A DNA stretch of 64,000 nt, taken from NCBI RefSeq assembly GCF_014303735.1, contig NZ_CP060296.1, positions 1,065,501 through 1,129,500 on the forward strand, written 5' to 3'. This DNA is from Variovorax sp. PAMC28562 (GTDB lineage: Bacteria; Pseudomonadota; Gammaproteobacteria; Burkholderiales; Burkholderiaceae_C). The notes under the pieces are model-generated. The model saw nothing but the letters and a program-made list of their open reading frames with translations, searched no databases and was not told the DNA's origin. The translations under genes were made by a program, and so were the position numbers. Below, in pieces: positions 1 to 64,000 of the stretch; position 1 is the first letter of the stretch; the number at the start of each line of letters is the position of its first letter.

Positions 1-449
1 ACGAGAGGAATGCTGATGGCCAGGCCCAAGATCAGCAGCGTGGTGTCGCCTTGTGCAGCGGCGGCCACCGCGATCACATTGTCCAAGCTCATGACCAGAT
101 CGGCGATGAGGATGGTGCGAACGGCAGCGATCATCGTGCCATATTCCTTACCTTCTCCCTCTTCTTCGTCACCTTCGCTTAACAATTGGACGCCAATGTA
201 GAGCAGCAGCAGCCCGCCGACGATCTGCAGATACGGCAATGCGAGCAGCTTTGCAGCGACCACGGTGAGTGCGATGCGCAACACGACTGCGGCGCCCGAG
301 CCGAACAACACGGCCTTCTTTTGCTGCGCCGGCGGCAACGAGCGGGCAGCCATGGCGATGACCACGGCGTTGTCGCCTGACAAGATGATGTTGATCCACA
401 CGATCTTGAGCAAGCCGATCCAGAAATCAGCGCTTTGAAGCAATTCCAT
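1..449 (-). CDS. TerC family integral membrane protein, partial (3' end outside window)
   Basis: Read on the minus strand from ATG at 449 the frame stays open to the window edge, giving 149 residues of a hydrophobic protein starting MELLQSADFWIGLLKIVWIN. The motif NIILSGDNAVVIAMAARSLP followed by further helices and a second LIADLVMSLDNVIAVAAAAQ motif is the paired acidic signature of the TerC/YjbE family. An acidic loop (SEGDEEEGEGKE) lies between the two halves. Members have about seven membrane helices and are linked to metal ion, often manganese, export or tellurite resistance. The C-terminal half is beyond position 1, so the full length cannot be judged. It is transcribed in the same direction as sucCD but lies beyond their terminator. 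Confidence 0.85.
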   Translation of the reverse strand, partial: MELLQSADFWIGLLKIVWINIILSGDNAVVIAMAARSLPPAQQKKAVLFGSGAAVVLRIALTVVAAKLLALPYLQIVGGLLLLYIGVQLLSEGDEEEGEGKEYGTMIAAVRTILIADLVMSLDNVIAVAAAAQGDTTLLILGLAISIPL

Positions 450-474
450 GTGTTGTCTCGTCTTTTATGAATCG

Positions 475-508
475 AAAAAAGCGCTCGCAACCTGAATTGC
501 GAGCGCTT
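475..508 (-). terminator. Rho-independent terminator of sucCD
   Basis: On the minus strand a perfect 12-bp stem (AAGCGCTCGCAA pairing with TTGCGAGCGCTT, 6-nt loop) runs from 508 to 479 and ends in six T residues (475-480). It starts 34 bases after the sucD stop and separates sucCD from the TerC gene. Confidence 0.9.
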
Positions 509-542
509 AGTTCGTCGGGTCGCTGCAAAAAGCAGAGGCTTT

Positions 543-1436
543 TTACAGGCGAGCCTTCAGAAGCTTGGCCAGTTCGGAGAAATTGCGCGTCACGGTAAAA
601 CCGCACTCTTCCATGATGGCGAGCTTGGCGTCTGCCGTGTCGGCACCGCCGGAGATCAGCGCGCCGGCGTGGCCCATGCGCTTGCCCGGAGGCGCGGTGA
701 CACCGGCGATGAAACCGACGATCGGCTTCTTCATGTTGTCCTTGCACCAGCGGGCCGCGTCGGCCTCGTCCGGACCGCCGATTTCGCCAATCATGATGAC
801 CGCGTCGGTGTCGGGATCGTCGTTGAAGGCCTTCATCACATCGATGTGCTTCAGGCCGTTGATCGGGTCGCCGCCGATGCCGACTGCCGACGATTGGCCC
901 AAGCCGATTTCGGTCAGTTGCGCCACGGCTTCATAGGTCAGCGTGCCCGAACGGGATACCACGCCGATGCGTCCCTTGCGGTGGATGTGACCCGGCATGA
1001 TGCCGATCTTAATTTCGTCTGGCGTGATGAGGCCGGGGCAGTTGGGGCCGAGCAGCAGCGTCTTCTTGCCGCCGGCGGCTTCCTTGGCGCGCATCTTGTT
1101 GCGCACTTCGAGCATGTCGCGGACAGGAATACCTTCGGTGATGCAGATCGCCATGTCGAGGTCGGCTTCGACAGCTTCCCAGATCGCGGCGGCGGCGCCC
1201 GGTGGCGGCACGTAGATCACAGACACGGTGGCGCCGGTTTGCGATGCGGCTTCCTTCACCGAGCCGAAAATCGGGATGCCGAAGATCGACTCGCCGGCCT
1301 TCTTCGGGTTCACGCCGGCGACGAAGCAGTTCTTGCCGTTGGCATATTCCTGGCACTTTTCAGTGTGGAACTGACCAGTCTTGCCGGTAATGCCTTGGGT
1401 GATGACTTTGGTGTCTTTGTTGATGTAGATCGACAT
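543..1436 (-). CDS. sucD: Succinyl-CoA synthetase (ADP-forming) alpha subunit
   Basis: 297 residues, the normal size of SucD. It forms the CoA-binding and phosphohistidine half of succinyl-CoA synthetase, which makes ATP in the TCA cycle from succinyl-CoA. The N-terminal CoA-binding Rossmann domain ([16 protein letters not shown]) and the ligase domain with the active-site histidine in the GHAGALISG stretch near residue 250 are both present. Its ATG is 9 bases after the sucC stop, with AGGAAA just upstream, so the two subunits are co-translated from one mRNA that ends at the terminator at 475-508. Confidence 0.97.
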
Positions 1437-1445
1437 GACGTTTCC

Positions 1446-2612
<1,167 letters not shown>

Positions 2613-2793
2613 GAGGGTGTTTCTCGGAAGGAGGTTGCGAACGGGGAGATCTGGAGACTGAATCGGCTGTTGTCCGCAGGCGACGGCAACCTGACGGTTG
2701 GGGGCGGCGAACAACCGCGGACTGTATCATGGTGCGCCGCACCAACGCGCACTTTGCGCTGCGGTCAATACGTACTTTCTCCTGACAAAAGCT

Positions 2794-3717
2794 ATGGCCA
2801 AAGTCTTTATCGACGGTGAAGCCGGTACCACCGGTTTGCAGATTCGCGAGCGGCTCCAGAAGATGCCGCAAATCGAGGTCGTGAGCATCGCGCCGGAGCT
2901 CCGAAAAGACGTGAACGCCAAGCGTGACCTGATGGGCGGCGTCGATCTGGTGGTGCTATGCCTGCACGACGATGCGGCCATCGAATCGGTCGCGCTGATC
3001 GACCAGTTGCCGGGCAAGAAGCCGAAGATCATCGATGCCTCGACCGCGCACCGGACGAATCCGGCGTGGGCATTCGGCTTTCCGGAATTGGTGGCGGGGC
3101 ATTGGCAGGTCGTGGCCAAGGCCGACCGCGTGGCCAACCCGGGCTGCTATGCGACCGGCGCCATTTCGATCGTGCGTCCGCTGGTCGATGCGGGCATCTT
3201 GCCGGCTGACTTCGCGATCGCGCTGCCATCGGTGAGCGGCTACTCGGGTGGTGGCCGGACCATGATCGAAGCGTATGAAACAGGCGACGCGCCGCCCTAC
3301 GAGATCTACGCGCTGGGCCTGAAGCACAAGCACATCCCGGAAATCATGAAGTACACGGGGCTCACGCGTCGGCCGGTGTTCATTCCGTCGGTCGGCAACT
3401 TCAAGCAGGGCATGCTGGTGCAGCTGCCGTTGCATCTGGACGACCTGCCGGGCAAACCGAAAGCGGGTGATCTACACGACGCGCTCGCCACGCACTACGC
3501 GGCGAGCAACACGCCCGAGAAGTTCGTGAAGGTGCTGCCGCCGACCGCCGACGGCAAGCTGGAGCCGACCGCGCTCAACGACACCAACGCGCTGGAGATT
3601 CGGGTGTTTCCGAACGAGGACCATCGGCATGCGGTGGTCATTGCGCGGCTCGACAACCTTGGCAAGGGTGCCAGTGGTGCGGCGGTGCAAAACCTGAAGT
3701 TGATGTTGGGGCTTTGA
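2794..3717 (+). CDS. argC: N-acetyl-gamma-glutamyl-phosphate reductase (type 2)
   Basis: 307 residues from ATG at 2794 ([20 protein letters not shown]). The earlier in-frame start would add an unrelated leader. ArgC reduces N-acetylglutamyl phosphate to the semialdehyde with NADPH, the third step of arginine synthesis. The N-terminal NADP-binding loop [10 protein letters not shown], the catalytic cysteine in [11 protein letters not shown] (about residue 117) and the short length identify the type 2 subfamily rather than the roughly 340-residue type 1. It is monocistronic here: the next gene is convergent and begins 26 bp after the stop. No regulatory ARG box could be recognised by eye in the shared sucC-argC gap. 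Confidence 0.95.
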
Positions 3718-3743
3718 GCCGGGCGCTCGGCTTTGCCGAGCAA

Positions 3744-4466
3744 TTAGCGGGTGAGCCAGAGCCCGACGCCGAACAGCATCGCGTGCGCGCCGAGCGCAAT
3801 CCACAGCAGCGTGTGCGAAGGCATGGCCATGTCGCGCAACGCATCGCCGACCTGCTGATGCAGCATCGCGCGCAAAGCCGGATCTTCTCTGCCGGCTTCT
3901 GCAGGTACGCTCGTTTCTCTCTGCGCCCGCCACTGCCGCAGCAAGTCAGACAGCGGTAGACGCTTGACCACGAAGGCGATGATGCGGCGCACCGCGCGAC
4001 TGGTGCCGAGCGCCGGTGCGAGCTGGTCAGCCAACGCGTTGGCTGACAGCGCCTCGCCCGCGCGCTCAAGCGCACCATGGGCGCGAGGCATGGCCTCGAT
4101 GCGGCCAGCGATGGCTGCCGACAGCCGCTCGCTCAAGCTGTCGCCATGCGCCGCGACGACATGCCTGAGCGCCCTGCGGCGCCCCTGCGCCACGCCGAGC
4201 ATCACGTACAGCGGCACAAAAGCGACGAGCAGCACCGCCACCAGCACGGCCGGAGAGGTGAGCAGCGCGAGCAGGGCACCGGCGCCGCCAGCCCGAGCCC
4301 CCGCCATGCCGGGCCCGTTGAGCCGGCCGACATACACGAAGAACAAACCGCCGCCCAGCAGCAATGCCAGCGCCACGCCGATGGCAACGGACCCGGCAAA
4401 TGCCGCACCTGCTTTAAAGCCCGTTCGGGCGATGGATTGGGAGAAGGGTGTTTTTGTTTTCGACAT
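3744..4466 (-). CDS. Hypothetical membrane protein, three predicted membrane helices
   Basis: 240 residues if begun at the ATG at 4466 (MSKTKTPFSQ), which has a weak GGAATG nine bases upstream; an in-frame ATG at 4475 would add three residues. Hydrophobic stretches near residues 19-45 and 63-88 (with a Gly/Ala-rich loop between) are followed by a soluble charged middle of about 120 residues and a last helix at the extreme C-terminus (HTLLWIALGAHAMLFGVGLW). No catalytic motif was recognised. It lies 46 bp downstream of recX in the same direction and could be read through from recA-recX, but nothing in the sequence links it to DNA repair. Confidence 0.7.
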   Translation of the reverse strand: MSKTKTPFSQSIARTGFKAGAAFAGSVAIGVALALLLGGGLFFVYVGRLNGPGMAGARAGGAGALLALLTSPAVLVAVLLVAFVPLYVMLGVAQGRRRALRHVVAAHGDSLSERLSAAIAGRIEAMPRAHGALERAGEALSANALADQLAPALGTSRAVRRIIAFVVKRLPLSDLLRQWRAQRETSVPAEAGREDPALRAMLHQQVGDALRDMAMPSHTLLWIALGAHAMLFGVGLWLTR

Positions 4467-4512
4467 GAGCTGCATTCCGATGTGTGACGACGCGGATCAT
4501 GCCCGGAGGAAC

Positions 4513-4962
4513 TCACTCATCGACGGTCCCTTTCAGGACCTTGGCCACGACGCCCCCGGCAAAGCCACGCGCCATCAAAAAACGCATCTGCTTGCCGCGC
4601 TCTTTGGCGTCGAGCGGTATGGCATCGAAGCGGCGCCCCCAAACGTCGCGGGCGCGGGCCAGCTCGGTGTCTTGCAGCCCAGCGACGGCCTGCGTGATTG
4701 CTTCTGAAGCGATGCCCTTTTTCTGCAGCTCCTGGCGCAAGCGCATCGCGCCCATGCGCGGCGCTCGCTGGTTCAAGACCGACTGAACCACGCGCGGCTC
4801 GCTGATGAAGTCCTTGGCCTGAAGCTCGTCGAGCGCCGTCGCCAGCATGCCGGGCTCTTCTTCGTACTTCTTCAGCTTGCGTTCGAGTTCCGGGCGTGAA
4901 TGCTCGCGCTGGCTCAGCAAACGCAGGGCGCGGCCTTTAAGAGACGGGGCAGCAAAGGCCAT
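4513..4962 (-). CDS. recX: Regulatory protein RecX
   Basis: 149 residues, typical for RecX, a small helical protein that binds in the groove of RecA filaments and limits their extension. The repeated three-helix pattern is visible: LKGRALRLLSQREHSRPELE, then LDELQAKDFISEPRVVQSVL, then a third repeat with MRFLMARGFAGGVVAKVLKG at the end. The gene begins 29 bp after the recA stop, with no terminator between them, so it should be expressed from the recA promoter at lower level. Confidence 0.93.
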   Translation of the reverse strand: MAFAAPSLKGRALRLLSQREHSRPELERKLKKYEEEPGMLATALDELQAKDFISEPRVVQSVLNQRAPRMGAMRLRQELQKKGIASEAITQAVAGLQDTELARARDVWGRRFDAIPLDAKERGKQMRFLMARGFAGGVVAKVLKGTVDE

Positions 4963-4991
4963 GCGAAACCTGCGTCGCGCCGCTCTGCTTC

Positions 4992-6110
<1,119 letters not shown>

Positions 6111-6174
6111 TTGAGAATCTCCTTGAATATCAACGGGTTGGAATGACTTCGATCCATCTGCTTTTAACTACAGG

Positions 6175-6190
6175 CTGGATGCTTGAACAG
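6175..6190 (-). promoter_or_regulatory. LexA-like SOS box upstream of recA
   Basis: On the minus strand the sequence TACTGTTCAAGCATCCAG contains CTGT-N8-CCAG, one base away from the proteobacterial LexA consensus CTGT-N8-ACAG, with the consensus flanking TA on the left. It lies 65-80 bases upstream of the recA ATG, where a LexA operator would overlap the promoter. Match is by eye. Confidence 0.6.
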
Positions 6191-6255
6191 TAGTGTAGAG
6201 GCTCATTGATTTAAGTAAACCCGTTTTTTAGTCAGTTTGATTTACCATTAAAGCC

Positions 6256-6729
6256 ATGACTCCGGACCCCGAAAACGCATGGCGCCAAACCCATTTGGGC
6301 CGACTGCTCGGCCATGCGATGCGCCGCTTCGACGAACGCGTGCTCGCACTCATGGCGCACGACGTCGACGTGCCGCTGGCGCTCTCGAATCTGGCTGCGC
6401 GCTCGCAGATCAGCGCGGCGCACATCCACATCACGCGTCACTTGGCACGCGATGGCGCCCGGCTCACGGCGCTGGCCGCGAGCGCTGGCATGACGAAGCA
6501 GGCCATGGGCACGCTGGTCGATCAATGCGAAGCCTGGGGCCTGGTCACCCGCGGCCCCGACCCGCTCGACGCGCGCGCACGCCGCGTGCAGTTCACCGCC
6601 GACGGGCTCGCCTGGCTCGAAGCTTTTCGCAAAGCCGTCGCGCAAGCAGAGGACGAGTTTCGTGCCAGCGTCGGAAACGACATCGCCACCGTGGTAACCA
6701 TCGGCCTCGAAGCCTATGCCGCAGCCTAG
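6256..6729 (+). CDS. MarR family transcriptional regulator
   Basis: 157 residues with a winged helix-turn-helix in the middle: helices around ISAAHIHITRHLARDGARLT, recognition region LAASAGMTKQAMGTLVDQCE and the wing LVTRGPDPLDARARRVQFTA, where the DxR signature of MarR wings is visible. MarR dimers usually repress a neighbouring gene and are released by small aromatic ligands. It is divergent from recA with a 145-bp AT-rich gap and is followed after 27 bp by a two-component system, its only co-directional neighbours. Ligand and targets cannot be told from the sequence. Confidence 0.85.
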   Translation: MTPDPENAWRQTHLGRLLGHAMRRFDERVLALMAHDVDVPLALSNLAARSQISAAHIHITRHLARDGARLTALAASAGMTKQAMGTLVDQCEAWGLVTRGPDPLDARARRVQFTADGLAWLEAFRKAVAQAEDEFRASVGNDIATVVTIGLEAYAAA

Positions 6730-6756
6730 AATTTGCGCAACAAGCCGGAGGTGGCG

Positions 6757-7431
6757 ATGCGGATTCTGATTGCAGAAGATGACCAGGTGCTGGCCGATGC
6801 CCTGCTGCGCAGCCTGCGCACCTCGGGTGCGGCAGTCGACCACGTCGCCACCGGCTCGCAAGCCGATGCGGCGTTGATGACCAACAGCGAATTCGACCTG
6901 CTGATCCTCGACCTCGGCCTGCCCAACATGCACGGCCTTGAAATCCTGAAGCGCCTGCGCGCCCGTGGCTCACAGCTCCCGGTGCTGGTGCTCACCGCGG
7001 CCGACAGCGTCGAAGAGCGCGTCAAGGGCCTCGATTACGGGGCCGACGATTACATGGCCAAGCCGTTCTCGTTGCAGGAGCTCGAAGCCCGCGTGCGCGC
7101 CCTCACGCGGCGCGGAATGGGCGCCACCAGCAACGCCATCAAGCACGGCCCGCTGGTGTACGACCAGGCAGGTCGCGTGGCGACCATCGACGGCAAGATG
7201 GTCGAACTCTCGGCGCGCGAGCTTGGCCTGCTCGAAGTGCTACTGCAGCGGGCGGGACGGCTGGTGAGCAAAGACCAACTGGTCGAACGGCTGTGCGAAT
7301 GGGGCGAAGAAGTGAGCCTCAACGCCATCGAGGTCTACATCCATCGCCTGCGCAAGAAGATCGAGAAAGGCCCGGTGCGCATCGCGACCGTTCGCGGCCT
7401 CGGTTATTGCCTGGAGAAGATTCCGGCGTGA
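6757..7431 (+). CDS. Response regulator, OmpR/PhoB family (TctD/QseB-like)
   Basis: 224 residues from the ATG at 6757, chosen because GGAGG stands five bases upstream and the protein then opens directly with the receiver strand MRILIAEDD. The acidic pair is D8-D9, the phospho-acceptor is D52 in LLILDLGLP, and the conserved lysine is in DYMAKPFS. The C-terminal winged helix follows the OmpR pattern (LSARELGLLEVLLQRAGRLV, then NAIEVYIHRLRKKI). Its stop overlaps the start of the sensor kinase, so the pair is translationally coupled. The sensor's tricarboxylate-type architecture makes a TctD-like role plausible but unproven. Confidence 0.92.
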   Translation: MRILIAEDDQVLADALLRSLRTSGAAVDHVATGSQADAALMTNSEFDLLILDLGLPNMHGLEILKRLRARGSQLPVLVLTAADSVEERVKGLDYGADDYMAKPFSLQELEARVRALTRRGMGATSNAIKHGPLVYDQAGRVATIDGKMVELSARELGLLEVLLQRAGRLVSKDQLVERLCEWGEEVSLNAIEVYIHRLRKKIEKGPVRIATVRGLGYCLEKIPA

Positions 7432-8867
7432 AGCTCTTCCAGCGCGGTCAGCGCTCCCTGTTCGGGGAAATCCTCGACTGGATGCTGACCCCGCTGCTGC
7501 TGCTGGTGCCGGTCAGCATCGGCCTCACATGGCTGGTGGCACAAGGCATCGCCAACGCGCCCTTCGATCGCGCGCTGGAGTACAACGTGCAGACGCTGGC
7601 CAAGCTGGTCACGGTGCAGGGCGACCACGTGCTGTTCAACCTGCCGCAGCCGGCACGCGAGATCCTGCGAGCCGACGACACCGACCACGTCTACTACCAG
7701 GTGCTGACGTCGAGTGGCGAATCGCTCGGTGGCGACCACGACATACCACCCCCACCCGAAGACGAATCCGCCACCATCGGTTCGGTGCACATGCGAGATG
7801 CCGAGATGCGGGGCGCGACGGTGCGCGTGGCCTACACCTGGGTCCAGCCGCCGCTTGAAACGGCACCGTTGGTGCTCGTGCAGGTGGCAGAGACCCGCGA
7901 AAAGCAGCAGGTGCTGGCGACTGAAATCATCAAGGGCGTGCTGCTGCCGCAGTTCGCCATCCTGCCGCTCGCCATCCTCTTGATCTGGCTCGCACTCGTG
8001 CGCGCCATCAAGCCGCTTTCGGAACTGGAAGAGCGAATCCGCGAGCGCAAGCCCGATGACCTGAGCCCGCTCGACGATCGGCTGGTGCCGTACGAAGTCG
8101 CGCCTTTGGTCGCTTCGGTGAACGGATTGCTGACGAAGCTCAAGGAATCGATCGCCACGCAAAAGCGCTTTCTGGCCGACGCCGCGCACCAGCTCAAGAC
8201 GCCGCTCGCAGGACTGCGCATGCAGGCCGATCTGGCGCAGCGCGAAGGCGCCAATGCCGACGAACTGAAACAGTCGCTAAAGCAGATCGGCCGCTCGAGC
8301 ATTCGCGCGACGCACACGGTGAACCAGCTGCTCGCGTTGGCCCGCGCCGAAGGCGGCGCCGGTGCGCTGGCGTGGCAACCGTGCGACCTGGCGCGACTCA
8401 CCGTCGAGGTCGTGCGCGAGGCAGTCCCGCGCGCGATCGAAAAGCGCATCGACCTCGGCTACGACGGCGTCGAGCCGGGTGCGCCAGGTGTCATGCTCGA
8501 AGGCAATGCGACGCTGCTGAAAGAGCTGGTGCGCAACCTGGTCGACAACGCGATCGCGTACACGCCGTCGTCTCCCGACCGGCCCGGCGTGATCACCGCG
8601 CGGGTGCTGGCCGATCCGTTCGGGCACATCGTGCTGCTGCAGGTGGAGGACTCGGGCCCGGGTATCGCCGAGTCCGCGCGCGAGCTGGTGTTCGAGCCCT
8701 TTTATCGCGTGCTGGGCAACGAGGCCGACGGCTCGGGGCTGGGCTTGCCGATCGTGCGGGAAATCGCGCGGCAGCATCTGGCCACTGTCACGCTGGAGGA
8801 CGCGCATCCGGGCGTGCAGTCGCCGGGTGCGCTCTTCAGCGTTCGCTTCGACACCGCCAAGCCCTGA
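7428..8867 (+). CDS. Sensor histidine kinase (TctE-like)
   Basis: 479 residues starting at GTG 7428, which overlaps the response-regulator stop as GTGA. A first membrane helix (WMLTPLLLLVPVSIGLTWLV), a periplasmic domain of about 140 residues and a second helix (FAILPLAILLIWLALVRAI) precede a HAMP-like linker. The H-box is FLADAAHQLKTPLAGLRMQ with phospho-accepting H254, and the ATPase domain has the N-box ELVRNLVDNAI and the G-box GSGLGLPIVREIA. It phosphorylates the preceding regulator. The layout resembles the TctE family for tricarboxylates, but no transporter gene is adjacent, so the signal is unknown. Confidence 0.9.
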   Translation: MKLFQRGQRSLFGEILDWMLTPLLLLVPVSIGLTWLVAQGIANAPFDRALEYNVQTLAKLVTVQGDHVLFNLPQPAREILRADDTDHVYYQVLTSSGESLGGDHDIPPPPEDESATIGSVHMRDAEMRGATVRVAYTWVQPPLETAPLVLVQVAETREKQQVLATEIIKGVLLPQFAILPLAILLIWLALVRAIKPLSELEERIRERKPDDLSPLDDRLVPYEVAPLVASVNGLLTKLKESIATQKRFLADAAHQLKTPLAGLRMQADLAQREGANADELKQSLKQIGRSSIRATHTVNQLLALARAEGGAGALAWQPCDLARLTVEVVREAVPRAIEKRIDLGYDGVEPGAPGVMLEGNATLLKELVRNLVDNAIAYTPSSPDRPGVITARVLADPFGHIVLLQVEDSGPGIAESARELVFEPFYRVLGNEADGSGLGLPIVREIARQHLATVTLEDAHPGVQSPGALFSVRFDTAKP

Positions 8868-8872
8868 GGGGC

Positions 8873-9079
8873 TCAGCGCGCGACGTTGCTGTCAGTCGTC
8901 GACGCAGGGGTCGATGGCGCCGCCGTATCACCCTTGCGAATCTGCAGTATTTCGGGTCGCACTTGCTGGCTGAGCCGCTGCGGCTCGCGTTCGGTTCCGG
9001 CAGACGGCCCACCGTCGCCAGACCATACGAAATAGCCGAGGTTGATGGCGACCAACGCGAAGAAGACCCAGCGCAACAT
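8873..9079 (-). CDS. Small single-pass membrane protein downstream of birA
   Basis: 68 residues: one N-terminal membrane helix (LRWVFFALVAINLGYFVW) and a short periplasmic Ser/Thr/Pro-rich tail. It starts 5 bp after the birA stop in the same direction, so it is the third gene of the SET protein-birA operon. Similar short openings are found at the start of SPOR-domain cell-division proteins, but no SPOR domain follows; this may be a degenerate or specialised relic. Function unknown. Confidence 0.65.
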   Translation of the reverse strand: MLRWVFFALVAINLGYFVWSGDGGPSAGTEREPQRLSQQVRPEILQIRKGDTAAPSTPASTTDSNVAR

Positions 9080-9084
9080 GGGCT

Positions 9085-9897
9085 TCAGACCACCGGCCCA
9101 CGCGGGCGCACGCTGACTTCGGAACTGGAGATGGATTGCATGCCGTTCTCAGTATGCACGCGCAGTTCGCCACCCCAGCCGACACCTTCGCAGCGGCCGA
9201 CGGTGCCATCGCTGAGTTGCACTTCGCGACCCTGCAACGCATCGCGCACCGCGAAGCGTTCGGCGAAGAGCGCAAAACCCTGCGCCTCGAAAGCCAGCAC
9301 GTCGCGCAACAACGGCGCGACCAGCGTTTGCAATACGGTGGGCGGTGTGGCGTCGGGCAGCCATTGCTGCGCCCAGGCCGGCGCTGTGCTGAGACCGGTC
9401 GCGTCTCTGGGGCCGACGTTCAGGCCGATGCCGATCACCAGCCAGCGCGAGGCCGCATCACCGATCGTGGCCTGCGGCAACGCGGTCTCGATCAGGATGC
9501 CACCGAGCTTGCGGTCATCGATCCAGAGGTCGTTGGGCCACTTGAGGGCGAGCCGTGCAGCGCGCTGCGGATCGAGGCTTTCCGCCACGCTGACCCCGAC
9601 CGCCAACGACAGGCCCGACCAGTCGCGCGGTGCCAACGGCAAGCCGATAGAGAAGGTCAGCGACGCGGGTTCTTCAGCCATCTGCGCGCTTTGCCAAGGG
9701 CGTCCGAGGCGTCCGCGGCCGGCGGTCTGGCGTTCGGCGACGAGCAGCACGGGCGCCAGTTGACCGGCGCGGCCACGGCGCATCAACTCGGTGTTGCTCG
9801 AGTCGATCTGTTCGACCACCTCGATGGCCATGTCGGGCCGCAACGGCGCCGTGGCGGCCGCCAGCTGATCCGGATTCCACGCGTGGCTCAGCGCCAT
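9085..9897 (-). CDS. birA: Biotin--[acetyl-CoA-carboxylase] ligase
   Basis: 270 residues from ATG 9897 (MALSHAWNPDQLAAAT); the longer open frame upstream belongs to the SET gene in another frame. BirA activates biotin to biotinyl-AMP and transfers it to the carrier protein of acetyl-CoA carboxylase. The biotin/AMP loop is VLLVAERQTAGRGRLGRPWQ; LALKWPNDLWIDDRKLGGIL holds the KWPND signature, followed by GIGLNVG. The N-terminal helix-turn-helix of the bifunctional repressor form is absent, so this is a group I ligase without DNA binding. It begins four bases after the SET-gene stop. Confidence 0.94.
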   Translation of the reverse strand: MALSHAWNPDQLAAATAPLRPDMAIEVVEQIDSSNTELMRRGRAGQLAPVLLVAERQTAGRGRLGRPWQSAQMAEEPASLTFSIGLPLAPRDWSGLSLAVGVSVAESLDPQRAARLALKWPNDLWIDDRKLGGILIETALPQATIGDAASRWLVIGIGLNVGPRDATGLSTAPAWAQQWLPDATPPTVLQTLVAPLLRDVLAFEAQGFALFAERFAVRDALQGREVQLSDGTVGRCEGVGWGGELRVHTENGMQSISSSEVSVRPRGPVV

Positions 9898-9901
9898 GTC
9901 A

Positions 9902-10495
9902 TCAGTCCTTGGTGGACTTGTCCTTTTTGCCGGAGCCCTTCGCCTTCCTGACCTTTTTTTCTGCCTTGACCTTGTCAGCTTTGGCCTTCTTCTTCGCCTT
10001 CTTTTTCTTCTTCTTTTTCTCGTCTTCCTTTGGCGCGAGCAAGGTGCCACGGCACGCCTCGGCACCACACCAGCACGGGAATTCCGCCAGCAACTCGGCC
10101 GTGTACGGCTCGTCGATCATCAGCCCATAGTCGTAGTTGAGCTCTTCGCCCGCCGCGATGTTTTGCAACGCCTTGATGAAAACTCGGCCATCGGTTTCAT
10201 CGGCCTCGCAGTTCGGCGCACACGAGTGGTTGATCCACTTGGATGCGTTGCCGTTGATCTTGCCGTCGATCACATGGCCGTCATCGATATGAAAGTAGAA
10301 CGTGTGCTGCGGCTGGCTGGGGTCGTGAGGGTGGCGCCGGAGCGCTTCTTTCCAGCTGATGACTTCGCCCTTGTATTCGATCAGCGTCTCGCCCTCCGCG
10401 ATGTCCTGCACGGCGAACACGCCGTTGCCATGAATGCCCGAGCGGCGCGTTTGTATGCGGCGGCCAGAGGTTGAAACGGGGGATTTGGTGGGCAT
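9902..10495 (-). CDS. SET-domain protein-lysine methyltransferase-like protein with lysine-rich tail
   Basis: 197 residues if started at ATG 10495 (MPTKSPVSTSGRRIQTR). The SET core is complete: GIHGNGVFAVQDI, the YKGE strand, KWINHSCAPNC (the AdoMet-binding NHSC motif), GEELNYDYG with the catalytic-side tyrosine, and a post-SET zinc motif CWCGAEACRGTLL. The last 44 residues are almost all Lys, Ala, Asp and Glu, including a run of seven lysines, like the tail of histone H1. SET proteins transfer methyl groups from AdoMet to lysine side chains. It heads an operon with birA and is divergent from topB across 82 bp. The substrate is unknown. Confidence 0.9.
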   Translation of the reverse strand: MPTKSPVSTSGRRIQTRRSGIHGNGVFAVQDIAEGETLIEYKGEVISWKEALRRHPHDPSQPQHTFYFHIDDGHVIDGKINGNASKWINHSCAPNCEADETDGRVFIKALQNIAAGEELNYDYGLMIDEPYTAELLAEFPCWCGAEACRGTLLAPKEDEKKKKKKKAKKKAKADKVKAEKKVRKAKGSGKKDKSTKD

Positions 10496-10520
10496 CGCCG
10501 AAGTCTGATAGTTTGAATAG

Positions 10521-10551
10521 GCACACATGCGCATGCGTGCGTACGCACGCG
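10521..10551. promoter_or_regulatory. 31-bp alternating purine-pyrimidine tract with 16-bp palindrome in the SET/topB divergent promoter
   Basis: Every base from 10521 to 10551 alternates purine-pyrimidine, the pattern that favours left-handed Z-DNA under negative supercoiling. It includes the perfect palindrome GCGTGCGTACGCACGC at 10535-10550. It lies in the 82-bp gap between the SET gene start (10495) and the topB start (10578), so both promoters must overlap or flank it. The sequence pattern is seen directly; a supercoiling-sensing role is inference. Confidence 0.6.
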
Positions 10552-10577
10552 AGGCGCCGAGTATAGAGAGCACTCAT

Positions 10578-13553
10578 ATGACAAAGACACTGGTTATTGC
10601 AGAAAAGCCTTCGGTGGCTCAGGACATCGTCCGCGCGCTCACGCCCGTGGCCGGCAAGTTCGACAAGCACGACGAGCACTTCGAGAACGACACCTACGTG
10701 GTGACCAGCGCGGTCGGCCATCTGGTCGAGATCCAGGCGCCGGAGGAGTTCGACGTGAAGCGCGGCAAATGGAGCTTTGCCAACCTGCCGGTGATTCCGC
10801 CGCACTTCGACCTGAAGCCGGTCGACAAGACCAAGACGCGTTTGAACGCGGTCGTGAAGCAGGCCAAGCGCAAAGACGTGACGCAGCTCATCAACGCCTG
10901 CGACGCGGGCCGCGAGGGCGAACTGATCTTCCGCTTGATCGAGCAGTACGCCGGCGGCAAGACGCCTTTGAACAAGCCGGTGCGCCGGCTGTGGCTGCAG
11001 TCCATGACGCCGCAAGCCATTCGCGATGGCTTCGACCACCTGCGAACTGAAAAGCAGATGCAGGGCCTGGCCGACGCCGCACGTTCGCGCTCCGAGGCCG
11101 ACTGGCTCGTCGGCATCAACGGCACGCGGGCCATGACAGCGTTCAACTCGCGCGACGGCGGTTTCTTTCTGACAACCGTGGGCCGCGTGCAAACGCCCAC
11201 GCTGTCGGTAGTGGTCGAGCGCGAAGAACAGATCCGCAAGTTCGTCTCGCGCGACTACTGGGAAGTGCACGCGAGCTTTGCGGCCGAGGCCGGCGACTAC
11301 CCAGGCAAGTACTTCGACCCAGCGTGGAAGAAAGCGAACGCGCCGCTCCTGCCCAGCGGCGAGCCGGATGCAGAGCAGCGCGCCGATCGCGTGTGGAACG
11401 AGCGCGACGCGCTGGCCATCGCCCAGGCCGCGCGCGGCAAGCCCGCCACCGTCACCGAAGAAAGCAAGCCGAGCACGACCGCCAGCGGCATGTTGTTCGA
11501 CCTGACCTCGTTGCAGCGGGAGGCCAACAGCCGCTTCGGCTTCAGCGCGAAGACCACGTTGTCGCTGGCGCAGTCGCTGTACGAGCGCCACAAGGCACTC
11601 ACCTATCCGCGGACCGATTCGCGCGCCTTGCCCGAGGACTATCTGCCCGTCGTGAAGGACACGATGGCGATGCTCGCCAACAGCGGCATGAAGCACCTCG
11701 CGCCATTCGCCAAGCAGGCGATCGACGGCAACTATGTCAAGCCGAGCAAGCGCATCTTCGACAACGCCAAGGTGTCGGATCACTTCGCGATCATCCCGAC
11801 GCTGCAGGCACCGAGCGGCCTGTCGGACGCCGAGCAGAAGCTGTACGACTTCGTGGTGCGGCGCTTTCTGTCGGTGTTCTTCCCGAGCGCTGAGTACCAG
11901 ATCACGACGCGCATCAGCACCGTGAACGAGGCCGGCAAAAACTATGCCTTCCGCTCCGACGGCAAGGTGCTGGTGAAGCCCGGCTGGCTCGCCATCTACG
12001 GCAAGGAAGCCGCTCAGGACACAGACGAAAAAGACGGCAAGAACCTGGTGATCGTGAAGCCAGGCGAAGTCGTGCGAACCGAATCGTGCGACGCCAAGGC
12101 GCTCAAGACGCGGCCACCCGCGCGCTACTCGGAAGCCACCTTGCTGGGCGCCATGGAAGGCGCCGGCAAGACCATCGACGACGAGGAACTGCGCGAGGCG
12201 ATGCAGGAGAAAGGGCTCGGCACGCCGGCCACGCGGGCTGCCACCATCGAAGGGCTGATCGCCGAGAAGTACATGCTGCGCGAAGGCCGTGAGCTGATCC
12301 CGACCGCCAAGGCGTTCCAGCTGATGACGCTGCTGCGCGGCCTCGGTGTCGAGGAGCTTTCGAAGGCGGCGCTGACCGGCGAGTGGGAATACAAGCTGGC
12401 CCAGATGGAAAAGGGCGCGCTGACGCGTGCCGCGTTCATGCTCGAGATCGCCGAGATGACGCAGCACATCGTCAAGAAGGCCAAGGAGTACGACCGCGAC
12501 ACCGTCCCAGGCGACTACGCGACACTCGCGACGCCCTGCCCCAACTGCGGCGGCGTGGTCAAAGAGAACTACCGGCGCTACACCTGCACCGGGCTGCCGG
12601 ACAAGGAACCTTGCGGCTTCTCTTTCGGCAAATCGCCGGCGGGCCGCACTTTCGAAGTGGTCGAGGCCGAAGCACTGCTTCGCGACAAGCACATCGGACC
12701 ACTGGAAGGCTTCCGGTCGAAAGCCGGCTGGCCGTTCACCGCGGAGATCGTCCTCAAGTTCGACGAAGAAGAAACGAAGAACTGGAAGCTGGAATTCGAC
12801 TTCGGCGACGACAAGAATGCGGAGACCGGCGAGATCGTCGACTTCAGCGGCCAGGAGTCGCTCGGGCCGTGCCCGATCTGTGCGTCGCGAGTGTTCGAGT
12901 ACGGCACCAATTACGTCTGCGAAAAGTCGGTGCCGACCGTCGAACAGCCGACACCGAGCTGCACTTTCAAGAGCGGCAAGATCATTCTGCAGCAACCGGT
13001 GGAACGCGCGCAGATCGAGAAGCTGCTCGCCACCGGCAAGACCGACTTGCTCGACAAGTTTGTCAGCATGCGCACGCGCCGCGCCTTCAAGGCTTTCCTG
13101 TCGTGGAACAAGGAAGAGGGCAAAGTGAGCTTCGAGTTCGAGCCCCGCACGTCGAAGTTTCCGCCGCGCAAGACTTTTGCCAAGGCGGCGCCGGCTGCGA
13201 AGAAAGCCACAGCAGGCGCTGCGGCCAAGGCAGCAAAGGCACCGGCGAAGAAGGCTGCAGGCACGACCGCTGCCGCAAAGAAGGCGGCGCTCAAGGCACC
13301 ACGCAAGCCGGGCGCCGGCCTGAAGCCGAGCGATGCGCTGGCTGCCGTCATCGGCGCCGAGCCGGTCGCGCGCACCGAAGTCATCAAGAAGCTGTGGGAT
13401 TACATCAAGGCCAACGGCCTGCAGGATGCAACCAACAAGCGCGCCATCAATGCCGACGCCAAGCTCAAGCCAGTATTCGGCAAAGACCAGGTGACGATGT
13501 TCGAACTGGCGGGTATCGTAGGCAAGCACCTGAGCGCCTTGGCGCCGCAATGA
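10578..13553 (+). CDS. topB: DNA topoisomerase III with C-terminal H1-like linker and SWIB domain
   Basis: 991 residues from ATG 10578 (MTKTLVIAEKPSVAQDIVRA). Type IA topoisomerase that relaxes or decatenates DNA by a transient 5'-phosphotyrosine. The TOPRIM domain (residues about 1-140) has the NACDAGREGELIFRLIEQY acidic motif; the active-site tyrosine is Y343 in LTYPRTDSRALP. Two zinc-ribbon-like modules follow (CPNCGG with a later C-G-F pair near 655, and CPICASRVFEYGTNYVC near 762). E. coli TopB has 653 residues. The extra length is an Ala/Lys-rich linker (about 865-914) resembling histone H1 and a SWIB/MDM2 domain (about 915-990: SDALAAVIGAEPVARTEVIK to KDQVTMFELAGIVGKHL). Confidence 0.95.
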   Translation: MTKTLVIAEKPSVAQDIVRALTPVAGKFDKHDEHFENDTYVVTSAVGHLVEIQAPEEFDVKRGKWSFANLPVIPPHFDLKPVDKTKTRLNAVVKQAKRKDVTQLINACDAGREGELIFRLIEQYAGGKTPLNKPVRRLWLQSMTPQAIRDGFDHLRTEKQMQGLADAARSRSEADWLVGINGTRAMTAFNSRDGGFFLTTVGRVQTPTLSVVVEREEQIRKFVSRDYWEVHASFAAEAGDYPGKYFDPAWKKANAPLLPSGEPDAEQRADRVWNERDALAIAQAARGKPATVTEESKPSTTASGMLFDLTSLQREANSRFGFSAKTTLSLAQSLYERHKALTYPRTDSRALPEDYLPVVKDTMAMLANSGMKHLAPFAKQAIDGNYVKPSKRIFDNAKVSDHFAIIPTLQAPSGLSDAEQKLYDFVVRRFLSVFFPSAEYQITTRISTVNEAGKNYAFRSDGKVLVKPGWLAIYGKEAAQDTDEKDGKNLVIVKPGEVVRTESCDAKALKTRPPARYSEATLLGAMEGAGKTIDDEELREAMQEKGLGTPATRAATIEGLIAEKYMLREGRELIPTAKAFQLMTLLRGLGVEELSKAALTGEWEYKLAQMEKGALTRAAFMLEIAEMTQHIVKKAKEYDRDTVPGDYATLATPCPNCGGVVKENYRRYTCTGLPDKEPCGFSFGKSPAGRTFEVVEAEALLRDKHIGPLEGFRSKAGWPFTAEIVLKFDEEETKNWKLEFDFGDDKNAETGEIVDFSGQESLGPCPICASRVFEYGTNYVCEKSVPTVEQPTPSCTFKSGKIILQQPVERAQIEKLLATGKTDLLDKFVSMRTRRAFKAFLSWNKEEGKVSFEFEPRTSKFPPRKTFAKAAPAAKKATAGAAAKAAKAPAKKAAGTTAAAKKAALKAPRKPGAGLKPSDALAAVIGAEPVARTEVIKKLWDYIKANGLQDATNKRAINADAKLKPVFGKDQVTMFELAGIVGKHLSALAPQ

Positions 13554-13576
13554 AACGAACCTCCAGGAACCGTCTC

Positions 13577-13765
13577 ATGAAATACATCTTTTCCGCATTC
13601 GTCTCCATCGTCGCCCTGTGCGCTGCCGCGGGCTGCGCGTCAGGCAACACATCGCAGGGAAGCAGCGCCGCGACAAGTGCCAGCGGCGGCAGCGGCATCC
13701 AGGTGTTCGGCGTGATCGACGCCAGCGTCTCCCACACCACGACCAAGTCGATCCCAAGCCGCTAA
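13577..13765 (+). CDS. Small lipoprotein with a porin-like first-strand motif
   Basis: 62 residues from ATG 13577 (CCAGGAAC upstream); an in-frame ATG at 13550 overlapping the topB stop would add nine residues. A signal peptide with lipobox (IVALCAAAGC) ends at a cysteine that would be lipid-modified. The mature part is short: a Ser/Gly/Ala linker, then QVFGVIDASVSHTTTKS. That last stretch resembles the conserved first beta-strand of Burkholderiales porins (typically LYGVIDAGV), but the barrel does not follow. It may be a small outer-membrane lipoprotein or a relic. Function unknown. Confidence 0.6.
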   Translation: MKYIFSAFVSIVALCAAAGCASGNTSQGSSAATSASGGSGIQVFGVIDASVSHTTTKSIPSR

Positions 13766-13785
13766 GAACCGCAGAGGCTCGACGG

Positions 13786-14673
13786 TTAGCGCCTGAGCAG
13801 CGCCTGCCGCAACAGCCGCGCGGCGCGGTTGCGGATCTTGCCGGGGGCTGCACGCAAGGTCGATTTGGCCGTTACCTTGGTGGTGGCGCAAGCCCACAGA
13901 AAGTCGTGGAGGATGGCGCTGTCGTCCAACGTTTCCTTGCTGCCGAACTTGTGGAACTCCGGATGCCATTGCGTCGCCGCGATGTAGCTGCGGCCGCGGT
14001 CGGCGCGTCGGCGGATCGCTTCGGGCACGCGGTCGGGCAGGCTCCATGCCTCGATGTCGAAGCCCGGCGCCAGCGCCTTCACACCCTGATGGTGGATGCT
14101 GTTGACGCGCGCCGTGTCGACGCCCGGATAGAGCTTGGCGAGCCGTGTGCCGGGCACGATCTCGAGCGCATGAAAGTTCTGGTCATAGGCCACCGGGTCG
14201 CGATGGCGAACCGCCTCGGGATGGTCATGCTGCTCTTCAATGTCCTGGTACAGCGTGCCGCCGAACGCCACGTTGATGAGCTGCAGCCCCCGGCACACAC
14301 CGAAGATCGGCTTGCCCGCCTGCTCGAAAGCCTCGACCAGCGCGAGGTCGTACAGGTCACGTACCCGGTCACCGAGCCAGGCGTCTTTCAGCGGCACCTC
14401 GCCATAGCTGCCGGGCCACATGTCGGCGCCGCCATGCATGACGACGCCATCGAGCCACTCCGCGTAATGCGATAGCTTGGTGTCGCCGCGCGCAGTTTCG
14501 CCTGTTGGGCAAGGCACCATCACGACCATCGCGCCGGCCGACATGAGCCAGTGCGCGATCGACTGCTCGACGTATTGCAGGGTCTTGTTACTGAACAGCG
14601 CGCGCGCCGGGTCGGCGTGCGAAAAGCAGGCTGACAGACCGATCTTGAGTCGGGCGGAAACAGGTTGGGCCAT
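13786..14673 (-). CDS. Class I glutamine amidotransferase-like hydrolase (PuuD/gamma-glutamyl-GABA hydrolase family)
   Basis: 295 residues, peptidase C26 family. The nucleophile cysteine lies in the elbow PIFGVCRGLQLINVAFGGTL, and the His-Glu pair in ATQWHPEFHKFG, giving an intact Cys-His-Glu triad. Family members such as PuuD hydrolyse gamma-glutamyl-gamma-aminobutyrate in putrescine breakdown; other members act on different gamma-glutamyl amides. No puuA, puuB or puuC is next to it, so the substrate is not fixed by context. It is divergent from xylB across 115 bp and convergent with the small lipoprotein gene, whose stop is 20 bp away. Confidence 0.85.
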   Translation of the reverse strand: MAQPVSARLKIGLSACFSHADPARALFSNKTLQYVEQSIAHWLMSAGAMVVMVPCPTGETARGDTKLSHYAEWLDGVVMHGGADMWPGSYGEVPLKDAWLGDRVRDLYDLALVEAFEQAGKPIFGVCRGLQLINVAFGGTLYQDIEEQHDHPEAVRHRDPVAYDQNFHALEIVPGTRLAKLYPGVDTARVNSIHHQGVKALAPGFDIEAWSLPDRVPEAIRRRADRGRSYIAATQWHPEFHKFGSKETLDDSAILHDFLWACATTKVTAKSTLRAAPGKIRNRAARLLRQALLRR

Positions 14674-14788
14674 CGGAAATATTCTGCTGATGCGGCCTCT
14701 CGCCCGGGGTCGGACGACACGCCAAGTATCCTTTCAACGCGCGATCGTTCATCAGCGCGGACAACGTTTCGAATCACGGAGGCAAAGC

Positions 14789-16288
14789 ATGGATATCGGC
14801 ATCGACATCGGCACGTCGGACGTCAAGGTCGTTCTGGTCGACGACGCGCAGCGCGTGATCGGTCAGGCCAGCGCGGCAGTGGCTATTTCTCGGCCGCATC
14901 CGCTGTGGTCTGAGCAGGCGCCCGAAGACTGGTGGAGCGCCACGCAGGTCGCGCTGGGCAAGCTCAGGGAGCACCACCCGAAGGCGTACGCGGCCACGCG
15001 CGGAATCGGGTTGTCGGGTCACATGCATGGCGCCACGCTGCTCGACGCGCAAGACCGCGTGCTGCGTCCGGCCATCTTGTGGAACGACGGCCGCAGCCAC
15101 GCGCAATGCGCCGAACTCGAACGCCGCGCGCCCGAGAGCCGTCGCATCACCGGCAACATCGCGATGCCGGGCTTCACCGCACCGAAGCTCATTTGGGTCG
15201 AGCAGAACGAGCCGGAGATATTTGCGCAGGTAGCCCGGGTGCTGCTGCCGAAAGACTTCGTTCGACTGAAGCTCACCGGTGAAGCGGTGTCCGACATGTC
15301 GGATTCGGCAGGCACGCTGTGGCTCGACGTGGCGGCACGCAACTGGTCCGACACCATGCTGGCCGCCACGCACCTCGATCGATCGCAGATGCCGCGCCTC
15401 GTCGAAGGCAGCGAGGCCAGTGGCACGTTGCTGCCCACCGTCGCCTCGCAGCTCGGTCTGCAGGCCGATGTCGTGGTGGCGGGCGGCGCGGGCGACAACG
15501 CGGCGAGCGCGGCCGGCCTGGGCGTGACGGCACCTGGCACTGCGTTCCTGTCTCTAGGCACCTCGGGGGTCTACTTCGTGGCGAACGCGGCTTACTCACC
15601 CAACCCCGAAAGTGCGGTGCATGCCTTCTGCCACGCGTTTCCGGGCACCTGGCATCAGATGAGCGTGATGCTGTCGGCAGCGAGTTGCCTCGGCTGGCTA
15701 CGGCGCCTCACGCACGCGACCGACGAAGCGCAGCTTGTCAGCGAAGCCGAGGCGCTTCCGGATGGCGCCGCCACGCCACTGTTCCTGCCGTACCTGTCCG
15801 GCGAGCGCACACCGCACAACGATCCGTACGCGTCGGGTGTTTTCTTCGGTCTGACGCACGATCACACCCGCGGCCACCTCGCCTATGCCGTGCTGGAGGG
15901 CGTGGCCTTCTCGTTTCTCGATGGGCAACAGGCGCTGCTGGCCGGCGGCGCGCAGATCGACAGCGTGACGCTGGTCGGCGGCGGCTCGCGCAGCGCGGCG
16001 TGGGCACAACTGCTCGCCGATGTGCTGGGCCGCACGCTGGATCGACGCAGCGGCGGTGAAGTGGGTGCAGCGTTGGGTGCGGCACGACTCGCACGCCTGG
16101 CGAGAACGGGGGAGGCGGTTGCCGATATCTGTGTCGCACCGGCCTTGCAAGACAGCTTCGCGCCGAACCCGGCGCGCACCGCCGAACTGGCCGGGCGCCA
16201 TGCGCAATATCAGCGGCTCTATCGGACTCTCAAGCCCGAGATGCAGCGTTTGTCGACCGCAGGGCAGCAGAAGTCTGAAGGAGACTGA
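14789..16288 (+). CDS. xylB: Xylulokinase (FGGY family)
   Basis: 499 residues from ATG 14789, which has GGAGG six bases upstream; the longer frame upstream is in the divergent promoter region. FGGY kinases phosphorylate sugars with ATP; the start MDIGIDIGTSDVKVVLVDD is the phosphate-binding loop, GIGLSGHMHGATLLD matches the xylulokinase substrate motif (GLSGQMHG), and TAFLSLGTSGVYF plus SVTLVGGGSRSAAWAQLLAD are the ATP-side motifs. It should convert D-xylulose to D-xylulose 5-phosphate for the pentose phosphate pathway. There is no xylose isomerase or transporter beside it, so it may serve arabitol or xylitol use as well. Confidence 0.9.
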   Translation: MDIGIDIGTSDVKVVLVDDAQRVIGQASAAVAISRPHPLWSEQAPEDWWSATQVALGKLREHHPKAYAATRGIGLSGHMHGATLLDAQDRVLRPAILWNDGRSHAQCAELERRAPESRRITGNIAMPGFTAPKLIWVEQNEPEIFAQVARVLLPKDFVRLKLTGEAVSDMSDSAGTLWLDVAARNWSDTMLAATHLDRSQMPRLVEGSEASGTLLPTVASQLGLQADVVVAGGAGDNAASAAGLGVTAPGTAFLSLGTSGVYFVANAAYSPNPESAVHAFCHAFPGTWHQMSVMLSAASCLGWLRRLTHATDEAQLVSEAEALPDGAATPLFLPYLSGERTPHNDPYASGVFFGLTHDHTRGHLAYAVLEGVAFSFLDGQQALLAGGAQIDSVTLVGGGSRSAAWAQLLADVLGRTLDRRSGGEVGAALGAARLARLARTGEAVADICVAPALQDSFAPNPARTAELAGRHAQYQRLYRTLKPEMQRLSTAGQQKSEGD

Positions 16289-16304
16289 CCGCAGGCCCGG
16301 TCGA

Positions 16305-17429
16305 TCAGGAAGCGCTCGAGGAATTCGGAATACGCGGCTCGTGCATCGGGCACCCGGTGCGCTCGCCACGAAATTGCGACGAGGCGGCATAAACCACCTT
16401 GCGTGCCCGCATGACGCCGCCGAGCGGCTGGTGCGCTGCCAACGCGTGCCACGGATTGAACGCCATGCCATCGTCGATCTCGCGGGACAGCGCGGCGCTC
16501 CATCCCTCTTGCGCATCGAGCGTCAGTCGTGCAACGGCAATGAAAGGGCTCAAGTCCTGCGGCCACTCGATTGACGCATCTTCGATCGGCATCTTCTCGA
16601 GATCGGTACACAACTGCACGCGCAACTCCCATTCGGCCGGCTCGCCCGTATGAACCCGCAAGAAATCGGCGACCGCTTCACGTGTGCCATCCGGCTTGCC
16701 GTCAAGGTCCATCGGTGCGTTTTCGAGCGCGCGCAGGTCCGGCGACACCGGCGCCAATTGCAGCTTGGCGATGTAGGCGCCATAGCGGATCGGCACCTGC
16801 GTGAAGAACGTCGCGCCGAGCGGGTGCGTTTCGGCATGGCCGCCCATCGAAATGAGCGTGCTGCTCTGGCCGCCGACCGCTTCGATCGCTTTCTCGACAC
16901 CCTGCAATACGCTCGACAAAACTCGCTTGGCCGTCGGCGCCTTGTCGGTGGTGCCAGCAAGCAGCTTGAGGTTTTTAAGAAAGCCTTTGGCGTCCGGCGC
17001 GGCAAACACCGGGCCGTCGACGAACAGAAAGTCCTGGGTGCTGTCACCTTCAGACCCCGCGACGCGCTCGCCCTCGACGCCGATCACCTTGATCGCCATG
17101 CCGCGCGGCAGGGACACGCGGTCGTCCAGCACTTCAGCGGGGGGCGTCGAAATTCTGAGCACCACCGGGTAGCTCCGCGGCGCTGCAAACATGCCCTGAG
17201 CCAACTCGGGAGGCAGGCCTTCGACAACACGCAGTTCACCGCGGAGCAGGCCGTGGCTCTTGGCGTGCACGGCGCGCATCGCATGGCCCGTGCTGTCTGC
17301 CATGGTTTTCGACATGCCCAGCAAGGTGTCGACCAGGTCGGCTTGCGTTTTCGGCTCGTCCGATTTCGGCACCTCGACGGCAGGTGAAAAAAGAACCGGC
17401 TTGATAGACAAGGTGGAGAAATCGTTCAT
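16305..17429 (-). CDS. Catalase-fold haem protein (catalase-like, SrpA type)
   Basis: 374 residues, shorter than true monofunctional catalases (about 480 or more). The distal region is recognisable: AKSHGLLRGELRVVEGLPPE corresponds to the catalase His-containing HAKGxxxxGxFEV stretch, and the following strands carry RGMAIKVIGVEGE. The usual proximal haem tyrosine motif (RLFxYxDTxxxRLG) is not seen; the equivalent end reads FNPWHALAAHQPLGGVMRAR. Proteins of this shape include plasmid-encoded SrpA-like catalases and peroxidase-like relatives. The 3' end is 17 bp from the xylB stop (convergent). Activity against hydrogen peroxide is likely but unproven. Confidence 0.8.
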   Translation of the reverse strand: MNDFSTLSIKPVLFSPAVEVPKSDEPKTQADLVDTLLGMSKTMADSTGHAMRAVHAKSHGLLRGELRVVEGLPPELAQGMFAAPRSYPVVLRISTPPAEVLDDRVSLPRGMAIKVIGVEGERVAGSEGDSTQDFLFVDGPVFAAPDAKGFLKNLKLLAGTTDKAPTAKRVLSSVLQGVEKAIEAVGGQSSTLISMGGHAETHPLGATFFTQVPIRYGAYIAKLQLAPVSPDLRALENAPMDLDGKPDGTREAVADFLRVHTGEPAEWELRVQLCTDLEKMPIEDASIEWPQDLSPFIAVARLTLDAQEGWSAALSREIDDGMAFNPWHALAAHQPLGGVMRARKVVYAASSQFRGERTGCPMHEPRIPNSSSAS

Positions 17430-17882
17430 CGATGGCTTTTCGTTGGGTGTCGCTAAATGCCTATGCGCTGCCTATTCGACCGACCCCGTATTCGATGCGA
17501 TGTAGGAGCGCCACACCAATGCCTGCCATCCGTCATGGAACCCGCCTCAATCCCCAAGTCCCGTAGCAAGTCAAGCAGCAATGTTGGCCATTCGCCTATA
17601 ATGGTGAGTTCGTTTCGATACCACGACGAAGCACTTTCGTCATCTTGCTGGCTGGCCCCGCGCGTTCCCGGAGTTCATGGAATTGATCTCCGGACTCGCC
17701 AAGGCCCTCATCTCAAGCCGGCTCTACAGTGTGTTGGAGCGCCAGACCCGGCGCCCATGATTGTCACCACTGCCTTCGTTCTTGTTGAAGCGAATTGCGC
17801 GTCCGCCGCGTCATTTCCGGCCGGCCTACGCCTCGTTTTCAATTTTTTCGGCGCACGCGATGTTGCGCGTCGTCAAGGCTTC
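17430..17882. other. 453-bp non-coding gap between the catalase-like gene and the infA cluster
   Basis: No convincing gene in either strand: open frames here lack family features and codon bias. The stretch is less GC-rich than its surroundings. A TATAAT box stands at 17597-17602, reading towards the small gene at 17883, without a good -35 partner. If used, it would give a leader of about 275 nt, long enough for a cold-responsive 5' UTR like those of cold-shock genes. That role is a guess. Nothing else was recognised. Confidence 0.4.
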
Positions 17883-18152
17883 ATGGACATCGTTCAACAT
17901 AATATTGCAGTGGGCAAGTACCTCGTTTCACCGCTGATTCACTCTCAAGACGACGGGCGTTTCGCCGCGTCGGTTTCTATTCGTTCGGGCCGCGGAAGCG
18001 GTATGCATGACCGCGTCATGCGCTTCACGCCACGATTTGCCAGCCATGCCGCCGCCGTGCGCTATGCCGTCGACCAGGGCCTCGGCTGGGTCAGCGAGCG
18101 CCATCCGGCACGGCCAATTCATCAGCCTGCGCCGGGTCACTTCGCAAGCTGA
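17883..18152 (+). CDS. Conserved small protein upstream of infA
   Basis: 89 residues from ATG 17883 (MDIVQHNIAVGKYLVSPLIH). The composition is balanced and the codon use is that of a real gene; the central stretch RFAASVSIRSGRGSGMHDRV followed by MRFTPRFASHAAAVRYAVDQ reads like a small alpha-beta domain. Short proteins of this kind are known as uncharacterised conserved genes in Burkholderiales, often near cold-shock genes (from memory). It precedes infA by 63 bp in the same direction, so it is probably co-transcribed with infA and dbpA. Function unknown. Confidence 0.7.
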   Translation: MDIVQHNIAVGKYLVSPLIHSQDDGRFAASVSIRSGRGSGMHDRVMRFTPRFASHAAAVRYAVDQGLGWVSERHPARPIHQPAPGHFAS

Positions 18153-18215
18153 GCCCGACCATCGCCCGACAACCGTTTTCCATCTCCAACAGACACCGTT
18201 TTTTGAGGTAAATCA

Positions 18216-18479
18216 ATGGCCAAAGAAGAACTCATCGAAATGAACGGCGCAGTGACCGAAGTGCTGCCCGACTCGCGCTATCGCGTAACGCTGGACAACG
18301 GTCATCAATTGATCGCCTACAGCGGCGGCAAGATGCGCAAGCACCACATCCGCATTCTGGCGGGCGACAAGGTGTCGCTCGAGCTGTCGCCGTACGACCT
18401 GACCAAGGGCCGGATCACATTCCGCCACCTGGAACGTCGCGGCCCGCCACCCGTCAACAACGGCGCGCAGCGCCGCTAA
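18216..18479 (+). CDS. infA: Translation initiation factor IF-1
   Basis: 87 residues, an S1/OB-fold protein that binds the A site of the 30S subunit and helps IF-2 and IF-3 select the start codon. The family signature is clear: [20 protein letters not shown], then [20 protein letters not shown], then [20 protein letters not shown]. It has a C-terminal extension beyond the usual 72 residues ([14 protein letters not shown]). A GAGGT ribosome-binding site is eight bases before the ATG. dbpA begins five bases after its stop. Many beta-proteobacteria carry a second infA in the ribosomal protein operon, and this one is likely the extra copy. Confidence 0.93.
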
Positions 18480-18484
18480 CCACC

Positions 18485-19885
18485 GTGACCCAAGTGACGA
18501 ATCCGTCCACCGGGTTCGCCACCCTGCCGCTCACGCCGCAGATGCTGGCGAATCTCGACCAGCTCGGCTACAAGGAAATGACGCCGATCCAGGCGGCCAG
18601 CCTGCCTCCGGCGCTCCTCGGCAAAGACCTGATCGCTCAGGCCAAGACCGGCAGCGGCAAGACAGCCGCCTTTGCCCTCGCACTCCTCGCCAATCTCAAT
18701 CCGCGACGCTTCGCCATCCAGGCGATGGTGCTGTGCCCGACGCGCGAACTCGCCGACCAGGTCACGACCGAAATCCGCCGCCTGGCGCGCGCCGAAGAAA
18801 ACATCAAGGTGGTCACGCTCTGCGGCGGTGTCGCATTGCGCGGGCAGATCGCCAGCCTGGAGCACGGCGCGCACATCGTGGTCGGTACGCCGGGCCGGAT
18901 CATGGACCATCTGGACCGTGGCAACCTGAGTCTCGACGCGCTGAACACGCTGGTGCTCGACGAGGCCGATCGCATGCTCGACATGGGCTTTTTCGAAGAC
19001 ATCGCCAAGGTCGTGCGGCAATGCCCGAAAGAGCGCCAGACGCTGCTCTTTTCAGCGACCTACCCTGAAGGCATCGCCAAGCTCAGCGCCCAGTTCATGA
19101 AGGCGCCGCTGCAGATCACGGTGCAAGCACAGCATGAAGGCACGCAAATCCGCCAGCGCTGGTACGAGGTCAAGGACAGCGACCGACTGCATGCGGTGAG
19201 CTTGCTGCTCGACCATTTCCGGCCGCAAAGCACGCTCGCTTTCTGCAACACCAAGCAGCAATGCCGCGATCTGGTTCAGGTGCTGCAGGCGCAAGGCTTC
19301 AGCGCGCTGGCCCTCTTCGGCGAGCTGGAGCAACGCGAGCGCGACCAGGTGTTGGTGCAGTTTTCGAACCGCAGCGCCTCGATACTCGTCGCGACCGATG
19401 TGGCCGCGCGCGGCCTCGACATCGCGCAACTCGAAGCGGTGATCAACGTCGACGTGACGCCCGATTCAGAGATCCATATCCATCGCGTCGGCCGCACTGG
19501 CCGCGCCGGCGCCGAGGGCTTGGCGCTCAATCTCGCCAGCATGAACGAGATGGGCAGCGTCGGAAAGATCGAGCAACTGCAGGGACGCGAGTCCGAATGG
19601 CATCCGCTGTCGGAACTCACGCCCGGCGTCGGTGCAGCGCTGCGGCCGCCCATGGCCACGCTGCAGATCGTTGGCGGCCGCAAGGAGAAGATCCGCGCCG
19701 GCGACGTGCTCGGCGCGCTGACGGGCGACTGCGGCTACGCCAAGGAGCAGATCGGCAAGATCAACGTCAACGAATTCTCGACTTACGTCGCGGTCGAGCG
19801 CGGCATCGCTCACGAGGCGGCGCAGAAGCTGTCGGGTGGCCGCGTCAAGGGCAAGAGCGTCAGGGTGCGGCTGCTGGAAGGCTGA
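18485..19885 (+). CDS. dbpA: ATP-dependent RNA helicase DbpA
   Basis: 466 residues starting at GTG 18485. The DEAD-box core shows the Q motif (YKEMTPIQAASLPP), Walker A AQAKTGSGKTAAF, the VLDEADRMLDMGF DEAD motif, SAT and the HRVGRTGRAGAEG motif VI. The C-terminal 75 residues form the DbpA RNA-binding domain (TLQIVGGRKEKIRAGDVLGA onwards), which in E. coli recognises hairpin 92 of 23S rRNA and directs late 50S assembly. Placement five bases after infA makes an operon devoted to translation and ribosome assembly, which would fit expression under cold or growth shifts. Confidence 0.95.
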   Translation: MTQVTNPSTGFATLPLTPQMLANLDQLGYKEMTPIQAASLPPALLGKDLIAQAKTGSGKTAAFALALLANLNPRRFAIQAMVLCPTRELADQVTTEIRRLARAEENIKVVTLCGGVALRGQIASLEHGAHIVVGTPGRIMDHLDRGNLSLDALNTLVLDEADRMLDMGFFEDIAKVVRQCPKERQTLLFSATYPEGIAKLSAQFMKAPLQITVQAQHEGTQIRQRWYEVKDSDRLHAVSLLLDHFRPQSTLAFCNTKQQCRDLVQVLQAQGFSALALFGELEQRERDQVLVQFSNRSASILVATDVAARGLDIAQLEAVINVDVTPDSEIHIHRVGRTGRAGAEGLALNLASMNEMGSVGKIEQLQGRESEWHPLSELTPGVGAALRPPMATLQIVGGRKEKIRAGDVLGALTGDCGYAKEQIGKINVNEFSTYVAVERGIAHEAAQKLSGGRVKGKSVRVRLLEG

Positions 19886-19959
19886 GCCCACCCGGCCACA
19901 GGGTGCATTCCCCCAGTGTGGCCTAATCACGCCTCGAACACTTTTTACCTGAGCTTTTC

Positions 19960-20130
19960 ATGCCCAAGATCATTCGCACCGAAGCCGACCGCGTCGCCAC
20001 TCCCAAGCCGACCCCGGTGGCCGGCTCGACCTTGCCTAAAACCGGTGGCGGCCAAAAGGTCAGTCTCGAGCGCGGCAAGGCCACGCGCAGCAAAAAGAAC
20101 CCGGGCAAGCGGGCCAAAAAGGGCGGCTAA
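19960..20130 (+). CDS. Small basic conserved protein
   Basis: 56 residues: MPKIIRTEADRVATPKPTPV followed by a strongly basic end with KATRSKKNPGKRAKKGG. It is too short for most gene finders, but the codon use matches the neighbours and it is preceded by a spacer and followed by two hairpins. The composition (Lys/Arg/Pro/Gly, no hydrophobic core) suggests a nucleic-acid-binding or unstructured peptide. It lies 74 bp after dbpA in the same direction. Function unknown. Confidence 0.6.
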   Translation: MPKIIRTEADRVATPKPTPVAGSTLPKTGGGQKVSLERGKATRSKKNPGKRAKKGG

Positions 20131-20162
20131 ACCGACCTTTTGCAGTCTTGCTGCAAACCCTT

Positions 20163-20188
20163 CGAAACGCGCCCACGGGCGCGTTTCG
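20163..20188. terminator. Hairpin between convergent small genes
   Basis: CGAAACGCGCCC pairs with GGGCGCGTTTCG immediately next to the stop of the minus-strand gene at 20189 and 33 bp after the plus-strand small gene. A second, weaker hairpin (TTTGCAG/CTGCAAA) is at 20139-20157. Neither has a long T tract, so termination strength is uncertain. Confidence 0.5.
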
Positions 20189-20440
20189 TCATTGGATCGT
20201 CGTCGGCCCGAAGTCGGTTCGCGATTCGTAGGATTCTCGGGCCGGGCGGCGACTGAAGAAGCCACGCCGGCGCTGCAGGGCGAACATGCCGGCCATCATG
20301 GCCAAGCCATAGCTGGGCAGCGGCGCCGAGGCGGTGTCGACGGCCGAGCCGTCGTCGATGTCCTGCTTTTGCAGGACCCAATAGAACCGTCCGGGGGCGG
20401 GCTCATTCACGACGAGTGCAATGCCGTTGGCGTCGACCAT
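20189..20440 (-). CDS. Small hypothetical protein with C-terminal hydrophobic segment and RRR
   Basis: 83 residues from ATG 20440 (MVDANGIALVVNEPAPGRFY). It opens with a soluble part containing WVLQKQDIDDGSAVDTASA and then a hydrophobic segment PLPSYGLAMMAGMFALQRRR followed by a basic tail. That tail resembles sorting signals of the PEP-CTERM type (hydrophobic helix plus Arg cluster), but the PEP motif is missing and no exosortase gene is in this window. The much longer minus frame that contains it is antisense to the transglutaminase. Function unknown. Confidence 0.5.
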   Translation of the reverse strand: MVDANGIALVVNEPAPGRFYWVLQKQDIDDGSAVDTASAPLPSYGLAMMAGMFALQRRRGFFSRRPARESYESRTDFGPTTIQ

Positions 20441-20557
20441 GTTCTTTTTACGTTTCGATAAGGAAGGTTGTATTTGTATTCCTGACCGGGTTTGCGCGAT
20501 AGGACCTAGTTCACGGAAGGTCCGAGTACGACGTCGGAACGCAGCTATAACGGTTGG

Positions 20558-20875
20558 ATGTCCGATGAGTACCAGATCGATGTTCCGCCCTCTTTCTTTG
20601 CGATTTACAGCGACGCGAGGCAGCGTCTGCGCGAGCCGATCGGCGTATTGCGGCAGCGCTACGAAATCTGCGAAGACCTGGCGAACCATCTCGTCGGGCA
20701 TGCGCAAATCCAGCATCACACCGAAGTCCCCGACGAAGCCGACATCCTTCGGCGCATTCAAGCGGGGCTGGCCACGCCTGAATCGGGTGTGTCGGCCCCA
20801 GAGGCTGGCTGGATCGTCCATCGCCTCGCCGAGCTGCTTGGCTGGCGCGCGCCGGAAGCCTCCGGCGCCGGTTGA
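20558..20875 (+). CDS. Conserved hypothetical protein
   Basis: 105 residues, MSDEYQIDVPPSFFAIYSDA at the start, rich in helix-forming residues; a middle with EICEDLANHLVGHAQIQHHT and a C-terminal WIVHRLAELLGW amphipathic helix. No signal peptide, membrane segment or cysteine cluster. It resembles uncharacterised short proteins of Burkholderiales found near transglutaminase or GNAT genes, from memory. It precedes the transglutaminase gene by 78 bp in the same direction. Function not recognised. Confidence 0.7.
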   Translation: MSDEYQIDVPPSFFAIYSDARQRLREPIGVLRQRYEICEDLANHLVGHAQIQHHTEVPDEADILRRIQAGLATPESGVSAPEAGWIVHRLAELLGWRAPEASGAG

Positions 20876-20953
20876 CCGACTACTGCGCAGGCGCGGGCGC
20901 AGCCCGACGATAGTCATCGCTCCCCGAATCCCGCCGTCCAACGAAAGCGACCG

Positions 20954-21811
20954 ATGAGGCTCCAAGCCATCTGCAAGATGACCGTGACTGCCACCGAAGC
21001 CGACTGCCCGGTGGTCGCCATGCTGCGGCCCCGCAGCGGCGATGCGCAATGGATGGTTAGCGAGCGCTACGACCTGCACCCGTGGGTGCCGACCACCGAG
21101 TACGTCGACAGCTACGGCAACCTCTGCCAGCGCATGAAGATCCCGCAGGGCGACATGCGCATCGAGGTCGAGATGGTGATGGAGGCCGAAGACCACATCG
21201 CGGTGGCGCCCGACGCGATGGCAACCCCCATCGAGGACCTTCCCTTCGACTCGCTGCAGTACCTGCTGCAAAGCCGCTATTGCCCGTCCGACAAGATGGA
21301 AGATCGTGCACGCCAGATCGTCGGTAACGCCGAGACCGGCTATGCGCAGGTCGAGGCGATTCGCTCTTGGATTCACACCAACCTCCAGTATCGCTACGGC
21401 GTGAGCAACGGCGCCACCGATGCGCTCGACACGCTCAACGACGGCGCCGGCGTGTGCCGGGATTTCTCGCATGTCGGCATCGGCCTGACGCGCAGCCTGC
21501 GCATCCCGGCGCGGCTGGTGGTCGGCTATCTTTACCGCCTCGATCCCATGGACATGCACGCCTGGTTCGAGGCCTTCGTCGGCGGTCGCTGGTACACCTT
21601 CGATGCAACGCAGGACGCACCGCGCGGTGGCCGCATCGTGGTGGCCTACGGACGCGATGCGGCCGACGTGGCGTTCATCTCCAACTACGGGCCGCTCGAG
21701 ATGGGTGAGATGGTGGTCACTGTCGAACAGGTCGATCTGGGCGACGGAACGCAGCACCATCAACCACAACCACAACCACAACCGCAACCGCAAGATCAGC
21801 AAACGTATTGA
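20954..21811 (+). CDS. Transglutaminase-like protein
   Basis: 285 residues, cytoplasmic (no signal peptide). The N-terminal beta domain (VDSYGNLCQRMKIPQGDMRI) is followed by a transglutaminase core with the catalytic cysteine in DGAGVCRDFSHVGIGLTRSL (about residue 174), histidine in MDMHAWFEAFVGGRWYTFD and the aspartate at the end of that stretch: a full Cys-His-Asp triad. Such proteins act as peptidases or amide-forming enzymes; many bacterial ones have no known substrate. The last residues are a Gln-Pro repeat encoded by a CAACCA-type hexanucleotide run (21761-21792). dps follows after 166 bp. Confidence 0.85.
   Translation: MRLQAICKMTVTATEADCPVVAMLRPRSGDAQWMVSERYDLHPWVPTTEYVDSYGNLCQRMKIPQGDMRIEVEMVMEAEDHIAVAPDAMATPIEDLPFDSLQYLLQSRYCPSDKMEDRARQIVGNAETGYAQVEAIRSWIHTNLQYRYGVSNGATDALDTLNDGAGVCRDFSHVGIGLTRSLRIPARLVVGYLYRLDPMDMHAWFEAFVGGRWYTFDATQDAPRGGRIVVAYGRDAADVAFISNYGPLEMGEMVVTVEQVDLGDGTQHHQPQPQPQPQPQDQQTY
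21761..21792 (+). repeat. CAACCA-type hexanucleotide repeat in the transglutaminase tail
   Basis: About five units of CAACCA/CAACCG encode the QPQPQPQPQ tail. The unit is six bases, so copy-number change keeps frame and would only lengthen or shorten the tail. Confidence 0.7.
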
Positions 21812-21977
21812 GGGGCGGCCCCGACACGGTGGCAGTGGCAGCCGTGGCATGCGTGAAGCGCTGACGACGCGAGGCTTGCGTTTCATCGTGCGCGTGGTCG
21901 GCCCGCCGGCCTACGCCCGCCATCCAGGCGGCCGTCTAAAACCGAAAGTCGTTCCAAACCGCCCTTCGGAGATTTTC

Positions 21978-22592
21978 ATGGCCAGCAAAAGTCCAACTTC
22001 CAAATCCCTGCCTCCTGCGCCCGCCAACGCGCGCGCGACCGCCGTGCAACCCAACCTGCACCAGGAATCGCACGAGACACAAAAGTACGGCGAGATCGTC
22101 AAGCTGCCCAACGGCTTGAGCGAAAAGGTTTGCAAGGAAAGCGTCGCGCTGCTGAACCAATGCCTGGCGGACACCATCACCTTGCGCGACATGTACAAGA
22201 AACATCACTGGCAAGTGGTCGGCCCGACCTTCAACCAGCTGCACCTGATGTACGACCAGCATTTCGAAGCACAGGTGCTGCTGGTCGACATCCTGGCCGA
22301 GCGCATCCAGCTGCTCGGCGGCATCGCGCTGGCCATGGCCGCCGACGTCGCCGAGAGCACCAAGATCGCGCGTCCGCCACGCGGTCGCGAGCCGGCTGCA
22401 GTGCAGATTCGCCGTCTGGCGGAAGCTCACGAGATGATCATCATCGGCGCACGTGACGCGGCCAAGAAGGTCGACGACGCGGGCGACGACGGCAGCAACG
22501 ACGTGTTCGTGTCGAACGTGCTGCGCACCAATGAGTTGCAGGTCTGGTTCCTGACGGAGCATCTGGTCGCGGCTTCGCCCGTCACCGCGTAA
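21978..22592 (+). CDS. dps: Dps family DNA-binding/ferritin-like protein
   Basis: 204 residues from ATG 21978 (MASKSPTSKSLPPAPANARA). Dps assembles into a 12-mer that binds DNA and oxidises Fe(II) with peroxide. The ferroxidase residues sit in MYKKHHWQVVGPTFNQLHLM (His near residue 75) and YDQHFEAQVLLVDILAERIQ (His/Asp/Glu of the partner subunit). It has a longer Ser/Pro/Ala N-terminal tail than E. coli Dps (167 residues), which may bind DNA. The upstream 166 bp hold no obvious OxyR site by eye. The next gene, a cupin, is co-directional. Confidence 0.92.
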   Translation: MASKSPTSKSLPPAPANARATAVQPNLHQESHETQKYGEIVKLPNGLSEKVCKESVALLNQCLADTITLRDMYKKHHWQVVGPTFNQLHLMYDQHFEAQVLLVDILAERIQLLGGIALAMAADVAESTKIARPPRGREPAAVQIRRLAEAHEMIIIGARDAAKKVDDAGDDGSNDVFVSNVLRTNELQVWFLTEHLVAASPVTA

Positions 22593-22622
22593 CGGGTGAG
22601 CTGCGCCTGGGAGGCATGAAGC

Positions 22623-22937
22623 TTGCAGCCGATCGACGACATGACTTCAACCTCTTCGCGACCCCAGGCGGTCCCCACGGTCCAACTCGAGAACGACCGC
22701 GTCAAGGTCACCGAATGGCGGTTTGCGCCCGGCGCTGAAACCGGTTGGCACCGCCACGGCATGGACTACGTGGTGGTGCCGATGACCACCGCGTCGCTGC
22801 TGCTCGAAACGCCTCAAGGAGAATTACGCAGCCCGCTGACGGCCGGCGTTTCTTACACGCGGCTCACCGGCGTCGAGCACAACGTGGTGAACCCGAACGA
22901 GCATGAGTTCGTCTTCATCGAGATCGAATTGAAGTAG
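22623..22937 (+). CDS. Small cupin-domain protein
   Basis: 104 residues if the TTG at 22623 is the start, which has GGAGG at 22611-22615 in front; an ATG at 22641 without ribosome-binding site would give 98. One cupin barrel: WRFAPGAETGWHRHGMDYVV contains the first metal motif (G-x-H-x-H), and GVEHNVVNPNEHEFVFIEIE the second. Small cupins of this type bind a metal and often act on small ligands; no substrate is evident. The adjacent minus-strand amidase gene is convergent. Confidence 0.75.
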   Translation: MQPIDDMTSTSSRPQAVPTVQLENDRVKVTEWRFAPGAETGWHRHGMDYVVVPMTTASLLLETPQGELRSPLTAGVSYTRLTGVEHNVVNPNEHEFVFIEIELK

Positions 22938-22990
22938 CTGCAGGGTCGGGCCGAACGCTGCTCGGCGAACTCGGCCTGGCTCAGCTCAGC

Positions 22991-24403
22991 TTATTGCGGG
23001 TCGATCGGCATCGGTGGCACACCGCGTGCCTCGATTGCTTCGCCAGCCGCCAGACACAGGTCTTCGCGATAGCGCCCGGCCACGAGTTGCACGCCGACCG
23101 GCGCACGTCCGACCATGCCGGTCGACACCACCAGCGACGGCAGCCCGGTCAGCGGCAGGCCGATCATGGTCATCTGGGCTTCCCACACGCGGGCATACGC
23201 GTCCGGCCCCTGCAAATCCAGATCGTCGGCGAACGGCAGCTCCGCGCAGGCAGGCAGCAGCACGACCGGATAGCGCTCCAGGAATACTTGCCACTGCCGC
23301 GTGATGGCGGCCCGCCGCACCAGCGCGGTGGAGAACTTCTCTAGCGTCATCGATCGCGCGAGGGTCGCTTGCCCAGCGAGCGCAGCGATGGCGCCCGCAT
23401 CGCCTTCGCGCTCCGCCGCAGCGACCATGCCCGCGTAGCCATCCCCCATCCACAAGGCGATCTGCACCTGCACCGCATCGCGGATCGGCGGCAGCGCATC
23501 GACTTCGTCCACGGTCCAGCCGGCGTCGCGCAAACGCTCGGCTGCATCGCGCAACGCGGCCACCACCTCGGGCTGCGTCGTCATGCCGTCGGGCGCTACG
23601 CACAACGCGACGCAGCGCGGAGCGGCCGGCCCGACAAGCGGTGCGGGCACCCACCACGGATCGCGCGGGTCGGGCGCCGACATGGCGGCGAGCGCGAGCC
23701 GCAGGTCGTCGACAGTCCGTGCGAGCGGGCCCGACACCGCAGTGATCTGTCCGCTGATGATTCGCTCCGGCGTCACCGCGTTGTAGGCCGCGACGCGACC
23801 GAGCGACGGCCGCAAGCCGTGGATGCCGCACGCGTACGCCGGGTAGCGGATCGAGCCGGCGATGTCGGTGCCGTGGGCGATGTGACCGATGCCGGCCGCG
23901 ATCGACGATGCAGCGCCGCCGGACGACCCGCCCGGCGTCAACGCTGAGTCGCGCGGGTTGACGGTACGCCCATGCAAGCGGTTGTCGGTAAACCATCGGT
24001 AGCTGAACGCCGGCGCGTTGGTGCGCCCGACGATGACGGCGCCGGCCTTCAGCAGGTTGTCGACGACCGGGCTGTTGCTGGCGGCGATCCACTCTTTCTG
24101 CAGGTTCACGCCGTTGCTTGTCGCGAAGCCCTGCTGGTCGATGTTGATCTTGACGGTGACCGGCACGCCCGCGAGCGGACCGGGATCTTCACCACGCGCC
24201 AGGGCGGCATCGATGGCGCGCGCATGGGCCAGCACTTCGTCGGGCCGATGGTCGACCACCGCGTTGAGCTTGGGATTGACGGCATCGAGCCGGGCCAGTG
24301 CTGACTGCGCGGCTTCGAAGGCAGAGAGCTTGCGTTGCCGCACGAGCGTGGCGACGCGCGACGCGGAGAGGCGCCAGATTTCGGTTGGGTCAGTGTTGGA
24401 CAT
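22991..24403 (-). CDS. Amidase signature family hydrolase
   Basis: 470 residues from ATG 24403 (MSNTDPTEIWRLSASRVATL), four bases after the GntR regulator's stop. The Ser-cisSer-Lys triad is complete: Lys in VPVTVKINIDQQG, the first Ser in LTPGGSSGGAASSIAAGIGH and the nucleophile in GTDIAGSIRYPAYACG. Amidases hydrolyse carboxamides and can also act on acylated amines; the specificity is not readable. Last gene of the minus-strand operon that begins with the class II aldolase. GatA is unlikely because no gatB or gatC is present. Confidence 0.9.
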   Translation of the reverse strand: MSNTDPTEIWRLSASRVATLVRQRKLSAFEAAQSALARLDAVNPKLNAVVDHRPDEVLAHARAIDAALARGEDPGPLAGVPVTVKINIDQQGFATSNGVNLQKEWIAASNSPVVDNLLKAGAVIVGRTNAPAFSYRWFTDNRLHGRTVNPRDSALTPGGSSGGAASSIAAGIGHIAHGTDIAGSIRYPAYACGIHGLRPSLGRVAAYNAVTPERIISGQITAVSGPLARTVDDLRLALAAMSAPDPRDPWWVPAPLVGPAAPRCVALCVAPDGMTTQPEVVAALRDAAERLRDAGWTVDEVDALPPIRDAVQVQIALWMGDGYAGMVAAAEREGDAGAIAALAGQATLARSMTLEKFSTALVRRAAITRQWQVFLERYPVVLLPACAELPFADDLDLQGPDAYARVWEAQMTMIGLPLTGLPSLVVSTGMVGRAPVGVQLVAGRYREDLCLAAGEAIEARGVPPMPIDPQ

Positions 24404-24407
24404 GGGT

Positions 24408-25124
24408 TCAGGCAGTGGCGGGCGCCGGAAGGTCGCCGTGCTTTCGCACGAACAGCGCGCGCACGTGCGTCCACGCGTCTTCGAGGTGAACGCGCATCGC
24501 GGCTTTGGCGGCATCGGCATCGCGACGCAGCAGCGCATCGACGATGGGGTTGTGCGTGGCCGCGATGGTGGCCGGATCGTCGTAGACCGCATCGATCAGC
24601 GCCATCACCATGCGCATCTCGGTCTGCGTGTTCAGAAAGATGCGGTGCAGGTGCGCATTGCCGGACAGCTCGCAGATGAGCGTGTGCAGCTCGAAGTCGC
24701 TAGCGATGCGCTCGTGCTGCGGCTGCGTCGGCGCGTGCCGCACCATCGCGTCGACCAACGCCTTGACGCGGGCCAGCCCGGCATCGTCGGCCTTGCGGCA
24801 GGCCAGCTCGATCGCGCTGAGTTCCAGGCTCAGCCGCACTTCGTAGAGGTTGTCGATTTCCTGCACGCTGATGCTGCGCACCGCGAAGCCGTGGCGTGGT
24901 CGCGCGACCAGCACGCCCTGCCGCTCGAGCCGGCGCGCCGCCTCGCGCACCGGCGCGCGACTCACCCCCATGCGGCGCGCGATCTCGGCTTCGACGATGC
25001 GGCTGCCCGGCGCGAGCTTTCCTTCGACGATGGCACGCGTCAGTTGCGCTTCGACCAGGCCGACCAGGTCGGTGGCTTCGACCGACTCGAAGAACGCGGT
25101 GTCGGGGGAGGTAGAGAGGGCCAT
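24408..25124 (-). CDS. GntR family transcriptional regulator, FadR/FCD subgroup
   Basis: 238 residues. N-terminal winged helix: LTRAIVEGKLAPGSRIVEAE, then IARRMGVSRAPVREAARRLE, the recognition helix region of GntR proteins. The C-terminal FCD ligand-binding domain has the metal-binding aspartate/histidines in SDFELHTLICELSGNAHLHR and THNPIVDALLRRDADAAKAA. FCD regulators bind carboxylic-acid ligands. It sits within the operon it probably controls, between the EamA exporter and the amidase. A 12-bp palindrome near the aldolase start (30742-30753) is a candidate operator. Confidence 0.92.
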   Translation of the reverse strand: MALSTSPDTAFFESVEATDLVGLVEAQLTRAIVEGKLAPGSRIVEAEIARRMGVSRAPVREAARRLERQGVLVARPRHGFAVRSISVQEIDNLYEVRLSLELSAIELACRKADDAGLARVKALVDAMVRHAPTQPQHERIASDFELHTLICELSGNAHLHRIFLNTQTEMRMVMALIDAVYDDPATIAATHNPIVDALLRRDADAAKAAMRVHLEDAWTHVRALFVRKHGDLPAPATA

Positions 25125-25157
25125 GTCTTGTCTTTTGTTCTAGGTGCTTCGTCCTGG

Positions 25158-26075
25158 CTACGCCGCAGGAGCGACCGCGACGGCCCGCGTGCGCGCGATG
25201 TAGATGCCCGCCGCCATGATCAGCGCGATGCCCACGGAGGCCAGACCGTCCGGCGGGCGGTGAAACCAGAAGGTGCTGAACGCCACCGCCAGCAGCAGCT
25301 GGAAGTAGTTGAGCGGAGCGAGTGTCGAGGCTTCGACGCGCTCGAAGGCCGCGAGCAGCAGCCATTGCGCCGCGCCGCTGCAGGCACCGCCGGCCAGCAA
25401 CAACAGCACGTCGCCAAGCGGTGGCCACTGTGCCGGCAGGAAGAACGGGGCGGGGATCAGCGTCACGACGAAGCAGACCAGCGCGGTGTAGGCGTATTGC
25501 ACCGGGCTCGGCACCAGGCCCGCAAGCCGCCGCGTCAGCAACTGGAAGATGGCGTAGCAAACGGCAGACACTGCCATCAGCACGGTGCCGAGCACCGGCA
25601 AATCGCCGCCCGGCCGCACGATGAGCAGCATGCCGCCGAAGCCGACGACGACTGCGATCCACTTGGCGCGGTGCACCTGCTCGCCGAGCAGCCAGGGCGA
25701 CAGCGCGACCATCAGCAAAGGCGCGGTGAAATAGATGGCGGTCGCCTCGGCCAGCGGCATCCAGATCAGCGCCGTCATGAAGCAGGTCGCGACCGTTGCG
25801 AGCATGGCGCCGCGCAACAGCAGCAAGCCTTTGCGTGGCGCGCGCCACAGTCGCAGGTCGCCGTGGCGCAGCAGCATCACCAGCGCGATGCTCGACACGG
25901 CGACATAGCGCATGACGTTGACGAACGGCGCCGAATAAAACTGCAGCATGAACTTGCAGAACGCGTCGTAGGAGGCGAAGGCGACGAGCGCGCAGAGGAA
26001 CAGGCCGATGCCCGCAGCCCTGCTGCCGCCCGTTGCTGGGGCACGACCTCGAGGAGGCAGCACCGAAGCCGTCAT
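25158..26075 (-). CDS. EamA/DMT-family transporter
   Basis: 305 residues, about ten membrane helices in two EamA repeats, each ending with a characteristic stretch (PLLMVALSPWLLGEQVHRAK, and LNYFQLLLAVAFSTFWFHR). Start at ATG 26075, whose ATGA overlaps the stop of the deacetylase-like gene. Members export amino acids or small metabolites, some import. In this operon it may carry the compound degraded by the enzymes around it, replacing the lost ABC transporter further upstream. That replacement is inference. Confidence 0.85.
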   Translation of the reverse strand: MTASVLPPRGRAPATGGSRAAGIGLFLCALVAFASYDAFCKFMLQFYSAPFVNVMRYVAVSSIALVMLLRHGDLRLWRAPRKGLLLLRGAMLATVATCFMTALIWMPLAEATAIYFTAPLLMVALSPWLLGEQVHRAKWIAVVVGFGGMLLIVRPGGDLPVLGTVLMAVSAVCYAIFQLLTRRLAGLVPSPVQYAYTALVCFVVTLIPAPFFLPAQWPPLGDVLLLLAGGACSGAAQWLLLAAFERVEASTLAPLNYFQLLLAVAFSTFWFHRPPDGLASVGIALIMAAGIYIARTRAVAVAPAA

Positions 26076-27130
26076 CGCGCCGACTCGAAGCCGCGGAGGA
26101 ACATCTCCAGCGCCGGCCCGATGGCTTCGACCAGGTAGCCGCCCTCCTGCACGATCACCGTCGGCAGACGCAGCGCGCCGACTTTCTCGCCGATCAGGCG
26201 ATAGCCTTCGAGGTCGAGCCTGAGCACGCTGATCGGATCGTCCTTGTAGCTGTCGAAGCCGAGCGCGAGTACCAGCGCTTCGGGCGCGAAGTCGCTCACC
26301 GCTTTCACGCCTTCGCTCACCGCCTGCATGAACACGTCGTTGCCAGTGCCGTGGGGCAGCGGCAGGTTCAGGTTGAAGCCTTCGCCCGCGCCGGCACCGC
26401 GCTCGTGCGCATAGCCGGTATAGAACGGGTAGTAGCCGGCCGGGTCGGCGTGGGTCGACACGGTCAGCACGTCGTTGCGTGCATAGAAGATGTTCTGCGT
26501 ACCGTCGCCGTGGTGCGCATCGACGTCGAGCACCGCGACCCGGCCATGGCGCTCCCACAACCGGTGCGCTGCGGTCGCGCTGTTGTTGACATAGCAGAAG
26601 CCGCCGGCGCGATCGCGGTGCGCGTGATGTCCCGAGGGCCGACACAGCGCATAGGCCGCATCGCCGGTCGCGAGCACCGAATCGGTTGCAGCCACGGCGG
26701 TGTGCGCCGAACGCAGGATCGAGCGCCAGGTGTCAGGACCGATGGGGCACGACAGGTCGCTGATGTAGTAACCGGTGCGCGCCACGATCGACGGCGACGG
26801 GCACGGCGGCCGCGCCACGCCGGGTACGCCGCTGTAGAACGGCGACAGATTCGGCAGCACCTCGATGCCCGGCTCCACGCCCGGCATCTTCAACGCGCGC
26901 CACAGGCCGTAGGCGCTTTCCAGGTAGTCCAGATAGTCGACGCTGTGCACGCCTTCCAGCGGCGCTCGGCCGTAGTCGGCTGGCTCTTCGACAGTGACGC
27001 CGCGCGCCTGCAAGGCATCGCGCAAGGCATGCGCACGGCTCGGCAGATCGGAAGGCTTCATGATGCGGCCGAGCCGCATGAACTGCTGCGGATCGTGCAG
27101 CAGCTGGTCTTCGGTGAAGAAGGCCTTCAT
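26072..27130 (-). CDS. Histone deacetylase-superfamily amidohydrolase (acetylpolyamine deacetylase-like)
   Basis: 352 residues from ATG 27130 (MKAFFTEDQLLHDPQQFMRL). It has the arginase/deacetylase fold: the catalytic His pair in LCRPSGHHAHRDRAGGFCYV, the zinc ligands in AVLDVDAHHGDGTQNIFYA and the second zinc aspartate in LALGFDSYKDDPISVL. Bacterial members (AphA/AcuC-type) remove acetyl or acyl groups from polyamines or lysines. The neighbouring class III aminotransferase, with overlapping reading frames, fits a polyamine or acylated-diamine pathway. Both junctions (27127-27130 and 26072-26075) are ATGA. Confidence 0.9.
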   Translation of the reverse strand: MKAFFTEDQLLHDPQQFMRLGRIMKPSDLPSRAHALRDALQARGVTVEEPADYGRAPLEGVHSVDYLDYLESAYGLWRALKMPGVEPGIEVLPNLSPFYSGVPGVARPPCPSPSIVARTGYYISDLSCPIGPDTWRSILRSAHTAVAATDSVLATGDAAYALCRPSGHHAHRDRAGGFCYVNNSATAAHRLWERHGRVAVLDVDAHHGDGTQNIFYARNDVLTVSTHADPAGYYPFYTGYAHERGAGAGEGFNLNLPLPHGTGNDVFMQAVSEGVKAVSDFAPEALVLALGFDSYKDDPISVLRLDLEGYRLIGEKVGALRLPTVIVQEGGYLVEAIGPALEMFLRGFESAR

Positions 27131-28512
27131 GCCTGCTCGGCTTCGAAGCGTGTCATCGCGCGGTCGAAGCGCTCGAACATCTCGTCGACCTGCACCGACG
27201 TCATGATGAGCGGCGGGCAGAACGCCACCGCGTCGGCCAGCGCGCGCACGATGAGTCCTTGCTCCAGCGCCAGCTGGGCCAGGCGGGCGCCCGCCTTCTT
27301 CGCGGGATCGAATGCCGTGCGCTTTGCCGGATCTGGCACCAGCTCGATAGCGCCGATGAACCCCACGCCTCGCACTTCGCCGACGAAAGGCCGTGCTGCA
27401 AAACGCTGCAAGCCTTGCTGGAACTGCGGCACCAACGACTGCACGTGCGCGAGGATCTTTTCGTCTTCGTAGACCTTCAGCGTTTCGAGTGCGATGGCGC
27501 ACGCGACCGGATGTCCCGAGTAAGTGAACCCGTGGCCGAAGGTGCCGATCTTTCCGCTGTTGGCCGCCACCGCGGCATGCACCCTGTCGTTGACCAGCAC
27601 GGCCGAGATCGGTACGTAGCCCGACGACAGCGCTTTGGCCGAAGTGAGTATGTCCGGCTTCATGCCGTAGGTGGTCGAGCCGAACATTTCACCGGTGCGG
27701 CAAAACCCGCAGATCACTTCGTCGGCGATCAGCAGCACGTCGTACTTCGCCAGTACCTTCTGGATTTTTTCGAAGTACGTCACCGGCGGCACGATGACGC
27801 CGCCCGCGCCCATCACCGGTTCGGCAATGAAGGCGCCGACCGTTTCAGGGCCTTCTTCGAGGATGCGTTTTTCGAGCGAATCGGCCAGTCGCGTCGCGAA
27901 GCCTTCTTCGCTTTCGCCGGCCTCGGCATAGCGCCAGTGGTGCGGGCAATCGACGTGCAGGATGCGATCGATCGGCAGGTCGAAGTCGCGATGGTTCGAG
28001 ATCAAGCCGCTCAGGCTGGCGGCCGCGACGGTGACGCCGTGGTACGCGTTCTTGCGCGCGATGATCTTTTTCTTTGCCGGCTTTCCGATGGCATTGTGGT
28101 AGTACCAGACCAGCTTGACGGCAGTGTCGTTGGCCTCCGAACCGGAATTGGCGAAGAACACTTTCGACATCGGCACGGGGGCCATGGCCAGCAGCTTTTC
28201 GGCGAGCGCGATGGCGGCCGCATTGGAGCGGCCGTTGAACGTGTGGTAGTACGGCAAGGTGCGCAGCGCGTCGCTGCCAGCCTTGGCCAGGCGCTCGTTG
28301 CTGAAGCCGAGCGAGGCACACCATAGCGCCGACATGGCTTCGAGATAACGGTGACCCTGGTCGTCCTCGACATACACGCCATCGCCGCGCGCGATCATGA
28401 AAGGCCCGACCTGCGGATGCGTCGCCAGATTGGTAAAGGGGTGCAGCACCGAGGCGATGTCGTGCGCTGCGTTTTCAGCATGCGTTGGGGGGTTCAATGT
28501 GAATGCGTTCAT
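27127..28512 (-). CDS. Class III PLP-dependent aminotransferase (omega-type)
   Basis: 461 residues. The fold-type I class III features are present: SNERLAKAGSDALRTLPYYH and VFFANSGSEANDTAVKLVWY near the cofactor, DVLLIADEVICGFCRTGEMF with the PLP-binding Asp, and the Schiff-base lysine in DILTSAKALSSGYVPISAVL (about residue 290). Close in layout to SpuC-type putrescine/cadaverine:pyruvate transaminases, and also to beta-alanine:pyruvate enzymes. It starts 9 bases after the dehydrogenase stop and overlaps the deacetylase-like gene, so these three steps should be made in fixed ratio. Confidence 0.9.
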   Translation of the reverse strand: MNAFTLNPPTHAENAAHDIASVLHPFTNLATHPQVGPFMIARGDGVYVEDDQGHRYLEAMSALWCASLGFSNERLAKAGSDALRTLPYYHTFNGRSNAAAIALAEKLLAMAPVPMSKVFFANSGSEANDTAVKLVWYYHNAIGKPAKKKIIARKNAYHGVTVAAASLSGLISNHRDFDLPIDRILHVDCPHHWRYAEAGESEEGFATRLADSLEKRILEEGPETVGAFIAEPVMGAGGVIVPPVTYFEKIQKVLAKYDVLLIADEVICGFCRTGEMFGSTTYGMKPDILTSAKALSSGYVPISAVLVNDRVHAAVAANSGKIGTFGHGFTYSGHPVACAIALETLKVYEDEKILAHVQSLVPQFQQGLQRFAARPFVGEVRGVGFIGAIELVPDPAKRTAFDPAKKAGARLAQLALEQGLIVRALADAVAFCPPLIMTSVQVDEMFERFDRAMTRFEAEQA

Positions 28513-28521
28513 GGTGTGTGC

Positions 28522-29460
28522 TTAGTAGCCGCGGTCGATATCGACCTGATTGACGGGACAAATCCCTTGTTCAAGCGCCGCCAGATTGGCCAGCGTCTGT
28601 TGCGCGATGACCAGGCGGTCGGTGCGTGTCGCGATGTGCGGCGTGACGAGAATGCGCGGGTCTTTCCAGAACGGATGCGACGCGGGCAACGGTTCCTGCG
28701 AGAACGCATCGAGCGTCGCCGCAGAGAGCTGTCCCCGCTCCAGGGCTCGCAACAGGTCGGCTTCGACCAGGTGGTCACCGCGCCCGACATTGATCAAGTG
28801 TGCGCCGTGCGGCAACTTCGAGAACAGGTCTGCGTTGAGAAAGCCGTGCGTCTCTGGGGTCAGCGGCAGCAGGCAGACCAGCGTGTCGCAACCCGACAGG
28901 AACGCGTCGAGCTGACCGGCGCCGTGGTAGCCGGTCACGCCCTCGGGCAAGTCAGCCTTGGCACTGCGACTCCAGCCGCGCACGGCGTAGCCGATGGTCG
29001 CGAGCGCCCCGGCGCAGGCCATGCCGAGCGTGCCCATGCCCGCGATGCCGACGCGGTGCTTGCGCGGTGACACCACCGGCTGCTCCTGCCAAAGCCCGGT
29101 TGCCGAGCTGGCGACGTACGCGCGCATGCCGCGATGCTGCTGCACGACAGCCCAACTCACGTACGCATTCATGCCCGCGGCCATGCCCGAATCGACGATG
29201 CGGCACAACGGCACGTCGCGTGGCAGTTGCGCGTCGGCCAGCATGTGGTCGACGCCAGCGGCAAGCGACTGCGCGAGCCGTAGCTTGGGAAGTTGCGCCA
29301 GCTGTCCGTGCGGCGGAAACCAGCAGACCGCGATGTCGATCTCGTCGAGCGCACCGAGGTCGGCACCCTGCCGCACATCGATGCCGGGGCTGACTTCGCG
29401 AAACGCGGTAGCGAGGTATTCCATGTCGAGCACTTCGCTCAACAACGCGACGCAAGTCAT
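28522..29460 (-). CDS. D-2-hydroxyacid dehydrogenase (GhrA-like)
   Basis: 312 residues, NAD(P)-dependent. The Rossmann fingerprint is VGIAGMGTLGMACAGALATI and the catalytic triad Arg-Glu-His is in LINVGRGDHLVEADLLRALE, FSQEPLPASHPFWKDPRILV and VTPHIATRT. It resembles GhrA glyoxylate/hydroxypyruvate reductases, which reduce 2-oxoacids to hydroxyacids. Its ATG overlaps the stop of the ABC ATPase remnant as TGATG, showing that it was once translationally coupled to that lost transporter. Upstream in the operon is the class II aldolase, beyond the scar. Confidence 0.9.
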   Translation of the reverse strand: MTCVALLSEVLDMEYLATAFREVSPGIDVRQGADLGALDEIDIAVCWFPPHGQLAQLPKLRLAQSLAAGVDHMLADAQLPRDVPLCRIVDSGMAAGMNAYVSWAVVQQHRGMRAYVASSATGLWQEQPVVSPRKHRVGIAGMGTLGMACAGALATIGYAVRGWSRSAKADLPEGVTGYHGAGQLDAFLSGCDTLVCLLPLTPETHGFLNADLFSKLPHGAHLINVGRGDHLVEADLLRALERGQLSAATLDAFSQEPLPASHPFWKDPRILVTPHIATRTDRLVIAQQTLANLAALEQGICPVNQVDIDRGY

Positions 29461-29592
29461 CAGATCGCCTCCATTGCACTGACGACCGCATCGATCAGCT
29501 TGCGCGTGTACGCGTGCTGCGGATCGCGCAACACCGTGTGCGTTTCGCCGTACTCGAGCACCACGCCGCGCTGCAGCACCGCGATGTGGCGG
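29460..29592 (-). pseudogene. Remnant of a peptide-type ABC transporter ATPase (C-terminus only)
   Basis: The minus strand encodes AVLQRGVVLEYGETHTVLRD followed by PQHAYTRKLIDAV and a stop, the normal C-terminus of a dipeptide/oligopeptide transporter ATPase (OppF/DppF type: PxHPYTRxLLxAV). There is no start, Walker A or Walker B upstream in this orientation; at 29592 it runs into the oppositely oriented fragment. Stop TGA overlaps the dehydrogenase start. Confidence 0.75.
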
Positions 29593-29595
29593 TGC
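29576..29595. repeat. Inverted repeat at the junction of oppositely oriented ABC fragments
   Basis: GCACCGC and GCGGTGC flank a 6-base loop. This short inverted repeat is exactly where the minus-strand ATPase fragment ends and the plus-strand ATPase fragment begins, as expected at an inversion or fold-back breakpoint. Confidence 0.7.
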
Positions 29596-29700
29596 TTTTC
29601 ATCACGCACGACTTCGGCGAGATGTCGGAGATTACGGACCATGTTTTCGTGATGCAGCCCTACACGCAGAAATTGATCGCCGCCATTCCCGACAATGAAA
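29583..29700 (+). pseudogene. Inverted remnant of a peptide-type ABC transporter ATPase
   Basis: The plus strand reads DVAVLFITHDFGEMSEITDH then VFVMQ, which is the H-loop region (ITHD) of an ABC ATPase, and then jumps to PYTQKLIAAIPD, the C-terminal end of an OppD/DppD protein. The piece between (about 20 residues with the hydrophobic GxxVExG stretch) is missing. Start, Walker motifs and signature are absent, so it cannot function. Confidence 0.75.
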
Positions 29701-29870
29701 CGCGGCGTGGGTCGATCGCCTTGATGCTTTCGACCGACGCCAGGTTGGCCCGCAGCCGCGCATGGGTCTTGCGCAAAAACACGTCGGCCGAGAACACCAC
29801 GTCGTCGGCGGTGAAGGACTTGCCGTCGTGCCACAGCGACGCCCATTTGAATAAGGTTGCGACGTTTCAT
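29690..29870 (-). pseudogene. Remnant of an extracellular peptide-binding protein (SBP family 5)
   Basis: From ATG 29870, with an intact AGGAG ribosome-binding site, the first residues MKRRNLIQMG look like the start of a signal peptide. A shift of frame then gives WASLWHDGKSFTADDVVFSA, continuing as DVFLRKTHARLRANLASVES and IKAIDPRRV, the typical N-lobe of dipeptide-binding proteins (WHDGKxFTADDVVFS). The signal peptide and the first domain segment have been deleted together, and the rest is lost at about 29690. Confidence 0.75.
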
Positions 29871-29917
29871 GAAGACTCCTGAAGGCTCGGACAAGGGAAA
29901 GAGCGAAGGCGAGTGGA

Positions 29918-30688
29918 TCAATCGCGGAACGACGATGGCGCGGCCGGCTCGATGCGCTGCAGCATCGCGCGCCATTCGCGGCCGTTGGGGTCGGGCTGGC
30001 CGGCCTCGCGCACGCTGTCGCCGCTTTCGTACTGCCGCGCCGTCTTCTCGCAGACCTCGAGCGACACCGGATGGATCGGCAAGCCGGTCGACTGGATCGC
30101 AACCTGAACGCGGCAGGCCCGCTCCAGGTTCAGCATCAGGATGAACGCCTCGGGCACGTTGCGTCCCAGCGTGACCAGACCGTGGTTACGCAGGATGAGC
30201 GCGCGCGACGTCGGCCCGAGGTCGGCGACCAGCCGACTGCACTCGTCCGGATCGAGCGCGATGCCCTCGAAGTCGTGATAGACCACGCGCTCGTGAAACT
30301 GCAGCGCCCACTGGTTGCAAGGCTGCAACCCACACGCCAGCGACGACACCGCCACGCCCGCCACCGTGTGCGTATGCAGCACGCATGCCGCGTCGTGCCG
30401 CGCCGAATGCACGGCGCTGTGGATGGTGAAGCCGGCCGGGTTCACGTCGAAAGGCGAGTCGTCGAGGATGCGGCCTTCGAGGTCGATCTTGACGAGCGAC
30501 GAAGCCGTGATGTCCCTGAAAAGCATGCCGAACGGGTTGATCAGAAACTGGTCTTCGGTGCCCGGCACCCGCGCCGAGATGTGGGTGTAGATGCTGTCGT
30601 CCATGCCGTAGTACGCGACCAGGCGGTAGGCGGCGGCGAGGTCTTCGCGGACTTGGCGTTCTGCGGGGGAGACATCTTTCGATGACAT
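29918..30688 (-). CDS. Class II aldolase/adducin family protein
   Basis: 256 residues; AAAGGAGC ribosome-binding site seven bases before ATG 30688. The zinc-binding histidines are in CVLHTHTVAGVAVSSLACGL and ALILRNHGLVTLGRNVPEAF; the acidic/His partner follows. Family members are fuculose- or ribulose-phosphate aldolases, epimerases and decarboxylase-like enzymes; proteins of this subgroup (PRK06208-like) have no assigned reaction. First intact gene of the minus-strand operon. A pair of palindromes lies 54-74 bp upstream of its start. Confidence 0.88.
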   Translation of the reverse strand: MSSKDVSPAERQVREDLAAAYRLVAYYGMDDSIYTHISARVPGTEDQFLINPFGMLFRDITASSLVKIDLEGRILDDSPFDVNPAGFTIHSAVHSARHDAACVLHTHTVAGVAVSSLACGLQPCNQWALQFHERVVYHDFEGIALDPDECSRLVADLGPTSRALILRNHGLVTLGRNVPEAFILMLNLERACRVQVAIQSTGLPIHPVSLEVCEKTARQYESGDSVREAGQPDPNGREWRAMLQRIEPAAPSSFRD

Positions 30689-30741
30689 GACTTTTGCTCC
30701 TTTGGGGTCGATGTTGCATCGCTGTCAAGTCGCTGCTGCGA

Positions 30742-30762
30742 ACTGTCGACAGTCAACGTTGA
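30742..30762. promoter_or_regulatory. Adjacent palindromes, candidate operator of the aldolase operon
   Basis: ACTGTCGACAGT (perfect 12-bp palindrome, 30742-30753) is followed by TCAACGTTGA (perfect 10-bp palindrome, 30753-30762). They lie between the divergent aldolase operon and the MFS gene, where a GntR/FCD dimer such as the protein encoded at 24408 would be expected to bind. Confidence 0.45.
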
Positions 30763-30844
30763 ACACGTTTTAGCAAACTATGGGCCAGCGTGCCGGTCGC
30801 ATATCGGACCAATACGGTGCGTGTTTTCGTCTAAAACCGTCTGC

Positions 30845-32110
30845 ATGACCTCCTCTGCGGCGCTTTCACACAACAAGACGACGTCGCCCTGGATCATGTT
30901 GATGGCGCTGACCACGGCCTTTGGCCTGAGCCAGTCGTTTCGGACGATCGCGGCGATCATGGCGCCGCCGCTGCAAAAGGAGTTTGGGCTGTCGGCGCAG
31001 GCGCTCGGCCTGTTCGCCGGCTCGTTTCATTTCGCCTTCGGCGCGCTGCAACTCTTCATGGGCATCGGCATCGACCTGTACGGCGTGCGGCGCACCGTAC
31101 TCACCGCCTTTCCGCTGGCGATGGTCGGCGCGCTCGTCGCGGCGATGTCGCACAGCTTTTTGCCGCTGGTGCTGGGCCAGGTACTCATCGGCATCGGCTG
31201 CGCGCCGGCGTTTCTGGTGTGCACGGTGTTCATCGCGCGCCAGTTTGCGGGCGAGCGCTTCGCGTCGGTATCGGGCACGGCGCTCGGTATCGGCTCGACC
31301 GGCCTGCTGCTCACAGGCACGCCGCTGGCCTGGCTCATCGAGCAGCAGTCGTGGCGCGCCGGCTTTCTGGCATTGGGTGCGATGTCGGCATTGGCCTGGC
31401 TCGCGATCTTCTTTCTCGTGCATGAACCCAAGGCCTCCACATCGTCCGATGGTGCACCGCCGCCGCCGCGGCTGTCAGTGCTGGCCGCCTTGAGGAGCTA
31501 CGGTGAATTGTTCAGGCTGCCGCACACGATCGGCATCGTGGCACTGGCGAGCGTCACCTATGCCTCCTTTCTTTCGTTGCGCGGGCTGTGGCTCGGGCCT
31601 TTGCTGATCGAGCGCCACGGGCTGTCGCTGGTGCAAAGCGGCAACGTCGCCCTGGCCCTGTCGGTGGTCGGCATGTTCGGCGCGCCGCTGTTCGGCCGCA
31701 TCGACCCTGGCCCGGCAAAGCGACGGCGCTGGATCATCGGCTTCACCTTGCTGAGCGCGGCGATCTTCGCGGCCATGGCCTTCAACCTCGGCGCCACGTT
31801 CGACGTGTGTGCATCGGTGCTGGTCGGCGTGGTGTCGGGCTACATCGTGCTGGAGTACCCGGACGTGAAAGCCGCCTACCCGGCCAGCATGACGGGCCGC
31901 GCGATGGCCGTCTTCACGATGGCGATGTTCCTCGGCGTGGCGGTGATGCAATGGCTGACCGGCCTCGTCGCATCGGCGGCGACGGCGCACGGCACCGACC
32001 CATTTCTGGCGGTATTGCTGACCATCGCGATGATGCTGTTGCTGGGCGCCGCCGCCTTCAAGTGGTTGCCGCAGCCCGGATCAGTGGACAGCGCAGCCTT
32101 GACTCGCTGA
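30845..32110 (+). CDS. MFS transporter
   Basis: 421 residues from ATG 30845 (MTSSAALSHNKTTSPWIMLM); an in-frame ATG at 30821 would add eight. Twelve membrane segments in two six-helix halves with a cytoplasmic loop in the middle (EPKASTSSDGAPPPP). Between helices 2 and 3 stands GIDLYGVRRTVLTAFPLAMV, the MFS A-loop position. It is divergent from the aldolase operon and may share its regulation. Substrate unknown; a carboxylate or hydroxyacid would suit the neighbouring dehydrogenase and aldolase, as a guess. Confidence 0.85.
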   Translation: MTSSAALSHNKTTSPWIMLMALTTAFGLSQSFRTIAAIMAPPLQKEFGLSAQALGLFAGSFHFAFGALQLFMGIGIDLYGVRRTVLTAFPLAMVGALVAAMSHSFLPLVLGQVLIGIGCAPAFLVCTVFIARQFAGERFASVSGTALGIGSTGLLLTGTPLAWLIEQQSWRAGFLALGAMSALAWLAIFFLVHEPKASTSSDGAPPPPRLSVLAALRSYGELFRLPHTIGIVALASVTYASFLSLRGLWLGPLLIERHGLSLVQSGNVALALSVVGMFGAPLFGRIDPGPAKRRRWIIGFTLLSAAIFAAMAFNLGATFDVCASVLVGVVSGYIVLEYPDVKAAYPASMTGRAMAVFTMAMFLGVAVMQWLTGLVASAATAHGTDPFLAVLLTIAMMLLLGAAAFKWLPQPGSVDSAALTR

Positions 32111-32112
32111 CC

Positions 32113-32700
32113 TCAGGGCTTTCGACCGAGCGGCTTGCTCAGAAAACGCGAACCCTTTTCGCCGAAACGCCACGGCGTGTCGATCGCCTTCGAGATGCCG
32201 ATGCGCAGACCGGCATCGACCACTGCGTCGGGCTCGCCATCGGGCGGCGCGATCAGCAAGAACGGTGGTGCGTCGAGCGGCTTGCCGTTAAAGCCGTCGT
32301 CGATGCCCAATGCCTGCGCCAAGCGGCCCGGCCCGGCGCACAGCAGCCGCGCCTCGTCGAGCCCGCGTCGCTCACGCATTCGGTCGAGCCCCATGGTCGG
32401 TTCGATCGCGCGAATCAGCACCGCGGCGCCATGCCCTTTTTCGCGGCACACGAAGTTGAGGCACCAGTGAATGCCGTACGAGCGATACACGTAGGCTCGA
32501 CCCGGTGAACCGAACATCGAGGCATTGCGCGAGGTCGGTCCGCTGAAGCTGTGCGAGGCCGGGTCGTCCCGGTCGTAGGCCTCGGTTTCGACGATGCGCC
32601 CGCCCACGCCGTCGACCAGCAAAGTGAGGCCGATGAGGTGCCGCGCGACCTCATCGGAGGATGCGTTGAAATCGATGACGGACGGTGATCGAGATGGCAT
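32113..32700 (-). CDS. DNA-3-methyladenine glycosylase (AAG/MPG family)
   Basis: 195 residues from ATG 32700 ([20 protein letters not shown]). The enzyme flips alkylated purines such as 3-methyladenine and hypoxanthine out of DNA and cleaves the N-glycosidic bond, starting base excision repair. The catalytic glutamate is in [40 protein letters not shown] carries the intercalating tyrosine and the nucleotide pocket; [16 protein letters not shown] and [14 protein letters not shown] complete the signature. It is convergent with the MFS gene (2 bp between stops) and follows another minus-strand gene by 19 bp. Confidence 0.92.
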
Positions 32701-32719
32701 GGCGGAACCTTGACTCAGG

Positions 32720-33106
32720 CTACACCAGCCCTTCGACCGTCGCCTGCAGCTGCTGCGAAAAACCTTTGAGCTTCGGCGTGTCCAACGCGTAGGCCAGCGT
32801 CGTGGCACCGACCAGCATCATCACCAGCGTCTTGCCGGGTTCGCCGGCAGCCACTGCCAACGCGGTGGCGTCTACCGGTCGCAAGCTCAGCGTGCCGTCG
32901 CTCTCGAAGTGCTGCGGCAATCGCTGGATGTGGCCGGCGGCCCAAGAGACCTTCGACAGCAGGTGAATCATCTTGCCGATGTCGGCGACCAAAGCCTCGA
33001 TCGGCACGGGGCCTTCGAGCGTGTCGATGGTGAGATTGAACTTCAGCCCGTCATCGTGAAGCGATGCATTGCTGAAGCCGGCGAACGTGCGGTGATCCGT
33101 GACCAT
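32720..33106 (-). CDS. Conserved hypothetical protein
   Basis: 128 residues, soluble, no signal peptide. Opens [20 protein letters not shown], middle [20 protein letters not shown] is an amphipathic helix, and [20 protein letters not shown] is hydrophobic but too short and polar for a confident membrane helix. No motif was recognised. It lies between a GAF protein gene (11 bp upstream) and the alkyladenine glycosylase gene in the same direction, so the three may form one transcript. Confidence 0.65.
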
Positions 33107-33117
33107 GGTCCTGGCGT

Positions 33118-33720
33118 TCAGTGCGCTCGGCGCGACGACACCAAGTTGTCGGTGGGCTCCAGCGACCAGTTGGCCATCGCCATGTCGGCCTCACGCGCTC
33201 GCACTTCGTCGATTCGGCGCGCAGTGAGCTGCGCCGACATCTCGAGCTTTTTCAGATCGCGCTGCGTCAACTCTTCGTTCACCGCAAAGCTGAAGCAGCA
33301 CAGCGTGCCGTAGATGCGTCCGTCGCTCAGCACCACCGGCACGCTCATAAAACTTCCGAGCGGAAACGGCACCTTCGGCAAGTCTTTTGCGCCGGCGTAG
33401 TTGGGAAAGTCCTTGATCATGTTGGGCATCCGGCCGTCGACCACGCGCTGGCAGAAGGTCGACTCCAGCGGATGCGACTGACCTTCTTCGAACATGCGCT
33501 TGTCGGCATCGGCCTCGATGCGGCGGAACACACGCCGGCCATCGACGAACTCCGAGACGAACACGACGTCCATGTCGAGCTTCTCTCGCAGCAACTTGAG
33601 CACCTCCGACACGGCGCTGCTCACCAGCGGATCGCCACCTTCGGAGGTGGCAACGAGCAATTCGGAAACCCTCACCTCGAAGGCATCGGGCGCGTAGTCG
33701 GATGGATGGAGTGCGTACAT
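33118..33720 (-). CDS. GAF-domain sensory protein
   Basis: 200 residues from ATG 33720 (MYALHPSDYAPDAFEVRVSE). A single GAF domain fills most of it: VLKLLREKLDMDVVFVSEFV, then SHPLESTFCQRVVDGRMPNM, then GSFMSVPVVLSDGRIYGTLC, which includes the usual SxxxxPxxxxG stretch and a Cys pair (LCCFSF). No catalytic domain is attached, so it probably binds a small ligand or tetrapyrrole and works through a partner. A similar stand-alone GAF protein is encoded at 42170. Function unknown. Confidence 0.85.
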   Translation of the reverse strand: MYALHPSDYAPDAFEVRVSELLVATSEGGDPLVSSAVSEVLKLLREKLDMDVVFVSEFVDGRRVFRRIEADADKRMFEEGQSHPLESTFCQRVVDGRMPNMIKDFPNYAGAKDLPKVPFPLGSFMSVPVVLSDGRIYGTLCCFSFAVNEELTQRDLKKLEMSAQLTARRIDEVRAREADMAMANWSLEPTDNLVSSRRAH

Positions 33721-33991
33721 AGGCTTGCGCTCGATGGTGCCGAACCTGAACGCATGCAATCGCTCGATGTGAGGCTGAATCGCATGTCGATTTCACAGAT
33801 TCGCCCGAGTCGACTATCACGCTGTAAGCCTTTTTCATTCAGCGCTTGCACAAACGCCGAACTGCGTTGTCAAGTAAGTCACGGCAGCCCCGAACGCGGG
33901 GTCAGAGGCATGTTCAAGCGCCGCGGCGCTGGGCATGATGCTTTGCGAACAAATGTCATTTTTCCCCGGCGCCACCAGCAGACCTCACCTC

Positions 33992-35833
33992 ATGTCCACC
34001 CTGATTCCTGCCCTGAACACCTGCGTGTCGCGCATGACGACAGGCGAGCGGCGTCTTGCTGAAAGGCTCGAGCAAAAGCTCGGCAGCAACTACCTCGTCT
34101 GGTACGACGTGCCGGTCGGCCCGAAGCGGCTGCACCCCGACTTCATCGTGCTGCATCCGCGCCGCGGCCTGCTGGTGCTGGAGGTCAAAGACTGGAAGCT
34201 CGACGACATCCGCCAGGCCGGCAAGCTGAGCTTCGAGGTGGCGCCCGAAGGCGTGCCGCGCAGCGTCATCAATCCGCTGGAGCAGGCGCGCCAGTACGCG
34301 CACCAGATGGTGGCGGCCCTCACGCAAGACCCGCAGCTGGTTCAGGACGAAGGCAAATGGCGGGGCATGCTGAGCTTTCCGTGGAGCTATGGCCTGGTGC
34401 TGACGCACATCACGCGGCGCCAGTTCGTCACGGCCGAGCTCGACTGCGTGATCGATTCGCAGCGCGTCATCTGCAGCGACGAAATGACCGAGACCGTCGA
34501 CCCGCAAACACTCAAGAGCCGGTTGTGGAACATGTTCCCGGCGCTGATGCACGGCATGCTGTCGATCCCCAACATCGATCGCGTGCGCTGGATTCTTTTC
34601 CCTGAAGTGCGTGTGGACGCCGATGCCGACATGCAGGTCAGCCTGGACATCCCGCTCGACCTGCCCGACACGATGACCGTGCTCGACATTCAGCAGGAGC
34701 GGCTGTCCCGTAGCCTCGGCGACGGCCACCGTGTGATCCACGGCGTGGCGGGCTCCGGCAAAACGCTGATCCTCGCGCGCCGCGCCGTGCAACTGGCCAA
34801 GCGCGTCACCACCAAGCCGGTACTCGTGCTTTGCTACAACGAGCCATTGGCGGTGCAGCTCGCGTCGGTCATCGCGAGCAAGGGGCTCGCCGGCAAGGTG
34901 CATGTGCGCCACTTTCACAAGTGGTGCCGGGAGCAACTCGTCAGCTACGGGCAAGCGCTGCCGGTGTCGACGGAAACTGAAAAGCTGAGCACCGCCAAGC
35001 TGATGGAAGCCTTCGTGCAGCGGCTCGTTCGCGCGGTCGACAAGAAGCAGGTGCCGTCGGGGCAGTACATGGCAGTGCTCATCGACGAAGGCCATGACTT
35101 CAAGCACGAGTGGTTGAAGCTGGTGGTGCAAATGGTCGACCCCGACACCAACAGTTTGCTTTTGCTGTACGACGACGCGCAGAGCATCTACGAAAGGCAC
35201 CGCACTCGCAAGTTCAGCTTCAGGAGCGTCGGCATCCATGCGCAAGGGCGCACATCGATGCTCAAAGTCAACTACCGCAACACGAAGCAGATTCTCGACA
35301 CCGCGAGCCGCATCGCCGGCACGTTATTGATGGCAGACAAGTCAGACAACGGCAGCGGTGACGAAGACGACGGCATCCCGTTGCTGCATCCGGTGAGCAG
35401 TGGCCGCGTCGGCCAAGAGCCGACCGTCGTCCGCATGCCCAACCTGCAGGCCGAGGCCTTGAAGATTGCCGAGCTGTTGAGTGCCGCCCACTTCGAGGGC
35501 CACGCCTGGGGCGACATGGCCGTGATCTGCCGCCATCACACGGTGATGGACGAATGCGCCAAGGTGCTGGAAGAGCGGATGCTGCCGCACCAGGTGCGCA
35601 AAGGACTCGGCACCTTCGACCCGGAGGCAGACACGATCAAGGTGATGTCGATGCACGCGAGCAAGGGGCTTGAATTTGGCGTCGTGGCGTTGATGGGCGT
35701 GGAAGAAGTCGTCGGCAATGCGGTCGCCGACCCGGACGAGGCGCGACTCTTTTATGTAGCTGCGACGCGGGCGAGGAGCAAGCTGCTGATCACCGCGAGC
35801 AACTCGAAGCCGGCGCAACCGGTTGCGGCTTGA
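33992..35833 (+). CDS. NERD nuclease-domain UvrD/Rep-like helicase
   Basis: 613 residues from ATG 33992 (MSTLIPALNTCVSRMTTGER); a start at 33935 would add 19. N-terminal NERD domain (about 10-130) with the nuclease-like motif LHPDFIVLHPRRGLLVLEVK: Asp, then Glu and Lys. Then an SF1A helicase: Walker A VIHGVAGSGKTLILARRAV (about 247), Walker B YMAVLIDEGHDF, motif III LLLYDDAQSIY, motif IV NYRNTKQILD, motif V IKVMSMHASKGLEFGVVAL and motif VI DEARLFYVAATRARSKLLI. It may process or cut damaged DNA. There is no neighbouring defence gene to fix its role. Confidence 0.9.
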   Translation: MSTLIPALNTCVSRMTTGERRLAERLEQKLGSNYLVWYDVPVGPKRLHPDFIVLHPRRGLLVLEVKDWKLDDIRQAGKLSFEVAPEGVPRSVINPLEQARQYAHQMVAALTQDPQLVQDEGKWRGMLSFPWSYGLVLTHITRRQFVTAELDCVIDSQRVICSDEMTETVDPQTLKSRLWNMFPALMHGMLSIPNIDRVRWILFPEVRVDADADMQVSLDIPLDLPDTMTVLDIQQERLSRSLGDGHRVIHGVAGSGKTLILARRAVQLAKRVTTKPVLVLCYNEPLAVQLASVIASKGLAGKVHVRHFHKWCREQLVSYGQALPVSTETEKLSTAKLMEAFVQRLVRAVDKKQVPSGQYMAVLIDEGHDFKHEWLKLVVQMVDPDTNSLLLLYDDAQSIYERHRTRKFSFRSVGIHAQGRTSMLKVNYRNTKQILDTASRIAGTLLMADKSDNGSGDEDDGIPLLHPVSSGRVGQEPTVVRMPNLQAEALKIAELLSAAHFEGHAWGDMAVICRHHTVMDECAKVLEERMLPHQVRKGLGTFDPEADTIKVMSMHASKGLEFGVVALMGVEEVVGNAVADPDEARLFYVAATRARSKLLITASNSKPAQPVAA

Positions 35834-35869
35834 GCAGACGCAATCTCCAGTAATGGAGAAAATGGCGTC

Positions 35870-36346
35870 ATGCAAATCCAAAAAGACACCGTCGTCACCC
35901 TCCTCTACAAAGTCTTCGACGCCAAGGGGAAGCTCATCGAAGAAAGCAAAGACCCGATGGTCTATCTGCATGGCGGCTACGACAACACGCTGCCCAAGAT
36001 CGAAGAGGCGCTCGATGGCAAGGAGCCCGGCTACCAGGCCGTGCTGCAGCTGCAACCCGAAGACGCCTTCGGTATGCGCGATGAGACGCTGACACAAGCC
36101 ATCCCCAAGAGCGAATTTCCGCCGGGCGTGAAAGTCGGCGGCAAGCTGTCGGGCCGCACAGAAGATGGCACCGAGCACGTCTTCACAGTCATGAAGGTCA
36201 AGGGCGACAAGGTGCTGCTCGACGGCAACCATCCGTTGGCGGGCATGGAAGTGCGGTTCAACCTGAAGGTGATGGAAGTGCGCGCGGCGTTGCCGGTCGA
36301 GATCGAGCACCGGCATGTGCATGGGGCGCACGGTCACCATCATTGA
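35870..36346 (+). CDS. slyD: FKBP-type peptidyl-prolyl isomerase SlyD
   Basis: 158 residues. FKBP core interrupted by an insert-in-flap domain, as in SlyD: KDTVVTLLYKVFDAKGKLIE opens the core, LHGGYDNTLPKIEEALDGKE leads to the IF domain with QLQPEDAFGMRDE, and NHPLAGMEVRFNLKVMEVRA returns. SlyD catalyses proline isomerisation, has chaperone action and delivers nickel to hydrogenase. The metal-binding tail is short (HRHVHGAHGHHH) but rich in His. The next gene, convergent, also ends in a His-rich tail. Confidence 0.92.
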   Translation: MQIQKDTVVTLLYKVFDAKGKLIEESKDPMVYLHGGYDNTLPKIEEALDGKEPGYQAVLQLQPEDAFGMRDETLTQAIPKSEFPPGVKVGGKLSGRTEDGTEHVFTVMKVKGDKVLLDGNHPLAGMEVRFNLKVMEVRAALPVEIEHRHVHGAHGHHH

Positions 36347-36397
36347 GGTTTCCTGGCGAGCCGCAGCAATCACGGCTTCCCAGCTTTTCGTTGGGTC

Positions 36398-37528
36398 CTA
36401 GTGCGGATGCGCATGGTGCGCGTCGGGCACATGCGAGTGCGCATGGCGCAACGGCGTGTGCCAATGCGGATGGCTGTGGGCGCCGGGCGGCACCGGGTCT
36501 TCAGCGCTATCGTGCGAGTGATCGTGATGCCCATCGTCGTGCGTGTGCGCATGCTCATGGTCGAGCACCGCATGGTCATGTGTGTGCGCATGCGATTCGG
36601 CCAAGTGCAACGCCACGCCAGCGAGCATCAACGCGCCTCCGATCGCCATACCCCAACTCAAAGACCGATCACCCAGCGCCATCGCGAGCAGCGCGCCGAT
36701 GAAGGGCGCGAACGCGAACACCGAGCCCGTGCGTGCCGCCCCGAAAGCCCGCTGCGCCAGCAGATAGAGTCGCAAACTCAGACCATAGCCGCACGCGCCG
36801 ATGACAAGCAAAGCGACCGCAGCCGCCCAGCCCGGCAGCGACTCGCCGGCCACCACCGCGAGCAGCGCCGTGGCCCCGACACCGAGCAGCGATTTGCCGA
36901 GTACGACCTGGCCCGGGTCACGCTCGGCGAGCGCGCGCGACAGCGTGTTGTCGATGCCCCAAGCAGCCGTCGCAGCCAGCACCGCGAGCAGACCGAGCAA
37001 TTGCGTGCCGCCGCTCAAACCACGGTCGAGCACGAGCACGATGCCCCCGAGTAGCAGCAAGCCCATCGCGCTGGCGACACGGTGGTCCATCGACTCGCGG
37101 TAGAGCGCTCGCGCCAGCACTGCCGTGAACAACGCTTCGAGCGCGAGCATCAATGATGCGCTGGTGCCACTCGTGTGCTGCAGGCCCCATGCGAGCGCGA
37201 CGGGGCCGATGGCGGCACCGAAGATCGCCATCCATGCGAGTCGCTTCAAGTCAGTACGACGCAGCGCAGCTTCTTGCGTGGGCGGCCGTCGCAACCAAGC
37301 GCCCATGAGCGCCGCACCGCCATACAAAAGCGCCGCTGTCGTGAAGGCTCCGGCATGCGCGCCGGCCCGCTGGACCAGCGGCGTGCTGATGCCGAACAAC
37401 ACGGCGGCAAGCAAGGCCAGCAAGCCGCCTTTGAATGCGGGATGTGCAGCGTGGACGTCATGTGCAGGCTGCACGTTCAAATGATCGTGTTGACCGTCGT
37501 GTTGACCGTCGTGTGGATCGTGGCTCAT
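36398..37528 (-). CDS. EamA/DMT-family transporter with His-rich N- and C-termini
   Basis: 376 residues from ATG 37528 ([20 protein letters not shown]). About ten membrane helices in two EamA repeats. Both cytosolic ends are histidine-rich: the first 25 residues contain seven His, and the last 75 contain long HTHDH / [11 protein letters not shown] clusters, like those of zinc/nickel transporters. This suggests metal ions bind the termini or are the cargo, rare in the DMT family. Start overlaps the stop of the YnfA gene as ATGA. The open frame further upstream is antisense to nothing real and was not used. Confidence 0.88.
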
Positions 37529-37854
37529 GGCGAGACCTGTGGCGGCTGAAAACTGATGATCGCCATGCCTGCCAACGCGACCGCGCTGCCAGCCCAGTCC
37601 CACGGCGTCGGCCGGATGCCGTCGACTGCCCAGAGCCACACGATGGCGACCCCGATGTACACACCACCATACGCCGCATACACGCGCCCGGCTGCCGCGC
37701 CATGCAACGTAAGCAACCATGCGAAGAGCGCCAGCGACAAGGCGGCAGGCACAAGCAGCCAGGCCGATTTATCTTGCTTCAACCAGAGCCAAGGCAGGTA
37801 GCAGCCGACGATTTCTGCCAGAGCGGTGGCGACGAAGAGCAAGAGGGTGCGCAT
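37525..37854 (-). CDS. ynfA: YnfA family membrane protein (UPF0060)
   Basis: 109 residues, the normal YnfA length, with four predicted membrane helices: [20 protein letters not shown], then [20 protein letters not shown], then [20 protein letters not shown], then [18 protein letters not shown]. The [11 protein letters not shown] stretch is the YnfA signature. It is an SMR-like small transporter, linked in other bacteria to efflux of toxic cations. ATGA overlap couples it to the His-rich DMT gene downstream, suggesting one transport function. Confidence 0.9.
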
Positions 37855-37903
37855 GAACGCATTAAACCCGCGCCTGAGGTTTCAACGTCTCGACACCGGC
37901 ACA

Positions 37904-38629
37904 TCAGAGGTGTCGGTTGGCAGGCTGCAGCACCTGACCCTTCAACGTGACGTCTTTGCCAACGGGCGGCGCGCTGCGCGTCTCGACGGTGCGACGCGAG
38001 CCGTCGTCCATCCGCACGGTCACTTCGTAGCGCGTCAGCGTGTGCGTGCGGCGCTCGATGTGGTTGCCCAGAAATCCACCGCCGACCGCGCCCAGCACGG
38101 TGGCCGCAGTCCGCCCGCCGCCATGCCCGATCTGGTTGCCGACCACACCACCGACGACACCGCCCGCCACGGCGCCGACACCGCTGGTGGGCTGCTCGCT
38201 CTGCACGGTGCGGACCGATTCGACGTGCCCGCAGACGGTGCAGAGCGGGGGCGCGGGGGGCGCTGCGGCGAAGGCTACCGAAGGGGCGGCCTGCGGCGCC
38301 GCGCCCACCAACATCGGTACGCGCGAGGCTGACGGCGCGGACCCGGCGGGCCCGGGCGCCGCCGTCGCCGACGGGGGCGCAACTGGCAGCGGCGGCGGAA
38401 TGCCATCGTCAGGTGCGGGCTGCAGGCTCGCGAGATTGGCAGTGGCGGTGGTGGCAGCTGGCGTCGCCATCCTGGCAGCGTCGCCGGTGCCTTGCTTCAG
38501 CAATACACCGCCCATCGCAATGACGGCGACCGCCAATATTGCGATGGCGGCCCACAGTACGCGTGGGCCGCCAGGCGAAGTCGGAGTCGATGCGGGATTC
38601 GAGGACTCAAGGTTTCGATCGGAGTTCAT
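37904..38629 (-). CDS. Glycine-zipper 2TM domain membrane protein
   Basis: 241 residues: an N-terminal membrane anchor (VLWAAIAILAVAVIAMGGVL), a long Ala/Pro linker, a CTVCGHVESVRTVQSE pair of cysteines, and then a glycine-zipper 2TM domain (VGAVAGGVVGGVVGNQIGHG and VLGAVGGGFLGNHIE). The glycine-zipper fold is shared with SlyB-type outer-membrane lipoproteins. The C-terminal strands (YEVTVRMDDGSRRTVETR) are typical of the family. Its ATG overlaps the stop of the protease gene. Confidence 0.88.
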   Translation of the reverse strand: MNSDRNLESSNPASTPTSPGGPRVLWAAIAILAVAVIAMGGVLLKQGTGDAARMATPAATTATANLASLQPAPDDGIPPPLPVAPPSATAAPGPAGSAPSASRVPMLVGAAPQAAPSVAFAAAPPAPPLCTVCGHVESVRTVQSEQPTSGVGAVAGGVVGGVVGNQIGHGGGRTAATVLGAVGGGFLGNHIERRTHTLTRYEVTVRMDDGSRRTVETRSAPPVGKDVTLKGQVLQPANRHL

Positions 38630-39417
38630 TTCCCCAATTTAGTGCTGCCCGCGGCTCCGTCAATAGGAGGCGACGCCGTCTGAAGTCCGGCAGGCACATC
38701 GGCCGTCAAGGTCAGCAGGATGTCGGCGTACCAGGCGCAGTTGAGCCCCAGCGATTCGTCGAGTACCAGATCGCGCGTGCCCATGTCCATGCGCGCCGAG
38801 TGCACGCCCAGCAACTTCCAGGGCAGCTTGGGATCACCGCCCGGCGCGCGCATGACGACCGGCGCACCGCTGGTGCCGCGGTGCGTGCGCGCATCGGTCA
38901 AGAAGAAGCCCTGGCCCTGGAAACGGATGCCGAACGACGATGCGATGACAGCGTGTCGTACCACCGGGAGGTGATAGACGACGTCGTGAAAGCCCAGCGG
39001 GTAGCCAACGACCAGCAGTGCGCTGCCGACCTCGACCTCGTCGAGCGTGCTTTGCAGGTGTTGGGTCGTGAAGCACTGGATCGCGACCGAGGGCGGCAGC
39101 AGCGCGCGGTCGATCTCGATCGCCGCCACGTCGATCTCACCGCCCGGGTCGCTGCCCTGGCGCCACACGCTCTTGCCGTCTTTGTAGAGCCAGAGCGTGA
39201 GCTGGGTCGACAGCGTGAGGTTGACCGCGTCGGTGTGCAGCTCGATGTCGATGCGGTTGGGAAAGTGCTTGGTCGGCGTGTCGATGACGACATGCCGGCT
39301 GGTCACGAAAAAGAGCTTGTCGTCGCGCTCGAAGAAGAAGCCGCTGGCCCCGGTCATCAACTTGTCTCCGTCATAGGTGGAGACGCGGGCGGTAGTGAGC
39401 AGGATGGGTTCGGCCAT
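38626..39417 (-). CDS. Trypsin-like serine protease domain protein
   Basis: 263 residues, no signal peptide, so probably cytoplasmic. The chymotrypsin-fold triad is intact: His in KLFFVTSRHVVIDTP, Asp in GEIDVAAIEIDRALLPP and Ser in RGTSGAPVVMRAPGG. The S1 family has such short cytosolic members, usually called hypothetical trypsin-like peptidases. It overlaps the glycine-zipper gene by ATGA. No substrate or partner can be inferred. Confidence 0.8.
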   Translation of the reverse strand: MAEPILLTTARVSTYDGDKLMTGASGFFFERDDKLFFVTSRHVVIDTPTKHFPNRIDIELHTDAVNLTLSTQLTLWLYKDGKSVWRQGSDPGGEIDVAAIEIDRALLPPSVAIQCFTTQHLQSTLDEVEVGSALLVVGYPLGFHDVVYHLPVVRHAVIASSFGIRFQGQGFFLTDARTHRGTSGAPVVMRAPGGDPKLPWKLLGVHSARMDMGTRDLVLDESLGLNCAWYADILLTLTADVPAGLQTASPPIDGAAGSTKLGK

Positions 39418-39450
39418 TCCGCTTTGTACAGGAACGAACTGTCGGCGTCG

Positions 39451-40638
39451 TTACGCTCGGGCGCCCCGCCCGCGCGCGTGCTCGCGCTGGCCCTTGCTTC
39501 GCAACTTGCGATCGCTTTTGAGCTGCCGCTTTTGCCAACGCCCGACCGCGGCGCTGACCGCCGTGGCCACCGCCAGCAGCACGACTTTGCGTGCCAGCGT
39601 GGCGACGGCGAGGTTGATGCGCTGGTCGACCTCCCGGTTTGCCTTGGCAGCGCGGGCCAGGTCGGCGGGCTCTGCAGCGGTGTCCATGTCCATATTCGAC
39701 TTTGCCTTCGCACCCGGTGCGGCGTGAAGGTCCGTCCCTGCATCCGACGTGGCCGCCGCGACCTTGGTCGCCATCACCGCTTTGGCACCGGCGACCGAGC
39801 CATGCTCGTCGGCGTACACCTTGGTGAACTCCGCGCCCAGCAAAAAGATCTGCGCTGCGTAGTAGACCCACGCCAGAAGCACGACCAGCGACCCCGCCGC
39901 CGCGAAAGACTCGTTGACACCGCTCTTGCCCAAATAGATGCCGATGGCGATCTTGCCGATCTCGAAGAGCACCGCGGTAACGATGGCGCCAATCCACACG
40001 TCGTGCCAGCGGATCGGCACGGTCGGCATGAACTTGAAGATCATCGCGAACAGGACCGTCGTGATGCCGATCGACACCAGCACATTCACGCCCTGCAGCA
40101 GCAGCTCCCAGCCCGGCAGCAGGCCGGAAGTCCAGCTGCCGAAAGCCGCGACGCCGGCGCTCACGACCAACGACACCATGAGCAAAAACGCCAGCCCCAG
40201 GATGAGCCCGAACGACAGCACCCGCGCGCGCAGGATGCCCCAGACGCCGGTCGGTTTTTCTTTCTCGGGCACATGCCAGATGCGATCGAGCGCGCTCTGC
40301 AGTTCGGCGAAGACCGTGGTGGCGCCGATGATCAGCACCACGATGCTGATGCTGCCGGCGATGAGCCCGCGCGAAGGCGAACTCGCGCTCTTGATGAGCC
40401 CCTGGACAGCAGTCGCGCCGTCCTGCCCGATAAGCCCCGACAACTGCGCCGCGATTTGCCCCTGCACCGCCTCCTGCCCGAACAACGCGCCTGCAATGGC
40501 GATGACGATGACCAGCAACGGCGCCAGCGAAAACATCGTGTAGTACGAAATGGCCGCGCCCATGCTTGGCGCGAAGTCGTCCACCCAGGCCGTGACAGCC
40601 TTGCGGCAAAGGTCGAACAGGTGCTTTGGTTTAATCAT
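39451..40638 (-). CDS. YihY/virulence factor BrkB family membrane protein
   Basis: 395 residues from ATG 40638, preceded by GGAGGGGAAAAAC, a strong ribosome-binding site. Six or more membrane helices in the YihY pattern: APSMGAAISYYTMFSLAPLL, then LIAGSISIVVLIIGATTVFA with DRIWHVP, and SLVVLLAWVYYAAQIFLLGA near the end. The C-terminal 110 residues are soluble and basic (AKANREVDQRINLAVATLAR). The family was called RNase BN by mistake; the true function is unknown. It stands 33 bp upstream of the serine-protease gene, same strand. Confidence 0.88.
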   Translation of the reverse strand: MIKPKHLFDLCRKAVTAWVDDFAPSMGAAISYYTMFSLAPLLVIVIAIAGALFGQEAVQGQIAAQLSGLIGQDGATAVQGLIKSASSPSRGLIAGSISIVVLIIGATTVFAELQSALDRIWHVPEKEKPTGVWGILRARVLSFGLILGLAFLLMVSLVVSAGVAAFGSWTSGLLPGWELLLQGVNVLVSIGITTVLFAMIFKFMPTVPIRWHDVWIGAIVTAVLFEIGKIAIGIYLGKSGVNESFAAAGSLVVLLAWVYYAAQIFLLGAEFTKVYADEHGSVAGAKAVMATKVAAATSDAGTDLHAAPGAKAKSNMDMDTAAEPADLARAAKANREVDQRINLAVATLARKVVLLAVATAVSAAVGRWQKRQLKSDRKLRSKGQREHARGRGARA

Positions 40639-40846
40639 GTTTTTCCCCTCCAGGAACCGCACGACTATGCGCACCTGCGTTGGAAGATTCATGCGCCAAA
40701 GCTGCGAAGCGAAGTAGGCGAAATTCGATACGCGCAACCACAGTGGCGCGCATCGTTCCATCGGTGAGCCGCTGCGTCTTGCCCCGGCGCCCTTTCATCG
40801 CAGGCGGATGGCCTCATATTCGAGTGACCAAATGAAGGAATCCGCC

Positions 40847-41923
40847 ATGTCTGCGATGCCCGCCGCTCTCGCCCATCCCATCGTCTCGGTCCAGCCGCTC
40901 GGCTTCCCGTGGCAGACGATCGACCCGTTTTTGTTCTGCGTCTATCACGACGATGCGTACCCGCAGGCCAACGCCGCCATGGGCCCCGACGCGCCGCTCG
41001 AAGGCCGCGAGCTGGGCCACGACTTCAGCCGCAAGGACGGCTGGAGCATGTACCACGGCAACCCGGTGCCGGGTTTTCCGGGGCACCCGCACCGCGGCTT
41101 CGAGACGGTGACCATCGTGCGCAAGGGCCTGATCGACCACTCCGATTCGCTGGGCGCCACCGCGCGCTTCGGCGGCGGCGACGTGCAGTGGCTCACGGCC
41201 GGCAAGGGCATCGTGCATTCGGAGATGTTCCCGCTGCTCGACTCCACTGCGGCCAATCCGTTGGAGCTGTTCCAGATCTGGCTCAACCTGCCGGCGCGCA
41301 ACAAGATGGTGGCGCCGCACTTCACCATGTTCTGGTCGGAAGACATTCCGCGCTTTACCGTGACCGATGCCGATGGCCGCAGCACAGAGGTGGCGAGCAT
41401 CGCGGGCCGCATCGGCCCGGTCGAAGGCGCGCCTGGTGAAGGCGGGCCGCTGGCGCCGCCGCCGGATTCATGGGCCTCGCAACCCGACGCCGATCTGGCG
41501 ATCTGGACGTTGAAGATGCAGCCCGGCGCCCGCTGGACGCTGCCAGCCGCGCGCGGCGATGGAACGCGCCGCATGCTGTATTTCTTCAAGGGTGCGTCGG
41601 TGTCGGTGGCCGGCCAGGCCGTGGACAACCACGCGGCGATCGAGCTGCGCGGCGATGCGTCGGTCGAGCTGGTCAACGCTGGTGATGACGTGGCCGAATT
41701 CCTCGTGATGCAGGGTCGCCCGATCGGCGAGGCGGTCGTTCAGTACGGCCCGTTCGTCATGAACACGCAGGCCGAGATTGCGCAGACGATGCAGGATTAC
41801 CGCCGCACCCAGTTCGGCGGCTGGCCGTGGAAGGACGACGCGCCGGTGCACGGCCGCGACCCGGCGCGCTTTGCGAAGCACCCGGGCGGGCGCCAGGAAC
41901 GGCCGGCGCCTCGTGTCCAATAG
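40847..41923 (+). CDS. Pirin family protein
   Basis: 358 residues from ATG 40847, which has GAAGGAA in front; the open frame begins earlier at 40808. Bicupin: metal ligands are in GFPGHPHRGFETVTIVRKGL and WLTAGKGIVHSEMFPLLDST. The C-terminal half is a second, degenerate cupin. Pirins bind iron and some act as quercetinases or redox-dependent cofactors. slyX starts four bases after its stop and is likely co-transcribed. Confidence 0.92.
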   Translation: MSAMPAALAHPIVSVQPLGFPWQTIDPFLFCVYHDDAYPQANAAMGPDAPLEGRELGHDFSRKDGWSMYHGNPVPGFPGHPHRGFETVTIVRKGLIDHSDSLGATARFGGGDVQWLTAGKGIVHSEMFPLLDSTAANPLELFQIWLNLPARNKMVAPHFTMFWSEDIPRFTVTDADGRSTEVASIAGRIGPVEGAPGEGGPLAPPPDSWASQPDADLAIWTLKMQPGARWTLPAARGDGTRRMLYFFKGASVSVAGQAVDNHAAIELRGDASVELVNAGDDVAEFLVMQGRPIGEAVVQYGPFVMNTQAEIAQTMQDYRRTQFGGWPWKDDAPVHGRDPARFAKHPGGRQERPAPRVQ

Positions 41924-41927
41924 CGGC

Positions 41928-42143
41928 ATGGACGCCACGCAAGACATCGACCGCCGCCTCGAGGCCCTGGAAATCAAAGTGAGCTACACCGAAGACCTGC
42001 TGGAGCAGCTGAACATAACGATCTACCGGCAGCAGCAGCGGATCGACGGCCTGCTGCATCAGCTGGCCGAATTGCGCCAGCAAACGCCCGAAGACGCGGC
42101 AGGCCATCGCAGCGCGCGCGACGAATTGCCGCCACACTACTGA
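41928..42143 (+). CDS. slyX: SlyX family protein
   Basis: 71 residues: a coiled-coil start RRLEALEIKVSYTEDLLEQL, then ITIYRQQQRIDGLLHQLAEL, which is the SlyX signature, and a short acidic/basic tail. SlyX is a conserved small protein of unknown function, often near slyD in enterobacteria, but here next to a pirin gene and distant from slyD. It overlaps no neighbour; four bases separate it from the pirin stop. Confidence 0.9.
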   Translation: MDATQDIDRRLEALEIKVSYTEDLLEQLNITIYRQQQRIDGLLHQLAELRQQTPEDAAGHRSARDELPPHY

Positions 42144-42169
42144 TCGATGCTTTTCACGGACCTTCCAGC

Positions 42170-42685
42170 ATGACCGACAAAACGACCGCCCGCTCCGCCA
42201 ACGAAGTCGCGCGCATTGCCGAGCTCAAACGGATGGCCATCCTGGACACCGACGAAGAGAAGGCTTACGACGACATCACGCGCATGGCAGCCAGCATGTG
42301 CGGTACGCCGATTGCCCTGATTTCGCTGACTGACAGACACCGTCAATGGTTCAAGTCCCGCGTGGGGGTGCAGATGACCGAGGCGCCCCGCGAATCCTCG
42401 TTCTGCGCGCATGCCCTCGAGACGCCGACCGAGCCGTTCGTGGTGCAGGACGCTTCAAAAGACCATCGCTTCAAAGCCAACCCGCTTGTCACCGGCGACC
42501 CGAATATTCGCTTTTACGCCGGCGCACCGCTGGTAACTTCGAGCGGCCAGGCATTGGGCGCCGTGTGCGTTCTGGACAGTGAGCCGCGCGACATCACGCC
42601 AGAGCAAATGGAACAGCTGCAATTTCTCGCCCAACAGGTGATTACGCTGATGGAAAGCCGCTTGTCCGGGCCGACGGCTGGCTGA
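42170..42685 (+). CDS. GAF-domain protein
   Basis: 171 residues with one GAF domain (about 25-160): RIAELKRMAILDTDEEKAYD, TRMAASMCGTPIALISLTDR, ESSFCAHALETPTEPFVVQD and NIRFYAGAPLVTSSGQALGA, a pattern found in the N-termini of many diguanylate cyclases and kinases. Here no enzymatic domain follows. It lies 26 bp after slyX in the same direction. It may act as a ligand or redox sensor for a partner protein. Confidence 0.85.
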   Translation: MTDKTTARSANEVARIAELKRMAILDTDEEKAYDDITRMAASMCGTPIALISLTDRHRQWFKSRVGVQMTEAPRESSFCAHALETPTEPFVVQDASKDHRFKANPLVTGDPNIRFYAGAPLVTSSGQALGAVCVLDSEPRDITPEQMEQLQFLAQQVITLMESRLSGPTAG

Positions 42686-42697
42686 GACAACGACGCG

Positions 42698-44014
42698 TCA
42701 GGTAAAAACCGACACGACCAGCCAGGCGTTGGCGACGCTGATGGTCCCAAAAAGCGCCCAAGCCGTCGTTTTGAGCACTGGCCCATTGGCGAATTTTCCC
42801 ATCAGTGCATGGTCGCTGGTGAGGCGGATCAGCGGCCAGATCGCGAAGGGCAGCTGAAAGCTCAGCACCACCTGGCTCAACACCAGCATCTTGCCGACGC
42901 CGCTTTCGCCGAACCACCAGACGCCGATGAAGGCCGGCACCAGCGCCAGCCCGCGCGTAATAAGGCGGCGCTGCCAGCACGGGATCTTCAGGTCGAGGAA
43001 GCCTTCCATGATGATCTGGCCAGCGATGGTGCCGGTGAAGGTCGAGCTTTGCCCCGATGCCAGCAACGCCACGCCGAACAGCGTCGCGGCCAGTGCGCTG
43101 CCGACGACCGGTTCGAGCAGCCGGTAGGCGTCGCCGATGTCGCTCACGTCGCGATGGCCATTGCTGTTGAAGGCACTGGCCGCCAGCACCATGATGGCCG
43201 CGTTGACCAACAGCGCGAGCGACAACGACACTACCGCATCGATGGTGCAGAAGCGCACCGCCTCGCGACGACCGGCCTCGTCGCGTGCCGACAGCCGTGT
43301 CTGCACGATCGACGAATGAAGGTACAGGTTGTGCGGCATCACCGTGGCGCCGACGATGCCGATCGCCAGGTACAACGCACCCGGTTGCTGCAAGCGTTCG
43401 AAGCTCGGCACGAAACCCATCGCCACCCCGAACCAGTTGGGTTGCGACATCGCCAGCTCGACCGCAAAGCAACCCGCGATGGTCACGACCAGCCCGAGCA
43501 CGATCGCTTCGACACGACGGAATCCTGCCCCCTGCAAACCGAGCACCAACAACGTATCGAAGGCCGTGATGGCGATGCCGACCGGGATCGACACGCCGAA
43601 CAACAGGTGCAATGCCAGCGCACTGCCGAGCACTTCGGCCAGGTCGCAAGCGACGATGGCGAGCTCGGCGCCGAGCCACAGGAAGCGGTTGACGGCCGGT
43701 GAGTAGCGCTCGCGACAGGCACGCGCCAGGTCTATCTGCGCGACCACGCCCAGCCGAACGCACAGCGTCTGCAGCAACATGGCCGTGAGGCTTGCGAGCA
43801 GTACGACGAATAGCAGCCCGTAGCCGAACTTGGAGCCGGCCTCGATGTCGGTCGCCCAGTTGCCCGGGTCCATGTAGCCAACCGACACCAGCAGGCCCGG
43901 ACCGGCGTAGCGCAGCAGTTTCTTGAAGAACGGCAGACCCGGATCGACGGCGACGCTGCCTTTGACTTCAGAAGGGCAAAACGGCGCGGTGGCGGTACGG
44001 GGAAGCGAAAACAT
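42698..44014 (-). CDS. mntH: Nramp family divalent metal transporter (manganese)
   Basis: 438 residues from ATG 44014 (MFSLPRTATAPFCPSEVKGS); the longer open frame reaches back into another gene. Eleven membrane helices. The metal-binding signature of transmembrane segment 1 is YMDPGNWATDIEAGSKFGYG (DPGN, with Asp and Asn ligands) and segment 6 reads ATVMPHNLYLHSSIVQTR (MPH motif). Nramp proteins import Mn2+, Fe2+ and related ions with protons. No MntR or Fur site was recognised upstream by eye. A small membrane-protein gene lies immediately before it. Confidence 0.93.
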   Translation of the reverse strand: MFSLPRTATAPFCPSEVKGSVAVDPGLPFFKKLLRYAGPGLLVSVGYMDPGNWATDIEAGSKFGYGLLFVVLLASLTAMLLQTLCVRLGVVAQIDLARACRERYSPAVNRFLWLGAELAIVACDLAEVLGSALALHLLFGVSIPVGIAITAFDTLLVLGLQGAGFRRVEAIVLGLVVTIAGCFAVELAMSQPNWFGVAMGFVPSFERLQQPGALYLAIGIVGATVMPHNLYLHSSIVQTRLSARDEAGRREAVRFCTIDAVVSLSLALLVNAAIMVLAASAFNSNGHRDVSDIGDAYRLLEPVVGSALAATLFGVALLASGQSSTFTGTIAGQIIMEGFLDLKIPCWQRRLITRGLALVPAFIGVWWFGESGVGKMLVLSQVVLSFQLPFAIWPLIRLTSDHALMGKFANGPVLKTTAWALFGTISVANAWLVVSVFT

Positions 44015-44069
44015 GGCGGGATGATAGGGGCCGCACAAAAGCCGCGTTTCTGCCCGCGTTTCCGGTCGG

Positions 44070-44303
44070 TCAGCGTGCAGCGACCACGCGACAGGCGTCC
44101 CTGGTTCGGGGCGACGCCGTCTCCAGGCATCGTGCCTCGGCCACCCGGGCAGCAGCTTCGGCCACATTGCGTTCTTGCGCCGAATCGACCTGTGACTGGG
44201 CCAGCCAGCGCACCAGAAAGACCTGGACGACGAGCACGCCGAGCAGCGCGCCCACCAGCGTGGAGCGCCATTTCCCGGCACGGTGCGAATTTTTCTTGGT
44301 CAT
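44070..44303 (-). CDS. Small hypothetical membrane protein
   Basis: 77 residues from ATG 44303, with GGGAGGG eight bases upstream; the ORF could extend to 44417 but that part lacks a ribosome-binding site. One membrane helix (LVGALLGVLVVQVFLVRWLA) and a soluble periplasmic or cytosolic tail with two cysteines near the end (ARCLETASPRTRDACRVVAA). It precedes mntH by 55 bp in the same direction. Function unknown. Confidence 0.6.
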   Translation of the reverse strand: MTKKNSHRAGKWRSTLVGALLGVLVVQVFLVRWLAQSQVDSAQERNVAEAAARVAEARCLETASPRTRDACRVVAAR

Positions 44304-44519
44304 TTCTTGGCCCTCCCTTGCGCGACTCGACTCATAGAACAGCCGCACCTGCAGCCATCCGCCCGCAGTGCGCGTGACAGAGCGCTTTGTGGGGAGGTCG
44401 ATTGTCAGTGCCGACAAATCGGGCCGAGCGGCATTGCTTCACGAATTTTTGGATTCGCGTTTAGATTCAGCCCCGACACAACACCTTCGACAACAACCAT
44501 CCAACCGAGACCTTTCCTC

Positions 44520-44828
44520 ATGATCAACGTCATCGCCATCATCGTCACCAAGCCCGGCCTGCGCGCCCAGGTGCTCGAACTTGCCGCCGCCAACCGACCT
44601 GCCGTGCTGGCCGAGGCCGGCTGCATCGAGTACGCCGCGGCCATCGACGCAGCCGGCTTGCCGACTTCGAAGGCCACCTTCGGACCCGACACCTTCGTGG
44701 TGATCGAGAAGTGGGAGAGCCTGGCCGCATTGCAGGCGCACGCCGTCGCGCCGCACATGGTCGCCTATGGTGCGAAGACCAAGGACATGCTGGCCAGCCG
44801 GATGATCCACGTACTCGATCCGGTTTGA
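44520..44828 (+). CDS. Antibiotic biosynthesis monooxygenase (ABM) domain protein
   Basis: 102 residues starting at ATG 44520 (MINVIAIIVTKPGLRAQVLE). Small ferredoxin-like alpha+beta barrel: INVIAIIVTKPGLRAQVLEL, FVVIEKWESLAALQAHAVAP and the C-terminal DMLASRMIHVLDP. YgiN-type members are quinol monooxygenases or act on small phenolics; others have no known activity. It stands 108 bp before the RcoM gene and is not obviously part of the cox system. Its leader shows no ribosome-binding site stronger than CCTC. Confidence 0.75.
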   Translation: MINVIAIIVTKPGLRAQVLELAAANRPAVLAEAGCIEYAAAIDAAGLPTSKATFGPDTFVVIEKWESLAALQAHAVAPHMVAYGAKTKDMLASRMIHVLDPV

Positions 44829-44936
44829 CGGACGCGGGCCGAGCCCGTTTCCCCCCAGCAGGCGCGGCAGCGAAATCAGTGCTTCAATCGCGCTCCAGGG
44901 CGAGGATCACTAAAAAAAAGCGCACCGGAGACACCC

Positions 44937-45710
44937 ATGCAAAGCCGCAGCCCCTTGTACCTGCTCGAACGGTTCGATCCGGGCGTGGTACACCTCGATC
45001 GCGAGCTGCGCGTGGTGGCGATGAACAGCCTGGCGCGGCGCCTGCTGCCGGTCGAGGACAAGCAGCCGTTCGAAAAAATGGTGCTGTCGTTTCATCCCGA
45101 GCGCTCGGTCGCCAAGGTCAAGTTTCTGCTCGACCAGGCCGAGTGTCCGGTGAGCAATCCGCCGCCGATGACGATGATCATCAACATCCCCGAGCGGGTG
45201 CTGCTCATCAAGGTCACCAAGCTCGGCGACCTGCGCGGCGACACGGCGGGGTACACGCTGATCTTCTACGACATCACCGAACTGGTCAGTGGCGAGGCGC
45301 CGCCGGTCTCGACCGAACCGACGCTCAAGCCGCCGGCCAAGCGGCAGCTGAACAAGATCCCGACCGTCTCGCAAAACCGCATCGTGCTGGTCGATGTCGA
45401 GACGGTGACGTACATCCGCTCCGAAGGCCACTACACGTGGGTGAGCACCGCGCTGGGCTCCAGCTTCTGCAACCTGAACATCGGCGATCTGGCCGATCGG
45501 CTGGATGGCGCTTCGTTCTTTCGCATCCATCGCAGCTACCTCGCGAACCTCGATTTCGCCGAGCAGATCCTGCGTGACGATGGCAAGGTCAGCCTCAAGC
45601 TGCGCGGTGAAACGACTGCATTGCCGGTGGCGCGCACCAGCGTTGCCAAGCTGCTCGAACAGCTCGGTATCGGCGAAGCCGACGCACTCAAAGCCGACCT
45701 CCGCAACTGA
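44937..45710 (+). CDS. rcoM: RcoM-type carbon monoxide-sensing transcription factor (PAS-LytTR)
   Basis: 257 residues: N-terminal PAS-like haem domain (about 5-115) and C-terminal LytTR DNA-binding domain (about 150-250). In RcoM-1 of Burkholderia xenovorans the haem is held by His74, with Cys94 and Met104 as switching ligands. The same spots are visible here: H53 in VLSFHPERSVAKVKF, C70 and M80 in AECPVSNPPPMTMIINIPER (Cys to Met spacing of ten, as in RcoM-1). LytTR strands: RIVLVDVETVTYIRSEGHYT, then FFRIHRSYLANLDFAEQILR. It precedes coxMSL, the CO dehydrogenase genes, and three regularly spaced repeats lie in between. Confidence 0.9.
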   Translation: MQSRSPLYLLERFDPGVVHLDRELRVVAMNSLARRLLPVEDKQPFEKMVLSFHPERSVAKVKFLLDQAECPVSNPPPMTMIINIPERVLLIKVTKLGDLRGDTAGYTLIFYDITELVSGEAPPVSTEPTLKPPAKRQLNKIPTVSQNRIVLVDVETVTYIRSEGHYTWVSTALGSSFCNLNIGDLADRLDGASFFRIHRSYLANLDFAEQILRDDGKVSLKLRGETTALPVARTSVAKLLEQLGIGEADALKADLRN

Positions 45711-45741
45711 TTCGGGATAACCCGAAGCGGAGCTTCGGCAC

Positions 45742-45796
45742 CCGCCGTTCATGCGCGCAGCGCCGCACTTCGTGCATGCGCAGCCGTCGTTCGTGC
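45742..45796 (+). promoter_or_regulatory. Triplet 21-bp-spaced direct repeats: predicted RcoM operator
   Basis: Three copies of a 13-bp unit, CCGCCGTTCATGC (45742-45754), CCGCACTTCGTGC (45763-45775) and CCGTCGTTCGTGC (45784-45796), start exactly 21 bp apart. Consensus CCGYMSTTCRTGC. RcoM-1 is reported to bind triplets of direct repeats spaced 21 bp on centre. Position between rcoM and coxM fits activation of the cox operon. Confidence 0.75.
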
Positions 45797-45864
45797 GTCG
45801 GATTCGTCCGGCGCAGGCAGCGCGTCTTACCGTCTCCCGGCACCCACGACTGGAGACAAAAAAG

Positions 45865-46728
45865 ATGATCCCTTCCGGATTCGACTATCACGCGCCGCGC
45901 ACCGTAGCCGACGCCATTGCGCTGCTAGGGCAGTACGGCGGCGACGCCAAACTGCTGGCCGGCGGCCACAGCCTGCTGCCGATGATGAAGCTGCGCTTCG
46001 CACAACCGGCGCACCTCATCGACCTCAACCGGATCGAGTCGATGCGCGGCATTCGTGAAGAGGGCGGCACGATCGTGATCGGTGCGATGACAGTCGAGCG
46101 CGACCTCATCTACTCGACCTTGCTGCAGCAAAAAGTGCCGCTGCTGCCGATGGCTGCACAGCACATCGCCGACCCGCAGGTGCGCAACCGCGGCACCATC
46201 GGCGGCGACATCGCGCACGGCGATCCGGGCAACGACCACCCTGCCCTGTCGATCGCACTCGATGCGGTGTTCGTGCTCGAAGGGCCGAACGGCACCCGAC
46301 AAGTGAAGGCCGATGGCTTCTTCCAGGGCACCTACATGACCGACATGGCCGAAGACGAAGTGATGGTCGCGATCCGCGTGCCCGCCTTTGCGCCCGGCAC
46401 CGGCTACGCCTACGAAAAGCTCAAACGCAAGACCGGCGACTGGGCCACCGCCGCCGCCGCGGTCGTGCTGCGCATGGACGGCGGCAACGTGAGCCACATT
46501 CGCATCGCGCTGACCAATCTGGCGCCGACCGCCTTGCGTGCGACAGATGCCGAAGCAGCGCTGCTCGGCAAGCCGCTGACCGACGCGGCCATTGCCGATG
46601 CAGGTGCCCGTGCCATGGCCATCTGCGATCCCGCGGAGGACCTTCGCGGCAACGTCGAATACAAGACCGCGATGGCCGGGCAGATGGTCCAGCGCGCCCT
46701 GCGCCTGGCGCTGGCCCGCTGCAAATAG
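45865..46728 (+). CDS. coxM: Carbon monoxide dehydrogenase, medium (FAD) subunit
   Basis: 287 residues from ATG 45865; the longer open frame upstream runs through the regulatory repeats and is not used. CoxM carries the FAD: the N-terminal loop [20 protein letters not shown] and the second FAD motif [20 protein letters not shown] are clear. It passes electrons from the molybdenum centre, through CoxS iron-sulfur clusters, to quinones. In the Oligotropha carboxidovorans enzyme CoxM has 288 residues. Order coxM-coxS-coxL matches the standard CO dehydrogenase operon; coxS starts 26 bp after its stop. Confidence 0.95.
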
Positions 46729-46754
46729 CCGAACGAGAAGCAAGGAAACAACCC

Positions 46755-47242
46755 ATGGGCAAGCAAATCATCAACGTCAGCGTGAACGGCAAACGGCTTG
46801 AAAAAGCGGTCGAGCCGCGCACGCTGCTCATTCACTTCCTGCGCGAAGAGTGCCATCTGACAGGCGCCCATATCGGCTGCGAAACCAGCCACTGCGGCGC
46901 TTGCACGGTCGACCTGGATGGCGAGTCGGTCAAGAGTTGCACGCACCTGGCCGTCCAGTGCGACGGCTCCGAGGTACTGACCGTCGAGGGGCTCGCCAAA
47001 GGTCCGCTGCTGCACGCCGTGCAGGAGGGCTTCTACAAGGAGCATGGCCTGCAATGCGGCTTCTGCACGCCCGGCATGCTGATGCGTTCCTACCGCTTCC
47101 TGCAGGAGAACCCGAACCCGAGCGAAGACGAAGTACGTGCCGGCATCGGCGGCAACCTGTGCCGCTGCACCGGCTACCAGAACATCGTGAAGGCCGTGTT
47201 GTACGCGGCGGCCAAGCTGCAACAAACCGAAAGGGCGGCCGC

Positions 47243-47246
<4 letters not shown>
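46755..47246 (+). CDS. coxS: Carbon monoxide dehydrogenase, small [2Fe-2S] subunit
   Basis: 163 residues. It has both [2Fe-2S] clusters: the plant-type ferredoxin motif [20 protein letters not shown] near residues 42-60 and the C-terminal four-helix cluster with [20 protein letters not shown] (near 100-120) and [20 protein letters not shown]. They carry electrons from the Mo-Cu centre of CoxL to the FAD of CoxM. The Oligotropha protein has 166 residues. Stop overlaps the start of coxL as ATGA, so the two are translationally coupled. Confidence 0.95.
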
Positions 47247-49657
<2,411 letters not shown>

Positions 49658-49684
49658 CGGGCGCGTGCCGAATCGGACACCAAG

Positions 49685-50356
49685 ATGGAAGTCAAACTCG
49701 ACAAACGTTACCCGCTCGACGTCGATAGCGCGCGTGCCTGGAAGATCCTCAGCGACGTGCCGGCCACCGCGGGCTGTATGCCCGGTGCGGCCATCACCGA
49801 CAAGCTCGACGATACGCACTACAAGGGCAGCGTGAAGGTGAAGGTCGGGCCGGCCGCCGCGGCCTTCGCGGGTGATATCGAGGTGCTGGCACTCGACGCA
49901 TCGGCGATGACCTTGCAGCTGCTCGGAAAGGGCGCCGACCGTGGCGGTTCGTCCGCGTCGATGAACCTCACGGCGACCATCGAGCCCGGCGACACGCCCG
50001 CGACATCGGTGCTGGTGGGCCATGCCGAAGTGATCGTCAACGGCAAGTTCGCGCAGTTCGGCGGGCGTCTGATGGTGCAGGTGTCGGACATGCTGCTAGG
50101 GCAGTTCGTCGACAACTTTCGGGTAGCGGCGGCGGCGCTGCCCATGCAGGGTGTTGCGACAGCGGCAGAAGCAGCAACAGAGCCAGCGCAGACGGCAGCG
50201 ACGACAGCCGTGGCCCCCGCAATTTCACCCACTCCGACCGCCACACCCTTCGTCCCTGCAGCGCCCGCCAAGGCCAACGAGATCAATGCGCTGGCGATCT
50301 TCTGGCATCTGGTCAAGGGCTGGTTCTCAGGCCTGTTCGGCGGCAAGCGCGCTTGA
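49685..50356 (+). CDS. coxG: CoxG, SRPBCC-fold membrane anchor/maturation protein
   Basis: 223 residues, starting 27 bp after coxL. Residues 1-150 form the CoxG SRPBCC fold (LDVDSARAWKILSDVPATAG, SADRGGSS-like turn, GHAEVIVNGKFAQFGGRLMV). A proline/alanine/threonine-rich linker (about 160-205) leads to an amphipathic or membrane-associated C-terminal helix (ALAIFWHLVKGWFSGLFG). In Oligotropha CoxG recruits CO dehydrogenase to the cytoplasmic membrane. Here it precedes coxD, a different order from the Oligotropha cluster, where coxG follows coxF. Confidence 0.9.
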   Translation: MEVKLDKRYPLDVDSARAWKILSDVPATAGCMPGAAITDKLDDTHYKGSVKVKVGPAAAAFAGDIEVLALDASAMTLQLLGKGADRGGSSASMNLTATIEPGDTPATSVLVGHAEVIVNGKFAQFGGRLMVQVSDMLLGQFVDNFRVAAAALPMQGVATAAEAATEPAQTAATTAVAPAISPTPTATPFVPAAPAKANEINALAIFWHLVKGWFSGLFGGKRA

Positions 50357-50360
50357 GCTT

Positions 50361-51314
50361 ATGACCAGCGAAGCCGAACTGCGAGAGTCGCTCTACCGCG
50401 CCGGCTACATCGCCGACGAAGGCTTGGTAACGACGCTGTGGCTGGCCGGCGAGTTACAGCGACCCCTGCTCGTCGAGGGCGATGCCGGTGTCGGAAAAAC
50501 CGCGCTGGCCAGCGCGTTGGCGAAGGCGCGCGGACACGCACTGGTGCGGCTGCAATGCCATGAAGGACTCGACCTCTCGCAGGCTGCGTACGAGTGGAAT
50601 TACGGCCGCCAGCTGATGGCGATCCGGTTGAGCGAGTCACATCCGGCGGGCGCGCAAGGCTTGAAAGAAGCCGATCTTTTCGCACGCGACTACCTGCTGG
50701 AGCGCCCCTTGCTCCAGGCCATTTCCAGCGAGCAGCCATGCGTGCTGTTGATCGACGAGATCGATCGCGCCGATGAAGCCTTCGAGGCCTTCTTGCTCGA
50801 GGTACTGGCCGACTACCAGATCACCGTGCCCGAGCTCGGCACGCTGCATGCCAAACACATTCCGCAGGTGGTGTTGACCAGCAACGGCACGCGCGAGTTG
50901 TCCGATGCGTTGCGGCGCCGCTGCCTGTATCACTACCTCGACTACCCGACGCTGGCGCGCGAAATCGCCATCGTGCGTGCGACCTTGCCGCAGGCCGAAG
51001 GCGCGCTGATCGAACAGGCCGTGGCCTTCGTGCAGCGCCTGCGCCGCGAAGACCTGGGCAAGACGCCGGGTGTCGCCGAAACGCTCGACTGGGTGCGGGC
51101 GCTGCACCGGCTGTCGTTCAAGGCTTTGCCCGACGATCCGCACGCGCTCACCGGGACGTTGGCGTGTCTCATCAAGACACGCGAAGACCGCTTCCAGATG
51201 GGCGAGGACCGTGTGCGGCAACTCATAGAAGGACGACGCACGGTGGGCGTGGCCGAGAAGGCGCCACAGCCGACGGCCGATGTCGCCTCTTCTTCGACGC
51301 CGACATCGGCTTGA
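50361..51314 (+). CDS. coxD: CoxD, AAA+ (MoxR-type) ATPase for CO dehydrogenase active-site maturation
   Basis: 317 residues from ATG 50361, four bases after the coxG stop. AAA+ motifs: Walker A LLVEGDAGVGKTALASAL (about 38-50), Walker B EQPCVLLIDEIDRADEAFEA, sensor 1 QVVLTSNGTRELSDALRRRC. CoxD acts as an unfoldase-like chaperone that helps to sulfurate and insert copper into the active site of CoxL. The family is MoxR. The C-terminal 40 residues are a Lys/Ala/Ser linker without function assigned. coxE starts 7 bp after the stop. Confidence 0.93.
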   Translation: MTSEAELRESLYRAGYIADEGLVTTLWLAGELQRPLLVEGDAGVGKTALASALAKARGHALVRLQCHEGLDLSQAAYEWNYGRQLMAIRLSESHPAGAQGLKEADLFARDYLLERPLLQAISSEQPCVLLIDEIDRADEAFEAFLLEVLADYQITVPELGTLHAKHIPQVVLTSNGTRELSDALRRRCLYHYLDYPTLAREIAIVRATLPQAEGALIEQAVAFVQRLRREDLGKTPGVAETLDWVRALHRLSFKALPDDPHALTGTLACLIKTREDRFQMGEDRVRQLIEGRRTVGVAEKAPQPTADVASSSTPTSA

Positions 51315-51321
51315 CCTTCGC

Positions 51322-52488
51322 ATGACCACGCTCGCGCGCCCCCTCGAAAGCATCGCCGGCTTTGCGGCCCTGCTGCGCGACCACGGCATGAAAGTCGGCA
51401 TTGGCGAGCAGCAGGCTTTCGTACAGGCGGCGTTGCGACTGCCGGTCGAGCGCGCAGCCAGGCTCGATCCGGCATGGCGTGCCATCGCCTGTCACGACGC
51501 GCGCGACTGGAAGTGCTGGCCCGAGCTGTTCGAAAGCTACTGGTATCCACAACGTGTCAAAGGGCGCGCCAAGGTCGGCGGGCAAACGCGGCCGAGCCGC
51601 AATCTGCAGCAAGCGGTGCAGAGCCTGCACGACAGCATGGACGGCGGCGTGCCTTCGTCGCGCCCCCGCAGCGCAGACACCGCGCTCGATGCGCCGCCGG
51701 CCATCGACGATGACGGCGCGTTGCAACGTGCTCAGGGCGGCGCGACGCGCACCGACGCACTGCACGACCGCAGTCTGTCGCAGTGGCTGCCGCAAGACCT
51801 TGCGCTGCTGCAGTGCCTTGCCGAGCAGATCGCGCGACGGCTTCGCAAGCGCCTGACGCGCCGCTGGCACGACGACACGCACGGCCGCCGGCTCGACATG
51901 CGCCGCACCTTGCGTGCGAGCTTGCGCACCGGCGGCTTGCCGGTGCACCCGGTCTGGCGTGCGCCGCGCCGCGAATGGCCGCGCCTCTTCATCCTGGTCG
52001 ACGTCAGCCGTTCGATGGAAACGCACGCGCAACTCTTTCTGCGCATCGCACGTGCCTTCGTCTCGACCCTGAACGCCCGCGTATTCGTGTTCCACACACG
52101 CCTTGCGGAGGTGACGCCGCTGTTGCGCAGCGACTCGGCCGCAGTACAGGAAAAGGTCAACGCCGTCACCGCAGGTTTCGGCGGCGGCACGCGTATCGCG
52201 ACCAGCATCTCCGACTTCCACGCGGTGCATGCACGCGCGCAACTCACGCGCAACGCGCGGGTGTGGGTGCTGTCGGATGGCTTCGATGCCGATGCGCCCG
52301 AGCGGCTGGCCCAGGAGTTGGCACGAGTGCGCGCACGTGGCGCGCGAGTGCACTGGTTTCATCCGTCGGAGGCACTCCCCGCCTCGGCGGCGATGCAGCC
52401 CGTCGTCGCACAACACGGTTTGGTCGAGGGCTTTTCACGGCTCAACAGCCTGCGTGATCTGGCAGACCTTTCCAGCCATCTGCGCTGA
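51322..52488 (+). CDS. coxE: CoxE, VWA-domain protein
   Basis: 388 residues from ATG 51322. VWA domain in the second half, with an intact MIDAS sequence LVDVSRSMETHAQL (Asp-x-Ser-x-Ser), the GGGTRIATSIS threonine stretch and LSDGFDADAPERL acid. The N-terminal half is the CoxE type, rich in Arg (RRLRKRLTRRWHDDT). Partner of CoxD: MoxR ATPases commonly work with VWA proteins, which may present the substrate. CoxE and CoxF are needed for copper insertion in Oligotropha. coxF begins 31 bp later. Confidence 0.92.
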   Translation: MTTLARPLESIAGFAALLRDHGMKVGIGEQQAFVQAALRLPVERAARLDPAWRAIACHDARDWKCWPELFESYWYPQRVKGRAKVGGQTRPSRNLQQAVQSLHDSMDGGVPSSRPRSADTALDAPPAIDDDGALQRAQGGATRTDALHDRSLSQWLPQDLALLQCLAEQIARRLRKRLTRRWHDDTHGRRLDMRRTLRASLRTGGLPVHPVWRAPRREWPRLFILVDVSRSMETHAQLFLRIARAFVSTLNARVFVFHTRLAEVTPLLRSDSAAVQEKVNAVTAGFGGGTRIATSISDFHAVHARAQLTRNARVWVLSDGFDADAPERLAQELARVRARGARVHWFHPSEALPASAAMQPVVAQHGLVEGFSRLNSLRDLADLSSHLR

Positions 52489-52519
52489 GGCGCGAGCGAA
52501 CAGAACAAAGGATTTCGAC

Positions 52520-53413
52520 ATGAGCAATGCAGACACCGTCTTCGAAGCGGCGCGCCGGATGCAGCAGGCCGGCACACCCTGCGCGCTGGTCAGCGTGGTC
52601 AAGGCCCTGGCGCCTGCTTCAGCGCACGTGGGGGACAAAGCCATCGTCACTGCCGATGGCGAGATGCACGGCTGGGTCGGCGGCGGCTGTGCGCAGCCGG
52701 CCGTCATACGAACCGTGCGGCAAGCCTTGCAGGACGGCCGCGCTCGGATGATCCGCATCGCGCCGGCCGAAGAAGGACACGAACGTGACCTCGGCGACGT
52801 GCTCGAGTTCGGCATGGCGTGCCACTCGGGCGGCACGCTGGAGCTCTTCATCGACCCGCTGTTGCCGCGCGCCGAAATGGTCGTCATCGGCAGCTCACCG
52901 GTCGCTGCCAGCCTGGTGCAACTGGCGCCACGCGTCGGCTTCGCGGTGACGCTGGTGGCCCAAGGCGCGAAGGTGGCCGACTATCCGGATGCATACCGCG
53001 TGATCGATCGCGACGACGCCGCCACGGTGGCACCGCAAGTCGGTGCGGATGCGTGGGTCGTGATCGCGACGCAGGGGCGGCGCGATTTGCAGGCGCTGGG
53101 CCTGGCGCTTTCGCTGAATGCACGTCAGGTGTCGTTTGTCGCGAGTGCGCGCAAGGCACAGGTGCTGAAAGACTCGCTGATCACCGCGGGAGCCGATGCC
53201 GAGGCGGTGGCCGCCATCGTCGCACCGGCCGGTTATCCGATATCGGCTTCCACGCCTGAAGAGATCGCGCTGTCGGTATTGGCCGCCGTGGTGTCGAACC
53301 GGCGGGGCGCCGCAAGAGCAGCGGTAGAAATGCTTTCCGCTGCAGTTCCGACGGTTGCGGCCGTTGCACCGGGCGAAGTGCCGGCCAAGGCCTCCTGCTG
53401 CGGAGGTGGCTGA
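52520..53413 (+). CDS. coxF: CoxF, XdhC/CoxI family maturation protein
   Basis: 297 residues from ATG 52520 (MSNADTVFEAARRMQQAGTP). XdhC-CoxI N-terminal motif SAHVGDKAIVTADGEMHGWV followed by GGGCAQPAVIRTVRQALQDG with the conserved Gly-Gly-Gly-Cys; C-terminal Rossmann-like part (MVVIGSSPVAASLVQLAPRV). It ends in CCGGG, a cysteine pair that could carry sulfur or copper. XdhC proteins bind the molybdenum cofactor and sulfurate it. In Oligotropha coxF is required for a mature CO dehydrogenase. The MocA-like gene overlaps nothing and starts 1 bp after the stop. Confidence 0.9.
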   Translation: MSNADTVFEAARRMQQAGTPCALVSVVKALAPASAHVGDKAIVTADGEMHGWVGGGCAQPAVIRTVRQALQDGRARMIRIAPAEEGHERDLGDVLEFGMACHSGGTLELFIDPLLPRAEMVVIGSSPVAASLVQLAPRVGFAVTLVAQGAKVADYPDAYRVIDRDDAATVAPQVGADAWVVIATQGRRDLQALGLALSLNARQVSFVASARKAQVLKDSLITAGADAEAVAAIVAPAGYPISASTPEEIALSVLAAVVSNRRGAARAAVEMLSAAVPTVAAVAPGEVPAKASCCGGG

Positions 53414-53414
53414 C

Positions 53415-54092
53415 ATGGGCTGCATTCTCAAGGGCGGTGGCGGTCTCTATTCGCGCGTCGTGGTCGGCGCGGTGCTGCTGGCGGCGGGCTCGGGCAGCCG
53501 GCTCGGCGGGCGACCCAAGTCGTTGCTCGAACTGGGCGGCGTGCCGCTCATCCGGCGACAGCTGATCGCGCTGTCGGGCGCAGGGGTCGACGAGGTGGTG
53601 GTCGTGCTCGGTCACCATGCGGATGCGATCGAAGCCTCGGTGCGCGACTTCCCAGTGACGCTCGCGCGCAATCCTTCCCCCGACGATGGTCAGGCCTCGT
53701 CGGTACGCATCGGCCTGCAGGCGCTCGCCGGCAAACTCGATGCCGTCATCGTCGCGCTGGCGGACCAGCCGATGATCAATGCACAGGACATCACCGCGCT
53801 GATCGGCGCCTTCAAGAAACGCGGCGACGCGTCGATGGTGGTGCCGCGCGTGGCGGGCGAGCCCGGCAATCCGGTGATCTTCGAGGCCGAGCTGCGAGAA
53901 CAATGGCTGGCCGGCGACGTCGATACCGCATGCCGTCGCTGGCGCGACGTCAACCCCGAGCGCGTGCTCTGGTTCGACACCGACAACCAGCGCTACCGCG
54001 TGGACATCGACACGCCGGAAGACATCGCGCGCTTCGTCGAGCGCACCGGGCACGGTCTGCGCTGGCCGGCAGCGCTGGCGACGACCGACTGA
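53415..54092 (+). CDS. MobA-like nucleotidyltransferase (MocA/molybdenum cofactor cytidylyltransferase-like)
   Basis: 225 residues from ATG 53415, with GGAGG eight bases before it. NTP-transferase motif VVVGAVLLAAGSGSRLGGRP and substrate motif LADQPMINAQDITALI; SSVRIGLQAL and VVPRVAGEPGNPVIFEAE are the MobA/MocA signature. It should add CMP to molybdopterin, the cofactor used by CO dehydrogenase (molybdopterin cytosine dinucleotide). Placed directly after coxF, it supplies the enzyme's cofactor. In Oligotropha coxI/coxH neighbours differ. It is the last recognisable gene of the cox operon. Confidence 0.88.
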   Translation: MGCILKGGGGLYSRVVVGAVLLAAGSGSRLGGRPKSLLELGGVPLIRRQLIALSGAGVDEVVVVLGHHADAIEASVRDFPVTLARNPSPDDGQASSVRIGLQALAGKLDAVIVALADQPMINAQDITALIGAFKKRGDASMVVPRVAGEPGNPVIFEAELREQWLAGDVDTACRRWRDVNPERVLWFDTDNQRYRVDIDTPEDIARFVERTGHGLRWPAALATTD

Positions 54093-54122
54093 CGCCTCGC
54101 TGGATTTGCGCCGGCACGCGCC

Positions 54123-55496
54123 ATGCAACGCACGATGACGGCTCCCGCCTCCACTTTCGCGCGCGTCGATGGGGCGACAGCACGTCTGCACACGACCCGA
54201 GCACTCGCCTGGACCCTTTTGCTGACGGGCTGGATCGGCCTCGGAACCGTGGCGCAGACGCTGACGTCTGGGCCTCTACAGGCCTTCGCAGTGCTCGCGG
54301 TATGGCTGCTGTCGATCGGCTTGTTCACTGAAGCGCTGCGTCGATTTCCGCCGCGCCGATGGCTGGCCGTTGTGCTGCTGCTCGCCGCCGCGCTGTCCGC
54401 GGCGTCAGCGCTCCACGCCGCATTGCGGGGGGGCGGCATGGGCGTCGTCATCGCTGCAGCGATGAGCTGGGCCTTGCTCTTTGCATTGGCGTCGGCCACG
54501 GTCCGAGCCTGCCGCGGGCCGGGCAGGCCGCGGCGGGCGTCGCCCGTCGTGGCAGGCGCCGTGGGCGCGGCGCTGGCACTCTGGTGCATCGGTGATCCGA
54601 CGGCTGTGAACGCCATGGGCGCCCGTCTGGCGAACGGCGCGCTGATCGCTGCGCTGCTCCTCGCCGCGCTCATGCCACGTGGCGCCGTCGCATCCAGCAA
54701 AGGCCGCTGCGCACTGCTCGATGGCTCCATACCGGCCTGGGCGCGCGCCGCCTCGGGCCCATCTTCGCGGTGGCCGAAGAAGGCGACGTCGCTCGTGATG
54801 TTGCCGATGATGTGCAGCTTGCCGCTGATGGTCGGCTGGTGTCGCGGCAACGGTGTCTCGCCCGAACTCGTGCTGGGTCTGCACCTTGCTGCCATGTTCG
54901 GTCCCGCCGTGCTTTTGAAGTTGGGTCACGTGACGGTTGCCGCCAGAGCACCCGCCTTCTGTGCCGTGCTGCTGGTGCTCGGCGGGACCGCGTGGGCACT
55001 TGCGCCGGGCGCGTCGGCGTGGTGGTGGCTGGCGCTGGCGCATGGCGGCGCATGGAGTGTGGCGTGGGTTGCCAGCCTCGAGGCAAGCGACGAGCGTCCC
55101 ATGCGCCGCCCGGCATCGGGGTCACGCATGCTCGCAGCCGCGATGGTCGACGCTTTGGTCGTGCTGGGACTCGGCAGCGCCGTGTCGGTCGCGGGCTTCG
55201 ATGCGCTGGCTGCAGCGCAAGTCGCACTGGCCGCTGTTGCCGCCATTGGTTTGGCAGCGCTCGGCAGTGGGTTAATGCCGAGTACTTTTGTAGCCAAGAT
55301 CCGACGCAGCGTGGACTGCTTCCGAAGACAATCGGCCGGCGCACGGTGCGCAAGGCTAGGAATTTCCGGATGGCTGTGGTTTGCGAAACGTGTGGAACGT
55401 CCAATCGGGACGCGGCCCAGTACTGTCGCGGCTGCAGTGGCAAGCTGCCAGCGTTCTACGCAGTGCCCGGCCGCGCGACAGCGCCTGCGAGCTTGA
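54123..55496 (+). CDS. Hypothetical polytopic membrane protein after the cox genes
   Basis: 457 residues. Around ten hydrophobic stretches are visible, including TRALAWTLLLTGWIGLGTVA, ALLLAALMPRGAV, LVMLPMMCSLPLMVGWCRG and SVAGFDALAAAQVALAAVAA, then a last one near 375. The end (from about residue 420) is not hydrophobic and is in the region that overlaps the next gene by 127 bp, so the real C-terminus may be earlier or the overlap is genuine. No family recognised; a CoxK-like membrane partner of CO dehydrogenase is possible only by position (30 bp after the cytidylyltransferase gene). Strong G+C codon bias favours a real gene. Confidence 0.6.
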   Translation: MQRTMTAPASTFARVDGATARLHTTRALAWTLLLTGWIGLGTVAQTLTSGPLQAFAVLAVWLLSIGLFTEALRRFPPRRWLAVVLLLAAALSAASALHAALRGGGMGVVIAAAMSWALLFALASATVRACRGPGRPRRASPVVAGAVGAALALWCIGDPTAVNAMGARLANGALIAALLLAALMPRGAVASSKGRCALLDGSIPAWARAASGPSSRWPKKATSLVMLPMMCSLPLMVGWCRGNGVSPELVLGLHLAAMFGPAVLLKLGHVTVAARAPAFCAVLLVLGGTAWALAPGASAWWWLALAHGGAWSVAWVASLEASDERPMRRPASGSRMLAAAMVDALVVLGLGSAVSVAGFDALAAAQVALAAVAAIGLAALGSGLMPSTFVAKIRRSVDCFRRQSAGARCARLGISGWLWFAKRVERPIGTRPSTVAAAVASCQRSTQCPAARQRLRA

Positions 55497-56155
55497 GCGG
55501 TCGGCTGGCGCAGACCGGTGCCAACGGCTCGACTCGCGGGCATGTCTCACAACGACCGCCCGCCGAATCGGCGCTTTCGACCCATCGCAAATTGAAGATC
55601 CGTGTGACGCCGATCGGCCTTTCGCTGGCGAGTGGACTCATGCTGGCGCTGCTGCTCGCCATAGGGCTTATGTGGTATCTCGGGCAGTCGGCAGCGGCGC
55701 GCATTCGCGCCGGCGCATCGGTTGGTACGGCCCAGGCGGCCACGGCGAACGGTGTCGGTGTCGGTGTCGGTGTCGGTGCAAAGGAAACAGCAAAGCCGTC
55801 GGCCTCACCAGCCGCCGTGCCGAGCCAGCGCAGCGAACGCGACGCCGCAGCGCTTGCCGCAGCCGACGCCGCGATCGCGCTGTTGTCCAGACCGCCGAAG
55901 CGGGCAGCGCCGGACACGCCATGGGTGGCTTCGACACCGCCCGAGAAGACGACGGCTGCGCGCACTTCAGCGCCATCGCCGGCACGGGTTTCGGGGCGCG
56001 ACCCGACAGCGCAGTGCGCGGAGCTGAACTTCTTCTCGCGTGCCATCTGCGTCAACAACGTGTGTGCCGATCCGGTCTTTGCCAGCCACCCGCAATGCCA
56101 GGTCGCGCGCCTGCAACGGCAGCATGACGAAGCGCGGCGCAACACACCCAACTGA
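55370..56155 (+). CDS. Zinc-ribbon membrane protein
   Basis: 261 residues from ATG 55370. N-terminal zinc ribbon VCETCGTSNRDAAQYCRGCS (CxxC-x11-CxxC), then a Ser/Gly/Pro linker, one membrane helix (GLSLASGLMLALLLAIGLMW), a Gly-Val hexanucleotide repeat (55751-55778) and a Pro/Ala-rich periplasmic part ending with four conserved-looking cysteines (QCAELNFFSRAICVNNVCAD and HPQCQ). It overlaps the membrane-protein frame by 127 bp. Its own start codon and codon use are convincing. Function unknown. The gene ends in the TGAGC repeat. Confidence 0.75.
   Translation: MAVVCETCGTSNRDAAQYCRGCSGKLPAFYAVPGRATAPASLSGRLAQTGANGSTRGHVSQRPPAESALSTHRKLKIRVTPIGLSLASGLMLALLLAIGLMWYLGQSAAARIRAGASVGTAQAATANGVGVGVGVGAKETAKPSASPAAVPSQRSERDAAALAAADAAIALLSRPPKRAAPDTPWVASTPPEKTTAARTSAPSPARVSGRDPTAQCAELNFFSRAICVNNVCADPVFASHPQCQVARLQRQHDEARRNTPN
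55751..55778 (+). repeat. GGTGTC hexanucleotide repeat in the zinc-ribbon protein gene
   Basis: Four units of GGTGTC encode GVGVGVG. The unit keeps frame. Confidence 0.7.
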
Positions 56156-56192
56156 GCTGAGCTGAGCTGAGCTGAGCTGAGCTGAGCTGAGC
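56153..56192 (+). repeat. (TGAGC)8 pentanucleotide tandem repeat at a stop codon
   Basis: Eight perfect TGAGC copies begin at the stop codon of the zinc-ribbon gene and end 22 bp before the T tract of the gap terminator. Because TGA recurs every five bases, stop codons appear in all three plus-strand frames. Confidence 0.85.
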
Positions 56193-56213
56193 CGGAGCGG
56201 GCGAGCCGGGCGC

Positions 56214-56250
56214 AAAAAAAGCCAGCAGACCCCGAAGAGTGCGCTGGCTT
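56214..56250 (-). terminator. Rho-independent terminator of gap
   Basis: On the minus strand AAGCCAGC and GCTGGCTT form an 8-bp stem with a 16-nt loop and a following run of seven T residues (56214-56220). It starts 46 bp after the gap stop. Confidence 0.8.
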
Positions 56251-56295
56251 GCGGGGAGCGGATTCGCTTTCGCCGTCGCCGGTCCGCGCGTGCTT

Positions 56296-59495
<3,200 letters not shown>

Positions 59496-59604
59496 GTCGG
59501 GGGGCTTTCGGGGAGAGTTTTGGGGGAATGGATATTTTAGGTCGTCCGTCGCCTTGGCTTGGGCGGCAGTCGGCAACCCCGCAAGGCGCGCTACATTCAA
59601 GCCC

Positions 59605-59994
59605 ATGCAGGGCTTGCACCTCACCGCCGACCTCCACGATTGCCAGTGCACCGCGCACTGGCTGCTCGACGCCGAAGCATTGGGGGCGGCATGCGTGGAG
59701 GCCGTCGAAGCGGCGGGGCTGCAATGCGTGGCCCGGCTGTTCCACACCTTTCCTGCCACCGCGCACGGACCGGGCGGCGTGACCGCCACACTGCTCCTGG
59801 CCGAATCGCACTTGTGCCTTCATACCTGGCCCGAGCAACGCGCCGTGACGCTCGACGTCTACGTCTGCAATTTCGGCGGCGATCATTCGACCAAGGCGCA
59901 CGCGCTGCTGAACGCGCTGGTCACCTTGATGGCGCCGCGCCATGTCGAGCGCCACGCACTGCAGCGCGGCGAAGTAATGGCCCTTTCCTCGTGA
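59605..59994 (+). CDS. speD: S-adenosylmethionine decarboxylase proenzyme
   Basis: 129 residues from ATG 59605 (MQGLHLTADLHDCQCTAHWL). Type 1 bacterial class: cleavage site with the pyruvoyl-forming serine is LLLAESHLCLHTWPEQRAVT. The protein cleaves itself before that serine to give two chains and the pyruvoyl cofactor, and then makes decarboxylated AdoMet for spermidine. The rest, including VTLDVYVCNFGGDHSTKAHA, follows the family. It is divergent from tkt and its stop overlaps the nucleotidyltransferase start (GTGA). Confidence 0.93.
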   Translation: MQGLHLTADLHDCQCTAHWLLDAEALGAACVEAVEAAGLQCVARLFHTFPATAHGPGGVTATLLLAESHLCLHTWPEQRAVTLDVYVCNFGGDHSTKAHALLNALVTLMAPRHVERHALQRGEVMALSS

Positions 59995-60758
59995 AAGCGG
60001 AAACCGATATCCCGAAAGCGAACGCTGCGCGCAGAGCGGCAGCCGTGATCCTGGCTGCTGGCCGTGGTGAGCGCATGCGGCCCTTGACCGATCACACGCC
60101 CAAACCGCTGCTCGAGGTGCATGGCAAGCCGCTGATGCAATGGCCGATGGAAGCGCTGACGCGCGCGGGGTTCGGCGACATGGTGGTCAACACCGACTGG
60201 CTCGGTGAACAGATTGCACGCCGCTTCGGATCGCAGCCGTTGTTCGACGCTGTCGGCACGGCATCGATCGCGTACTCCGACGAGGGCCGCGACTTCGGCG
60301 GCGCGCTCGAAACGGCCGGCGGCATCGTTCGTGCGCTGCCGCTTCTCGGCGATGTCTTCTGGGTGACCGCAGGCGACGTCTTCGCGCCAGAGTTCGCGTT
60401 CACCCGGCAGGCCTTCGATCGGTTCGTCGCCAGCGGGAAGCTCGCGCATCTGTGGCTCGTGCCGAATCCCGCGCACAACCCGAAGGGCGACTTCGGCATC
60501 GCCCCCGACGGCCGAGCGTTGAATCGAGCCATCGCCCCGGACGCTGCGTACACCTTCTCGACCATCGCCCTTTATCGGGCCGCCCTCTTCGCACCTCCGT
60601 ACTGCGGCATCCCCGCCGGGAATCCGGCCGGCATCAAAGCCCCGCTGGCCCCGATCCTGCGTGCCGCGATGGACAATGACCAGGTAAGCGCAGAGCTCTA
60701 CACCGGACCCTGGACCGACGTAGGCACGCCCGAGCGACTCGCTGTTTTGAACCGCTGA
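59991..60758 (+). CDS. murU: MurU-like N-acetylmuramate-1-phosphate uridylyltransferase
   Basis: 255 residues starting at GTG 59991, which shares GTGA with the speD stop. Nucleotidyltransferase family: VILAAGRGERMRPLTDHTPK, then LLEVHGKPLMQWPMEALTRA; LTRAGFGDMVVNTDWLGEQI and TYTFSTIALYRAALF also follow the MurU pattern. MurU makes UDP-MurNAc in peptidoglycan recycling and gives intrinsic fosfomycin resistance in Pseudomonas. Here the amgK kinase partner is not adjacent, so the assignment rests on sequence alone; a sugar-nucleotide enzyme is certain. Confidence 0.85.
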   Translation: MKAETDIPKANAARRAAAVILAAGRGERMRPLTDHTPKPLLEVHGKPLMQWPMEALTRAGFGDMVVNTDWLGEQIARRFGSQPLFDAVGTASIAYSDEGRDFGGALETAGGIVRALPLLGDVFWVTAGDVFAPEFAFTRQAFDRFVASGKLAHLWLVPNPAHNPKGDFGIAPDGRALNRAIAPDAAYTFSTIALYRAALFAPPYCGIPAGNPAGIKAPLAPILRAAMDNDQVSAELYTGPWTDVGTPERLAVLNR

Positions 60759-60813
60759 ATTGCACCGCCGGGTTGAACCGCTGACGACCACACGAGATGA
60801 CGAAAGACACGCC

Positions 60814-62202
60814 ATGACAGACACCTCGATCTACGCCGGCCGCCGCGCCCGCCTTGCCGCCCAACTCGGCCGCGACGGCATCGCCATCATCCCGACCGCA
60901 CCTGAACGCCAGCGCAACCGCGACAGCGACTTTCTGTTTCGGCACGACAGCTACTTTTACTATTTGACCGGCTTCACCGAACCCAACGCCTGGCTGCTGC
61001 TGGCTGGCGACGGTCGTGCCACGCTGTTCAGCGCGCCCAAGGACCTGGAGCGCGAGATCTGGGACGGCTTTCGACTCGGCCCCGACGCCGCGCCGTCCGC
61101 GCTCGGCATCGATGAGGCTTTTTCGGTCACGGATCTCGACGCCAAGCTGCCCAGGCTGCTCGAAAACAAATCGACCGTCTGGTATCCGTTCGCGACGCAC
61201 AAAGGACTCGAAACCCGAGTCGACGGCTGGCTGCAGTCGGTGCGCGCCCGTGTCCGATTCGGCGCGCTGTGCCCCGAAGAGCAACGCGATCTCTGCGGCC
61301 CGCTCGACGAAATGCGGCTGGTCAAGGATGCGCATGAGCAGGACGTGATGCGCCGCGCCGCGCAGATCAGCGCGCGTGCGCACATCCGCGCGATGCAGCT
61401 CAGTGCCCGCATGCTGCGCGAAGGCAAGGAGGTGCGCGAGTACCACCTCGATGCCGAGCTGTTGCACGAGTTCCGCCTCGGCGGTTCACAATACCCGGCG
61501 TACGGCTCGATCGTGGCCGCCGGCGCCAACGCCTGCGTGCTGCACTACCGCGCCGACGTGGCACCCGTGCATGCCGGCGACCTGGTCCTCATCGACGCCG
61601 GCTGCGAACTCGACAGCTATGCCAGCGACATCACCCGCACCTTTCCGGCCGACGGCAAATTCACCGGCCCGCAGCGCGCGCTGTACGACCTGGTACTGGC
61701 GAGCCAGGACGCGGCCGTGGCTGCAACCAAAGCCGGCAACCGCTTCAACGACCCGCACGAGGCGACAGTGAAGGTGCTCGCGCAAGGCATGCTCGATGTC
61801 GGCCTGCTCGACGCCAACAAGGTCGGCAGCGTCGACGACGTGATTGAAAAACGCGCCTACTTTCCGTTCTATATGCACCGCACCAGCCACTGGCTCGGCA
61901 TGGACGTGCACGACAGCGGCAGCTACGTCGAACCGACGCAGGTCGGCGAAGTGAGCGAGCGCAAAGACCCGCTGTCGAACGAAATCATCAAGAACCGGCC
62001 GAGCCGCATCCTGCATCCCGGCATGGTGCTGACCATCGAGCCCGGCATCTACGTGCGGCCGGGCGAAGGCGTGCCCGAGCGCTTCCACAACATCGGCATC
62101 CGCATCGAGGACGATGCGATCGTCACCGCGACGGGCTGCGAATTGATCTCGCGCGGGGTGCCTGTGAACGGGGACGAGATCGAGGCGTTGATGCGGGCTT
62201 AG
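60814..62202 (+). CDS. pepP: Xaa-Pro aminopeptidase P
   Basis: 462 residues from ATG 60814 (MTDTSIYAGRRARLAAQLGR). N-terminal creatinase-like domain (SDFLFRHDSYFYYLTGFTEP), then the pita-bread metalloprotease: metal ligands D in VLIDAGCELDSYASDITRTF (two Asp), H in HRTSHWLGMDVHDSGSYVEP, E in VLTIEPGIYVRPGEGVPERF and E in NIGIRIEDDAIVTATG. It removes an N-terminal residue from peptides with proline in the second position. It follows the MurU-like gene by 55 bp, which may be co-transcribed. The LacI gene is convergent. Confidence 0.94.
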   Translation: MTDTSIYAGRRARLAAQLGRDGIAIIPTAPERQRNRDSDFLFRHDSYFYYLTGFTEPNAWLLLAGDGRATLFSAPKDLEREIWDGFRLGPDAAPSALGIDEAFSVTDLDAKLPRLLENKSTVWYPFATHKGLETRVDGWLQSVRARVRFGALCPEEQRDLCGPLDEMRLVKDAHEQDVMRRAAQISARAHIRAMQLSARMLREGKEVREYHLDAELLHEFRLGGSQYPAYGSIVAAGANACVLHYRADVAPVHAGDLVLIDAGCELDSYASDITRTFPADGKFTGPQRALYDLVLASQDAAVAATKAGNRFNDPHEATVKVLAQGMLDVGLLDANKVGSVDDVIEKRAYFPFYMHRTSHWLGMDVHDSGSYVEPTQVGEVSERKDPLSNEIIKNRPSRILHPGMVLTIEPGIYVRPGEGVPERFHNIGIRIEDDAIVTATGCELISRGVPVNGDEIEALMRA

Positions 62203-62203
62203 G

Positions 62204-63277
62204 TCAGGCCGCCAATGCGGCTTTCACCCGTGCTGCGACCGTTACGGGATCAACCGCCTTCAGCAGCACGCTCCCCCGGACGATCAGGTCGGCGCCGACC
62301 AGTATCTTGACGGCAGGATTGCTCATCTGAGACCGGGTTTGTTCGGCGAGCAGCGTGATGGCGAGATAGCCGATCTTTTGCTTGGACACGTCGATGGTCG
62401 TCAACGGCGGGTCCATGGTTGCGCTCATCGGCAGGTTGTCGAAGCCGATCAGGGAAAGATCCTGGGGAATCCGGATGTCGAACTCGCGCAATGCCTTGAT
62501 GCATCCGTACGCAATGATGTCGTTGGTGCAGAAGTAACACTCCGGAACCGTCAGGCCGTCCTGCAGCTTTCGCAACATGTCTTGGTACGCGCCCTCGTAG
62601 GTCGAATCGACCGTGACGATATCGCGCGGACTGAACTTGAGGCCGAACGCTTTCATGCCCTCCACGAATGCTTCGCGGCGCAAATGAAAATTGATCGTCT
62701 TGACGTTGCTTGCAATGAAGCCGATTCGCCGGAACCCACGCTCCACGAAGTGCGACAGGATCTTGTAGACCGCGTCCTTGTTGTTCATGTTGACGAAATT
62801 GCACTCGAGCACGTCATAGAAGGTGTCGATGACGACGAGCGGAATCTCTGTGGCCTGAAATAGCTGAATATCCCCTTGCGTCAACTCCGTGCCCAACACC
62901 ACGACGCCACTCAGGTTTGCACCCGCAAGCGAGGCCACGACGTCCTCGATCGACTGGCCCTCATGGCTCACAACCTCCAGCTTGAAGCCACGTTCGGTCG
63001 CGTGTTGGGACATGCCATCGATGTAGTCGGAGATAAAGGTGTTGTGGTCGCGGTTCACGGTGTGGCCGTGCTTGGCGATCTTTAAAAAACGCAAGGTGCC
63101 GACGTGACCCGCCTTCGCGGCTTTGGCCGGTTTCGGCATGTAGTTCAGCCCTGCCGCGGCCACCAAAACTTTCGCGCGGGTCTCGTCCGAGATTGCACCT
63201 TTGCCGTTCAGGACGAGCGATACGGTGGCCGGTGAAACCTGGGCAGACAGGGCAATGTCTTTGATGGTCGGCGTCAT
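62204..63277 (-). CDS. LacI family transcriptional regulator
   Basis: 357 residues from ATG 63277 (MTPTIKDIALSAQVSPATVS). Helix-turn-helix plus hinge helix: IALSAQVSPATVSLVLNGKG and TRAKVLVAAAGLNYMPKP. The periplasmic-binding-protein-like ligand domain follows (NRDHNTFISDYIDGMSQHAT; CYFCTNDIIAYGCIKALREF; LIGFDNLPMSATMDPPLTTI), which binds a sugar or related effector. It is divergent from an ABC sugar permease across 234 bp, containing a 12-bp palindrome, the likely operator. It probably represses that transporter until the sugar appears. Confidence 0.92.
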   Translation of the reverse strand: MTPTIKDIALSAQVSPATVSLVLNGKGAISDETRAKVLVAAAGLNYMPKPAKAAKAGHVGTLRFLKIAKHGHTVNRDHNTFISDYIDGMSQHATERGFKLEVVSHEGQSIEDVVASLAGANLSGVVVLGTELTQGDIQLFQATEIPLVVIDTFYDVLECNFVNMNNKDAVYKILSHFVERGFRRIGFIASNVKTINFHLRREAFVEGMKAFGLKFSPRDIVTVDSTYEGAYQDMLRKLQDGLTVPECYFCTNDIIAYGCIKALREFDIRIPQDLSLIGFDNLPMSATMDPPLTTIDVSKQKIGYLAITLLAEQTRSQMSNPAVKILVGADLIVRGSVLLKAVDPVTVAARVKAALAA

Positions 63278-63397
63278 GCGATCGGTGCTTTCCGTGTTCG
63301 CGACTTCGCGCGAACACAATTTTATTTTAGTAAATAGTAGCTGAACGACCCCGTTATCAACCAACTGTTCTCACTAATTTTCCAATTGACTGTGTTT

Positions 63398-63409
63398 TCA
63401 GTCGACTGA
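63398..63409. promoter_or_regulatory. 12-bp palindrome, candidate LacI-type operator
   Basis: TCAGTCGACTGA is a perfect palindrome with the central CG pair typical of LacI-family sites. It stands between the LacI gene and the divergent ABC permease gene, in a locally AT-rich promoter region. A second, imperfect CTAAAC/GTTTTAG inverted pair is at 63487-63506. Confidence 0.45.
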
Positions 63410-63511
63410 TAGTTTGAGCATCTCCATTGGTAATCCACAAGGGTTTTTACCGATTCTTGACGTAGCTCGACATCCTAGGATATTAACTAAACGTCAATAG
63501 GTTTTAGCAAA

Positions 63512-64000
63512 GTGAGTGCCAAGCGCGATCCGCAACTGCTGTTCCTTGTCGGCATCAACCTCGTTGTGTTGCTGGCCGGAGCCGTCATGTCGCGCGGGGC
63601 TTTCATCGACCCGTACAACCTTCAGTCGATGGCCGGCCAGTTGCCCGAGCTCGGCTTGCTCGCAATGGGCGTGATGTTGGCAATGAGCTCCGGCAACGGC
63701 GGCATCGATCTGTCGGGCATCTCGTTGGCCAATCTGGCCGGCGTCACTTCGGCGTTGTTGGTGTCGCCGCTTATCTCCGCCGATGACGCCCCGATACTCT
63801 TCACGGCAGCCTTCGCAGCGGTCGCCCTCGTCGTCGGATTGGTCGGCGGCATCGTCAACGGGCTTCTGATCGCACGAATCGGCCTGACTCCGATTCTGTG
63901 CACGCTGGGTACCCAACTCGTGTTCACCGGGCTGGCCGTGGTCTTGTCGGGCGGGCCGTCGGTCAGGGTCGGGAGTGCCGGGCCATTGATGGAAATCGGC
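63512..64000 (+). CDS. Sugar-type ABC transporter permease, partial (3' end outside window)
   Basis: 163 residues visible from GTG 63512 (VSAKRDPQLLFLVGINLVVL). BPD_transp_2/RbsC-like permease: LPELGLLAMGVMLAMSSGNG followed by GIDLSGISLANLAGVTSALL matches the conserved LLALG(MxxV)IxxGGIDLSVG stretch of sugar permeases. At least four membrane helices are in view. It is the first gene of a probable sugar uptake operon, controlled by the divergent LacI protein. The ATPase, substrate-binding protein and metabolic genes must be beyond the window. Confidence 0.88.
   Translation, partial: MSAKRDPQLLFLVGINLVVLLAGAVMSRGAFIDPYNLQSMAGQLPELGLLAMGVMLAMSSGNGGIDLSGISLANLAGVTSALLVSPLISADDAPILFTAAFAAVALVVGLVGGIVNGLLIARIGLTPILCTLGTQLVFTGLAVVLSGGPSVRVGSAGPLMEIG

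Follow-up and report, generated by a model that had tools for sequence, protein, structure and literature searches.

Which regulator would switch on the aerobic CO dehydrogenase genes of Variovorax sp. PAMC28562, and through which DNA element? The question is raised by a stretch of 64,000 nucleotides of contig NZ_CP060296.1 (hereafter the window), in which three direct repeats lie between the regulatory gene rcoM and coxM. Our answer, drawn from the sequence and its comparison with relatives and held with a probability of roughly 0.93, is that CO-activated RcoM would bind a triplet at 45748–45796, upstream of a promoter that lacks a recognisable -35 element, and would activate coxMSL.

rcoM and its cox neighbours

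The rcoM gene (44937–45710, plus strand) encodes a PAS/LytTR regulator of 257 amino acids with Pfam matches to LytTR (64.5 bits) and PAS_4 (28.2 bits), both above cut-off, while a search of the product for MHYT, the domain of CoxC-type regulators, gave no match at 1e-3. A protein search returned 1081 relatives, and among the 120 matches listed at least 11 carry the name CO-responsive transcriptional regulator RcoM in their source; a PDB sequence search for a solved structure gave no match at 1e-3. Of 116 aligned rows, in which some records are present twice, 115 retain His53, 115 Cys70 and 112 Met80; we take these residues to be the counterparts of His74, Cys94 and Met104 of RcoM-1, respectively. 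The linked gene thus encodes an RcoM relative with a putative heme PAS domain and a LytTR domain. Directly upstream of it, at 44520–44828, lies a gene for a small ABM-domain protein.

On the same strand follow coxM (45865–46728; FAD subunit of aerobic CO dehydrogenase with FAD_binding_5 and CO_deh_flav_C), coxS (46755–47246; 2Fe-2S subunit), coxL (47243–49657; large subunit, TIGR02416 at 1530.6 bits against a cut-off of 991.15), coxG (49685–50356) and a gene for a coxE-like VWA protein (51280–52488). Around residue 385 the coxL product has the active-site motif SYRCSFR instead of the AYRCSFR usual in relatives (53 AYRCSFR versus 3 SYRCSFR among 56 motif hits in the best 80 of 183 loci).

The triplet and its fit to published operators

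Between the rcoM stop at 45710 and the coxM ATG at 45865, an intergenic region of 154 bp harbours the 13-mers CCGCCGTTCATGC, CCGCACTTCGTGC and CCGTCGTTCGTGC, which begin at 45742, 45763 and 45784, exactly where the first-pass annotation had placed them and in exact 21-bp steps. Their shared core is TTCRTGC on the plus strand: TTCATGC at 45748–45754 in site I (13-mer 45742–45754; core score 7/7), TTCGTGC at 45769–45775 in site II (13-mer 45763–45775), where a GC at 45765–45766 precedes the core, and TTCGTGC at 45790–45796 in the promoter-proximal site III (13-mer 45784–45796). Position 8 is G, A and G at sites I, II and III, respectively. Site II is the best-conserved repeat, and the spacer sequences differ from one repeat to the next.

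The operator bound by RcoM-1 in Paraburkholderia xenovorans LB400 (Kerby and Roberts 2012; Dent 2022, both via PMC11347149) is described in PMC11347149 as three TTCNNGCA repeats with gaps of 12–13 bp, i.e., 20–21 bp centre to centre. Unrelated published repeats would have counted against the first-pass reading, but this is not the case: the 8-mers TTCATGCG, TTCGTGCA and TTCGTGCG agree with this motif at 7/8, 8/8 and 7/8 positions, TTCNNGC is present in all three, and both gaps are 13 bp, inside the published range. Compared with LB400 by that motif description, the two systems share three TTCNNGC(A) direct repeats, an RcoM gene and the involvement of cox genes; they differ at the eighth base, which is A in the published motif but G in the first and third repeats here. 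The likeness extends to canonical LytTR sites, given in the same source as paired 9-bp direct repeats 10–13 bp apart, in that direct repeats about two helical turns apart go with a LytTR domain, but there are three repeats here and two there.

The first-pass annotation had read the triplet as an RcoM operator, and the published motif (as far as described in PMC11347149), the neighbouring RcoM relative and the comparative data all argue for that reading. Its details fared unevenly. The 21-bp spacing is exact in the window, yet the motif as described in that source and the relatives use 20 bp as well. Within its consensus, the core TTCRTGC(R) is kept, whereas the two leading C are not conserved; the preceding bases, written CCGYMS, hold at two positions only, the G and the one after it, and this at site II alone (G in 79/79 and C in 78/79 operators).

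Chance and rarity

Could the repeats be a functionless chance or codon-periodic pattern, or a tandem minisatellite? As a TTCRTGC triplet at 20–21 bp the 154-bp region scores 21/21; after dinucleotide shuffling it never did so in 20,000 trials (best shuffle 17). In a motif-free test on three equally spaced 13-mers at spacings of 13–40, 9 of 13 columns are identical, and 2 of 5,000 shuffles were as good. Tandem-like arrays do account for exact triplets in 2 of the 5 exact-triplet genomes (G045 and G179) among 299 family genomes, but the intergenic place, the differing spacers, the shuffles and the conservation of the cores far above the spacers in relatives speak against such an origin, which we regard as negligibly probable.

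Within the 64-kb window the rcoM-coxM triplet is the sole zero-mismatch match to three TTCNNGC at 21 bp. Allowing up to three mismatches yields 24 matches against 4.56 expected, an excess that probably reflects codon periodicity, 21 being a multiple of 3; this raw count was therefore not used as evidence. The genome-wide search that the first-pass annotation had proposed (4.69 Mb, 21-bp steps) found no second site with fewer than two mismatches. On both strands, six places have at most three mismatches versus two for a reversed-pattern control, and the five besides the operator carry two or three mismatches. These were set aside as further targets. Four of them (L082, L131, L133 and L134) lie inside long open frames, which is weak evidence in GC-rich DNA, and the fifth (L132) overlaps L131. 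Looser TTCNNGC triplets add a single place, again L082, in a permease-like frame, and exact doublets a single one, L090, in a long open frame.

The repeats might also be coding, as an open reading frame from 45751 crosses them into coxM and would give CoxM an N-terminal extension. We rejected this because the steps in relatives measure either 20 or 21 bp, so that the frame is not kept; a start at 45751 is also disfavoured by a GGAGA-like stretch before the later coxM ATG in the relatives displayed. In the window, the corresponding probable ribosome-binding site is GGAGAC at 45852–45857 (plus strand).

Conservation in related rcoM loci

For comparison we used the best 80 of 183 rcoM loci, 77 of which have coxM at most 3 kb downstream. 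A motif-only search with steps of 19–22 permitted placed the best triplet at 20–21 in 76 of these 77 loci, and all three cores were exact in 16/77. Two of the 80 loci, L020 and L077, were left unscored since the sequence compared does not reach a coxM; L020 has three cores after rcoM at 20 and 21 bp, and no exact doublet was found in the 342 bp after rcoM in L077. Apparently the same two records, as L099 and L108, were left out of the family set for the same reason, L077 apparently corresponding to L108.

The 77 loci, together with L003 and the window, gave 79 operators, which were scored with steps of 20–21 only and with the register of site III picked jointly with the -10 box, a choice that favours the fit of site and box alike in operators with a degenerate site III. 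In this set, drawn from the best 80 of 183 relatives, site I scores at least 6/7 in 77/79 and site II in all 79. At site II, G occupies position -4 in every operator and C position -3 in all but one. Site III starts with TTC in 23 (the window included), with TTG in 55 (44 of them TTGATT) and with CTG in one. Many of the 79 are near-duplicates, L001 being almost identical to the window (98% RcoM identity); after dereplication at 75% identity, sites I and II both score at least 6/7 in 33 of 33 groups.

In the 140 bp that precede coxM, a score of at least 18 is reached by 58 of 78 loci (from the best 80 of 183), versus a fraction of 0.0003 of 3,900 shuffles, and exact-core pairs at most 60 bp apart upstream of coxM show spacings of 20, 21, 40 and 42 bp only. 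The 744,816 bases of rcoM loci contain 84 exact doublets at most 200 bp upstream of coxM and three elsewhere, two of which follow rcoM on a contig that stops short of coxM. These counts bear on the question of whether another LytTR regulator, rather than RcoM, binds the repeats: the genome holds three LytTR matches, RcoM being one of them, but the site adjoins rcoM, recurs in the rcoM-coxM loci of the family, and exact doublets are almost all upstream of coxM (84/87 in the best 80 of 183 loci). Binding by one of the other LytTR proteins is, on this evidence, highly improbable.

A search of the best 80 of 183 loci for exact doublets upstream of rcoM, as a mark of autoregulation, found none but an inverted one on the minus strand just upstream of rcoM (L039:4912). 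It is the only exact doublet off an operator-like place in these loci and could possibly reflect autoregulation or a divergent target.

When rcoM is displaced, the array is found by coxM. In L003, rcoM stops at 5777 and the array starts only at 10233, after some 4.5 kb of other DNA that contains open frames; from there it is 119 bp to coxM (10352), and the array shows 21/21 spacing and is followed by a -10-like box. rcoM and the array are parted by an open frame of 261 codons in L002 and of 123 codons in L004, and by several hundred bases in L030 and L074, with the array again next to coxM in all four. From these five loci we conclude that the array goes with coxM.

Fourth repeats are rare: a score of at least 6/7 one step upstream of site I occurs in 4/79 operators, three of them from Polaromonas, a count that contradicts a fourth repeat as a general feature, and 0/79 reach this score at six other pairs of distances. 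In the Polaromonas loci L061, L064 and L070 the extra core is exact and lies 20–21 bp upstream of site I, which makes four repeats.

Promoter and proposed mechanism

A putative -10-like box, TACCGT, lies at 45828–45833 (plus strand), 38 bp start-to-start after site III. Its position is conserved in relatives, and the triplet is placed relative to it as an operator upstream of a cox -35 would be. In 77/79 operators (best 80 of 183), site III is followed by TAnnnT at a start-to-start distance of 37–38 bp, a count somewhat favoured by the joint choice of register, against a mean of 1.7 and a maximum of 6 in 200 rounds of mononucleotide shuffling. Where exact cores fix the register (the window and the 13 of L001–L018 with three exact cores), TAnnnT stands at 37–38 in 14/14. 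The TACCGT of the window is poorer than the TAAGTT of its nearest relative. TTGACA sought at the -35 place of the operators gave poor matches only (1–4 of 6), and no consensus sigma-70 promoter was found. A -10-like box without a recognisable -35 would give this promoter the look of an activator-dependent one.

Taken together, the proposed mechanism would run as follows. CO would occupy the heme of RcoM, as in RcoM-1 and RcoM-2, and the LytTR domains would cooperatively fill the three direct repeats, which face the same side of the DNA at intervals of two helical turns. Site III would then lie about 44–50 bp upstream of a predicted start at about 45840, just outside the empty -35 place, and from this position bound RcoM would bring RNA polymerase to the -10-only promoter and switch on coxMSL together with the genes that follow. 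What the sequences show are the repeats, their agreement with the published motif, their conservation, their constant placing relative to coxM and the -10-like box, and their rarity in the genome; from these we infer that RcoM binds cooperatively and in response to CO, that it activates, and where transcription starts. RcoM is reported to be homodimeric (PMC9670170), so that an operator of three repeats raises a question of stoichiometry.

The opposite sign of regulation has a precedent. In Afipia carboxidovorans, CoxC, also of LytTR type, represses PcoxB through three TTNNNGCN repeats according to PMC11347149, and the RcoM-bound triplet might likewise be a repressor site, relieved by CO. The two operators indeed share three LytTR repeats and the control of cox genes, with intervals of 18–21 bp for CoxC. 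Nevertheless, we consider repression very unlikely: CoxC is described there as a membrane MHYT repressor with an operator overlapping the -35, whereas the protein here has PAS_4 and LytTR and its repeats lie further upstream. A 17-bp spacer would put the start of a -35 23 bp before the -10-like box, and the site III core starts 38 bp before that box, hence about 15 bp upstream of the -35 start and not overlapping it. Moreover, there is no usable -35 to block, the -10 itself being a prediction, and the same source describes RcoM1 as binding upstream of the -35 and activating.

A terminator was also sought, and none was found. At 45711–45738, directly after the rcoM stop, two perfect inverted repeats, TTCGGG/CCCGAA and CCGAAGC/GCTTCGG, overlap and are mutually exclusive. 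Their stems span 45711–45726, which is part of the predicted fold, and 45722–45738; both are without a T run. This fold shows modest stability (z -1.89; 7 of 200 shuffles equally good), and the second inverted repeat is absent from L001 and L002 by eye.

A possible operator grammar

The triplet is very probably a further example of a known switch, to which our analysis adds a grammar derived from 79 loci, with the precise bases that a mutant should change. It is conceivable, though we would rather doubt it, that RcoM operators share a fixed grammar, locked to the promoter, which gives each of the three repeats a task of its own. Site II (GCnnTTCGTGC) would serve as an almost invariant anchor and site I as another strong site; site III would be tuned and specific to the clade, kept 37–38 bp from the -10 where a -35 would otherwise stand. 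With RcoM reported to be homodimeric (PMC9670170), a triplet graded in this way, and the four repeats of some Polaromonas, would place cooperativity, and so the CO threshold, in the operator itself. For work on CO sensing in a Variovorax-like lineage, the locus offers an operator known to the base, bases open to mutation and a prediction of the start site, while the 79 natural operators form a resource for testing how a dimeric RcoM reads three repeats. In addition, the TTCRTGC(R) triplet is usable as a motif to annotate CO-regulated cox operons.

Wider distribution

RcoM matches at 1e-30 occur in 36/399 family genomes, the window's own counted, and in 2/275 class-level genomes, one of them again the window's own. 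None of four other sampled genomes of the same genus has a match at this threshold; this patchy presence in the genus possibly results from horizontal transfer or loss. Exact triplets are found in 5/299 family genomes, lying between rcoM and coxM in G000, G100 and G296 and forming short tandem arrays elsewhere in G045 and G179. The full test with TAnnnT at 37–38 is passed by 10/28 family and class loci, some of which duplicate the first set, and the -10 distance is looser in these loci than in the 79-operator set.

The family and class genomes also gave 17 distant loci with coxM downstream and less than 57% RcoM identity. Within 170 bp, 14/17 score at least 16 (shuffles 0.005) and 10/17 at least 18, versus 0/3,400 shuffles. 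The other three (L114, L115 and L120) reach only 12–14 within 170 bp; at 200 bp, each has two strong cores further upstream (7,7,5; 7,6,7; 7,6,4).
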